Positions 1 through 43,555 of a DNA stretch of 43,555 nucleotides are shown piece after piece (the stretch's first letter is position 1; the number at the start of each line of letters is the position of its first letter). The stretch spans positions 1 through 43,555 of the forward strand of contig CAMCQR010000009.1 in the NCBI GenBank assembly GCA_945877115.1. The letters run 5' to 3'. The position numbers and the translations under genes are program-made. Below the pieces are notes generated by a model, which saw only the letters and a program-made list of their open reading frames with translations, was not told the origin of the DNA and made no database searches. This stretch comes from Synechococcus sp. UW140 (lineage in GTDB: Bacteria; Cyanobacteriota; Cyanobacteriia; PCC-6307; Cyanobiaceae).

Positions 1-792
1 GGCGTGGTCCCAGGGGCGGGAGAGAAACACCGTCAAGCCCCGGCAGGAAGGATCCTGGCGCCGGTAGAAGGCCACGCAACGGTCAAATTCAACGGCCAGC
101 TCGTCCGGATCCGACGGCATAATCTTCTCGAACACAGGCACATCGCCCCGCAGCAGGATCAAACGCGAATCCTCCTCGCCAGGGGCAACAACCGCCACAA
201 GTTCCGACGACGCGAGCCCTTTCAATTCGGACTCCAATCCAGCCAGGAGGCATGTCTGGGCCGGAGCCAGCCGATCGAGACGGACACCGGCAAGATCAAA
301 CACTTCTTCCCAGGCCTCCACCAACTCACGGGGGGTGGCTGCCACCAGCAGGCGCTTCGGGTGTCCGGGTAGGGGCTGCACATCCAGACAGGCATCGGCC
401 AGAGCGTAAGGAAGGTTCAGGGGCGGATCAAGGTTGCGAAGCGCCGCAATCGGATTCTCGGGCACGGGATCGGCGCTCGGCCACTCGACCACCCGCCACT
501 GACTGGCTTGGGGGGGCAAGGAGGCCAGGACGTAGGCATTGATCAATTTGTCGCGGGCCAACAGATCCCCGATCAAATCGCCGAGGGCTTCCGCCTCCAG
601 GGGCATGCCATCGCGGCAGGTTTCTGGCGGTAAGGGTGTATCGATGGTTACTGGACCGGGCCTGCGGGCCGAATGGGACTGGCCTTTAAGTCTGTCGTCA
701 TGGAGTTCGAGCAGAACTAACTGGGGCGAAAACACCGCCATCCAGGAACTCCACCGCAGCTGCAGATCCTTCAGGAACGAGCTGACTTCCAC
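1..792 (-). CDS. PilM-like type IV pilus assembly protein (partial)
   Basis: An open minus-strand frame of 264 codons runs off the left edge, so the C-terminus is missing. PilM is a cytoplasmic actin-fold protein that links the pilus motor to PilN/PilO. The visible pattern fits that family: an early LVLLEL strand, a DLIGDLLARDKL helix, VLASLPPQASQWRVVEWP, then LPYALADACLDVQPL, a long helix EAWEEVFDLAGVRLDRL and an APAQTC segment. I assign it from this pattern only. The GTG at 792 is the first start after an in-frame stop at 804-802. An ATG at 741, preceded by GGAG, is an alternative start. It lies 36 bases downstream of pyrD and is probably co-transcribed with it. pilN/pilO would be expected just outside the window. 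Confidence 0.5.
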   Translation of the reverse strand, partial: MEVSSFLKDLQLRWSSWMAVFSPQLVLLELHDDRLKGQSHSARRPGPVTIDTPLPPETCRDGMPLEAEALGDLIGDLLARDKLINAYVLASLPPQASQWRVVEWPSADPVPENPIAALRNLDPPLNLPYALADACLDVQPLPGHPKRLLVAATPRELVEAWEEVFDLAGVRLDRLAPAQTCLLAGLESELKGLASSELVAVVAPGEEDSRLILLRGDVPVFEKIMPSDPDELAVEFDRCVAFYRRQDPSCRGLTVFLSRPWDHA

Positions 793-828
793 AACAACAC
801 TCTATTTTGTTCCTCAATCTACTGAAGT

Positions 829-2061
829 TCACCGCCAGGGCAAACCCGAGCCGACCGCTTCGCCAATTGATGCAAGCCCATGGCGATCCAGCTGGTTAAT
901 CAAGCCTTCAAGCACATTGGGCACCAACTGCGGGCCTTCGTAAATCCAACCGGTATAGACCTGCACCAGGGAGGCCCCAGCGCTGATGCGCTCCCAGGCC
1001 GACTCCGCCGAGTCAATGCCGCCCACACCGATGAGGGGCAGGCTGGGCCCGGCCATCGCCCTCAGGCGCCGCAACACCGCCAGGGCGCGGTGGCGCAAGG
1101 GCCGGCCACTCAGGCCGCCGCTCTCCTGGGCCAGGGGGCGACCCGTGGCCCCGAGGGTCCGGTTGGCGAGGCCGAGGCGATCCTGGCTGGTGTTCACGGC
1201 AATCACTCCCGCCAATCCCTCTTGGTAGGCCAGGCGAGCGATGGCATCAATGGCGTCATCTTCCAGGTCAGGGGCGATCTTGACCAGCAGCGGCGGACAG
1301 CCGGGCAGCCGCCGCAGCCGTTCGACCAGGCGCCGCAGCTGGGTTTCCTGTTGCAATTCGCGCAGGCCGGGGGTGTTGGGGGAACTGACATTGATCACCG
1401 CGTAATCCCCCAGCGGCGCCAACCATTCGAGCGAAGTGGCGTAATCGTCCGGGGCCAGCTCCAGCGATACCTCCCTGGACTTGCCCAGGTTGATCCCCAG
1501 CACGGCGGACCGTTTGCCCGTGGGGGGCAGGGCCTGCTGCTCCAGGATGCGGCGCACGGCCAGGGCCCCCAGGTTGTTGAACCCCATGCGGTTGAGGGCC
1601 GCCCGCTCGGCCGCCAGGCGGAACAAACGGGGCCGGGGGTTGCCCTGCTGGGGCTGGGCGGTGATCGTGCCCAGCTCGGCGAAACCAAACCCGAAGCAGT
1701 GCCAGATCGCTGCCGCCACACCATTTTTATCGAAGCCCGCCGCCAGCCCCACCGGATTGGCAAAACGGCAACCGAACAGGGTTTGTTGCAGGCGGGGATC
1801 GCGGCGCTGCAGCTCCGCCCCCAGGCCCGCCAGGGCCCCTTGGACCAGGGGCCAATCGCGCCTTAGGGCCACCTGGGACAGTCCCATCAAGGTGAGCCGG
1901 CTGAGCTGCTCGGCATCGACGCCCTCGTCGGTGCGCAGCAGGGGTTCCACCATGCGGCGATAAAAAGCGCCCGCCGCGCCAGGGCCCGCCTGCAGGGATC
2001 CGCCAGCGCCAGGGGGCCCCTCGGCGCTGGCCTGGCTTGCGGTCGTGGCGTCGTCGTCCAT
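829..2061 (-). CDS. pyrD: Dihydroorotate dehydrogenase, class 2 (quinone-dependent)
   Basis: Oxidises dihydroorotate to orotate in pyrimidine synthesis and passes electrons to membrane quinone. The 410-residue protein has the FMN-binding [13 protein letters not shown] segment, the substrate segment [14 protein letters not shown] with the serine base typical of class 2 enzymes, GVIAVNTS, and a late PLIGVGGI phosphate-binding loop. It is longer than the roughly 340 residues usual in proteobacteria. About 30 N-terminal Ala/Gly-rich residues precede the amphipathic [10 protein letters not shown] helix expected to lie on the membrane. The ATG at 2061 is only 3 bases after the rnhA stop, which suggests translational coupling. 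An internal start at the Met of RRMVEPLL is possible. Confidence 0.95.
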
Positions 2062-2064
2062 GGC

Positions 2065-2931
2065 CTATCCCTCCTGCTCGCCTTCTACCGGCGCCAATCT
2101 TCCCGCGTCACGGCGCAGGCGCCAGCGGCCCTCCCCAGTGGGCTCCACCGACCAGTCCCGCCAGGACCAGACCGCCGCCCGGGACTCGAGGGTTTTCAGG
2201 GGCAGTTCGACCAACTGGGCCACCTCGATCAACGTGAGGCTGTAGCCCCCCTGGGCGATCCGGTCTGCCAACTCAAGGCGGCTCAGCAACTGACGCAAGG
2301 CAGGCGGCGCCGGATCGCCCCCCTCTGTCTGGGTCTCTGCTTCTGTCGGTATCTTTGCTTCTGTCGATTTCTCTGTTTCAGTCGGTGCCACCGCCGTCAT
2401 TGCGGCTGAGCGGGCCACGGACTGCCGCGCCGGCGCCGCCTTTGCCGCGCCCTGACCTTCGCCGGCCAACGGAGGCCGCTGTCCCCGGGAAAAGGCCACC
2501 GCGATGGCGTCGCAGCGGTCGTTGTCCGGATCGCCGCTGTGGCCCCGAACATGTTGGAAACCCACCCCCGCCAGACGGGCCTGATCCAGCCGCTCCCAGA
2601 GGTCGCGATTGAGCACGGGTCCACCCGAAGCCGTGCGCCAGTTGCGCCGTTTCCAGCCCGGCAGCCACTTGCCCATGCCATCGATCAGGTAACGACTATC
2701 GGTGCGAATCACCATCTCCTGGCGACGGGGCAGATCCTTGAGCAACTCCAGCAAGGCCAGGGCCGCCGCCAGTTCCATGCGGTTGTTGGTGGTGGCGGGA
2801 TCGCTGCATCCCAGCTCCCGTACCGACCCATCCTCAAACCGCAGCAGGGCCCCCCACCCCCCTGGCCCGGGATTGCCACTACAGGCTCCGTCGCAGGCGG
2901 CACCCACCACCCGCCCAGGCTGATCGCTCAT
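2065..2931 (-). CDS. rnhA: Ribonuclease H type 1 with a C-terminal extension
   Basis: Cleaves the RNA strand of RNA/DNA hybrids. Residues 1-150 form a normal RNase HI core with the acidic catalytic set visible: D14 ([10 protein letters not shown]), E53 (NNRMEL), D78 (RTDSRY), D141 (DRCDAIA) and the helper H131 (RGHSGD). I chose the ATG at 2931 because GAGGTGG sits just upstream and the protein then begins directly before the first strand; the frame is open to 2970. After residue 150 comes a linker with Thr/Glu repeats, then a compact domain of about 75 residues ([33 protein letters not shown]). Ordinary RNase HI of about 155 residues lacks this. It is the first gene of the rnhA-pyrD-pilM-like group. 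Confidence 0.93.
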
Positions 2932-3000
2932 TGCCACCTCATGGGGGGTCCGATTGAATGGGCTGCCCAACCCCGGACTCCGGGGCCCGATTCCAGCCTG

Positions 3001-3840
3001 ATGCAGCGAACCTACCTGGCCTCTGCCGGCCTAGCCGTGGCGCTTGTGGCATCGGGGCTAGCAGCCAGGGCGCCCCTGCCGGCGGTTGCTGCGGCCCCCC
3101 TCTTCGCCAGTGCACCCCTCGACGGCGAGCGCTTTGCCATCCTGGCGCGCCCGGTGGGTCAGGACGACTGGTCCCTGCTGGTGTTGGAGCAGATCAGACC
3201 CCAACCCCGCTGTTGGTCACCCCGGGCGGATGGCTTGGTGGATCCCAGCCTGAATCGGTTTGATTACTCGGGAATCTGTGGTCGCTACCTCGACAGCAAC
3301 GGCTATTCGCTGCGGGCCGGCGGGGTGGATCTGGGGGCCAGCCACCGCTTGCGCCTGCAGCAGCAAGGCAGCCAACTCCTGCTGCTAGCCCGATCCAGTC
3401 AAGAGCTCCGGCCCCTGGTGGTTGCCCGCGGGGCCATCCCAATCCGCCAGCGGGATGGCTTTGTGGCCCTCCAACTGGAGCCGGGCTGGGAATTGCAACG
3501 GCGCCTTTTTACAGGGCGCAGCCTGAACCATCTCTATTTCGCCCATAGCCGCCCCATCCAGGAGCTGGGGGGGGTGGCCGCCAACCCGGGGGGCCAGAAG
3601 ATCAGCCCCGGGCCATCTTTTACGCCCCGCTCGGCGAACTGGTCCAGGCCACCCCAGGCGTCGCAGCCGGCCCCGCCGCCGCCCTGGTCTGCCGCCGCTG
3701 GCCTCCCCACCCCCATCAATCCCGGTGGCTCCCGGGCGATTTCGTTGCCGGTGATTCCTTTCACGGAAGGACCGGCAACGAAAACTCACCGAAGCGTGTC
3801 AGTTGCGTCTCCGGCCGACTCAACGCAAACAACCCCATAA
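3001..3840 (+). CDS. Secreted DUF3747-type cyanobacterial protein, possibly frameshifted near the C-terminus
   Basis: Function unknown. The start at 3001 gives a signal peptide: [16 protein letters not shown] followed by an Ala-rich stretch ending in AVAA. The next 150 residues carry the DUF3747 hallmark ([19 protein letters not shown], then SYSLR/AGG-like and HRLRL segments), a domain known mainly from cyanobacteria. After residue about 185 this frame becomes Pro/Ser/Ala-rich and featureless. A second frame over the same DNA (about 3574-3849) reads as a more ordinary protein with [16 protein letters not shown] and [16 protein letters not shown], ending in TAA at 3849. A run of eight G at 3567-3574 lies where the shift would be needed. 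The gene is divergent from rnhA and ends before a strong terminator. Confidence 0.7.
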
Positions 3841-3931
3841 AGGTCGCCTAACTTATTGGACGTGAGGAGTGCGGAACCCACTTCTGGGGTCGAAACGAGG
3901 ACAGACTCCCGGAAGCGTTCCACCAAAAAAT

Positions 3932-3955
3932 CCTGCCGTTGGCAGGTTTTTTTTT
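3932..3955. terminator. Bidirectional intrinsic terminator
   Basis: CCTGCC-GTT-GGCAGG forms a 6-bp stem followed by nine T on the plus strand. It is preceded by a run of six A (3925-3930), which is a T run on the minus strand. It sits between the convergent DUF3747 gene and rplL and can stop both. Confidence 0.85.
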
Positions 3956-4008
3956 GCATTCATATCGCACTGATTGGGGATCAGTGGATAGCGCCATCGA
4001 GGCCAAAG

Positions 4009-4032
4009 GGGCCGGAGCCGAAGCTCCGGCCC
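4009..4032 (-). terminator. UUCG-capped hairpin just after rplL
   Basis: A perfect 10-bp stem, GGGCCGGAGC/GCTCCGGCCC, closes a loop that reads TTCG on the minus strand. It begins 8 bases after the rplL stop and is followed only by a short T stretch (CCTTT). It probably protects or helps terminate the rplJ-rplL transcript ahead of the T-rich terminator at 3932-3955. Confidence 0.6.
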
Positions 4033-4040
4033 GGCGACGA

Positions 4041-4424
4041 TCACTTGATGGTGACCTTGCCGCCGACTTCTTCAATAGCCTTCTTGACGCTTTCGGCCTC
4101 GGCCTTGGCAATGCCCTCCTTAACCGCCTTGGGAGCGGCTTCAACGAGGGCCTTGGCTTCACCTAGGCCGAGGCCGGTGACTTCGCGGACGGCCTTGAGC
4201 ACCTTGATCTTGGCGGCAGCATCGAAGCTGTCGAGGATGACGTCAAATTCGGTCTGCTCCTCTACCGCCTCAGCGGCAGCGGCGGCAGGAGCCGCCATGA
4301 CGACGCCGGCGGAAGCGGCGGCGGACACACCGAAAGCCTCTTCAATCTGCTTGACAAGCTCGGCAGCTTCCAGCAGGGAAAGGGTTTTCAGTTGTTCGAG
4401 AATGTTGTCAGTGGTAGCGGTCAT
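4041..4424 (-). CDS. rplL: 50S ribosomal protein L7/L12
   Basis: A flexible stalk protein that recruits translation GTPases to the ribosome; several dimers bind L10. The 127 residues show the N-terminal dimer domain ([22 protein letters not shown]), an Ala-rich hinge around residues 40-55, and the C-terminal factor-binding domain ([33 protein letters not shown]). The ATG at 4424 is used; the frame also contains a TTG three codons upstream. It follows rplJ by 95 bases and is the last gene of the block. Confidence 0.98.
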
Positions 4425-4519
4425 GGTTGGCAATTAGCAACAGATCTGGGATGGACAGGAATGGGGACTAGCTCCTAGCCACCGGCTTGCGGCACCGAAG
4501 TACCGGCCTACACCGGGGA

Positions 4520-5047
4520 TCAGCCTTCGCCGGAATCGGCGTGCTGCTGGAGCGCCCGTGCGAGGCCGGAGGGAACCTCTTTGATGCCCACGGCAAGCTT
4601 GGTGGCCAGGCCATTGATCGCACCAGCGATCTGGGCCATGAGCACCTCTTTGCTGGGCAAATCCCCAATAGCCTTGATATCGGCTTCGGTGAGGAGTTGG
4701 CCTTCGAAAAGACCTCCCTTCACCTCGGACTTCTTGGCGTCCTTCTGGAAGGACTGCACGGCCTTCACCGCACCGCCGATATCGCCCTTGACCAGGACGA
4801 AGGCGTTGGTGCCGGTGAGCAGGGGATCGAGATTGGACCAGATGGTGTCGCCATCGATGGCCCGACGCATCAAGGTGTTTTTGGTCACCTTGCAAACGCC
4901 ATTACTGGCCTGCAGACGGGTCCGCAGGTCGGACATCTCCTTAATGGTGAGACCCTTGAAATCAAGGACTAACGCCATTTCGGCCTCAGCGAGGAGACCT
5001 TTCAGCTCCTCGACGATCTGTTGCTTGCTCTCCAGTGTGCGGCCCAT
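4520..5047 (-). CDS. rplJ: 50S ribosomal protein L10
   Basis: The stalk base protein that carries L7/L12 dimers and binds 23S rRNA with L11. The 175-residue sequence starts [19 protein letters not shown], has the RNA-binding [14 protein letters not shown] motif, and ends with the helical L12-binding tail ([15 protein letters not shown]). The start at 5047 is set by family length; the frame stays open 14 codons further upstream into the leader. In bacteria L10 (with L12) represses its own mRNA through the leader, and the 5155-5290 element here fits that. Confidence 0.98.
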
Positions 5048-5154
5048 AGGAAGGTGGAACGGAACGAGGGGAACAAGCAGGCAACGCAACCCTGACAGCT
5101 CCGAAAAGCTTCGAGGTCGCGGCGAGCTCCGCTCCGTTCGGAAGTCCCAGCAAG

Positions 5155-5290
5155 TGGGAACCCCTTGGGGTCAAAGTTCTGTCACGGCGAACCGTGATCG
5201 CGTACACCTCGGCAGGACTTACGCTTGGGCAACCCATCAAGCAATCGATGGGCAGATTCAGCGACCTACTGTCTGCGGTTGGGCGCGTGC
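5155..5290 (-). promoter_or_regulatory. L10-type ribosomal protein leader upstream of rplJ
   Basis: Between the SGNH gene and rplJ the minus strand holds two segments I recognise from bacterial L10 leaders: GCAGACAGTAGG (within 5262-5276) and CCTGCCGAGGTGT (5204-5216). Between them is a 6-bp hairpin, CCCATC/GATGGG (5233-5252). Beyond them is a TTCG-capped hairpin, ATCACGG/CCGTGAC (5181-5198). Such leaders bind L10-L12 and lower expression of rplJ-rplL. The boundaries are approximate and the assignment is from memory of the consensus, not a covariance-model search. Confidence 0.65.
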
Positions 5291-5324
5291 CCTTCTGGCC
5301 TAAGCCAGAAACAGATAGTACATG

Positions 5325-5921
5325 TCAGCCTTCCAGCAACGGCCGCAACTGCTGCAGCCATTGGTCGTAGCCGGCGCGATTGAGGTGGAGGCCATCGCTG
5401 CTGAAGGCAGGCCGTAACCCCTGGGCATCCAAAAAGCTGGGGGTCAGATCCAGAAAATCTGCGGCTGGTGTTTGCCGCTTTAGCAGGCGATTCAGATGGT
5501 CGACTTCCTGCAGGACAGCAGCGCCGCAGCGTCGGATCTGGCAGGGCAGGGTGGACACCTGAATCAGCCGCTGGCCTGGGCTGGCCAGTTGTTGGCGCAG
5601 CAGGGCCAGGCGCTGGGCCACAGCTTCGGCCTTGGCCCCTTGCCACAGATCATTGATCCCAGCCATGAGCACATAGGTGTGGGGCTGATCGCGGCGCAGG
5701 CTGGGGAGTTGGGCCAGCAGGTCCGCCGTGGTGTAGCCGGGCACCCCCGCATTGACGACCCGCCGGTTCGGGAAGGCCGCCACCCAAGGACCGGACGCGG
5801 TGATCGAATCACCCACAAAAATCAGATCGGTGCTGGCAGCCCTCTGGGGAGGCGGAGTGCATCCCCAACAAAAAACCCCCGACCCCAGCAGGGTGAGGGT
5901 CCGAAGCCCAAAGCGACGCAT
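5325..5921 (-). CDS. SGNH/GDSL-family hydrolase, probable lipoprotein
   Basis: A 198-residue esterase- or lipase-like protein. Sequence blocks: GDSIT near residue 35 (nucleophile Ser), the Gly in NAGVPGYTT, AGINDLW (oxyanion Asn), and DGLHLNRAGY near the end (catalytic Asp-His). The N-terminus MRRFGLRTLTLLGSG is followed by FCWGC, so Cys may be lipidated, although the residues before it are not a classic lipobox. The substrate cannot be read from sequence. The start at 5921 is the only Met before the signal; the upstream open frame overlaps rplA out of frame. It begins 26 bases after the rplA stop, inside the ribosomal-protein block, which is an unusual position. Confidence 0.85.
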   Translation of the reverse strand: MRRFGLRTLTLLGSGVFCWGCTPPPQRAASTDLIFVGDSITASGPWVAAFPNRRVVNAGVPGYTTADLLAQLPSLRRDQPHTYVLMAGINDLWQGAKAEAVAQRLALLRQQLASPGQRLIQVSTLPCQIRRCGAAVLQEVDHLNRLLKRQTPAADFLDLTPSFLDAQGLRPAFSSDGLHLNRAGYDQWLQQLRPLLEG

Positions 5922-5946
5922 GGGGCGCCAGGCCCTGGGCCGGGAA

Positions 5947-6654
5947 TCATCCCTCCTGCTTGATGTCCTGCAGGGAGCCGAAATTGACATTGACCGAGGG
6001 GCCCATGGTGGAGGTGAGATACAGGCTGCGCCAGTAGCGACCTTTGGCTCCGCTCGGCTTTTGGCGGTCGATGGTTTCCTGAAGGGCTTTGAGGTTGTCC
6101 AGCAGCTGGGCGGGCCCAAAACTGGCCTTGCCAAAGCGCACATGGACGATGCCACTGCGGTCGGCCCGGAATTCCAATTTGCCGGCCTTGAACTCGGCAA
6201 TGGCGCCAGCGAGGTCGGTGGTCACCGTACCGGCCTTGGGGTTGGGCATCAGACCACGGGGACCGAGAACCCGACCGAGCTTGGCCACCTTGGGCATCAT
6301 GTCCGGGGTAGCGATCAGGAGGTCAAAATCCATCGCCCCAGCGGCAATTTCATCCACCAGTTCGTCATCGCCGGCCAGATCGGCACCAGCGGCCTTGGCT
6401 TCAGCCACCTTTTCGCCCCGGGCGATCACGGCGATGCGGATGGCTTGGCCGGTGCCGTGGGGCAGGGCCACGGTGGTGCGCAGTTGCTGGTCGGTGTACT
6501 TGGGATCGATGCCGAGACGGACGTGGGCTTCGATGGTTTCATCGAATTTGGCGTTGGCGTTGGCCTTCACCAATTCGATGGCCTCAAGGGGCTCATAGGC
6601 CCGCTCCTCAACCTTGGCGGTGAGGGCGGCAAAACGCTTGGAGGGTTTGGGCAT
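5947..6654 (-). CDS. rplA: 50S ribosomal protein L1
   Basis: Forms the L1 stalk beside the E site and in many bacteria represses translation of the rplK-rplA mRNA. The 235-residue protein has family landmarks: [22 protein letters not shown] at the N-terminus, [26 protein letters not shown] in the RNA-binding region, and [18 protein letters not shown]. Length is normal. It follows rplK by 68 bases. The downstream neighbour is an SGNH hydrolase, whereas rplJ would be expected. Confidence 0.98.
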
Positions 6655-6722
6655 AGTGACAAGGGGTACGAGCGACCCATTAGGTCTCCCCCGGTAGGTG
6701 GACGATGGTTGGGGGTACGGGA

Positions 6723-7148
6723 TCAGTCGTTCACGGCGACGCCCATGTTGCGGGCGGTGCCTTCGATGATGCGCATGGCCGACTCAACGCTGGTGCAGTT
6801 GAGGTCGGGCAACTTGGTCTTGGCGATCTCCTCGAGCTGGGCGCGGCTGATCGCCCCAACGGATCCCTTGGCGGAGGTGGCGGCACCTTTTTCGATGCCG
6901 GCCGCCTTGGAAATCAGCACCGCAGCGGGCGGGGTCTTGGTGATGAAGGTGAAGCTGCGGTCCTCAAAGACCGAGATCTCCACCGGGATCACGTACCCGG
7001 CCTTTTCTTGGGTGCGAGCGTTGTACTCCTTGCAGAACGCCATGATGTTGACCCCGTGCTGACCGAGGGCGGGGCCCACCGGCGGCGCAGGGTTGGCTTT
7101 GCCGGCCTGGAGGGCCAGCTTGATCACGGCTACGACTTTCTTGGCCAT
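6723..7148 (-). CDS. rplK: 50S ribosomal protein L11
   Basis: Binds the GTPase-centre RNA of 23S with L10. The 141-residue protein starts [18 protein letters not shown] and has [20 protein letters not shown], the Pro-rich hinge, and a C-terminal RNA-binding domain ending [15 protein letters not shown]. The start at 7148 is fixed by homology; the open frame runs further upstream only through the leader. PrmA, the enzyme that methylates L11, is encoded elsewhere in this window (30299-31333). Confidence 0.98.
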
Positions 7149-7328
7149 CGGCTCGACGTCTGACGGAACTTCCCTGAAGGGAGAGGGGACGGTTCTCCCG
7201 CGAGGGGAGAGAGGAAACCACTCCCCGAAGGGAGCGCTGCGGATCGCCGGACCGGGGGGGGTCTGGCGCACGGGTGGCTGTCAGGCCACAGGGGCCGCCC
7301 TCCGCAGGGAGGCGACCCCGGTGCGGGA
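7149..7328 (-). promoter_or_regulatory. rplK leader with mutually exclusive hairpins
   Basis: The 180-base gap between nusG and rplK is full of short complementary G/C blocks. TCTCCC at 7194-7199 can pair either with GGGAGA at 7205-7210 or with GGGAGA at 7179-7184. A separate CTCCC/GGGAG hairpin with a TTCG loop on the minus strand lies at 7221-7234, and a weaker TCCC/GGGA one at 7171-7182. These are seen directly; a role in attenuation or L1 binding is inference. Confidence 0.45.
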
Positions 7329-8111
7329 TCAGTTCTGTTTACTGATCTGGGAGAACTCGAGTTCGACCGGTGTTTCTCGGCCGAAAATGGACAGGAGGGC
7401 TTTGAGCTTGTTGCGTTCGCCAGACACCTCAATCACCTCGCCCTGGAAGTCCTTGAAGGGACCCGCAATGACGAGGATCTGGTCGCCCTCACTGATATCG
7501 ACCTTGACGACAGGTTTCTTCTCGGCAGCCCGCTTGAAGATGCGGTCCACCTCCTGACGGCTCAGGGGCCTGGGGCGGATGTGGCCGCGGGTCTTGCCGG
7601 TGGCGCGCCTTTCCTCCTGGCCGACGAAATTGATGACATTGGGCGTACTGCGCACCGCCATCATCGTGTCCTCATCCAAAATCATGCGTACGAGCACGTA
7701 GCCCGGAAACACCTTCTCCTCGATGGACTGGCGACTGCCGTCCTTCTTCAACTTGACCCCTGGGGTCTGGGGAATCTCGATCTCCAGGATGCGGTTGTCG
7801 ACACCCAGGGTGACGGCCCGCTGTTCCAGGGTGGCTTTGACCTTTTTCTCACAGCTTGAGGCCACCTGGACCGCAAACCAACGGGCCACCTGGGGCGTCT
7901 CGATCACCTCGGTCCCTTCGAGCACCGGAGGCGTTACGGCCTCCCCAGCCAGGACGGTCGCTGGGACCTCCAGGGCCAGGAGCGGGTGCTCGGCGGCCTC
8001 GTCGACAGGGTCGGCCTCAAGGGTCGCGTCGAAAGGCTCGGACCCCGGCGCTTCCAGCTCCTCAGGGTTATCCAGCTCGTTGGTCGATAAGGAAGTCACG
8101 GGCACGGTCAT
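7329..8111 (-). CDS. nusG: Transcription elongation/antitermination factor NusG
   Basis: Binds RNA polymerase and suppresses pausing or couples it to ribosomes and Rho. The 260-residue protein has an acidic, low-complexity N-terminal extension of about 75 residues. Then come the NGN domain (RWFAVQVASSCEKKVKATLEQR, FPGYVLVRM, NVINFVG) and the C-terminal KOW domain (EGDQILVIAGPFKDFQGEV). The ATG at 8111 shares its A with the secE TGA stop (TGATG), a clear sign of coupling. The extension makes it longer than the roughly 180 residues of E. coli NusG. Confidence 0.97.
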   Translation of the reverse strand: MTVPVTSLSTNELDNPEELEAPGSEPFDATLEADPVDEAAEHPLLALEVPATVLAGEAVTPPVLEGTEVIETPQVARWFAVQVASSCEKKVKATLEQRAVTLGVDNRILEIEIPQTPGVKLKKDGSRQSIEEKVFPGYVLVRMILDEDTMMAVRSTPNVINFVGQEERRATGKTRGHIRPRPLSRQEVDRIFKRAAEKKPVVKVDISEGDQILVIAGPFKDFQGEVIEVSGERNKLKALLSIFGRETPVELEFSQISKQN

Positions 8112-8413
8112 CAACGGAACACCTGGCTGGAGGCCCAGTGGAAAAAGCGATCAACAGCGGCGATGGCGGCCGCCGAAAGGGCCACCATCAGGATCACGGC
8201 TACGGATTCGCTGAACAGCTGCTGGCGGCTGGGCCAGACCACCTTGCGCAGCTCGGACAGCGTCTGGGCAAGGAAGCCGTTGCCTTCCGCCAGAAGGGCA
8301 TCGGGCTCATCCGCACCGGCAGCAGCGGATTCGCCAAGCGGGGGCATGGGGCCGGGACCCTCCGGCCGCTCGGGTGTGCTCTGGGTGGTGGTAGTTGGGG
8401 TGATCTGAGCCAC
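8111..8413 (-). CDS. secE: Preprotein translocase subunit SecE
   Basis: A small single-span subunit that clamps SecY in the Sec channel. The 100-residue protein has a variable polar N-terminus of 45 residues. Then comes the conserved amphipathic helix (FLAQTLSELRKVVWPSRQQLFSES) and one membrane span (VAVILMVALSAAAIAAVDRFF). The start is GTG at 8413. It overlaps nusG at the stop/start and is the first gene of the block. Confidence 0.96.
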   Translation of the reverse strand: MAQITPTTTTQSTPERPEGPGPMPPLGESAAAGADEPDALLAEGNGFLAQTLSELRKVVWPSRQQLFSESVAVILMVALSAAAIAAVDRFFHWASSQVFR

Positions 8414-8484
8414 TGGGCACGTGGCGTAGCCACGGATGGAAGGAGGCGCGACGAGGGCTAGGACGGCCTCGACAAACGATCACC

Positions 8485-11286
8485 CTACTGGACGCCCTCC
8501 GGGGGGTTGGGGGTAAGGGGGGAAGAGTCCCGCAGTGGCACAAAGCTCAGCCCGGTATCTCCTGTGACAGGGGTTGCCTCGCACTGCACCCTCACCCCCC
8601 AGGCCCCACGGAACTGGTCTTCGAGCAGGGCGGTGGCCAGGGGATTCTCGATACGGCGCCGCAGCACCCGCCGCAGGGGCCTCGCCCCGTATTCGGGCTC
8701 GTATCCCTGCTGGGCCAACAGCGCCACCACGGGCTCCTCCACCTGCAATTGCAGCTGTTGTTCAGCAAGCAAGGCCTCCAGCTCCTTGATCTGCAACCGC
8801 ACGATCCGTTGAAGATCGGCGCGACCCAAAGGACGGAAGCGGATGACCTCATCAATCCGGTTGAGAAATTCGGGCCGAAACTGGCGGGAGAGGGCCTCTT
8901 CCACGGCCCGATCCAGTTCGACATCGGGGGCGGCCTGGGCCGAAGGGTCGGCGCCGCCGGACTCGGCATGGCGTCTGGCCCTTTCCAGAATGGCGCGGCT
9001 GGCCAGGTTGCTGGTCATCAGCACCACCGTGTGGCGGAAATCAACGGTGCGCCCCTGGGAATCGGTCAGGCGTCCGTCGTCCAGCACTTGCAGCAGCAGG
9101 TTGAAGACATCCGGGTGTGCCTTCTCCACCTCGTCCAGCAGCAGCACCGCATAGGGCCGGCGTCGCACCGCCTCCGTGAGCTGGCCCCCCTCCTCGTAGC
9201 CCACATAACCCGGCGGTGCCCCCACCAGGCGGGCCACGGCATTGCGTTCCATAAATTCGCTCATATCCAGGCGCACCAAGGCCTCTTCCTCATCGAATAG
9301 GGCGGCGGCAAGGGCCTTCGCCAGTTCGGTCTTACCGACCCCGGTGGGCCCCAGAAACAGAAAGGAACCCACGGGGCGGGTGGGAGCCTGCATCCCGGCC
9401 CGGGCCCGGCGGATCGCCGCGGCCACGGCGGCCACGGCCTCGGGCTGCCCGACCACCCTTTCGCTGAGGCGGCTCTCCATTTCCAGCAGTTTCTGACGTT
9501 CGCCGGCCAGTAGGCGCTGCACCGGAATCCCGGTCCAACGGGCCACGACATCGGCGATATCCCATTCCTCCACCTGCTCCCGCAGCATGGGGTCCTGCTG
9601 CAGCTCCTCCTCAAGGGTCTGGCGCCGTTGCTGCAGGCCGTGCAGCTGGTCAAAACGCAAGCGCGCTGCGCTTTCCAGATCCCCATCCCGCTCGGCCTCG
9701 GCGATGGCCTGGCGCAGGCTTTCGTCCTCCTCCAGCAGCAGCCTCAACTCCGCCAACCGCTCCTTCTCGACGGCCCAGCGGCGCTGCACGGCCTCCAGGG
9801 CCCCCTGGGCCTGGCGTCGCTGTTCCTGTAAGGCCACTCGCTCTTCCAGGGGAGCGGCCTCGGCGGCGAGCAGGGCTATCTCGTTGCGCCGCAGGTCGGC
9901 CTCGGCCGCCTCAACGATCTCTGGCTTGGAGGTCACCTGCATGCGCAGCTGGGCCGCCGCCTCATCCACCAGATCGATGGCGGAATCGGGCAGGCAACGG
10001 TCGCTGATGTAACGCTCCGCCAAACGGGCCGCCGCCACTAGGGCCCCGTCGGCAATCGTGACGCCGTGGTGCAGCTCATAGCGCTCCCTCAACCCCCGCA
10101 GGATCTCCAGGCAGGTGGCACGGTCCGGCTCACGGATCAGCACCTGCTGGAAACGGCGCTCCAGGGCGGGGTCCTTCTCAATGGTGCGGCGGTAATCCTC
10201 GGGGGTGGTGGCGCCGATACAGCGCAGATCACCGCGGGCCAGGGCCGGCTTGAGGATGGCGGCCGCATCACTCCCTGAACGCTCGCCATTGACGATGGTA
10301 TGGAGTTCATCGAGGAAAAGCACGACGCCGCCAGCCCCGTCCGCCTGGCGCACCTCCTTGAGCACACTGCGCAACCGTTCTTCGAACTGGCCACGAAACT
10401 TGGCGCCGGCGATCAGGGCCCCCAGATCGAGGGCGACCAAGCGCACCCCCCGCAGGGAATCGGGCACATCTCCGGCGACGATGCGCTGGGCCAGCCATTC
10501 GGCCACAGCGGTCTTGCCGACACCGGGCTCACCGATCAGGACAGGATTGTTCTTGCCCCGCCGGGAGAGCACCTGGATCAGGCGGCGGATCTCGGTGTCA
10601 CGGCCGATCACCGGATCCAGCAGACCGTCGCGGGCGGCAGCGGTGAGATCACGGCCATAACGCTCCAACGCCGAGGGCTCCCGGTCCTCCTCGGGACCGA
10701 TCTCGGCCCCGGACTCGTCCAGCCGTTGCAGCCGGCTGGCCTCGGGCTCGGCCCGGCCATCCTCCTTTGGGCTTGGGCTGGGACGGGCGGGGGGGGCGAC
10801 CAGCGGAGGGGCATTCTTGACCTCGGGCCGCCATTGGCGCACCAGCAGATCTTCGCTAAGACCCTCCTGGGCCAACAGACGGGCACCCAGACGTGGGTCG
10901 TTCACCAAGGCGATGAGTAGGTGGGGCACCTCCAGACGGCGCTCTGCCCACCGGGCCCGATGGCGATCCGCCTCTTCCAGCAGCTCTTCAAGGGACTCCC
11001 CGATATAGAGAATGTCGTCCCGTCCGGAGGGCTGGTCCGCGCAGAACGCCTCCAGCCGATCCAACAAACGATCCTCATCAATGGGCAGGGACTCACTCCA
11101 GGTCGCGAAGCGCCGATCCAGCAGCAGGGCCAGAAGCAGGTGCTCAACGTCCATGGAGCCATGGCGCCAGCGACGGGCCTGCTCCTGGCTAGCGATCAGC
11201 AGATCCCAGGCGGGGTCACTGAAACGCTCGGGATCGGCGGTGAGACTGGTCGGGGCCGCACTCAACGCAGGGGACTCGGCAGGCAT
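8485..11286 (-). CDS. clpB: ClpB-type AAA+ protein disaggregase
   Basis: A hexameric ATPase that threads aggregated proteins, usually with DnaK. The 933-residue protein has an N domain (residues 1-145), a charged Pro-rich linker, and NBD1 with GEPGVGKT (252-259), VLFLDELHT and the pore loop KFRG. A long coiled-coil middle domain follows ([20 protein letters not shown] onward), and then NBD2 with GPTGVGKT and [10 protein letters not shown] and a C-terminal domain. No ClpP-docking tripeptide is evident and the coiled coil is full length, so ClpB fits better than ClpC. The N domain is divergent, as in the second, non-heat-inducible ClpB of Synechococcus. It lies upstream of secE, on the same strand. 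Confidence 0.93.
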
Positions 11287-11299
11287 GGGCAGGCTGACC

Positions 11300-11713
11300 T
11301 CAGGAAGCCAGGGCGGGCGGGGTTGGTGGAGGTGATGTCTGGATCAGTTCGATGCGGTATCCATCGGGATCTTCCACGAAGGCAATCACGGTGCTGCCGT
11401 GTTTCATCGGTCCTGGCGGTCGCACCACCTTGCCGCCCCGTTCGGCAATGGCCGCGCAGGTGGCCACGATGTCCTCGACTCCAATGGCGATATGGCCGTA
11501 AGCATCGCCCAGGTCATAGGCGACCGTATCCCAGTTATGGGTGAGTTCCAGCACGGTGGTTTCCCGTTCGGAGCCGTAGCCAACGAAGGCCAAGGTGAAA
11601 CGGCCTTCGGGATAATCCTTGCGCCGCAGCAGGCCCATAGAGAGGACCTCTGTATAAAAGCGCAGGGAGCGCTCGAGATCGCCCACGCGCAGCATGGTGT
11701 GAAGCAGTCGCAT
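11300..11713 (-). CDS. gloA: Lactoylglutathione lyase (glyoxalase I)
   Basis: Converts the methylglyoxal-glutathione adduct to S-lactoylglutathione, the first step of methylglyoxal detoxification. The 137-residue protein carries all four metal ligands at the positions used in E. coli GloA: H5 (MRLLHTM), E56 (VLELTHNW), H74 (YGHIAIGV) and E122 (YRIELI). The start at 11713 is set by homology. The open frame continues 49 codons upstream without family similarity. It ends 13 bases before clpB and is probably co-transcribed with it. It is divergent from eno, so glycolysis and by-product detoxification sit side by side. Confidence 0.95.
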
Positions 11714-11769
11714 TAGCGGGGCACCCGAAGGGATGGGGAGGAAACAGAAATCCAGCCTTCCCATTGTGA

Positions 11770-13209
<1,440 letters not shown>

Positions 13210-13257
13210 ATTTTTGACTCTTGGCCCTGACCCCCCTGGGGGGAACCGGTAAGCGGA

Positions 13258-13263
13258 TATGCT
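13258..13263 (+). promoter_or_regulatory. Possible -10 box for yidB
   Basis: TATGCT lies 36 bases before the ATG of the DUF937 gene. No good -35 box lies 16-18 bases upstream, so this is tentative. Confidence 0.25.
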
Positions 13264-13298
13264 GATAGTTGATTCTTAGCAGCGCTGCTGCCGATTTC

Positions 13299-13682
13299 AT
13301 GGCCCTACTTGATGACCTGATCAACGGTGTGGTGAATTCCGTCGCCGGCGACAAGGCTCAGGCCCTCAACGATTTCTTCAAAACCAACGGCGGCCTCTCC
13401 GGGCTGGCCCAGAAGTTTCAGAACGGCGGGGCCAGCGAAATGTTCGCCAGCTGGGTGGGTACGGGCGAGAACTCCCTGATCAGCCCCGATCAAATTGACA
13501 AGATTCTGGGCAGTGGTCCGATCCACGAACTGGCAACCAAGCTTGGTGTCGATACCAAACAAGCCTCGGATTACATCGCCACCAAACTTCCCGAACTGGT
13601 TGATCGTATTACCCCTGACGCCAAGATTGAACCCGATGCGGCTGCGAAGCCCCTGCCCGCCGCCCAACCTCCCATTGTCTGA
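13299..13682 (+). CDS. YidB/DUF937-family protein
   Basis: A small 127-residue protein of the YidB family; molecular function is unknown. Landmarks are MALLDDLINGVVNSVAGDKA, an NGGLSGLAQKFQNGG segment and the C-terminal repeat-like helices SPDQIDKILG and IHELATKLGVDTKQASDYIATKLPELVD. The start at 13299 gives the family N-terminus. It lies 89 bases after eno with its own candidate -10 box and ends at a strong terminator, so it may be transcribed alone. Confidence 0.88.
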   Translation: MALLDDLINGVVNSVAGDKAQALNDFFKTNGGLSGLAQKFQNGGASEMFASWVGTGENSLISPDQIDKILGSGPIHELATKLGVDTKQASDYIATKLPELVDRITPDAKIEPDAAAKPLPAAQPPIV

Positions 13683-13725
13683 CAATTTAGGCATTCAACA
13701 CACACCCCAAGGTGATTGACCTTTG

Positions 13726-13754
13726 AAGACCTGTCCTTTGGACGGGTCTTTTTT
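13726..13754 (+). terminator. Intrinsic terminator after yidB
   Basis: AAGACCTGTC-CTTTG-GACGGGTCTT forms a 10-bp stem with one G-T wobble, and the T run begins in the stem and continues to 13754. A textbook Rho-independent terminator. Confidence 0.9.
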
Positions 13755-13834
13755 GTTGCCAGAAATCAATCTTCCGGTCTTCTGCCAGCTTAAAATTCAC
13801 CGCCAGGGAACGACTGAAGAGGAGTTCGTCACCC

Positions 13835-15094
13835 ATGTCTCAAACCCTTGACATCGGCTCCCTGATCGAGGCAGGTCAATGGCCGCTGTCAGAAATGCTG
13901 CTGCGCCAAGCTCTCTTGCAAGATCCCAGCTGTGCTTGGGCGGAGGATGCCCTGGGGCGAATCGCCGCCAATCTGGGTTTGTTTGAGGCGGCTGTCGAGC
14001 ACTTTCGCAGGGCCATGGCCCTGGCTCCAGACTGGCCCGATCCTGCCTTCCACCTCGAAGCGGCCCTGAGCTTCGCAAGTTTTCTGGGTGAGGCCAATGG
14101 GGGCGATCCATCCGGATCAGGGCCGCCACGATGGCTCTTGATCAAGGCTTGGGGCTTTGGCTTTTGGTCCGATGTGTTCCACGTGCTCTCCCAGCTCCTG
14201 CTGGCCGAAATCAGCCAGCGTCAACCGATCATTCACTGGGGCTGGAACAGCCTTTATCGCCGTAGCGATTCCTTCAATGCCTTCGAGCATTTTTTTCAGC
14301 CCCTTCCCCAATCCAGCCTTGAAGATCTAGAGAATCTTAAATATCTCTCCGACGAGGAAATCTGGCCACCCAAATGGAACCGCCAAAATCTAATGGAAGG
14401 GGGCGTCAACCAGGCCTTTGGTCCCTACTCACGAATGGCTGGCCTCTATCTACTGAATCGACCAGAACCTTTGGTTGTCAGTGATTTCTTTACGGCCATT
14501 CTCGACCTCCTGCCCTGGATTCCAACTAACCACCCCCTACGGGGCTCCAGCGTTGAGGGGGCCTACCGAGCCCTGGCCCAGAAATACCTGAAACCCCGGG
14601 ACGAGATCTTGGAAACGAGCGAAAAATTCCTCAAAAATAATCTCGAACCCGAAAACTTTCTGGCCGTGCATCTACGGGGTCTTGATAAAATAACTGAACA
14701 CAATCAGATCGAACAAGAACATCTTATCTGCCAACAACATATCGACCACCACCTAGACCTATTTCCTAATGAACCCATCTTTCTGATGACCGACGATATC
14801 AAGCTCCTCGATCAATTCAAAGGCCGTTATGGCCAACGCATCATTTCGAATGCTTGTCAACGGGCTTCCGGTCCCCTTGGACTTCACAAGTTGCCGGATC
14901 AAGATGGAGTCCGCCTGGGCCAAGAAGTGATGGTGGACACCTATACGGCGACCCGGGCGCGGGCCTTCATCGGCCATGGCCAATCCAACACCTCCGTCGC
15001 CGTGCTGTACCTCAAGGCCTGGCCGTCTGGAAGCGTCACCCTGGTGGGACCCAACATGATGGATAACTACAACCTTGCCCTTCACCATGGCTAA
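13835..15094 (+). CDS. TPR protein with a fucosyltransferase-like domain
   Basis: A 419-residue protein in two parts. Residues 1-75 are TPR-like helices (SLIEAGQWPLSEMLLRQALL, ALGRIAANLGLFEAAVEHF, RRAMALAPDWP). The rest resembles the GT-B fold of O-fucosyl/alpha-1,6-fucosyltransferases (NodZ, FUT8): AVHLRGLDK near residue 285 recalls the HxRxxDK nucleotide-sugar motif, followed by FLMTDDIKLLDQF and RARAFIGHGQSNTSVAVLYL. The acceptor is unknown; a protein, glycan or surface polymer is possible. The second half is AT-richer than the neighbours. GAGGAG lies about 12 bases before the ATG. It stands alone between a terminator and a convergent kinase gene. Confidence 0.7.
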   Translation: MSQTLDIGSLIEAGQWPLSEMLLRQALLQDPSCAWAEDALGRIAANLGLFEAAVEHFRRAMALAPDWPDPAFHLEAALSFASFLGEANGGDPSGSGPPRWLLIKAWGFGFWSDVFHVLSQLLLAEISQRQPIIHWGWNSLYRRSDSFNAFEHFFQPLPQSSLEDLENLKYLSDEEIWPPKWNRQNLMEGGVNQAFGPYSRMAGLYLLNRPEPLVVSDFFTAILDLLPWIPTNHPLRGSSVEGAYRALAQKYLKPRDEILETSEKFLKNNLEPENFLAVHLRGLDKITEHNQIEQEHLICQQHIDHHLDLFPNEPIFLMTDDIKLLDQFKGRYGQRIISNACQRASGPLGLHKLPDQDGVRLGQEVMVDTYTATRARAFIGHGQSNTSVAVLYLKAWPSGSVTLVGPNMMDNYNLALHHG

Positions 15095-15134
15095 ATCAGC
15101 CTGGTGCGCAGGCTTGGGCTGAGCCTTGGGTCCT

Positions 15135-16820
15135 TCACGCGCCGTGGAGATGGTCCAGGCGACCTTCCCGCTTGAGTTTCGCCTGTAATTTCAACCAGCC
15201 CCATCCCACCGGCAGGGCCAAGGCTGCCGGCACCGCTCCGTAGAGGGGCCGTTGACTGGCCACCATCAAGGCCGTCGCCACCGCCAGGCCCCCCAGCAAA
15301 AAGGCTTGGCCACTGATTTGTTGGGTCAGGGCTAGGCGACGCAGCAAACGGTCGGTTTCACCGGCGCGAATCTGCACCTGCAGATCACCCTGCTCGATCC
15401 TGGAAAGACTTTCATCGAGCCGCCGGGGAATGCCCAAGGCCCGGGTGCCCACATCCGCCGCCTGTCGGGTGATCTCATTGAGGAGTTCGCTAGGGCCGTT
15501 GCCGCTGGAGGTCATAAGGGGCAGCAGATACGGACGGGCAATGGCCACGAGGTTAAAGCCGGGATCGAGACTTTTGCCGACGCCCTCGAAAGTCGAGAGC
15601 GCCCGCATCACAAAAATCAAGTCGGCCGGCAACCGAAACGGCTGGCCGTAGACCAGGTCATAAAGATCGCCGGAAAGGCGACTGATCAGGTCGGCACTGA
15701 AGGGGGGGGTCAGGGCCTCCTGGAGCATCAGGCGCACCATGCGACGCACGGGTCCCTGATCAATCCCCCGCGCCAGTACCCCGGCCTCCTGCAACTCCTC
15801 CACTAGGGACACCGCATCCCTGGAAACGGCCGCCCGAACCATGCGACCAAGACGCAAACGCAGACGTTCGGAGATCTGGCCCATCATGCCGAAGTCATAA
15901 TAAATGAGCGCCCCGTCGGCAGCCACCGCGAGGTTGCCGGGATGGGGATCGGCATGGAAAAAACCAAAGCGCACGAGCTGTTGGAGATAGCTAGTGGCAC
16001 CCTTTTCTGCAATCGCGATGGGATCAAGGCCCGCATCTAGAAGAGCCGAACGATCGGTTATTTTGATGCCAGGAACATAATCGAGGCAGATAACTCGACG
16101 CGAACTTAGCTCCCAGACAACGGCAGGAATGCGAATCCCTGGATCCTCTAGAAACTGCTGGCGAAAGCGGGCTGCATGTTCGGCTTCAAGACGGAAATCA
16201 AGCTCCCGCAGCAGCACGCGGCGGCATTCCCTCGCCATCGCCACCCAGTCACTGGCGCCGCCCCAACGGAAATTCCGCTGGAACCAGACCATCACTGCAG
16301 CTACCTGTTGCAACACCTCCAGATCGAGCCGAAACAGTCGCTCCAGGCCGGGGCGCTGCACCTTCAGCACAACCTGGCGGCCACTGCGCAGGCTGGCGCG
16401 ATGCACCTGGGCCAGGCTGGCCGATCCCAGAGGGATGGTCTCCAGATCGATGATCTCAACGCAGCGTTCTGCCAATTCCTCCTGAATGATGGCTTCGACA
16501 ACCGCGAAGGGAAAGGCCGGCACATTGTCTTGAAGCCGCGCCAATTCTTCAACCACGTCGGCGGGTAACACGTCGGGCCGAGCCGAAAGCAACTGGCCCA
16601 ACTTGATGAAGGCCGAGCCCAACTCTAGAAACTGCTCCGTCAACCAATGGGCCAGCCGTCGCTGGCGCCCCAGTCGCCTCTCAACGGTCATGCCCCCCGG
16701 ATAGGTCCAGCGGCGGCCGTCCCACCAAAGGCGAGCCACCAGGGTCAAGGCCAAAAGCCAAATGCGCAGGGGCCGGCCCAGGTGCCATCGGGACGATCGG
16801 GGGGGCGAAGGCTCCGGCAT
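15135..16820 (-). CDS. ABC1/UbiB/AarF-family atypical protein kinase
   Basis: A 561-residue member of the ADCK/UbiB family, linked to isoprenoid-quinone metabolism and lipid homeostasis. Visible motifs are the family-specific KxGQ segment (FIKLGQLLSARPDVLP), the Ala-rich nucleotide loop (LGSASLAQVHRA), VVLKVQRPG (catalytic Lys), FFHADPHPGN (catalytic loop) and YYDFGMM (metal-binding DFG). Two C-terminal hydrophobic segments (QISGQAFLLGGLAVATALMV and LYGAVPAALALPVGWGWL) suggest membrane attachment. Its ATG overlaps the stop of the upstream gene (TGATG), so it is the third gene of a coupled set. Confidence 0.93.
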   Translation of the reverse strand: MPEPSPPRSSRWHLGRPLRIWLLALTLVARLWWDGRRWTYPGGMTVERRLGRQRRLAHWLTEQFLELGSAFIKLGQLLSARPDVLPADVVEELARLQDNVPAFPFAVVEAIIQEELAERCVEIIDLETIPLGSASLAQVHRASLRSGRQVVLKVQRPGLERLFRLDLEVLQQVAAVMVWFQRNFRWGGASDWVAMARECRRVLLRELDFRLEAEHAARFRQQFLEDPGIRIPAVVWELSSRRVICLDYVPGIKITDRSALLDAGLDPIAIAEKGATSYLQQLVRFGFFHADPHPGNLAVAADGALIYYDFGMMGQISERLRLRLGRMVRAAVSRDAVSLVEELQEAGVLARGIDQGPVRRMVRLMLQEALTPPFSADLISRLSGDLYDLVYGQPFRLPADLIFVMRALSTFEGVGKSLDPGFNLVAIARPYLLPLMTSSGNGPSELLNEITRQAADVGTRALGIPRRLDESLSRIEQGDLQVQIRAGETDRLLRRLALTQQISGQAFLLGGLAVATALMVASQRPLYGAVPAALALPVGWGWLKLQAKLKREGRLDHLHGA

Positions 16821-17182
16821 CAGGAACGACCAGGACCCTGTTCAAGCCGTTGGGTGAGGTGCGCCACCCGCGCCCTGAGACCATCAATCAGGTCTTGGGG
16901 GTCAGAGGCGGAAGGCCGAGGGTCCTGGGGGGCGGCAGACGGCCAGGCGGAGCCGGCAGCAGGGCCTGGGGCAGCGTTGGTGCCGCCAGCAAACGGACCT
17001 CGCTCCAGCCGCTGGGCTTCCAGCTCCACCTCTTGCCAAAAAACCGACCATTCCTGTTGCAACTGTCCCGGTGCCTGCTGGGCCAGTTCGGCCAGTTGGG
17101 CCGCCGAATCGAGCAGGCGATTGCCGAGCCTGGCACTGAAACGGTTGAAGGCCGCCTGGAGAAGGGATTGGGGGGCGCTCAT
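16820..17182 (-). CDS. Unknown small cyanobacterial protein upstream of the ABC1 kinase
   Basis: I do not recognise a family. The 120-residue protein begins MSAPQSLLQAAFNRFSARLG and has an amphipathic helical first half (LLDSAAQLAELAQQAPGQLQ, WQEVELEAQRLE). A Pro/Ala-rich linker follows (residues 62-90), then a short C-terminal coiled-coil-like helix (IDGLRARVAHLTQRLE). There is no signal peptide or membrane span. The start at 17182 is the first Met that leaves a sensible protein, although the frame is open much further upstream. Its stop overlaps the kinase start (TGATG), so expression is tied to the kinase. A scaffold or regulator of the kinase is an inference from position only. Confidence 0.65.
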   Translation of the reverse strand: MSAPQSLLQAAFNRFSARLGNRLLDSAAQLAELAQQAPGQLQQEWSVFWQEVELEAQRLERGPFAGGTNAAPGPAAGSAWPSAAPQDPRPSASDPQDLIDGLRARVAHLTQRLEQGPGRS

Positions 17183-17216
17183 GTCCAAGCAATGATCGTC
17201 TGTCGACTGTGGCAGA

Positions 17217-17777
17217 TCAGGGAGGGTTGGCGGCGGCCCCAGGCGGGGTGGTCGCCGCCGGATCAGGGGCCGGGGAGGGGGCGGGTTCTTGAGGGGGCAG
17301 CAAGATCGGCTCAGGGGTCGGGACCGCTGGATCCGGGCCATTGTTAAGGGCCTCGAGACGGGCCCGGTCCGCCTCACGACGGGCCGCATCCTGACGCTCC
17401 TGGTCGCGCTGCTCCTGGGCGGCTTTCCGGCTTTCCTCCTCCTGACTCTGGCGCTCCTGCAGCCGTTCCTCCGCCAGACGTTCCAGATTACCAAGCAGGG
17501 AATGGCCCTCGGCTCCAAAACGCTTTTGCAACTCTCCCAGCCGGGTGCCAGGGGGGTCTTGAGCCGAAAAAGAGGGAATCCCCCCCTTCGCCGGGGATGA
17601 CCCCATGCGGCTTAGGCGCTGGGTCAAGCCAAAGCCAAGGCTGAAGCAAAGTCCGAACACCAACCAACGCCACCAGGGACCTTTCGCCCCTTCAGTCCGG
17701 GGTCGGCCGGTCCCAGGGGACCGTGGGGCTTGGGGTGTGGCCGACACCATCGGAGCAGGGGATGTGTATCCAGCCAT
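17217..17777 (-). CDS. Unknown single-span membrane protein with coiled coil
   Basis: Not recognised. The 186 residues have a Pro-rich N-terminus (1-33), one membrane span (WWRWLVFGLCFSLGFGL, about 35-52), and a region with GTRLGELQKRFG. A strongly charged helical stretch of Glu/Arg/Gln follows (LERLAEERLQERQSQEEESR through ADRARLEALNN), and then a Pro/Ala-rich tail. The architecture suggests an anchored coiled-coil adaptor. It lies 34 bases upstream of the 16820-17182 gene on the same strand, so it heads a three-gene unit that ends in the ABC1 kinase. It is divergent from the response regulator at 17876. Confidence 0.65.
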   Translation of the reverse strand: MAGYTSPAPMVSATPQAPRSPGTGRPRTEGAKGPWWRWLVFGLCFSLGFGLTQRLSRMGSSPAKGGIPSFSAQDPPGTRLGELQKRFGAEGHSLLGNLERLAEERLQERQSQEEESRKAAQEQRDQERQDAARREADRARLEALNNGPDPAVPTPEPILLPPQEPAPSPAPDPAATTPPGAAANPP

Positions 17778-17875
17778 CTTGCCTGGGCAGACCCCATGGG
17801 GCCAAAGCCGAGGGGTAATTTGGAGGCCCTAGGAAGGGTCAGAAATGAACCCATTCCCCCATCCCACGGGGTTCC

Positions 17876-18598
17876 ATGGCCGATCCCTTAAACCTCTGGA
17901 TCCTGGAAGACGACATCGCTCTCTGTCGCCTGATCGCCGAACAATGCGAACGGCAGAATTGGAGTCTGCAAGCGTTTCAGCACCCCCGCAGCCTGGAAGC
18001 CGTCCTGGCCGAGAGATCTCCCGATCTTCTCCTGCTCGATCAGATGCTCCCCGAAAAATGTGGCACTGATGTTCTCGCCAGCCTGCGCTTACGAAACCAT
18101 CGGTTTCCGGTGCTGATGCTCTCGGCGATGGGGGCCCCGAGCGATCGGGTGCTGGGGCTAGAATCGGGAGCTGACGATTATATGAGTAAACCCTTTCTAT
18201 TCCGGGAATTGCAACTACGCATAAATAAACTAATTGAAAACCACGCCCAAGTCAAGCCGCCATCGCCAACATCCACCGTTCTCCGCCTGGCCAACCTGCG
18301 ATTTAAACCCGGACTGCATCGGATCCACACCGACCAAGGTGATGAGATTCGCTTGAGTCGAGGCGAAAGCGCCCTACTGCTGGCTTTCTGCAAGCAACCT
18401 GATGTCGTGATCTCCCGCCAAGCCCTTGCCCAACAAACTGGCAGCCTGGTGGATCCGGAGCGAAGTCGAACCTTTGATGTGCGCATCTCCCGGCTGCGAC
18501 GCATCCTGCGAGAACTCACCAGTGGGGAGGATCTGATCCGTCCCCTAAGGGGAGAAGGTTACCGACTGGAAGCCACCGTCCTTGAAGAAGGAGCATAG
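17876..18598 (+). CDS. OmpR/PhoB-type response regulator
   Basis: A DNA-binding two-component regulator of 240 residues. Receiver domain: acidic pocket E11-D12-D13, phospho-acceptor D55 (LLLLDQMLP), S83 and K105 (YMSKPF). The C-terminal winged helix spans about residues 135-235 (LSRGESALLLAFCKQPDVVI, RTFDVRISRLRRILRE, IRPLRGEGYRLE). It lacks the sequence features I would expect of RpaA or RpaB. Its TAG stop directly abuts the kinase GTG. It starts 98 bases from a divergent gene, so its promoter is in that short gap. Confidence 0.94.
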   Translation: MADPLNLWILEDDIALCRLIAEQCERQNWSLQAFQHPRSLEAVLAERSPDLLLLDQMLPEKCGTDVLASLRLRNHRFPVLMLSAMGAPSDRVLGLESGADDYMSKPFLFRELQLRINKLIENHAQVKPPSPTSTVLRLANLRFKPGLHRIHTDQGDEIRLSRGESALLLAFCKQPDVVISRQALAQQTGSLVDPERSRTFDVRISRLRRILRELTSGEDLIRPLRGEGYRLEATVLEEGA

Positions 18599-19945
18599 GT
18601 GGTGGGAAAAAAGGGGACAACAGCCCGTCTAAATCGTCGCGATTGGTTGGATTTGATCAGTTTTTGCGGCCTGGGTTGTGGCCTAAGCTATGCCCTGTTA
18701 CTGGTACTAATGCGCACTATTTTAGAGCCACAGATTGTGGATGAGAGCAGCTTGCGCATTAATCTCAGCGTCAAGCTAATGGAAGAAGTACTCAAAAAAA
18801 TTCCCCTAGATCGTATTCCTGCCGGCGCTATTTTAAAACAATCTAGCCAGGGACCCGAATACAATTTAAGCGACCAAAGTCGCTTTGATAAATTACTAAA
18901 AACTAATCTCAATCAGAACTATGGCTTGGATCGCCGTATTCAGCGAGACCAGCCTCCCCTTGAAGATCCCTGGGGCGGTTACTGGATTGAATTGGCCTCC
19001 CAATATGATCCGCCAGTATGGCTTTATCGGCCAGCCCGTCTGAACGGCAGCAGCGTTTGGTATCTTCCCCTACTGCGTTCGCTTGCCACGGCAGGTGGCA
19101 TTCTCATCGGGATCACCATGTTTTTGAAAAGGCGTGTTGAGAGACCCTTTATGGATGTCCTCAAAGGATTACCGGATACCATAATTCCGCCCCTACCCCT
19201 GATCCCAGAAAAAGGGATCGCACCACTGCGCTTGATGAGTATGCGCATCAATCGACTCATGGAGGGAATTAATAGCTCCGCCGATAGCCGACGCACCCTG
19301 CTACGCGGACTGGTCCATGACATTTCCGGGCCCCAAACCCGAATGGGACTCCAAATCGAATCCCTTGAGTTACAACTTGAAGGCAAGGCAAAGGAGGCGA
19401 TGGCGATCAAAGCGCTCAGCAGTGATCTTGAGCAACTGCGCAAGATCACTGAGCAATTGGTATTACTAGCTGAAAAAGATCAAACCAGTCTGAAATGCGA
19501 ACAAGTGGCCCTTGACGATCTTTGCCTCAGGGTGAAAGCCAGCTACCCAGTCGCTTCAGTCAAGGTCGACATGCCACGACTACTAGTGCAGATTGATTCG
19601 ACCGGAATGGAGCGATCCCTCCGCAATCTCATCGACAATGCTTTGGAACATGGCCGCCCTCCCGTACTCATCCAAGCTTGGCGAGAAAACAACATTTTGT
19701 CTATACAAATTGATGATCACGGCCTTGGCTTATCCTCGCCGACGATTCCTAACATGCCCTACCAAACCCATGCTAACGACCGCGACCGAAAAAATCACCA
19801 AGGACTGGGACTGAAGATCGTCGAACAATTCTGCCATGATCACGGAGGCAAACTGAAGCTGGATCAAGCCGACCTCGGCGGCCTAAGGGCAAGAATGACA
19901 CTGAAAAAAAATGGGTTGGGCTTACCAATTTTTCTACAAAATTAA
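18599..19945 (+). CDS. Membrane sensor histidine kinase
   Basis: Partner of the preceding regulator. The 448 residues have a first membrane span at about 20-41 (ISFCGLGCGLSYALLLVLM), an extracytoplasmic domain of about 110 residues and a second span near 157-175. Next come a HAMP-like stretch, a DHp helix with phospho-acceptor H240 (LRGLVHDISGPQTRMG), the N box (LRNLIDNALEHG), and G boxes (DDHGLGLS, GLGLKIVEQFC). There is no KaiB-like domain, so it is not SasA. The start is GTG at 18599 or the adjacent GTG at 18602, with GAAGGAG upstream inside the regulator. One 60-base line (18841-18900) has only 23 G/C, far below the window norm. Confidence 0.92.
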   Translation: MVGKKGTTARLNRRDWLDLISFCGLGCGLSYALLLVLMRTILEPQIVDESSLRINLSVKLMEEVLKKIPLDRIPAGAILKQSSQGPEYNLSDQSRFDKLLKTNLNQNYGLDRRIQRDQPPLEDPWGGYWIELASQYDPPVWLYRPARLNGSSVWYLPLLRSLATAGGILIGITMFLKRRVERPFMDVLKGLPDTIIPPLPLIPEKGIAPLRLMSMRINRLMEGINSSADSRRTLLRGLVHDISGPQTRMGLQIESLELQLEGKAKEAMAIKALSSDLEQLRKITEQLVLLAEKDQTSLKCEQVALDDLCLRVKASYPVASVKVDMPRLLVQIDSTGMERSLRNLIDNALEHGRPPVLIQAWRENNILSIQIDDHGLGLSSPTIPNMPYQTHANDRDRKNHQGLGLKIVEQFCHDHGGKLKLDQADLGGLRARMTLKKNGLGLPIFLQN

Positions 19946-19955
19946 AACAAGTTGC

Positions 19956-19981
19956 GTTGACTTTCCCTGCTTCAAGTCAAC
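19956..19981. terminator. Hairpin between the convergent kinase and kaiC genes
   Basis: GTTGACTT/AAGTCAAC is a perfect 8-bp stem with a 10-base loop, 10 bases after the kinase stop and 29 before the kaiC stop. There is no T run, so termination is only inferred. Confidence 0.4.
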
Positions 19982-20010
19982 AAGGAAATTTGGTGACGAC
20001 CCCAGCGGCA

Positions 20011-21564
20011 CTAGAATTCCTCACTCGCCACGCTACGGGCAATACGTCCAAGATCAGCCCGTTCATCTGTTGTAATGCGATGGGGTACACCACTAATAAT
20101 ACGCTCAAAATTAGAGAATGAATCCTTAATTTCGGGTCCATTACCCGTAATCACGAATTCGCGAATACCTTTATCGTGCCAAGAGCCCCGCATTTTAAAC
20201 ACATTAAGAGCACGGGCCATCTCGCCACGTATTTCAACATACTGAAGCAGCAAAATAGTGTCGGTAATGGTGGATATATGAGAGTCGGTGATGGAATGGC
20301 TACCCATAAACTCCTCAGACGTATTCGTAAAGAACCCGGCAATCTCCTCCTGCTTTGCATAGCCGGTGACCCCAATCACAAATTGCCTGAAGGCGTTATG
20401 ACTAACGCCACGGGCCAAGGCTGAAAGTGAATCAATTGCCATGCGAGATGGCTTAAATTCACTGATTTCTGTTTTAATAATTTGTAAATGATCTTCCAAG
20501 CCAGTGGATTCGGGATAGGCACAGATAATTTTCAGTAGGCCATCCTGCTCCATTTGTTCAAAGTCGATGCCCCAGCTCGTGGCATTGCGGAGTAGTTGAG
20601 CTCTTGATTCTTCATAGGCAAATAAGATCGCTCTTTCTTTACTGCCACAGGCATCTTCTATAAATTTACTCACCAAAAGCGTCTTGCCCGTTCCCGTTGC
20701 ACCTGTGGCCAAAATGATCGAATCCTTAAAGAAGCCACCGCCACACATCTCATCGAGACGTGGCACCCCCGAACTCAGCCGCACATTGGATGATCTCTGG
20801 GTTAGTCGCATGGCTCCCAACGGGAAAATATTCACACCATGGGCTCCCATGGTGAAAGGAAATTCACCTTTCATATGGGTCGTGCCACGAAGCTTGAGAA
20901 TTTCAACCGTACGACGACGACGTTCTCCCTCCAAAACATTACGGAGAATAACCACATTATCACTAACAAATTCTTCCACCCCATATCGGGCAATTGGACC
21001 ATATTCGTCAATGCGTTCCGTGGTCATCAACGTGGTTACACCAATCTCCTTGAGGCGGGCAATCAGCCGAAATATCTCCCGCCGTACGACGGAGACGGCA
21101 TCGTATTGCTGAAAAACAGCCGTAATCGAATCGATGGCCACCCGACGGGCTTTATACTTGCGAATGGCATAATTAATCCGTTCGATAAGACCTGAAAGAT
21201 CAAAACTACCTGCCACATCCTGTCCCTCTGGATCTGGCGAGGCATCAAGGATAAAAAGCTTATCCTGCTCAACCATTTCACGAAAATTCCATCCAAAGCT
21301 GGCCGCGTTACGTAAAATATCGAGGGGAGACTCTTCAAAGGTAACAAATATACCGGGCTCATTAAAATCCCGTATGCCGTTATGTAGGAAATTCAGCGAA
21401 AATACAGTTTTACCAGTTCCGGAAGTTCCACTGATTAAAGTTGAGCGTCCAATGGGTAAACCTCCATGTAAAATGTCATCGAAACCCTCCATCCCCGTCG
21501 GGAGCTTTTGCACCTGCATCAGGGCAGTGCCAGGGGTGTTAGTGGATAGACTGGGGTCCTGCAT
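20011..21564 (-). CDS. kaiC: Circadian clock ATPase/autokinase KaiC
   Basis: Core oscillator protein: a hexamer whose phosphorylation cycles daily. The 517 residues contain two RecA-like domains. CI has Walker A GTSGTGKT (46-53) and catalytic E77/E78; CII has GATGTGKT (288-295) and E318/E319. The phosphosites S431 and T432, plus T426, lie in SITDSHISTITD at the same numbers as in S. elongatus. The C-terminal A-loop and tail bound by KaiA follow (SGVPHRITTDERADLG). The last residues differ from other KaiC tails. It begins 58 bases after kaiB. It is AT-rich for this window: 26 G/C in the 60 bases at 20041-20100. Confidence 0.99.
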   Translation of the reverse strand: MQDPSLSTNTPGTALMQVQKLPTGMEGFDDILHGGLPIGRSTLISGTSGTGKTVFSLNFLHNGIRDFNEPGIFVTFEESPLDILRNAASFGWNFREMVEQDKLFILDASPDPEGQDVAGSFDLSGLIERINYAIRKYKARRVAIDSITAVFQQYDAVSVVRREIFRLIARLKEIGVTTLMTTERIDEYGPIARYGVEEFVSDNVVILRNVLEGERRRRTVEILKLRGTTHMKGEFPFTMGAHGVNIFPLGAMRLTQRSSNVRLSSGVPRLDEMCGGGFFKDSIILATGATGTGKTLLVSKFIEDACGSKERAILFAYEESRAQLLRNATSWGIDFEQMEQDGLLKIICAYPESTGLEDHLQIIKTEISEFKPSRMAIDSLSALARGVSHNAFRQFVIGVTGYAKQEEIAGFFTNTSEEFMGSHSITDSHISTITDTILLLQYVEIRGEMARALNVFKMRGSWHDKGIREFVITGNGPEIKDSFSNFERIISGVPHRITTDERADLGRIARSVASEEF

Positions 21565-21622
21565 GAAACGAGAAAAAGGAAGTTTAATTCAGAATCAGAC
21601 GAAGTTTAAATGCTTTTTCCAA

Positions 21623-21970
21623 TCAGTTGTCTGGATCGGGGCCATCATATAGACCATCTTCGAGGTCGTATGCCTCGTCGTTGAGTTCTTCAAAAAGCAG
21701 ATCGAGACCAATCAACACCCTTTCGCGATCAGATAGGTCGCCAATGATGCGGCGTACAGGAGGTGGCAAGATCTTGGCGAGGGTCGGGGTCGCCAGGATC
21801 TTGTCTTCCTCTGCCAGCTGGGGGTTTTTCAGAACATCAATTACTTTGAGAGCATAAACACCACGAAACTCGGTCTCAAGAATATTCCGCAATGTTTTGA
21901 GAGCCCGCATCGAATTGGGAGTGTTACCTGCGACGTATAGCTTCAGAATGTAGGTCTTGCGAGGTGACAT
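21623..21970 (-). CDS. kaiB: Circadian clock protein KaiB
   Basis: A fold-switching protein that binds phosphorylated KaiC, captures KaiA and switches output. The 115 residues match the family: [60 protein letters not shown]. The conserved thioredoxin-like part is followed by an acidic tail ([15 protein letters not shown] and on), longer than the C-terminus of the 102-residue S. elongatus protein. It starts 2 bases after the kaiA stop, implying a shared mRNA, and has no obvious promoter of its own. Confidence 0.98.
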
Positions 21971-21972
21971 TT

Positions 21973-22854
21973 CTAGGACTGGTCCATGGCGAAGGAAGTT
22001 GCTGACTTAGGAAGGCCACCCTTGACACCTGCCATACCTAGGGGGGCATCGGGCGGGACGGAGCGACGGTACATCTCACAAAGATGGGCCATCACGTCAA
22101 GAAGCGCAAGGCGGTAATCCTGGAGAAAATTGTTTTTGTGGCCCTCTAGCTTAATTTGCTTATCATACTCGTCGATCAAATTCATGTGAATTTCAACAGT
22201 GTAGGTGATCGGTAGATCACTAAAAAAAGCGGTGTTGACGAAGCTCTCCAGGGCCTGGTTGGCTGCGACAGGATCCAGAAAATAACTAATCAGCAAGTCC
22301 CTGTAAGTGAGCTTAAGCGAATTCAGTAGATCTGTGCGTTCGCTCTCACCAAGATTTCGCAGAAAACGTGAAGGATCTCGCTTATAGTAGATCCCCAAAT
22401 ACCCCAGGCGACCATTGAGGCGATTGGCCAACTTCCAACGATCGCTCGCATCATTACCAGGCCCAGCCCCCTGGCTGCCGCCGTTGGAAAGGCCCCGTCG
22501 CAGAAAACGGGAAACAGCCGCATCAAACGAATAACTCAACTGCACCAACTGGTCGGCAGGCAGATGAACCACGGCGTCGTGGTACTCCTGCCGACCCGTC
22601 ACCTCTCCGATCACCACCGCGGGCAGCAACAACCCCTTGTCCCCCAGAGCGCGAAACACATCGGGAGCAAGCACCCCTTGTTCCAGCAGGACCGCATCGA
22701 AATCGTCCCGGCGTCGATCCAGCACCTCCACAGGATTCTCGCCGGGATCCAGGGTCACCAATTGGTAGCGCCCACCCTGAAGGCAATGACCACAGGCCTG
22801 GGAGAGCCTTGGTTCTGTCAGCAAGGAAGCAATGGTGAGCAGGGGCTCGGGCAT
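21973..22854 (-). CDS. kaiA: Circadian clock protein KaiA
   Basis: Stimulates KaiC autophosphorylation by binding its C-terminal tail. The full-length protein is 293 residues. An N-terminal pseudoreceiver (about 1-130, [12 protein letters not shown] in place of a phospho-Asp site) is followed by a Gly-rich linker. The C-terminal all-helical dimer domain has [31 protein letters not shown] and [17 protein letters not shown] complete kaiA separates this organism from Prochlorococcus, where kaiA is lost or truncated. It is divergent from rplU, and the kaiABC promoter should lie between 22855 and 23014. Confidence 0.98.
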
Positions 22855-22924
22855 CGAGCGTGGAGGGGGGCTGGGCCCAAAACCTCAGGCATCTTGACGA
22901 AAAGAAGCTTGAAACGCGAGAATC

Positions 22925-22930
22925 TATGAT
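22925..22930 (+). promoter_or_regulatory. Possible -10 box for rplU
   Basis: TATGAT stands 85 bases before the rplU ATG. A TTGACG is present at 22894-22899, but the 25-base spacing is too long for a standard -35, so only the -10 is suggested. Confidence 0.3.
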
Positions 22931-23014
22931 TGTCTATTGAAACTCGTGAGTCCAGGCTCAATGGTGGCATCCTCCCCGGGGACGTCTGCCAGCCTGGCCG
23001 CGCCCGCCTCCCCT

Positions 23015-23374
23015 ATGACCGATTCCGCTCCAACCCCAGGTAACCCCTACGCCATCGTCGAGGCCTCCGGCCAGCAGTTCTGGCTGCAGCCCAACCGATA
23101 TCTCGACCTCGACCGTCTTGATGCGGACGTCGACAGCACCGTCACCCTGGACACCGTCCTGTTGGTGAAAGATGCCAGCGGTACCACCTTGGGCCGTCCC
23201 TATGTGGAGCAAGCCAAGGTGGAACTCAAGGTTTTGGCCCACCGCCGGGGTCCCAAAATTCTTGTGTACAAGATGCGGCCCAAAAAGAAAACCCGACGCA
23301 AAAACGGCCATCGCCAGGAGCTCACTCGGGTGATGGTCCAATCCATCACCGTGGCGGGCAAGCCGGTCTCCTGA
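23015..23374 (+). CDS. rplU: 50S ribosomal protein L21
   Basis: A 23S-binding protein of the large subunit. The 119 residues have a short variable N-terminus, then [44 protein letters not shown] and the very basic C-terminus [18 protein letters not shown] took the ATG at 23015 because the family N-terminus follows soon after; in-frame starts at 22937 and 22961 would add unrelated residues. It is co-directional with rpmA, 61 bases downstream, as in most bacteria. Confidence 0.97.
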
Positions 23375-23435
23375 TGCTCCCAGGTCCCCATTTTGGGGTC
23401 AACCCCGTTTCCACAATCCTTTACTCCTCCTACCC

Positions 23436-23699
23436 ATGGCTCATAAGAAAGGCACAGGCTCCACGCGTAATGGCCGCGACTCCAACTCCAAGCGGTTGGG
23501 GGTCAAGGCCTACGGCGGTGAAACCGTTACTGCGGGTTCGATTCTGATCCGCCAACGCGGCACGTCCGTCATGCCCGGGGTCAACGTCGGCCGCGGTTCT
23601 GACGACACCCTCTACGCCCTTGTCGCTGGCGTGGTCAAGTTCGAATCGATCAAACGGGGACTGCGCAACCGCAAGCGCATCAACATCGCTGTCGCCTGA
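23436..23699 (+). CDS. rpmA: 50S ribosomal protein L27
   Basis: Its N-terminus reaches the peptidyl-transferase centre. The 87-residue protein starts [20 protein letters not shown] with no cleavable extension, followed by [20 protein letters not shown] and GVVKFE. Normal length. Its stop overlaps the truB reading frame. Confidence 0.98.
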
Positions 23700-24588
23700 G
23701 CTGGCCGCGCTCCCCTGCGGATTTCTGGTCCTCGACAAGCCCCCAGGGCCCACCTCCCACACCTGTGTAAACCGGGTGCGCAGGGCCTATGGGCTCCGGA
23801 AAGTGGGTCATGGTGGCACCCTCGACCCTGCGGTCAGTGGGGTCCTTCCCATCGCCCTGGGGGCGGCCACCCGACTTTTGCCCTATCTGCCGGGACTCAA
23901 GGCCTACGAAGGCACGATCCAGCTCGGTCTGCGTACCAGCAGCGATGACCTTGAAGGCGAAGTGGTGCAGCGGACCCCCGTTCCTGATCTGACGGTTGCT
24001 CGGCTCGAAACCCTGCTTGAGCCCTTCAGAGGGACCCATCTCCAGTTCCCTCCCCAGGTCTCTGCCGTCCATGTCAATGGCGAACGGGCCTACGCCCTGG
24101 CACGTCGAGGTGAAGTGGTGCACCTGGAGGCCAGGAGCGTCACCCTTCACGAACTCAGCCTCCTGAACTGGAATCCCGAACTGGGGCAGATATCCCTGAG
24201 AGTGCGCTGTTCCGCTGGCACCTACGTACGCGCCCTCGCCAGGGATTTGGGTGAACACCTGGGATGCGGTGGCGCCCTGGCCCATCTGCGCCGCAGCGAA
24301 GCCCTGGGCTTCACCCTCGCCCAGGCCGTACCCCTGGAGAACCTTGATCTGGACCCCCGGCCACCCCTGCTGGATCCCCTGCTCGCCCTGCCCCACCTTG
24401 GCCGTCGCCACTTGACGGCAGCGGAAGAGGTGGACTGGAACTGTGGGCGCCGACTCTCGGCATCAGCCAGCCACCAAGAGGACGAAGCCGTGGCGGTTCT
24501 CAACCAAGAGGGTCGGCTCGCCGGCATCGCCCGAGCCGTGGCCGGCGACCAGCTCCAGCCCCGGTTGGTGTTTCAGGCTGAAAGCTGA
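23620..24588 (+). CDS. truB: tRNA pseudouridine-55 synthase TruB
   Basis: Makes pseudouridine 55 in the T loop of tRNAs. Family motifs are [34 protein letters not shown] (catalytic Asp), [33 protein letters not shown] and a PUA-like C-terminal region. The family N-terminus begins at about 23725, but no ATG, GTG or TTG lies between 23623 and there in this frame. The only standard start is a TTG at 23620 inside rpmA. CTG codons at 23689 and 23701, next to the rpmA stop (23697-23699), are possible non-standard starts reached by coupling. The 5' boundary is therefore uncertain. Confidence 0.93.
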
Positions 24589-24675
24589 CCTGGCCCAAGG
24601 GACGGCCGACTGGCAGGATTTTTGACGCAGGTGCCTGCCTGGAGTTCACCTGTCCACCGTTCCCCCCGCTTTCTG

Positions 24676-25464
24676 ATGGCTGGCCATAGCAAATGGGCCC
24701 AGATCAAACGCACCAAAGCCGTCGTCGATGCCAAGCGCGGTGCAGTGTTCACCCGCTTGGGTCGGGAAATCATGGTGGCGGCGAGGGGCGGCGCCGATCC
24801 GGCCGGGAACTTCCAGTTGCGCACCGCCATTGAAAAAGCCAAGGCCGCTGGAGTACCTAATGCCAACATCGATCGGGCGATCGCCAAGGGTGCCGGCTCC
24901 AGTGGCGCCGACGCCGAACAATTTGAAGCGGTGCGCTACGAGGGCTACGGAGCGGGAGGCGTGGCCGTTTTGGTGGAAGCCTTCACCGATAACCGCAACC
25001 GAACTGCAGCGGACCTGAGGTTGGCCTTCGGCAAGCAGGGGGGCAACCTCGGCGAAACCGGATGCGTCAGCTATCTCTTTGTGCAGCGATCGGTGGTCCG
25101 TGTCGAACTGAATGGTGGCCAAAATGTTGATGAAGAGGCCTTTTTGGATCTCCTGCTCGCCCTTGCGGAAAGGGGTGGTCCTGCCGTCCTGGGCTGGCAG
25201 ATCGAGGCGGATGGGGCCGAAGTCTTTGGCGAATTTGCCGACCTCGAAGCCCTCCAGGATGGTCTGAGACGGCTTGGCCTTGGGGTCAGGGAATGGGAGC
25301 ACCGTTGGATACCGATCACGCCCTGTCAGCTGGAGAACACCGAATCGCTCCGAGCCTGTCTGCGCATGTTGGAAGTGATCGAAGACCTCGACGACGTTCG
25401 CAGCGTCGTCAGCAATCTGGAGATGGATGACAACCTGCTGGAACAAATGCTCGAGGCCAGCTGA
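24676..25464 (+). CDS. YebC/PmpR-family protein
   Basis: The YebC/TACO1 family includes translation factors for polyproline stretches and older-annotated transcription regulators; which applies here is not decidable from sequence. The 262 residues start [20 protein letters not shown], with [40 protein letters not shown] and [12 protein letters not shown]. Length is typical. The ATG at 24676 matches the invariant MAGHSKW start. It lies 87 bases after truB. Confidence 0.96.
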
Positions 25465-25488
25465 TTCAGGCAAGGGCGCCCAGCGGGG

Positions 25489-26340
25489 CTAACCCCCAAG
25501 GGCTGCCGCATCCGCCACGACAGTCACATCCGGGTGACCCTGAAGCCAGCTCGCGGGCAGATCGGCCGTTGGGGACTCCTCGAAGGCGCGGCGCAGCACC
25601 TCTGCTTTGGCCCGACCCGTTGCTACCAAGAGAATGCGGCGGGCGTTCAGAATCTCACTCAGGCCAAGGCTGATGGCCTGATCTGGCACCTGGTCCGGAT
25701 CGCCCCCAAAGGCAAATGCATTGGCGTCTCGGGTGCTGGCGGTCAGGGCGACACAACGGCAGACCACTTCGGGACCACAGGGGGGTTCGTTGAAACCCAC
25801 ATGGCCATTGGCTCCAATGCCGAGGATTTGGAGCCCCAGACCTCCCTTGCTTGCCAGCAGGGAGGCATAACGCAGGGCCTCAGCATCCGGATCACCCCCA
25901 TCGCCTCGGGGCAGCAACACGGACTGCGCTTCGAGCTGCAGGGGGGTCACCAACTGGGAGGCCATGGTGGCCGCAAAGGAGCGGGGATCCCTGGGTGCGA
26001 GCCCCACATATTCATCGAGATTAAAACTGCACCATTGCTGACGCACCCTTTGGCGCTCAGCGGCGGACCGCTGGGCGAATTGACGGGCCAGGGCGGCATA
26101 GACCGGTTCCATGGTGCGACCCGTGGCCAGGCCCAGGGGAAGATTGGGATCGGCCAACCGGGAAGCCAACAGCCATTCGGCCACCTGCTCCCCTACGGCC
26201 TCGGCATCGTCAAGCCGCAGGATCTGCGGTGAATGGCGACCCCCTTCCAGGGTCGCCGTGCCCCTTAGCCAGGCACAAGGATCAGAGGGATCTGGAGCCC
26301 AGTTCGGCGCCTTGGTAGTAATGACGCAGGATTTCTGCAT
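25489..26340 (-). CDS. nagB: Glucosamine-6-phosphate deaminase (NagB-type)
   Basis: A sugar-phosphate isomerase-fold enzyme that would convert glucosamine-6-phosphate to fructose-6-phosphate plus ammonia. The motifs LGLATGRTMEPVYAAL, FNLDEYVGLAPRD and LQILGIGANGHVGFNEP (catalytic His and neighbours) favour NagB over 6-phosphogluconolactonase. The 283-residue frame has an N-terminus of about 35 residues with no family resemblance. The ATG at 26340 is the only standard start seen before the family begins, and it overlaps the end of the SpoIID-like gene by 59 bases. Similarity to NagB starts around QILRLDDAEAVGEQV. Confidence 0.88.
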   Translation of the reverse strand: MQKSCVITTKAPNWAPDPSDPCAWLRGTATLEGGRHSPQILRLDDAEAVGEQVAEWLLASRLADPNLPLGLATGRTMEPVYAALARQFAQRSAAERQRVRQQWCSFNLDEYVGLAPRDPRSFAATMASQLVTPLQLEAQSVLLPRGDGGDPDAEALRYASLLASKGGLGLQILGIGANGHVGFNEPPCGPEVVCRCVALTASTRDANAFAFGGDPDQVPDQAISLGLSEILNARRILLVATGRAKAEVLRRAFEESPTADLPASWLQGHPDVTVVADAAALGG

Positions 26341-27685
26341 GACTCTTGCCCCGCAGGGCCATGCCGTAGGCCCCCCATTGACTCATTCCTACTCCATGGC
26401 CGTAGCCATGGCCGATGGCCACCAACGTGGGCTGAGCAACCGGCTGGGCCGACCCCAGGAGCCCTTCGAGGCGAGGCAGGGGCGGTGGGGGGGGAGGCAG
26501 GCGGAACCTGAACCGAGGGGACAGACTTGGGCCCGTGGCGACCTCTGCCGTCACCCGCTCCACGGGTTCATTAACCGGACCAGCCCCAAAGGCCATCCCC
26601 TGGGGCTTGGCCGGAGCCAGGCGCTGGAAGCGCACCAGGGTGCTGCGCAAACCAAGCCGACGGCGCAATTCGGCGCCGCTCAGCACCAGCTGGCCCCCCG
26701 GGCCCGAGACACGGGCTTGGCGGATGCGCCCGGAGGACGAGGTGACCAGGGGCTCGATGGCTGTGACGCCGCCGATCTCCATGAAGGCGCGACGCAAGAC
26801 CTGGGGCTCAAAGGACTGGCTCCAATTGCGCAACGGACTGACCTGGTCGAAATCGGGGACGCTGGTGAGATAGGGAAGCTGACGATTCCACATCTCGCCG
26901 CTGTTCTCGGTGCTGCCACCACTACAACTATGGAATACGGCATCAATCAGAATGCCGCGATAAAGCAACACCTGGCCATTGGTCTGGGCGACAGCCTGGC
27001 GGGTCGAGGTTGTTTCCGCCCCAGCTCCCTTGTACATCTGACTGGCCACAGTGGCCTGGAGATCAAAAAGTTGACCCGGGCGCCTTTGGGCCATGGCATA
27101 GGTACGTGCGGCCACCGCCTGGGCCCTTAGAGCAGCCAGAGGCCATTGGGCCGGCATCTCACTGCCCACCACACTGGGCAGATAATTTTCAAGGCCAATA
27201 TAATTGATTGCCTGTAGGCGTTCTCCCGACGGTACGACCCGCAGACGGCCGCGATACCGGGCCTCCCCGAGGGGCACCAGGCCACCGGGAGCGGGACTGT
27301 CCACCCAGACCTCGGGCAGCTCCCCCGCCAAGACGGACGGAACGGCGGTCCGAACGACCGGCCGATTGACTTCCATACCCTTGGGCCCGGGTGCCCCCCC
27401 CAGGGTCGCAACGGACCCCTCCAGGATCACCCCCCCGGCCCCGGATCGCAGCCTCAGTCCTTGGCCGGGGCCAAGGACGTAGAGAACCTGGCCCCGGGCA
27501 TCACTGAGCCTGAGGCCCGTCCCAGGGGCGCTCAGATCGATGGCTGGGGCGGCCCGCACCAGAATCCTCAGGATGGGATTCGTTCCGACGGGTCGTGCCG
27601 GGGACGCCAGCACGAGGGCCAATGGAAGGGCCAAAGCGTGACTCCAACGCCAGCCAGGAAGACAAGCCAAAGCTGGATCGATCAA
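26282..27685 (-). CDS. SpoIID/LytB-domain protein, exported
   Basis: SpoIID domains act on peptidoglycan glycan strands (lytic transglycosylase in Bacillus sporulation); in cyanobacteria the role is unsettled. Landmarks are [48 protein letters not shown] and [20 protein letters not shown] Pro-rich segment (PPPPPPLP) precedes the last motif. I place the start at the TTG at 27685. It has GGGGAGG 14 bases upstream and yields a hydrophobic signal ([15 protein letters not shown]). The same frame is open back to 28732, but that part is antisense to rnz. An ATG at 27693 is better spaced but out of frame. Confidence 0.88.
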
Positions 27686-27736
27686 GGTCTGCCATTGTGC
27701 CTCCCCTGGCCCCAGCCGACCAGGGCCCGTGGCAGC

Positions 27737-28741
27737 ATGCGCCCCCTGGGCAGCACGGACGTGCAGGTCACCTTTCTTGGCACCAGCTCTGGGGTTCCCA
27801 CCCGGGGCCGCAACGTTTCGTCGGTGGCCGTGCGGCTGCCGCAACGGGCGGAGCTCTGGCTTTTTGACTGTGGCGAAGGCACCCAGCACCAGTTTCTGCG
27901 CAGTGACCTGAGGGTTTCCCAGCTGCGGCGGATCTTCATCACCCACATGCATGGAGACCATATCTTTGGCCTGCCTGGGCTGCTGGCCAGCCTGGGGCTC
28001 GCGGGCCGCTGCCCCGGGGTCGATCTCTACGGACCCGATCCCTTGCGCGATTACCTGGAAGGGGTCCTGAGGACGTCCTCCACCCGCATTGGCTATCCCC
28101 TTCGCAGCCACCGGGTCCGCCAGGCCGCCCAGAGCGGCGAGGTCCTGCTGGACGATGGCGACTTGAGCGTGCGCTGCACCCCCCTCAACCATCGGATCCC
28201 CGCCTACGCCTACCGGATTGACCAGAAACCGCTGCCGGGACGTTTTGATGTAAACCTGGCCAGGGAATTGGGCATTCCCCCCGGTCCGATCTATGCCCAA
28301 CTCAAGGCAGGACAGACGGTGACCCTGGAGGACGGTCGGGTGATCCACGGGGAACGACTCTGCGGCCCGCCTCGCCCAGGTTGCAGTTTGGTGTATTGCA
28401 CGGACACCGTGTTCTGCGAAGCGGCGGTCGAGCTCTCCCGCGGCGCCGACCTGTTGATCCACGAATCGACCTTTGCCCATGGTGAAGCGGAAATGGCCAT
28501 TCAGAAACAGCACTCCACCAGCACCATGGCAGCCCAAACCGCCCTGGCCGCCGGGGTGAAGCAACTGGTGCTGACCCATCTCAGCCCCAGGTACGTGCTG
28601 GGCAATCCAGTCACCCCGGAGGACCTGGAAGCCGAGGCGCGGGCCATTTTTGCTGAGACCCGGGTGGCCCGGGACTTTATGCGGCTGGACCTGACACCAG
28701 GGGGTGAAGCCGATATTGACAGCGACCCCCACGCGGACTGA
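27737..28741 (+). CDS. rnz: Ribonuclease Z
   Basis: A tRNA 3'-end endonuclease that trims precursors lacking encoded CCA, which suits the tRNA-Val here that has no CCA. The 334 residues have [18 protein letters not shown], the zinc motif [22 protein letters not shown], the flexible-arm region ([15 protein letters not shown]), [11 protein letters not shown] and LTHLSPRY. The start at 27737 gives the usual N-terminus a few residues before the first strand. It is divergent from the SpoIID gene with only about 50 bases between starts. Confidence 0.96.
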
Positions 28742-28761
28742 GCCTGCAACAGTTCACATGG

Positions 28762-28791
28762 ATCACGGCCCGTGCACCCACGGGCCGTGAT
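28762..28791 (+). terminator. Perfect 13-bp hairpin between rnz and psbV
   Basis: ATCACGGCCCGTG-CACC-CACGGGCCGTGAT begins 21 bases after the rnz stop. There is no T run. It may end the rnz message or form part of the psbV 5' region. Confidence 0.5.
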
Positions 28792-28837
28792 ACAAGGTCT
28801 CAGTCGCGGTCTAACCGCCAGTTCCCCGGCTTCTCCC

Positions 28838-29350
28838 ATGGCCCCCTTCCTCCACTCAGCCCTTCGCGCCTTCGCCAAAACCTTGCTGGTTCTGCCCTTG
28901 GCGCTGCTGGTCTGCTTTGCCGGCCCTGCCACCGCCGCTCGGTGGGACTCCGCCACCCTGACGGTGCCCTCAGCGGCCAATGGCACAACAGTGACGTTCA
29001 GCGAGAAGGAAATGAAGAGCGGTCGCAAGCTGTTCAACGAAACCTGCGCCAGCTGTCACGCTGGCGGGATCACCAAGACCAACCAGAATGTGGGCCTGGA
29101 TCCCGAGACCCTGGCCCTAGCCACCCCTCCCCGGGACACGGTGGATGCCTTGGTGGACTTCATGAAGAACCCCACTTCATACGATGGTGAATACAGCATC
29201 TCGGATGTTCATCCCAGCCTACGCAGTAGCGATGTTTATGTAAAGATGCGCGATCTCGATGAGGAAGACCTGCGGCTGATTGCCGGCTATATCCTTGTCG
29301 CCCCCAAGGTGCAAGGCATTCAATGGGGCGGTGGCAAGATCTACTTCTGA
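28838..29350 (+). CDS. psbV: Photosystem II cytochrome c550
   Basis: An extrinsic lumenal protein that stabilises the oxygen-evolving Mn cluster. The 170-residue precursor has a Sec signal (TLLVLPLALLVCFAG, cleavage near PATAA|RW). It has the heme motif CASCH at 70-74, and a conserved SDVHPSLRSSDVY segment whose H125 is the expected second heme ligand. It ends GGGKIYF. The ATG at 28838 is chosen because the signal peptide follows; an in-frame ATG does not occur at the 28772 GTG. A 10-bp hairpin follows the gene. Confidence 0.97.
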   Translation: MAPFLHSALRAFAKTLLVLPLALLVCFAGPATAARWDSATLTVPSAANGTTVTFSEKEMKSGRKLFNETCASCHAGGITKTNQNVGLDPETLALATPPRDTVDALVDFMKNPTSYDGEYSISDVHPSLRSSDVYVKMRDLDEEDLRLIAGYILVAPKVQGIQWGGGKIYF

Positions 29351-29357
29351 TTGATCC

Positions 29358-29789
29358 CTATGACCCCTGCCTGGATGCTGGCTTTCTGACCTGGCATCCA
29401 TCCCAACCCCCAGACCCATCAGGGCCTGGGGGTTGATCTTTGTCTGGCTCCATCGATGCCGGCAATTTGCTATACCACCATTCCTGCAACGGAGCCGGCA
29501 GCCGCTGGGGAAACAGGGTGATCACTGTCGGAGTGGGACGGGAGCCTGGTTGCAGCAATTCCACCGAGTAGGAGGGGCAGCGCCTTGCCGCCAGGTCTGG
29601 CACGAAGCGACGGCCGATGCGTCGCCAACTGGGTTCCTTACTCCGCCAGGCCAAGCGGCAACAGGGCCAAGGCAACTCTTCACGATCAAAGAGGCGGCAG
29701 CAAGGTCCCAGGACCCGAAAGCTGAACTGGCCTCCGGGACTGGCATGTTCACTGCCGAATTCCAACAAGCCGTGGACCTGAACAGTCAT
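29358..29789 (-). CDS. Unknown protein downstream of petF
   Basis: I do not recognise a family with certainty. The 143-residue frame is Cys- and Trp-rich (FRVLGPCCRLFDREEL, WPCCRLAWRSKEPSW, VPDLAARRCPSYSVELL) and its codon choice resembles its neighbours, so it is probably real up to about residue 113 (EWWYSKLPASMEP). The last 30 residues (DKDQPPGPDGSGGWDG onward) read through the psbV terminator hairpin and may not be conserved. There is no signal peptide or membrane span. It begins 67 bases after petF on the same strand, suggesting co-transcription. The CC pairs could bind metal; this is only a guess. Confidence 0.55.
   Translation of the reverse strand: MTVQVHGLLEFGSEHASPGGQFSFRVLGPCCRLFDREELPWPCCRLAWRSKEPSWRRIGRRFVPDLAARRCPSYSVELLQPGSRPTPTVITLFPQRLPAPLQEWWYSKLPASMEPDKDQPPGPDGSGGWDGCQVRKPASRQGS
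29404..29441 (+). terminator. Terminator after psbV
   Basis: CAACCCCCAG and CTGGGGGTTG form a perfect 10-bp stem with a 12-base loop (29404-29435), followed by a short T-rich ATCTTTGT. It lies 54 bases after the psbV stop and inside the 3' part of the opposite-strand gene. Confidence 0.65.
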
Positions 29790-29856
29790 AAAAAAGCCAC
29801 CCGGCTGGGTGGCGACGGGAGATGAACTGGACGAACGCTGAATCGCGATTTCGAAC

Positions 29857-30156
29857 TCAGTACAGCTCTTCTTCGGCGTGGGTCTTGATCGTGCAGTCGG
29901 AGGTGGGGTAAGCCACGCAGGTCAACACGAAACCGCCCTCGATTTGGTCGTCATCAAGGAAGCTTTGATCGGATTGGTCAACGGTGCCGGCGGTGAGCTT
30001 GCCTGCGCAGGTGGAGCAGGCACCAGCGCGACAGGAATAAGGGAGGTCGATGCCCTGTTCTTCAGCAGCATCAAGGATGTACTGGTCGTCAGGAACCTCA
30101 ATGGTCTTGTTGAGGCCTTCGCTCTCGTTGATGAGGGTGACCTTGTAGGAAGCCAT
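29857..30156 (-). CDS. petF: Plant-type [2Fe-2S] ferredoxin
   Basis: Carries electrons from photosystem I to FNR, thioredoxin reductase and other acceptors. The 99 residues have cluster ligands C42, C47, C50 and C80 ([15 protein letters not shown] and FVLTCVAYP), plus the acidic surface and C-terminal EEELY typical of the photosynthetic form. Length is standard. It is transcribed away from psbV. The 142 bases upstream hold a CGCTGGG/CCCAGCG hairpin (30221-30241) and presumably the promoter. The thioredoxin-reductase chain FtrV at 39666 uses this class of donor. Confidence 0.98.
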
Positions 30157-30298
30157 GAAAGGGAGTGAAGCTCACAGGCGACGGTGGAGCCGTGCCTGAA
30201 GGACGTGCCCTTCCTACACCCGCTGGGGGGGATTCCCAGCGGTCTTGGGCCCGCAGGCTGGGAAGGCCAATCAAAAGGCCTGAAGTGATCAGCGTGTC

Positions 30299-31333
30299 TT
30301 ATGCAACATCACGCCGTATCTCCAGGCGCATCAATCCCCAACTCTCCTGGCGCGCCACCAATTGGGCCCGCCAGCCCTGGGCCGCCAACACCTTCTCCAG
30401 GCCAGGGGCCTGGTCCACCAGCAAGCCACTCAGGAAACCCACCCCTGCCGGAGCCAGCAAGGAACGGAAGGAGGGGCTGAGGGCCTCGATCACGGGGGCC
30501 AGGATGTTGCAGAGCAACAAGTCGGCGGGGCGGCCCTCCAGCAGGATTTCCAGGGTGCTGGCGGAGCCGAGGGCGAGGCGCAGCTGGGCTGGGGCCAGCG
30601 ACCCATCGCCCACCGTGAAATCGTTGAGGCGCGCATTCTCAGTGGTGGACCGTATGGCCAGGCTGTCGGTGTCCACCGCCGCCACTTGGCAGGCACCCAG
30701 CCGCAGGGCGGCCAAGGCCAGGATGCCGCTGCCGCAGCCCAGATCGGCGACCCGCAGACCCTCCAGGGGGGCTAGGGCCCCAAGACCGCCCCGTTGCTCC
30801 GCCAAGGCTTCCAGAGCTTCGAGGCAGAGGCGAGTGGAGGGATGGCTGCCGGTGCCGAAGGCGCTGCCCGGATCCATCCGAATCGGCCGACGATGGGCCT
30901 GATCTGCGGGGGCCTCAAGCCAGGCCGGCAGTATCAACAGCGTCTGGCCGACGGGATCGGGTTGCCAGTGCTGCTTCCAGGAAAGACTCCAGTCTTCGTC
31001 GTCCTGGCGATGCCACGCCAACGGCGGCAGGGAGAGGCCAAAGGGCTCTCCCAGGGGCGCCAAGGCCCGCGCCAGTTCGACCCGTTCGGGGGCAGGCCAG
31101 TCGATTTCGGGCAGCCAAGCCAGGAGCAGGCAGCGCTGGGGGCTTTCCGGCCGATGGGTGAGGGCCACCCGGGAAATGCCAAGTGTTGGCAACTTCCAGA
31201 GCAAGGATTCCTCCAGTTCCGGCGCACAGACCATCTCCAGACGCCACCAGGCCATGGCCCCAGATCCCTGGGCACCAGCCAGGCCTGGGGAACCGTCGCC
31301 GGGGGGGAAGGCAGGCTCTGGGGTCGGCCCCAT
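30299..31333 (-). CDS. prmA: Ribosomal protein L11 methyltransferase
   Basis: Trimethylates L11 using S-adenosylmethionine. The motifs MDPGSAFGTGSHPSTRLCLE, VADLGCGSGILALAALRLGA (SAM loop), AVDTDSLAI and LLLCNILAPVIEAL are diagnostic. The first Met codon at 31333 overlaps the serA stop (TGATG). An internal Met at 31255 (MAWWRLEMV) is closer to where the family usually starts, and either may be used. The length is 344 residues from 31333. Its target, L11, is encoded in the same window at 6723-7148. Confidence 0.94.
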   Translation of the reverse strand: MGPTPEPAFPPGDGSPGLAGAQGSGAMAWWRLEMVCAPELEESLLWKLPTLGISRVALTHRPESPQRCLLLAWLPEIDWPAPERVELARALAPLGEPFGLSLPPLAWHRQDDEDWSLSWKQHWQPDPVGQTLLILPAWLEAPADQAHRRPIRMDPGSAFGTGSHPSTRLCLEALEALAEQRGGLGALAPLEGLRVADLGCGSGILALAALRLGACQVAAVDTDSLAIRSTTENARLNDFTVGDGSLAPAQLRLALGSASTLEILLEGRPADLLLCNILAPVIEALSPSFRSLLAPAGVGFLSGLLVDQAPGLEKVLAAQGWRAQLVARQESWGLMRLEIRRDVA

Positions 31334-32919
31334 CACAGGGTCACCGGATGGGCCTCCTTAATGCCCTCGATAGCGTGAATGGAACTCAGGAGTTCGGAAG
31401 GGATGGGATCATCGATCCCCACCACCATGACGGCATCGCCGCGCACGATGCGCCGGCCCACCTGCATCGAAGCAATGTTGACGTTGTGTTCGCCCAGCAG
31501 GGAACCCAACTGACCAATAATGCCAGGCATATCGCGGTGACGGGTGAACAACATGTGGCTGCTGGGAACCACATTCACCGGGAAATCATCGATGGAGATG
31601 ATGCGCAATTCGCCATCACTGAACACGGCCCCGGTGACGGAGTGGTGGCCCTTGACCCCGTCGCAACTGAGGCGCAGCGAACCACCAGCAAAATCCCGGC
31701 TGGCTTCATCCTTCACTTCCAGCACCTTGATGCCCCGATCACGGGCCTCCAGGGCGGCGTTGACGAAATTGATGCTGTCGCCCAAGGCCGTGGACAGCAC
31801 ACCCTTGAGGGCCGCCACCACCAGGGGCTGGGAAGGATGGGCCGCGAAGTCACCCTGCAAGCGCACTTCCAGGGCGCCGATCTGGCCGCCCGAAAGCTGG
31901 CTGAGCAGTTGGCCAAGGGTTTCAGCCAGCTGCAAATGGGGTTTGAGCTGGTCCATCACTTCCGGCGTCAGGCCTGGAATGTTGACGGCACTGCGGGCGG
32001 GCAGCCCCAAAAGCACATCCCGAATCTGTTCGGCCACATCAATGGCCACGTTTTCCTGCGCTTCTTCGGTTGAAGCCCCTAGGTGCGGAGTCAGGATCAG
32101 CCGCTCTTTGACCTGGCGCAACGGGGAGTCGGCAGCCAGGGGTTCCTTGGCATAAACGTCGAGGGCAGCGCCAGCAATCACCCCGGTTTCGACCGCCTCA
32201 GCCAGCGCCGCCTCATCGACGATGCCGCCCCGGGCGCAGTTCACCAGCCGGGCGGTGGGTTTCATGGTGCGCAGCAGCTCGGCATTGACCAAATTTTCGG
32301 TCTCCGGGGTGCGGGGTAGGTGCAGGGTGATGTAATCCGCTTCGGCAAACAACTGGGGCAGGGACAGGAGCCTCACCTGCATTTGCTGGGCACGATCCGG
32401 CGAGACAAACGGGTCGTAGGCGGTCACATCCATGCCCATGGCCCGGGCCACCCGGGCGACATGGGAACCGATCTTGCCGAGACCCACAACCCCCAGGGTC
32501 TTCTTGTAGAGCTCATTGCCGACGTAGGTCTTGCGATCCCAGCCCCCCGCCATCGTGCTGGCATGGGCATGGGGCACATGGCGCGAGAGGGACAACATCA
32601 AGGCCAGGGCTTGCTCGGCGGCAGCGATGGTGTTGCCCTCGGGCGAATTGACGACCAAAACGCCACGGCGGGTGGCGGCCTTGACATCGACATTGTCGAC
32701 GCCAACGCCGGCACGGCCAATGATGCGCAACTTGGTAGCCGCTTCAATCACAGGCGCCGTCACCTGGGTGCCGGATCGGATCATGAGGGCGGCGTAATCG
32801 CCGATCAGGCCAATCAGCTCGTCCTGAGACAGGCCCGTGCGCACATCCACATGGGCGACCTGGGAAAGAATGTCAATCCCAATCTGGTCGATGGGATCGG
32901 AGACCAGAACCTTTGTCAT
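31333..32919 (-). CDS. serA: D-3-phosphoglycerate dehydrogenase
   Basis: First step of serine synthesis: 3-phosphoglycerate plus NAD to 3-phosphohydroxypyruvate. The 528-residue long form has a substrate domain (MTKVLVSDPIDQIGIDIL, ALMIRSGT), the NAD-binding GVVGLGKIGSHVARVA, and catalytic Arg/Glu/His in NCARGGIVDE and LTPHLGAS. An intervening ASB domain follows, then a C-terminal ACT domain (HRDMPGIIGQLGSLLGEHN) that can sense serine. The start at 32919 fits the family; the frame upstream is noise antisense to the next gene. Its stop overlaps the prmA start. Confidence 0.98.
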   Translation of the reverse strand: MTKVLVSDPIDQIGIDILSQVAHVDVRTGLSQDELIGLIGDYAALMIRSGTQVTAPVIEAATKLRIIGRAGVGVDNVDVKAATRRGVLVVNSPEGNTIAAAEQALALMLSLSRHVPHAHASTMAGGWDRKTYVGNELYKKTLGVVGLGKIGSHVARVARAMGMDVTAYDPFVSPDRAQQMQVRLLSLPQLFAEADYITLHLPRTPETENLVNAELLRTMKPTARLVNCARGGIVDEAALAEAVETGVIAGAALDVYAKEPLAADSPLRQVKERLILTPHLGASTEEAQENVAIDVAEQIRDVLLGLPARSAVNIPGLTPEVMDQLKPHLQLAETLGQLLSQLSGGQIGALEVRLQGDFAAHPSQPLVVAALKGVLSTALGDSINFVNAALEARDRGIKVLEVKDEASRDFAGGSLRLSCDGVKGHHSVTGAVFSDGELRIISIDDFPVNVVPSSHMLFTRHRDMPGIIGQLGSLLGEHNVNIASMQVGRRIVRGDAVMVVGIDDPIPSELLSSIHAIEGIKEAHPVTL

Positions 32920-33035
32920 GTCGGGCCAATGGTGTGCCCCTGGGGAGCGTGAAGGAGGGGGCAGCCCGATGGGGCTTGCCGGGGGTGCAGTGTAGTGAGC
33001 TACTTGACGGCGCCCGCGGTGGGCGGGGGGGTTTG

Positions 33036-33539
33036 GTGTCCTTGAACGTGGTGGTGGTGCTGGATGACCAGGAGCGGTTGCGAGCCCTGCGGGATGAACT
33101 GGCTGCAGCGGAACCTCCCCTGCAGCAATTGGTGGCCATTGGCCCCGGCGAAACGGATCCGGCCACGGTCGAAAGGCTGGATCCCACCACGGCCCGCCGC
33201 CGCCGCCAGCGCTCAATGGCCCGCTGGCTGCTGCCCTTCGGCTTCCTGGCGGGCCTCACGTTCACCCAGATCACGGATCTGCAAACCTTCTCCGCCCTGG
33301 GTCCTTGGGGCGAACCCGTGATTGGCGGACTGCTGGGATTGGTTTCCGGCTGGATGGGCAGCTTTGCCGCCGCCTTCAGCGTGGCTTCCGAGGATGCCGA
33401 CCGGGTACGGGGCTTGCGCAATCGACTGGAGGAAGGCCAGTGGCTGCTGCTCCTGGAGCCAGCGGCCGGCCAAGACATTCCTTGGACCACCTTGCAACGG
33501 GCCCGGCCCAAGGCGGTGGTGCGGCTGGGGGAGACTTAG
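33036..33539 (+). CDS. Unknown membrane protein, conserved-looking
   Basis: Not recognised by function. From a probable GTG at 33036 the 167 residues contain a charged N-terminal part (VLDDQERLRALRDELAAAE), a basic patch (TARRRRQRSMARW), and two hydrophobic segments (LLPFGFLAGLTFTQIT and IGGLLGLVSGWMGSFAAAF). A soluble tail follows (EDADRVRGLRNRLEEGQWLL, ending VVRLGET). The two segments rich in Gly could form a helical hairpin. It is divergent from serA (117 bases between starts) and ends 21 bases before the PSII-S4 gene, so the two are probably one operon. An upstream GTG/ATG start is possible but would overlap serA. Confidence 0.72.
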   Translation: MSLNVVVVLDDQERLRALRDELAAAEPPLQQLVAIGPGETDPATVERLDPTTARRRRQRSMARWLLPFGFLAGLTFTQITDLQTFSALGPWGEPVIGGLLGLVSGWMGSFAAAFSVASEDADRVRGLRNRLEEGQWLLLLEPAAGQDIPWTTLQRARPKAVVRLGET

Positions 33540-33560
33540 CAGTCGGTTAAAAGTTCAAGA

Positions 33561-34346
33561 ATGCCTTTGCGAGAAACCTTGTCGGAGGGGAGCCCGTTGG
33601 CCCTGGCCCTCGAGCCAGTGGTGGCGGCCGCCGAAGCGGCCCTGCGGACCTGGCAACCCATCTGGACAGGTTTCCTGAGCGCCGCAGTGCGCGAGGAAGC
33701 GGAAATCCGGCTGAAGGCCCTCAGTGAGCTCAGCTTGATCAGCGATGGCGGCTATCCCGGTAGCGAACGCCGCCAACTGCTGCTGCAACGCAGTGAAGCC
33801 TTAGTGCCGGCGCAAGATCAGCCCCCCCCGGTGCTGGGGCTGGAGATCGCCGGGAACTTTCTTTTTGATCCCGCCGCCGCCGCGGATTTCCGCCAGGCCC
33901 TGGTCAGCGCCGGCGCCCAGGACGAGCAAATTGGCGATCTCTGGCCCCGCGGTGACCGGGGGGCCCAGGCCATCGTCGGCGCCGAGCTGGCCCAGAAACT
34001 GGACGGCATGGAGGGGCTGGTCCGCACCGTGGCGGTGCGCTTCGAAGCGCGGCCCCTAGCGGAACTGGCCCTGCCAGCACCGCGGGCCCAGCGCGACCTG
34101 CACACGGTGGAGGCTTCCCAGCGCCTGGATGCGGTGGCCTCCGCAGGATTCGGCCTCTCCCGCAACCGCATGGCGACCCTGATACGGGAGGGGTCTGTCC
34201 GCATCGACTGGAAGGTGGTGACCAGCCCCAGCCGGGCACTGGCGGTGGGGGATCGGGTGCAGCTGGAAGGTCGGGGAGAGTTAAGGGTCGAGGGCGTCAG
34301 TGAAACGAAACGGGGTCGCTGGAGGATCCATCTGGTTCGCTCCTAA
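33561..34346 (+). CDS. Photosystem II S4-domain protein
   Basis: A cyanobacterial and plastid family named for association with PSII; the exact role is unknown, with RNA binding expected from the S4 domain. The 261-residue protein has an N-terminal region related to the YlmH group (GYPGSERRQLLLQRSEAL, LGLEIAGNFLFDPAA, IGDLWPRGDRGAQAIV). Its C-terminal S4 domain is at about 190-250 (ASQRLDAVASAGFGLSRNRM, GSVRIDWKVVTSPSRAL, GDRVQLEGRGELRV). Start at 33561 (ATG). Its partner may be the membrane protein just upstream. Confidence 0.9.
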   Translation: MPLRETLSEGSPLALALEPVVAAAEAALRTWQPIWTGFLSAAVREEAEIRLKALSELSLISDGGYPGSERRQLLLQRSEALVPAQDQPPPVLGLEIAGNFLFDPAAAADFRQALVSAGAQDEQIGDLWPRGDRGAQAIVGAELAQKLDGMEGLVRTVAVRFEARPLAELALPAPRAQRDLHTVEASQRLDAVASAGFGLSRNRMATLIREGSVRIDWKVVTSPSRALAVGDRVQLEGRGELRVEGVSETKRGRWRIHLVRS

Positions 34347-34371
34347 CGCCAGCCGATGGTTCTGGTTGGCG
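34347..34371 (+). terminator. Hairpin directly after the PSII-S4 gene
   Basis: CGCCAGCC and GGTTGGCG pair over 8 bp (one G-T) around a 9-base loop, starting at the first base after the TAA stop. No T run follows. Further short stems are at 34390-34405 (TCCTGC/GCAGGA) and 34482-34494 (CCTGG/CCAGG). Confidence 0.35.
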
Positions 34372-34503
34372 CGGCGGCTACGGTTTAGGTCCTGCCGTCG
34401 CAGGAAGGCCGACTGAGCTGGTGCTAATTTCAGTTCGTCGGACGAAACGTTGAATGACGTTCCTCGGCAGCCCAACGGCCACCTGGTTTCCAGGCGATTA
34501 GTC

Positions 34504-34575
34504 GGGCGATTAGCTCAGAGGTAGAGCACTACCTTGACACGGTAGGAGTCACTGGTTCGATTCCAGTATCGCCCA
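34504..34575 (+). tRNA. tRNA-Val (anticodon GAC)
   Basis: A cloverleaf is readable: acceptor GGGCGAT/ATCGCCC plus discriminator A, D arm GCTC...GAGC, anticodon stem CTACC/GGTAG enclosing TTGACAC (anticodon GAC), and a T arm with GGTTCGATTCC. The CCA end is not encoded. It decodes GTC/GTT valine codons. It sits between the PSII-S4 gene and murD. Confidence 0.95.
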
Positions 34576-34605
34576 TCTTTCTTACTCCTTTTGGCAGGTT
34601 TTCCT

Positions 34606-36006
34606 ATGGCCACCGAGGACCTCCCAACGACCATGGTCCTGGGGCTCGGTAGGTCCGGCATCGGTGCCGCACGGCTGCTGCGTTCCCAGGGCCATGGGGT
34701 CTTGATTGTCGAAAGCCGAAACAACGATGCCCTACGGGCCCAGGCGGAAAGCCTGGCCAGCGAAGGCATCGAGGTGCTTCTGGATGCCCCCCTGACCCCT
34801 GACACCTTCGGGGGCCTGCCCAGACCCGTGCGGGTGGTGGTCAGCCCCGGAATCCGCTGGGACCATCCCCTGCTGCAGGCCTGGCGGGGCGAGGGCATTC
34901 CGGTGGAAGGCGAACTCAGCTCCACGTGGCGCGCCACGGCCGGAACCCCCTGGATCGGCATCACCGGCACCAACGGCAAGACCACGGTGACCCATCTCGT
35001 GCATCACCTCCTCAGGGAAGCCGGACGGGATGCGCCCCTTTGTGGCAATGTCGGCTTTTCGGCCGCCGAACTAGCCTTGCAACGCCAGGCTTCCGGCGCC
35101 AAGCCTCCGGACTGGTTGGTGGTTGAAGTGAGCAGCTATCAGATCGAGGCGGCCCCGGAATTGGCACCCGCCATCGGCGTGTGGACCACCCTCACCCCCG
35201 ATCACCTGGAACGCCACGGCACCATCGAGGCCTACCGGGCCATCAAACGGGGCCTGATCGAACGATCCCAGAGGCGCATCCTGAATGCCGACGATCCCGA
35301 CCTGCGCTCCCAGGCGCCGAGCTGGGATCGGGTCGACTGGGTCACAGCGGGTTCCGCCAGGGATCTGCCAGCGGGTCTCGATCCCCTGCTTTCGATCGAG
35401 AACGGCCAGGTTCAAGGACGCTCAGGCCCCCTGTTTGCCGCCGACTGCCTGGCCATGCCAGGGGCCCACAATCGCCAGAACATGCTGCTGGCCACGGCGG
35501 TGGGCCTGCACGCCGGCCTCACTGCGGCGCAGATGGAGAGGGCCTTGCGGTGCTTTCCCGGTGTGCCCCATCGCCTCGAACGCCTGCGGCAGCTTGGTGA
35601 AATCACCTGGTACAACGACAGTAAGGCCACCAACTACGACGCCGCCGAGGTAGCCCTCAAGGCTTTGACAGCCCCCCTGGTGGTCCTGGCCGGAGGCCAG
35701 GCGAAACAAGGGGACGCCAGAGGCTGGTTGGCCCAACTGCGCCAGCAGGCGGCAGCTGTTGTGGTCTACGGGGCGGCGGCCGAAGAATTTGAAGCCCTCC
35801 TGCACCAAGACGGCTACCCCGGCCCATTGCATCGGGTCGCTGGACTGGAGCAGGCGGTACCCCTGGCGGCTGGCCTGGCGGCCGACCTGGCCACAGCCAG
35901 CGGCAAGGCCAGCGTGCTGCTGTCGCCGGCCTGTGCCAGCTTCGATCAATACAGCGATTTCGAGGCCCGTGGCGACCATTTTCGGGCCCTTGTGGCCGCC
36001 CTCTGA
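34606..36006 (+). CDS. murD: UDP-N-acetylmuramoylalanine-D-glutamate ligase
   Basis: Adds D-Glu to UDP-MurNAc-L-Ala in peptidoglycan synthesis, in the cytoplasm. The 466 residues contain the N-terminal UDP-binding fold (MVLGLGRSGIGAARLL), the ATP P-loop GITGTNGKTT at 118-127, VVEVSSYQIE, LTPDHLERHG, GAHNRQNMLLA, VPHRLERL and WYNDSKATN, and the C-terminal LSPACASFDQY. Length is normal. The ATG is at 34606; a TTG five codons upstream is in frame. It starts 30 bases after tRNA-Val. Confidence 0.98.
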   Translation: MATEDLPTTMVLGLGRSGIGAARLLRSQGHGVLIVESRNNDALRAQAESLASEGIEVLLDAPLTPDTFGGLPRPVRVVVSPGIRWDHPLLQAWRGEGIPVEGELSSTWRATAGTPWIGITGTNGKTTVTHLVHHLLREAGRDAPLCGNVGFSAAELALQRQASGAKPPDWLVVEVSSYQIEAAPELAPAIGVWTTLTPDHLERHGTIEAYRAIKRGLIERSQRRILNADDPDLRSQAPSWDRVDWVTAGSARDLPAGLDPLLSIENGQVQGRSGPLFAADCLAMPGAHNRQNMLLATAVGLHAGLTAAQMERALRCFPGVPHRLERLRQLGEITWYNDSKATNYDAAEVALKALTAPLVVLAGGQAKQGDARGWLAQLRQQAAAVVVYGAAAEEFEALLHQDGYPGPLHRVAGLEQAVPLAAGLAADLATASGKASVLLSPACASFDQYSDFEARGDHFRALVAAL

Positions 36007-36029
36007 TCCTTTCGCCTTTCTGGAACGCC

Positions 36030-36491
36030 ATGGCCCACTGGTTGATGAAAAGCGAACCAGATGTCTTCGGTATTGATCATCTCAAGGCCGAAGGAACCAC
36101 CCTCTGGGATGGCATCCGCAACTACCAGGCCCGCAATTTCATGCGCACGATGGCCATCGGTGACCGGGCTTTTTTCTATCACTCCAATATCACCCCTCCC
36201 GGCATTATCGGCCTGATGGAAGTGGTGGAGGTTGGACTCCCTGACCCCAGTCAATTTGATCCGCAATCGAAATACTTCGATCCCGCCTCAAAGCCGGAAG
36301 CTCCGCGTTGGGATTGTGTACGGCTGAAATATCTGGCCACATTCGCCCCGCTGTTGGCCCTAGATCGACTGCGCGAAGAGTTCACCCCCGAAGAATTGGC
36401 GGTGGTGCGTCGCGGCAACAGGCTATCCATTTTGCCGGTGCCCGAGGCCTGCGCGACCCGTCTTTATGAATTGCTGGGGGCACCGAGCTAG
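36030..36491 (+). CDS. EVE-domain protein
   Basis: The EVE (PUA-like) fold includes human THYN1 and is thought to bind modified bases in DNA or RNA; the role in cyanobacteria is unknown. The 153-residue single-domain protein has HWLMKSEPDVFGIDHL, TTLWDGIRNYQARNFMR, GDRAFFYHSNITPPGIIGLM, and a later WDCVRLKYLATF segment. Start at 36030, 23 bases after murD and on the same strand. Confidence 0.93.
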   Translation: MAHWLMKSEPDVFGIDHLKAEGTTLWDGIRNYQARNFMRTMAIGDRAFFYHSNITPPGIIGLMEVVEVGLPDPSQFDPQSKYFDPASKPEAPRWDCVRLKYLATFAPLLALDRLREEFTPEELAVVRRGNRLSILPVPEACATRLYELLGAPS

Positions 36492-36497
36492 GCCGCC

Positions 36498-36920
36498 TCA
36501 GCAATGCCGATGGGAGGCTCCCAGCTCGTCTGTCTCAGCCGGGGCAAGGCACAGGGCCGCCAAGGCCGCCGCAAATGCCGCTGTCGCCCCAGCCTCCCAA
36601 TGCCCTTCCAGGCCCCGAACCCCGAGTTCCGGAGTCAGGACGAACCCCATGGACCACTGGGTTCGATCTCCCTCCAGGGTCAACCAAAGCCGGCCTCCAG
36701 CCAGGGGCGTCTCCAATTCGAGGCTCAAGGACTCTTCCGCCATCAATTGATCCACCAAGTCAGCATGTTGTTGAACCAACCTGGCGACAGCCCCTTGAAA
36801 GACCTGGGCCTCGGCCAGACTCAATTCCGCCGCCCAGTGACGACCCCCCACCAAGAGGGGAAAGGGTTGCCTCAGGGGATTGAACGCCAGGCGCCAACCT
36901 TCCCCTTCCCTAACCTGCAC
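36498..36920 (-). CDS. DUF1818-family cyanobacterial protein
   Basis: Function unknown. Family signature: VREGEGWRLAFNPLRQPFPL, LVGGRHWAAELSLAEAQVF, QLMAEESLSLELETPLAG, LWLTLEGDRTQWSMGFVL and LEGHWEAGATAAF. The GTG at 36920 (VQVREGEG) gives the normal N-terminus just after the rpoZ stop. The ATG at 36962 would overlap rpoZ by 35 bases and add 14 residues that do not resemble the family. The gene is 140 residues from the GTG. It is probably translated with rpoZ. Confidence 0.85.
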   Translation of the reverse strand: MQVREGEGWRLAFNPLRQPFPLLVGGRHWAAELSLAEAQVFQGAVARLVQQHADLVDQLMAEESLSLELETPLAGGRLWLTLEGDRTQWSMGFVLTPELGVRGLEGHWEAGATAAFAAALAALCLAPAETDELGASHRHC

Positions 36921-36927
36921 GGCGCGA

Positions 36928-37158
36928 TCAGCCGGGCAGCAGGTCAGGTTGGTCCTGCTCATCACTGAGCTCGATGATGGCCCTCTGAACAGGTTTGATC
37001 ATCGAATCGTCGAGCAGTCCGTCAAAATCATCGAAACGTCGTTGCTTGGCCCGGAAGGCGATGCGCACCGTGGTGAGATAACGATTGCTGGAATGACGAA
37101 TCAGGCTTTCGGCCCGCTTGGCCAGTTCCTTGGGGTTCAGATCACTGCTGGTCAGCAT
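36928..37158 (-). CDS. rpoZ: RNA polymerase omega subunit
   Basis: Helps fold and stabilise the beta' subunit. The 76 residues match picocyanobacterial omega: [66 protein letters not shown] and the terminal DLLPG. The ATG at 37158 is the first Met; the frame also has a TTG at 37182. It is divergent from the Hsp70-like gene. Confidence 0.95.
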
Positions 37159-37265
37159 TTCGGAAGGCTTCTTTAGTGCCAACTTAGGGCAGCGCCCACG
37201 GCGGCCTGGACAGGCTGCCCATGGACGGGCCGACCCACCACCCCCCTGCCGTTGACCCCTTTCCT

Positions 37266-38852
37266 ATGCCGGGCACCCTCGCCATTGATCTCGGCAGCAG
37301 CACCACGGTGGTGGCCTGGCAGGAGGCCGGAGCACCGCCCCGGATCCTGGACCTGCCCCCCTACAGCGGCTCCAACCCCACGACCATTCCGAGCCTGCTC
37401 TGGCTCAGCCATCCCCAGCAGAGCCGCCCCCTGATCGGCCGCCAGGTGCTCGACGCCGGTCTGGCCGACCAACCAGGCCCGGGGCTCCTGCGGGATTTCA
37501 AACGGCGAATCGGCCAGAGTGCCGCCAGCGCTGGGCCCTGGCCGGAGCGGGACCAGACCCGGGAAAGCCAGGATCTCCCCTGGCTGGATCCCGAAGCGGC
37601 AGGGGCCCTCCTGCTGCGCTGTGTCTGGGAGGCCCTGCCGGCCGAACTGAACCCCGATCGCCTGGTGCTGACCGCCCCCATCGAGACCTACCGGGGGTAC
37701 CGCCAGTGGTTGGAGCGGGTCAGCCGGGATTTGCCCGTGGCCGAAGTGGCCCTGGTGGACGAACCCACCGCTGCGGCGATCGGCGCCGGTCTGCCCCCTG
37801 GCAGCACGGTGCTGGTGGTCGACGGGGGGGGCGGCACGATCGATCTTTCGCTGGTGGCGCTGGAAGGGGGCGAGGGTCGGGCGGCTCCCATCGCCCAGCT
37901 GCTGCGCTTCGCAGGGCGCAACCTTGGGTCCAGCGGCCAGGCCCTGCGAACGGCCCGGGTCATCGGCAAAGCGGGGGTGGCCCTGGGGGGACGCGATCTG
38001 GACCGCTGGATCGCCTGCCATCTATGCCCCGATGTCACACCGGACCCGGCCCTGCTCACGGTGGCCGAAAAGCTCAAATGTCGCCTCAGCGCTAGCGACG
38101 AAGCCCTGGGACTTTGGGTGGATCCAACCGGCATCACCCGGGAGCTGCGCCTCAATCGCCCCCGCCTGGAAAAGCTCCTGGTGGAAAGGGGCCTGTTGGA
38201 CCAGCTGGACGCCCTACTCGAATCCGTGCTGGCGTCCGCCCGCAGCGAGACCCTGGCCGGTCCCGCCATCGCTGCGGTGTTACCGGTGGGGGGCTGCAGC
38301 CAGCTGCCCTTGCTGCGCCGTTGGCTGCAGGAGCGGCTCCCCGGGGTGCCCCTAAATGGGGCCAGGCCGATCGAAGCCGTCGCCATGGGGGCGCTGGCCC
38401 TCACCCCCGGGGTGACCCTGCGGGATGTGCTGGCGCGGGGAGTCTCCCTGCGTTGCTGGGACCAACGCTCCGGTCAACATCGCTGGCATCCCCTATTCGT
38501 GGCCGGCCAGGCGTGGCCTACCGAACAGCCCCTGGAAGTGGTAATTGCCTGCAGCAAGGACGACCAGGCGGAATTGGAGCTGGTGCTGGGGGAACCGCTG
38601 CCCAAGGAGCGTCCGGAGGTGATGTTCATCGATGGTTTGCCGGTTCTGAACCAACGGCGAGCCGGCCAGCCGCGGGTGGAAACCTGGCCGGCAGCCGCCC
38701 TAACCCTGCCCCTGGCCAGCCCAGGGCACCGGGGAGAGGACCGCCTGCGCCTGCGCTTCCACATCAATGCCAGTGGCCAATTGCTGCTGGAGGCGGAAGA
38801 TTTGAGCAGCGGCGAGCAGCATGGGCCCCTGTGTCTGGGTCCAGTGCGCTGA
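37266..38852 (+). CDS. Hsp70/DnaK-like ATPase, divergent
   Basis: The 528-residue protein has an actin/Hsp70 ATPase domain: LAIDLGSSTTVVAW (phosphate 1), YSGSNPTTIPSLLW, RLVLTAPIETYRGYRQWLER, VALVDEPTAAAIGAGL, VLVVDGGGGTIDLSLVAL (phosphate 2) and AAVLPVGGCSQLPLLRRWL (adenosine). Phosphate 1 and 2 replace the usual GTT and GGGT with GSS and GGGG. The C-terminal region (about 385-528) retains a short beta-rich stretch but no helical lid or EEVD-type tail. It is therefore a divergent Hsp70, not the main DnaK. The start at 37266 begins directly at the fold. It runs into the 38911 gene. Confidence 0.9.
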   Translation: MPGTLAIDLGSSTTVVAWQEAGAPPRILDLPPYSGSNPTTIPSLLWLSHPQQSRPLIGRQVLDAGLADQPGPGLLRDFKRRIGQSAASAGPWPERDQTRESQDLPWLDPEAAGALLLRCVWEALPAELNPDRLVLTAPIETYRGYRQWLERVSRDLPVAEVALVDEPTAAAIGAGLPPGSTVLVVDGGGGTIDLSLVALEGGEGRAAPIAQLLRFAGRNLGSSGQALRTARVIGKAGVALGGRDLDRWIACHLCPDVTPDPALLTVAEKLKCRLSASDEALGLWVDPTGITRELRLNRPRLEKLLVERGLLDQLDALLESVLASARSETLAGPAIAAVLPVGGCSQLPLLRRWLQERLPGVPLNGARPIEAVAMGALALTPGVTLRDVLARGVSLRCWDQRSGQHRWHPLFVAGQAWPTEQPLEVVIACSKDDQAELELVLGEPLPKERPEVMFIDGLPVLNQRRAGQPRVETWPAAALTLPLASPGHRGEDRLRLRFHINASGQLLLEAEDLSSGEQHGPLCLGPVR

Positions 38853-38910
38853 CGCCCCAGCAGCCGCTGCAAAGCGACCATGGAAGCTGCCTGATCGCAA
38901 GTCGCCGTCC

Positions 38911-39633
38911 ATGGACAGGAATGGTCCCCACCCTGTGCCGACTGCCTCGCCTGACCCCCAACGCCCGTGGAGGCTCCTGGGGGTTGGCCTGGGCCTGGGC
39001 CTGGCGGCGGCGGGACTGGTGATTGCGCTGGATCCCCAGTCCCCCAGCCGCCGCCCAGACCGCCTGCCAAGCCAAAAACCATGCTCGCCCGGGGGGCCCT
39101 GCCCCGAGACCAGGACCACTGCCACCAGGGCGAGTGCCACCCTGCGACAGGAGGCCCTGCGCCACTTCAACCAGGGAGATCCCGAGGGGGCCGTGGCGAC
39201 CCTCGCCCGCCTCGGCCAAACCAACCCAACCGAAGCAGCCGTGCTGCAGCAAGCGCTGCGCAGCAACTGGAACCGCAACCGACTGGAGGCCGCCCGGGCC
39301 GAACGTTTAGCCGCAGCAGGCCAATGGTGGGAGGCGCTCGATGCCCTCAACCGCCTGGACCACCCCTGGTGGCAACGGCATAGCCAGGCGCTGCGTCGTC
39401 GGGTGGAGCAGGGGGCTGCGGCCCTGGAGCAGGAGCATGACCAACACAGCCACGGCCCTCACCCCGAAGGGGTGCCCACCGAGCGGCTCGATGCCGAAGT
39501 GCAGAAGCGCCTCCAGCTTGGCCTGCCCCAGTGGCAGGCTTTTAAGGAGGGTTGTGATGCGGTGGGGGGCGAGGTGCTGGAAGAGGGTCCGGAAGTGAAT
39601 TGCACGCCCCGCAGAGGTCAGCAGCGGCCATGA
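38911..39633 (+). CDS. Unknown membrane-anchored protein
   Basis: Not recognised. The 240 residues have a Pro-rich N-terminus, one membrane span (LLGVGLGLGLAAAGLVIAL, about 22-40) and a Pro/Arg linker. A helical region follows (LRQEALRHFNQGDPEGAVAT, RAERLAAAGQWWEALDALNR, WWQRHSQALRRRV) that looks like weak TPR-type repeats. The tail is acidic with two Cys (FKEGCDAVGGEVLEEGPEVN, then C). It lies 58 bases after the Hsp70-like gene and its stop overlaps an ATG of the next gene (ATGA), so the three are likely one transcript. A partner role for the Hsp70-like protein is inferred from position. Confidence 0.72.
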   Translation: MDRNGPHPVPTASPDPQRPWRLLGVGLGLGLAAAGLVIALDPQSPSRRPDRLPSQKPCSPGGPCPETRTTATRASATLRQEALRHFNQGDPEGAVATLARLGQTNPTEAAVLQQALRSNWNRNRLEAARAERLAAAGQWWEALDALNRLDHPWWQRHSQALRRRVEQGAAALEQEHDQHSHGPHPEGVPTERLDAEVQKRLQLGLPQWQAFKEGCDAVGGEVLEEGPEVNCTPRRGQQRP

Positions 39634-39665
39634 CAGGATTGATAACCAGCAAGCGACATCGGTTC

Positions 39666-39884
39666 ATGCAGGCAGGCGACCAGGTCAGGGTGAGCAGCAA
39701 TGTGGTGGTTTACACCCATCCGGAACATCGGGGCGCGGCCCATGACCTTCAGGGTCAGCAGGGAGAAGTGGTCCAAGTGCTGGAAGACTGGAAAGGGCGG
39801 CCCATCAGCCCAACCCTGCCGGTGATCGTGGCCTTCGGCCGTTTCCGCGCCCATTTCAGAGCCGACGAGCTTTCGCCCCTCTGA
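39666..39884 (+). CDS. ftrV: Ferredoxin-thioredoxin reductase variable chain
   Basis: The SH3-like alpha chain that props up the catalytic Fe-S chain passing electrons from ferredoxin to thioredoxin. The 72 residues read MQAGDQVRVSSNVVVYTHPE, GQQGEVVQVLEDWKGRPISP and LPVIVAFGRFRAHFRADEL, close to known FtrV. I chose 39666 because family members start at this point. An ATG at 39630, overlapping the previous stop, would add 12 residues and may be the coupled start. The catalytic chain gene is not in this window. Confidence 0.92.
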   Translation: MQAGDQVRVSSNVVVYTHPEHRGAAHDLQGQQGEVVQVLEDWKGRPISPTLPVIVAFGRFRAHFRADELSPL

Positions 39885-39913
39885 TATCCCAGAAGGTCTG
39901 ACCTCGGCGGACC

Positions 39914-40489
39914 TCAGATGGGCGGACTGGGACGGATCAGATAGACCCCTTCCTCGCCATCGACGGATTGGAGGCAGAGCTGGATGGTCTCAAGCCGGGT
40001 GGTGGGTACCACACGACCGCAGAAATCAGGCTGGATGGGGAGTTCTCGATGGCCCCGATCCACCATCACCACCATTTGAACCCGATGGGGACGGCCCCAG
40101 CTCTGCAAGGCCTCTAGGGCCGCCCGAACGGTGCGCCCCGTGAAGATCACGTCATCCACCAGCACCACGTGTCGCCCATCCAGGCTCACCGGAAGCTGGG
40201 TGGCCTCCACCAGTCTTGTGCCGACGCGCTCGAGATCATCGCGATAGAAGGTGGGGTCCAGACTGCCGTGGGCAACGGCATGGCCGCCAATCAGCTCAAG
40301 TCGATCCGCAAGGACCTGGGCCAATGCCACACCGCGGGTCGGGATTCCCAACAGCACAAGGGCTTCGGGATCGACAACACTCTCGAGAATCTGCGATGCC
40401 AGGCGATCCAGGGTGCGGGATAGTTCAATATTGGAGAGAATCTGAACGCGGTTCCCGGGCCCTTGCTCCAAAACAGCCGGCGCAGACAT
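39914..40489 (-). CDS. pyrR: PyrR: pyrimidine regulator and uracil phosphoribosyltransferase
   Basis: The PyrR family binds pyr mRNA leaders in response to UMP, and can make UMP from uracil. The 191-residue protein has LASQILE, LVLLGIPTRGVALAQVLADR, and the PRPP loop HVVLVDDVIFTGRTVRAALE followed by MVVMVDRGHRELPIQPDFCG. Length is normal. Whether it regulates RNA here is not shown; the nearby pyrD has no visible PyrR-binding leader. The start is ATG at 40489. It is divergent from gpmI with a 212-base gap. Confidence 0.95.
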   Translation of the reverse strand: MSAPAVLEQGPGNRVQILSNIELSRTLDRLASQILESVVDPEALVLLGIPTRGVALAQVLADRLELIGGHAVAHGSLDPTFYRDDLERVGTRLVEATQLPVSLDGRHVVLVDDVIFTGRTVRAALEALQSWGRPHRVQMVVMVDRGHRELPIQPDFCGRVVPTTRLETIQLCLQSVDGEEGVYLIRPSPPI

Positions 40490-40701
40490 AGGAGCGGAGC
40501 CTTTGAGCTAAACAAAGCCCATGCTAAGTGGCCCATGTGACCAAAACCTGACGCCAGGCGTCCGGAAAGGAGGTTTGAGAAGAGCGGGCTGTAAGTTGGC
40601 AGCGAATGCAAATTCTTTAAGGAGCGGGCCTTCGGGTGATTTCAGTTCCTTCTCCCAAACAAGCATCCATCGGCCATGAAGGGGGCGACGGGTCTGGATC
40701 G

Positions 40702-42333
40702 ATGGCGGTAATCCCGGAACCGAGGCCCAGTCTTGACCATCAACGCCCAATAGCTCCAGTCGTTCTGGCCATCCTGGATGGCTGGGGATTCCGAGAAGAA
40801 GACGACCACAATGCCGTGCGCAGTGCCGATACCCCGGTGATGGATGCCCTTTGGCACGCCTATCCCCATACCCTGATCGCGGCCAGTGGGGCCGCCGTAG
40901 GGCTGCCTGACAACCAGATGGGCAATTCCGAGGTGGGCCATCTCACCATCGGCTGTGGTCGCATCATTCGCCAAGAACTTGTGCGGATCAGCCAGGCGGT
41001 CAAGGATGGCAGCTTGGCGGCCAATCCGGTGCTCAATGCTGCCGGAGACAACCTGCTGGCCAACGGTGGCCGGCTGCATCTGATCGGTCTGTGTTCCGAT
41101 GGAGGGGTTCACAGTCACGTCGAACATCTGGGCGGATTGCTGCGCTGGGCCGCGGCAAGAGGCCTCAAAGAAGTGTGCATCCACGCCATCACCGATGGTC
41201 GGGACACACCAACCAACAGTGCCCCCCATTTTCTGGCCCGCATTCAGCAGCTTATTGATGCGTCGGGCGTCGGCCATCTCACCACCCTCTGCGGTCGCTA
41301 CTGGGCGATGGATCGCGACAACCGTTGGGATCGGACGGAAAAAGCCTATCGACTGCTCACCGAACCCTCGGAGCCATCCCCTCTATCACCAGCCGAAATT
41401 CTGGAAGCGTCGTATAGCAATGGGGTCAGTGATGAGTTCCTTGAACCGGTGCGCTTATCCCCTGAGCTGATCGAGGCAGGCGACACGTTCATCTGCTTCA
41501 ATTTCCGCCCAGATCGTGTAAGGCAGTTGGTCAGAGCCTTGGTTCTTCCCGAATTCGAAGCCTTCCCCCGCGAGCGGCTCAATCCGCTGCACATTGTCAC
41601 GTTCACCCAATACGAACAGGGTCTACCCGTCGCCATTGCCTTCCCCCCCGAATCCCTCGAAGGCCTGCTAGGCCAAGTCGTCTCAGAGCAGGGACTCAGG
41701 CAATTGCGTACGGCCGAAACAGAAAAATACCCCCATGTCACCTATTTCATGAATGGGGGAATCGAACAGGCCTTCCCCGGTGAAGACCGCCATCTAGTGC
41801 CCTCACCACGGGTCGCCACCTATGACCAATCCCCGGCCATGTCGGCCGAGAAACTGACGGATAGCTGCATCGCTGCCGTCCAGAAAGGCATTTATTCCCT
41901 AGTGGTCATCAACTACGCCAACCCAGACATGGTTGGACATACCGGCCAGATGCAAGCGACCACCGAAGCCATCACCACAGTCGATCGCTGTATCGGCCGA
42001 CTTCTGGAGGCCACGAACCGCATGGGAGGCACGATGCTGATCACCGCCGACCATGGCAATGCCGAAGTCATGCAGGGACCCGATGGTCGCCCCTGGACCG
42101 CCCACACCACCAACCCGGTCCCGGTGATTCTGGTGGAAGGCGAACAGCGAAAACTGCCTGGCCATGGAACCGATGTGCGCCTTCGCGATCACGGAGGTCT
42201 CTCCGACATCGCCCCTACGTTGCTGGAAATTCTGGGTCTGCCCAAGCCCGCTAGGATGACGGGGAACTCATTGATTGAGCCCCTGGGTAGCCCCCAGAGC
42301 GTTCGCAGCCTGACTTCTGCGGCTAGCAGCTGA
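40702..42333 (+). CDS. gpmI: Phosphoglycerate mutase, cofactor-independent
   Basis: Interconverts 3- and 2-phosphoglycerate through a phosphoserine intermediate, using Mn. The 543-residue protein has [10 protein letters not shown], the catalytic Ser in [10 protein letters not shown] (S76), [42 protein letters not shown] and [12 protein letters not shown]. It feeds enolase (11911-13209), and serA draws on the same 3-phosphoglycerate pool. I chose the ATG at 40702; the in-frame codon at 40636 would add 22 residues. Confidence 0.97.
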
Positions 42334-42390
42334 GATCCAAGTCAGGGCCCCATCACTTTGGGGGTTTCACCTCCACAACCGAGACCAACC

Positions 42391-42621
42391 ATGCTGCGCA
42401 CGATTGTTTCTTCCGTGTGGATGCTTTCAGCCGCCCTCCTCATCACCAGCGTGCTGTTGCACAGTCCCAAGGGCGATGGCATGGGCGGCCTCTTCTCCAC
42501 TGGAGGCTCGATGTTCACGAGTGCCCGTAGTGCCGAAGCCACACTCAACCGCGTCACCTGGACCCTGCTTGGCCTGTTCCTGGGGCTGGCGGTGGTCCTG
42601 AGTGCCGGTTGGGTGGGCTGA
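42391..42621 (+). CDS. secG: Preprotein translocase subunit SecG
   Basis: An auxiliary Sec channel subunit with two spans. The 76 residues have spans MLRTIVSSVWMLSAALLITS and VTWTLLGLFLGLAVVLSAGW. The conserved loop VLLHSPKGDGMGGLFSTGGS lies between them. The start at 42391 is the first Met of the span; an upstream frame from 42358 adds unrelated residues. It lies 57 bases after gpmI. Confidence 0.95.
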   Translation: MLRTIVSSVWMLSAALLITSVLLHSPKGDGMGGLFSTGGSMFTSARSAEATLNRVTWTLLGLFLGLAVVLSAGWVG

Positions 42622-42625
42622 ATCC

Positions 42626-43150
42626 ATGGCAGGTACCAGTCGTCGTTTTGCCTTAAAAACCCTTTTAGAGCGAGGTCTGGCGCCCTTGGTTTCAATTCCT
42701 TTTTTATGGCGAAGAACCGAGAGTGCCGAAGCCGCGGCTCCATCAAGCACTAATGCCCAGTGGCAACGCAGTGAAGCCGATTGGAAAAAGAGGCTCAGCC
42801 CTGCCGCTTTCCAAGTGCTGCGGCAGCATGGCACCGAGAGACCCTTCAGCAGTGCCCTGTACCAGGAGCAACGAACCGGTCAATATCTCTGTGCCGGCTG
42901 CCAACTGCCGCTGTTTGGCTCCGAAACCAAATTCGACAGTCACACGGGGTGGCCCAGCTTCTGGCAACCGCTGAGCAACGCCATTGTGACCAGCCAAGAC
43001 TTCCGGCTGATCATTCCACGCACGGAATACCATTGTCGGCGCTGCAGCGGACATCAGGGCCATGTCTTCAACGACGGGCCCCGGCCCACTGGCAAGCGCT
43101 ACTGCAACAACGGTGTCGCCCTGAGCTTCAAAGCCTCCAAGGCCGGTTAA
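42626..43150 (+). CDS. msrB: Methionine-R-sulfoxide reductase with a Tat-type signal
   Basis: Reduces the R form of methionine sulfoxide. The 174-residue precursor begins MAGTSRRFALKTLL, where SRRFALK resembles a twin-arginine signal, followed by a hydrophobic stretch (GLAPLVSIPFLW) and a possible cleavage at SAEA|A near residue 36. The mature domain has zinc ligands C89, C92, C137 and C140, the segment KFDSHTGWPSFW, and catalytic C160 (RYCNNG). Export to the thylakoid lumen or periplasm would be unusual, since most MsrB is cytosolic. It starts 4 bases after the secG stop. Confidence 0.93.
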   Translation: MAGTSRRFALKTLLERGLAPLVSIPFLWRRTESAEAAAPSSTNAQWQRSEADWKKRLSPAAFQVLRQHGTERPFSSALYQEQRTGQYLCAGCQLPLFGSETKFDSHTGWPSFWQPLSNAIVTSQDFRLIIPRTEYHCRRCSGHQGHVFNDGPRPTGKRYCNNGVALSFKASKAG

Positions 43151-43267
43151 AAACGGTGCCCAGCCGCCATTTGAGGTCCCCTTTGGACGTAACAGATGAT
43201 TGCGGCGGCCAAGCCAGGGGGGAAATGGGGACAGGCTTGGTAAAGTTTTGGGGCACTGACCAGCGGC

Positions 43268-43555
43268 ATGGGCAGCCCAATCAACCTAGAAACGTTTCTA
43301 GCCAGAGCCAAGGCCCGTTTTAATCAACATTACGACTACAGCGGCATTGTCTACAGGAGCTATAAAAGTCCCATTCTGATCCGGTGCAAAACCCACCCTG
43401 TCAAACCAATAAGTATTACCCCTGAGAAACATCTTCAGACCTCTGGAGGCTGTAAGTTTTGTCTTCGAGAAAGCCGAATTCGCATGTTAGATCGTGAACT
43501 ACTGCGGGAACCTGCCGTTCGTCCCGAGATCCTCAGCGATACCCTACCCATGAAG
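43268..43555 (+). CDS. DUF723-like zinc-motif protein (partial)
   Basis: A frame of 96 codons starts at ATG 43268 and runs off the right edge without a stop, so it is truncated by the window. It reads FLARAKARFNQHYDYSGIVY, RSYKSPILIRCKTHPVKPIS, ITPEKHLQTSGGCKFCLRES. This resembles the DUF723 pattern of FxxxxDYSxxxY, IxCxxH, TPxxHLxGxGCxxC found in nuclease-related proteins, with a Cys-His-Cys-Cys set. The sequence is AT-richer than its neighbours, consistent with transfer. The 117-base gap upstream shows no clear ribosome-binding site. Confidence 0.6.
   Translation, partial: MGSPINLETFLARAKARFNQHYDYSGIVYRSYKSPILIRCKTHPVKPISITPEKHLQTSGGCKFCLRESRIRMLDRELLREPAVRPEILSDTLPMK

Follow-up and report, generated by a model that had tools for sequence, protein, structure and literature searches.

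The window (the whole stretch of 43,555 nucleotides of Synechococcus sp. UW140 DNA that was analysed) carries a gene joining TPR-type helices to a GT23-like catalytic domain, and its product is very probably a GDP-fucose-type transferase. The gene (13835–15094, + strand) was recognized from its ORF, its relatives and the predicted model of its product. It starts with ATG, encodes 419 aa and contains zero internal stops. About two TPR units (aa 7–87) are followed by one catalytic domain (aa 96–417; 14120–15085, + strand). The ORF and the HxRxxDK-like motif noticed in the initial annotation were confirmed, the motif reading H-L-R-G-L-D-K at aa 279–285. A chance ORF was ruled out: 15 loci elsewhere encode the domain and, at 11 of these, the match starts in the TPR part too (at residue 2–19).

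The gene stands isolated, as had been remarked beforehand. Upstream, on the same strand, lie a gene encoding enolase and a small ORF (13269–13682), the latter followed by a terminator-like hairpin (13725–13751, + strand); downstream, a UbiB-like gene converges on the TPR-GT23-like gene. The hairpin is a weak terminator candidate, since the hairpin count across the stretch is at chance level. The AT-richer second half was also found, the GC content going from 0.62 (13850–14149) to 0.45 (14600–14899). Among the neighbours, some of which were named, no polysaccharide gene was seen adjoining the window gene. The circadian-clock KaiC gene (20011–21564, 1030 bits) is located about 5 kb from it, in keeping with a cyanobacterial host.

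The structure was predicted using AlphaFold2 on an alignment of 16 rows (the window protein and 15 relatives). The model (pLDDT 88.9, pTM 0.90) has a GT-B variant fold and its best structural matches were NodZ (3siw, Z 21.4, rmsd 3.4, 261 aligned residues) and FUT8 (6vlg, Z 21.4), followed by AtFUT1 (Z 20.0), POFUT2 (Z 18.8) and POFUT1 (Z 16.8). The same families were top-ranked by Foldseek (FUT8, 2.1e-9; NodZ, 4.3e-9). A profile of the catalytic domain (A2), built from the 16 family members, found NodZ (7.5e-14) and FUT8 (4.3e-8) in the PDB. The glycosyltransferase class proposed initially was thus borne out, and neither of the two outcomes named against it, a fold other than GT-B or the lack of a match to any glycosyltransferase family, was found. 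With Pfam, the sole glycosyltransferase row of the window protein was O-FucT (PF10250; E 1.2e-4, 22.2 bits), below the curated cut-off of 31.5; no NodZ or FUT8 row was obtained and no curated glycosyltransferase cut-off was reached. Among nine relatives, two were above the NodZ cut-off of 28.3 bits (P0008, 45.1; P0016, 29.1). Because the curated NodZ/FUT8 Pfam score was not reached, the window protein was filed as GT23-related and not as a GT23 member. Membership of GT41 was rejected, as the window protein gave no Glyco_transf_41 row even at E values as high as 10.

NodZ (GT23) is the rhizobial alpha-1,6-fucosyltransferase of Nod factors and acts on a chito-oligosaccharide. Besides the fold, it has the GFG, HW/DW, NAF..FFEP, HVR and TD motifs in common with the window protein; it differs in that the two NodZ sequences examined have no TPR part and in that the identity to the window domain is 20%. 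FUT8 (GT23), the eukaryotic core fucosyltransferase, shares the fold, the HxR..DK loop, the TD motif and equivalents of Asp453 and Ser469, but it carries a coiled coil and an SH3 domain (part of PMC7014118) where the window protein has TPR helices. POFUT1 and POFUT2 (GT65/GT68; Pfam O-FucT), which have one donor in common with FUT8 according to the same part of PMC7014118, belong to the same fold class; their structural scores are lower and the O-FucT score of the window protein is below the cut-off.

Residues were mapped through the alignment of the profile with FUT8, counting from FUT8 Arg365, and their roles were taken from part of PMC7033129. As described there, the guanosine is contacted in FUT8 by the side chains of His363 and Asp453 and by the backbone of Thr408, the pyrophosphate is contacted by Arg365, Lys369 and Ser469, and the catalytic base is Glu373. 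The FUT8 sequence HVRRTDK aligned with the HvRGsDK of the family. FUT8 H363, R365, K369, T408, D453 and S469 corresponded to H279, R281, K285, T319, D368 and S384, the Arg and Lys of the suspected donor motif thus falling on Arg365 and Lys369, with D368 as the guanosine Asp. These residues are found in three stretches of the + strand: HLRGLDKITE (aa 279–288, 14669–14698), TDD (aa 319–321, 14789–14797) and aa 368–387 (14936–14995). A fourth one, KAWGFGFW (aa 104–111, 14144–14167, + strand), is invariant in the 16 rows and lies over the NodZ GFGDC and FUT8 GCGYG stretches. H279, G282, E288, D320 and D368 were conserved in 16/16 rows, R281, D284, K285, T319 and S384 in 15/16, and D321 in 8/16. 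E288 aligns one position before the FUT8 base Glu373, on a loop which is mobile in FUT8. R281 was also aligned on the HVR of NodZ; at the D368 position, both NodZ sequences examined have Glu. The second Arg of the FUT8 HVRR is Gly282 in the window protein and His in both NodZ sequences, so this position does not define the group. In the verrucomicrobial member (L043:5929–7155), the HxRGxDK loop has lost its Arg, Asp and Lys and much of the rest is kept; judging from its sequence, it is perhaps an inactive or altered copy.

Tandem TPR helix hairpins were found in the window protein by phmmer, in the model and by superposition (aa 1–87; 13835–14095, + strand). The human OGT TPR domain was matched by phmmer at 1.8e-12 summed over repeats (best single stretch 0.0018), and the N-terminal helices of the predicted model superpose on the OGT TPR (1w3b) with Z 13.8 and rmsd 1.7 over 83 aligned residues. 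Every Pfam TPR model was under its cut-off for this protein (TPR_2, 22.3 vs 27 bits). The TPR helices announced in the initial annotation are therefore present and superposable on those of OGT, but they are short; with about two units only, an OGT-like superhelix was rejected. The TPR part is retained across phyla in the relatives and is presumed to be a docking site for the acceptor protein.

The genome scan gave 16 loci, 15 of which cover the catalytic domain with 34–45% identity to the window protein. The remaining one (L046), which matches TPR residues 10–66 only, was left out of the counts. According to record titles, the relatives are scattered over Proteobacteria, Planctomycetota and Verrucomicrobiota, in addition to this cyanobacterium, and the TPR-GT23-like family across these phyla is new here. 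Both Planctomycetota members (L032:5809–7230 and L033:1184–2539) have a SEC-C motif N-terminal to the TPR part. In the family of the host (201 genomes including the host), 16 genomes had a match at 1e-3. A common gene of this family was rejected because the 15 other matching genomes match the TPR part only, all within residues 5–90. In the phylum (386 genomes including the host), 15 genomes matched the profile at 1e-5, the host with 457 bits and the others with at most 88. From their scores, the latter would encode distant GT23-like proteins and there would be no second family member in the 386-genome sample. A phage-borne gene was rejected as well: tblastn against phage genomes gave no match at 1e-5, and the scan of viral contigs with profile A2 gave 33 pattern matches, none of which was confirmed. 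On plasmids, the P0008 query returned 29 records; among the matches listed, 25 were annotated NodZ and there was no family member.

The UbiB-side site was examined in 14 of the 31 genomes of the genus. In 11 of these genomes (L088–L098), no match to the gene was found in up to 1.5 kb beyond UbiB; enolase was present at seven of these sites, a small ORF of DUF937 type without enolase at one, and neither at three. In two close species (G536 and G539), UbiB is 95–96% identical to that of the host. G536 has a remnant (L086, G536:C14, 3206–3587) in which TPR residues 10–78 and the C-terminal 58 residues are left; alignment to the host copy shows two gaps, of 806 and 67 bases. The site of G539 was read on the contig holding the UbiB end and is empty (L137, G539:C20, 4311–4436): about 125 bases separate the matches to the small ORF and to UbiB and contain no match to the gene. 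The tree places the window gene together with the two Planctomycetota rows (96/93); the end branch of the gene is 1.07 vs a median of 0.34 and is under the tool's own long-branch limit. Given the empty site and the remnant in near relatives and the Planctomycetota grouping, these sequences indicate that the gene was most likely acquired by horizontal transfer and is easily lost. Its supposed accessory nature is supported: in 12 congeners readable there, the site lacks a match, and a thirteenth retains a decayed remnant.

The host Gmd scored 575 bits (cut-off 415) and the host Fcl shares 58% identity with E. coli Fcl. Since gmd and fcl are both present, the GDP-fucose route is likely in the host, which is probably able to make this donor. 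Among the 15 carriers, gmd was above the cut-off in 10 and was found at E <= 1e-60 in 13, vs 6/14 control genomes above the cut-off. This distribution fits with fucose and is non-specific for it. Near one of the relatives' genes (L036), a Gmd-like gene scored 337 bits, below the Gmd equivalog cut-off of 415, so the donor may there be another GDP-6-deoxyhexose.

A GT41 domain was found fused to the TPR-GT23-like domain at 4 of the 15 relatives' loci (L035, L036, L038 and L042), in Aquabacterium, Ideonella and Rubrivivax. These carriers belong to one family, Sphaerotilaceae (order Burkholderiales). The fusion proteins are 1018–1069 aa long and contain, in this order, TPR, the GT41 catalytic domain, TPR and the C-terminal fucosyltransferase-like domain. 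The fusions were established by Pfam for two of the four (GT41, 279 and 286 bits) and by tblastn for all four. One of them (P0002, 1067 aa), folded as a single sequence, gave a pLDDT of 37.5 and was left out of the evidence. At L041, the GT41 and fucosyltransferase-like halves are encoded by separate genes, side by side on the same strand. A 990-aa protein encoded beside the Rubrivivax fusion (L042:7004–9976) has a GT4 domain (Pfam) and an N-terminus that, by eye, resembles a degenerate version of the fucosyltransferase-like domain.

Of the 11 non-fused loci, four (L031, L032, L041 and L044) had GT41 in the flank vs 0.33 expected (P about 1e-4, under a post hoc chance model in which the number of matches is an upper limit for the genes). 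GT41 was absent from the examined flank, sometimes a short one, at 7/15 loci. Anywhere in the genome, GT41 was found in the 15 carriers and in the host vs 2/14 controls (Caulobacter and Synechococcus elongatus), the controls not being taxon-matched. The host GT41 gene (789 aa, L058:5306–7675, 102 bits) is encoded away from the window gene. The ORFs preceding it have N-termini resembling those of prepilins; the score of one (21.2 bits) equals the N_methyl cut-off, and a second one, without Pfam match, was named by eye. The prepilin-like ORFs and GT41 (L058:3293–7675, G000:C16) form a possible pilin-glycosylation operon.

ALTTAQ repeats (PF20080) were detected in 7/15 carriers, i.e. five Sphaerotilaceae and two Rhodospirillales, vs 1/14 controls (not taxon-matched). 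In three loci, a Thr-rich ALTTAQ gene is located within 2.3 kb of the GT41-linked genes: it is the divergent neighbour, 0.2–0.3 kb off, at L036 (fused) and L041 (split), and it ends 2.2 kb downstream of the fusion at L038. Of these ORFs, that of L038 was the one scanned with Pfam. In G570 (L042), ALTTAQ repeats occur about 10 kb away on the same contig. The L035 contig begins at the fusion gene, so the neighbour on the ALTTAQ side falls outside the sequence. Pfam identified a GT4-methyltransferase, a GDP-mannose dehydratase-family gene and an outer-membrane efflux gene near L036, and an ABC transporter near L035; in Aquabacterium, the surroundings of the ALTTAQ-type genes include outer-membrane efflux and ABC exporter genes. 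From its sequence and setting, the ALTTAQ gene product may be a glycosylated, exported, Thr-rich repeat protein. No ALTTAQ match was found in the host genome, nor in 8 of the 15 carriers, and the clearest candidate acceptor is consequently missing in the host. The Rhodospirillales genomes G572 (L044) and G573 (L045) have 31 and 26 GT41 matches and 103 and 96 ALTTAQ matches, respectively. No paper on ALTTAQ was found in the literature search.

The best explanation, to which we give an even chance, is that the protein is a fucosyltransferase of the cytoplasm which, together with a GT41 enzyme, either elongates the O-glycans of exported proteins or attaches such glycans to them. This explanation is built on the ORF, its layout, homology, the predicted fold, residue conservation, GT41 fusion and linkage, and gmd and fcl; from these we infer fucose as the sugar, the TPR dock, an O-glycan or protein as acceptor and cooperation with GT41 in the host. 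The enzyme would be soluble (no signal sequence was seen by eye). GDP-fucose would be bound via H279, D368, R281, K285 and S384, and a mobile-loop acid (candidate E288) would deprotonate the acceptor hydroxyl. By analogy with FUT8, fucosyl transfer would be metal-independent and inverting. The N-terminal TPR unit would dock the protein acceptor, most likely an exported protein on which a GT41 enzyme starts an O-glycan at Ser/Thr, and the pair would build a short O-glycan in the cytoplasm, pre-export. In the host, this partner would be the GT41 encoded elsewhere, beside the prepilin-like ORFs. The acceptor itself is rather likely to be a protein or a protein-linked glycan; the selection of such an acceptor had been suggested initially and is a reasonable proposal, to which the GT41 fusions lend weight. 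The fusion in relatives suggests that both enzymes decorate the same proteins in turn, and priming by GT41 followed by fucosylation has at best an even chance. The most specific version, in which GT41 primes Ser/Thr of large, exported, ALTTAQ-type repeat proteins, the TPR-GT23-like enzyme adds fucose to that sugar and the cyanobacterium holds a transferred stand-alone second half of this two-step cytoplasmic system, is tentative and rather unlikely as a whole.

Fucose could instead be placed straight onto Ser/Thr, as by POFUT1/2 or SPINDLY, without a GT41-made sugar. The predicted fold is also near POFUT2 and POFUT1, O-FucT is the only Pfam glycosyltransferase row of the window protein and SPINDLY likewise has a TPR dock; however, the sugar-acting NodZ and FUT8 are better matches in structure and in sequence, and a GT41 fusion is more readily understood as two steps on one glycan. 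We consider such direct O-fucosylation unlikely. The same low probability is given to a NodZ-like fucosyltransferase of an oligosaccharide, a lipid-linked glycan or an exopolysaccharide, in which the TPR merely positions the enzyme in a complex. Retention of the TPR part across phyla, the protein-modifying GT41 family fused or nearby and the lack of polysaccharide genes among the named neighbours of the window gene argue against it, although NodZ is among the nearest solved relatives, GT4-type domains (Pfam) lie beside the L036 and L042 fusions, similar GT4-type ORFs were seen by eye in L035 and L041, and the GDP-mannose dehydratase-family gene is near L036.

Lastly, the transferred gene may be on its way out of the host and have little present function. 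The internally deleted remnant in one near relative, the empty site in another and the end branch of 1.07 (below the tool's long-branch limit) agree with this, but the host copy is a full ORF with intact donor-site residues and the host has gmd and fcl, which makes this reading quite improbable.

In SPINDLY and OGT (GT41), TPR are joined to a glycosyltransferase as in the window protein; SPINDLY is described as an O-fucosyltransferase. Their catalytic family is another one, GT41 being the fusion partner in relatives of the window protein. In Caulobacter FlmG, flagellin is bound by the TPR N-terminus, without which the GT-B C-terminus does not glycosylate it (part of PMC7591256). FlmG and the window protein have in common a TPR N-terminus and a GT-B C-terminus, with cytoplasmic protein glycosylation in FlmG and a presumed TPR role in the window protein. 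FlmG, in contrast, acts with pseudaminic acid on flagellins and the GT domain of the window protein is GT23-like. FlmG is thereby a precedent for TPR-guided cytoplasmic glycosylation.

Fucosyltransferases of the NodZ/FUT8 fold are associated with the sugars of Nod factors and N-glycans. If the preferred reading is true, a TPR-bearing bacterial branch fused to GT41 would bring OGT-type and fucosyltransferase functions together in a single enzyme, proteins could be glycosylated in two steps in E. coli with a soluble tool, and ALTTAQ repeats would be a testable acceptor for bacterial GT41 enzymes. The two-step version would correspond, in bacteria, to core fucosylation, with an O-linked sugar as its target. 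The surprise lies in the architecture of the relatives, with the GT41 fusion and ALTTAQ genes nearby. No paper on a GT41-GT23 fusion was found among the titles listed, most subscription journals being outside the search, and the GT41 and GT23 literature gave, by title, no paper on bacterial protein glycosylation among the matches listed.

The host also encodes a second, distant NodZ-like protein of 366 aa without TPR (L002 / L059:6736–7836, G000:C78), with no Pfam match at E 0.01 and 52 bits to the domain profile; its gene is near radical-SAM-like and methyltransferase-like ORFs (by eye). The neighbour of a gammaproteobacterial member (L037:3–1382) encodes a TPR-sulfotransferase, another TPR-guided modifier.
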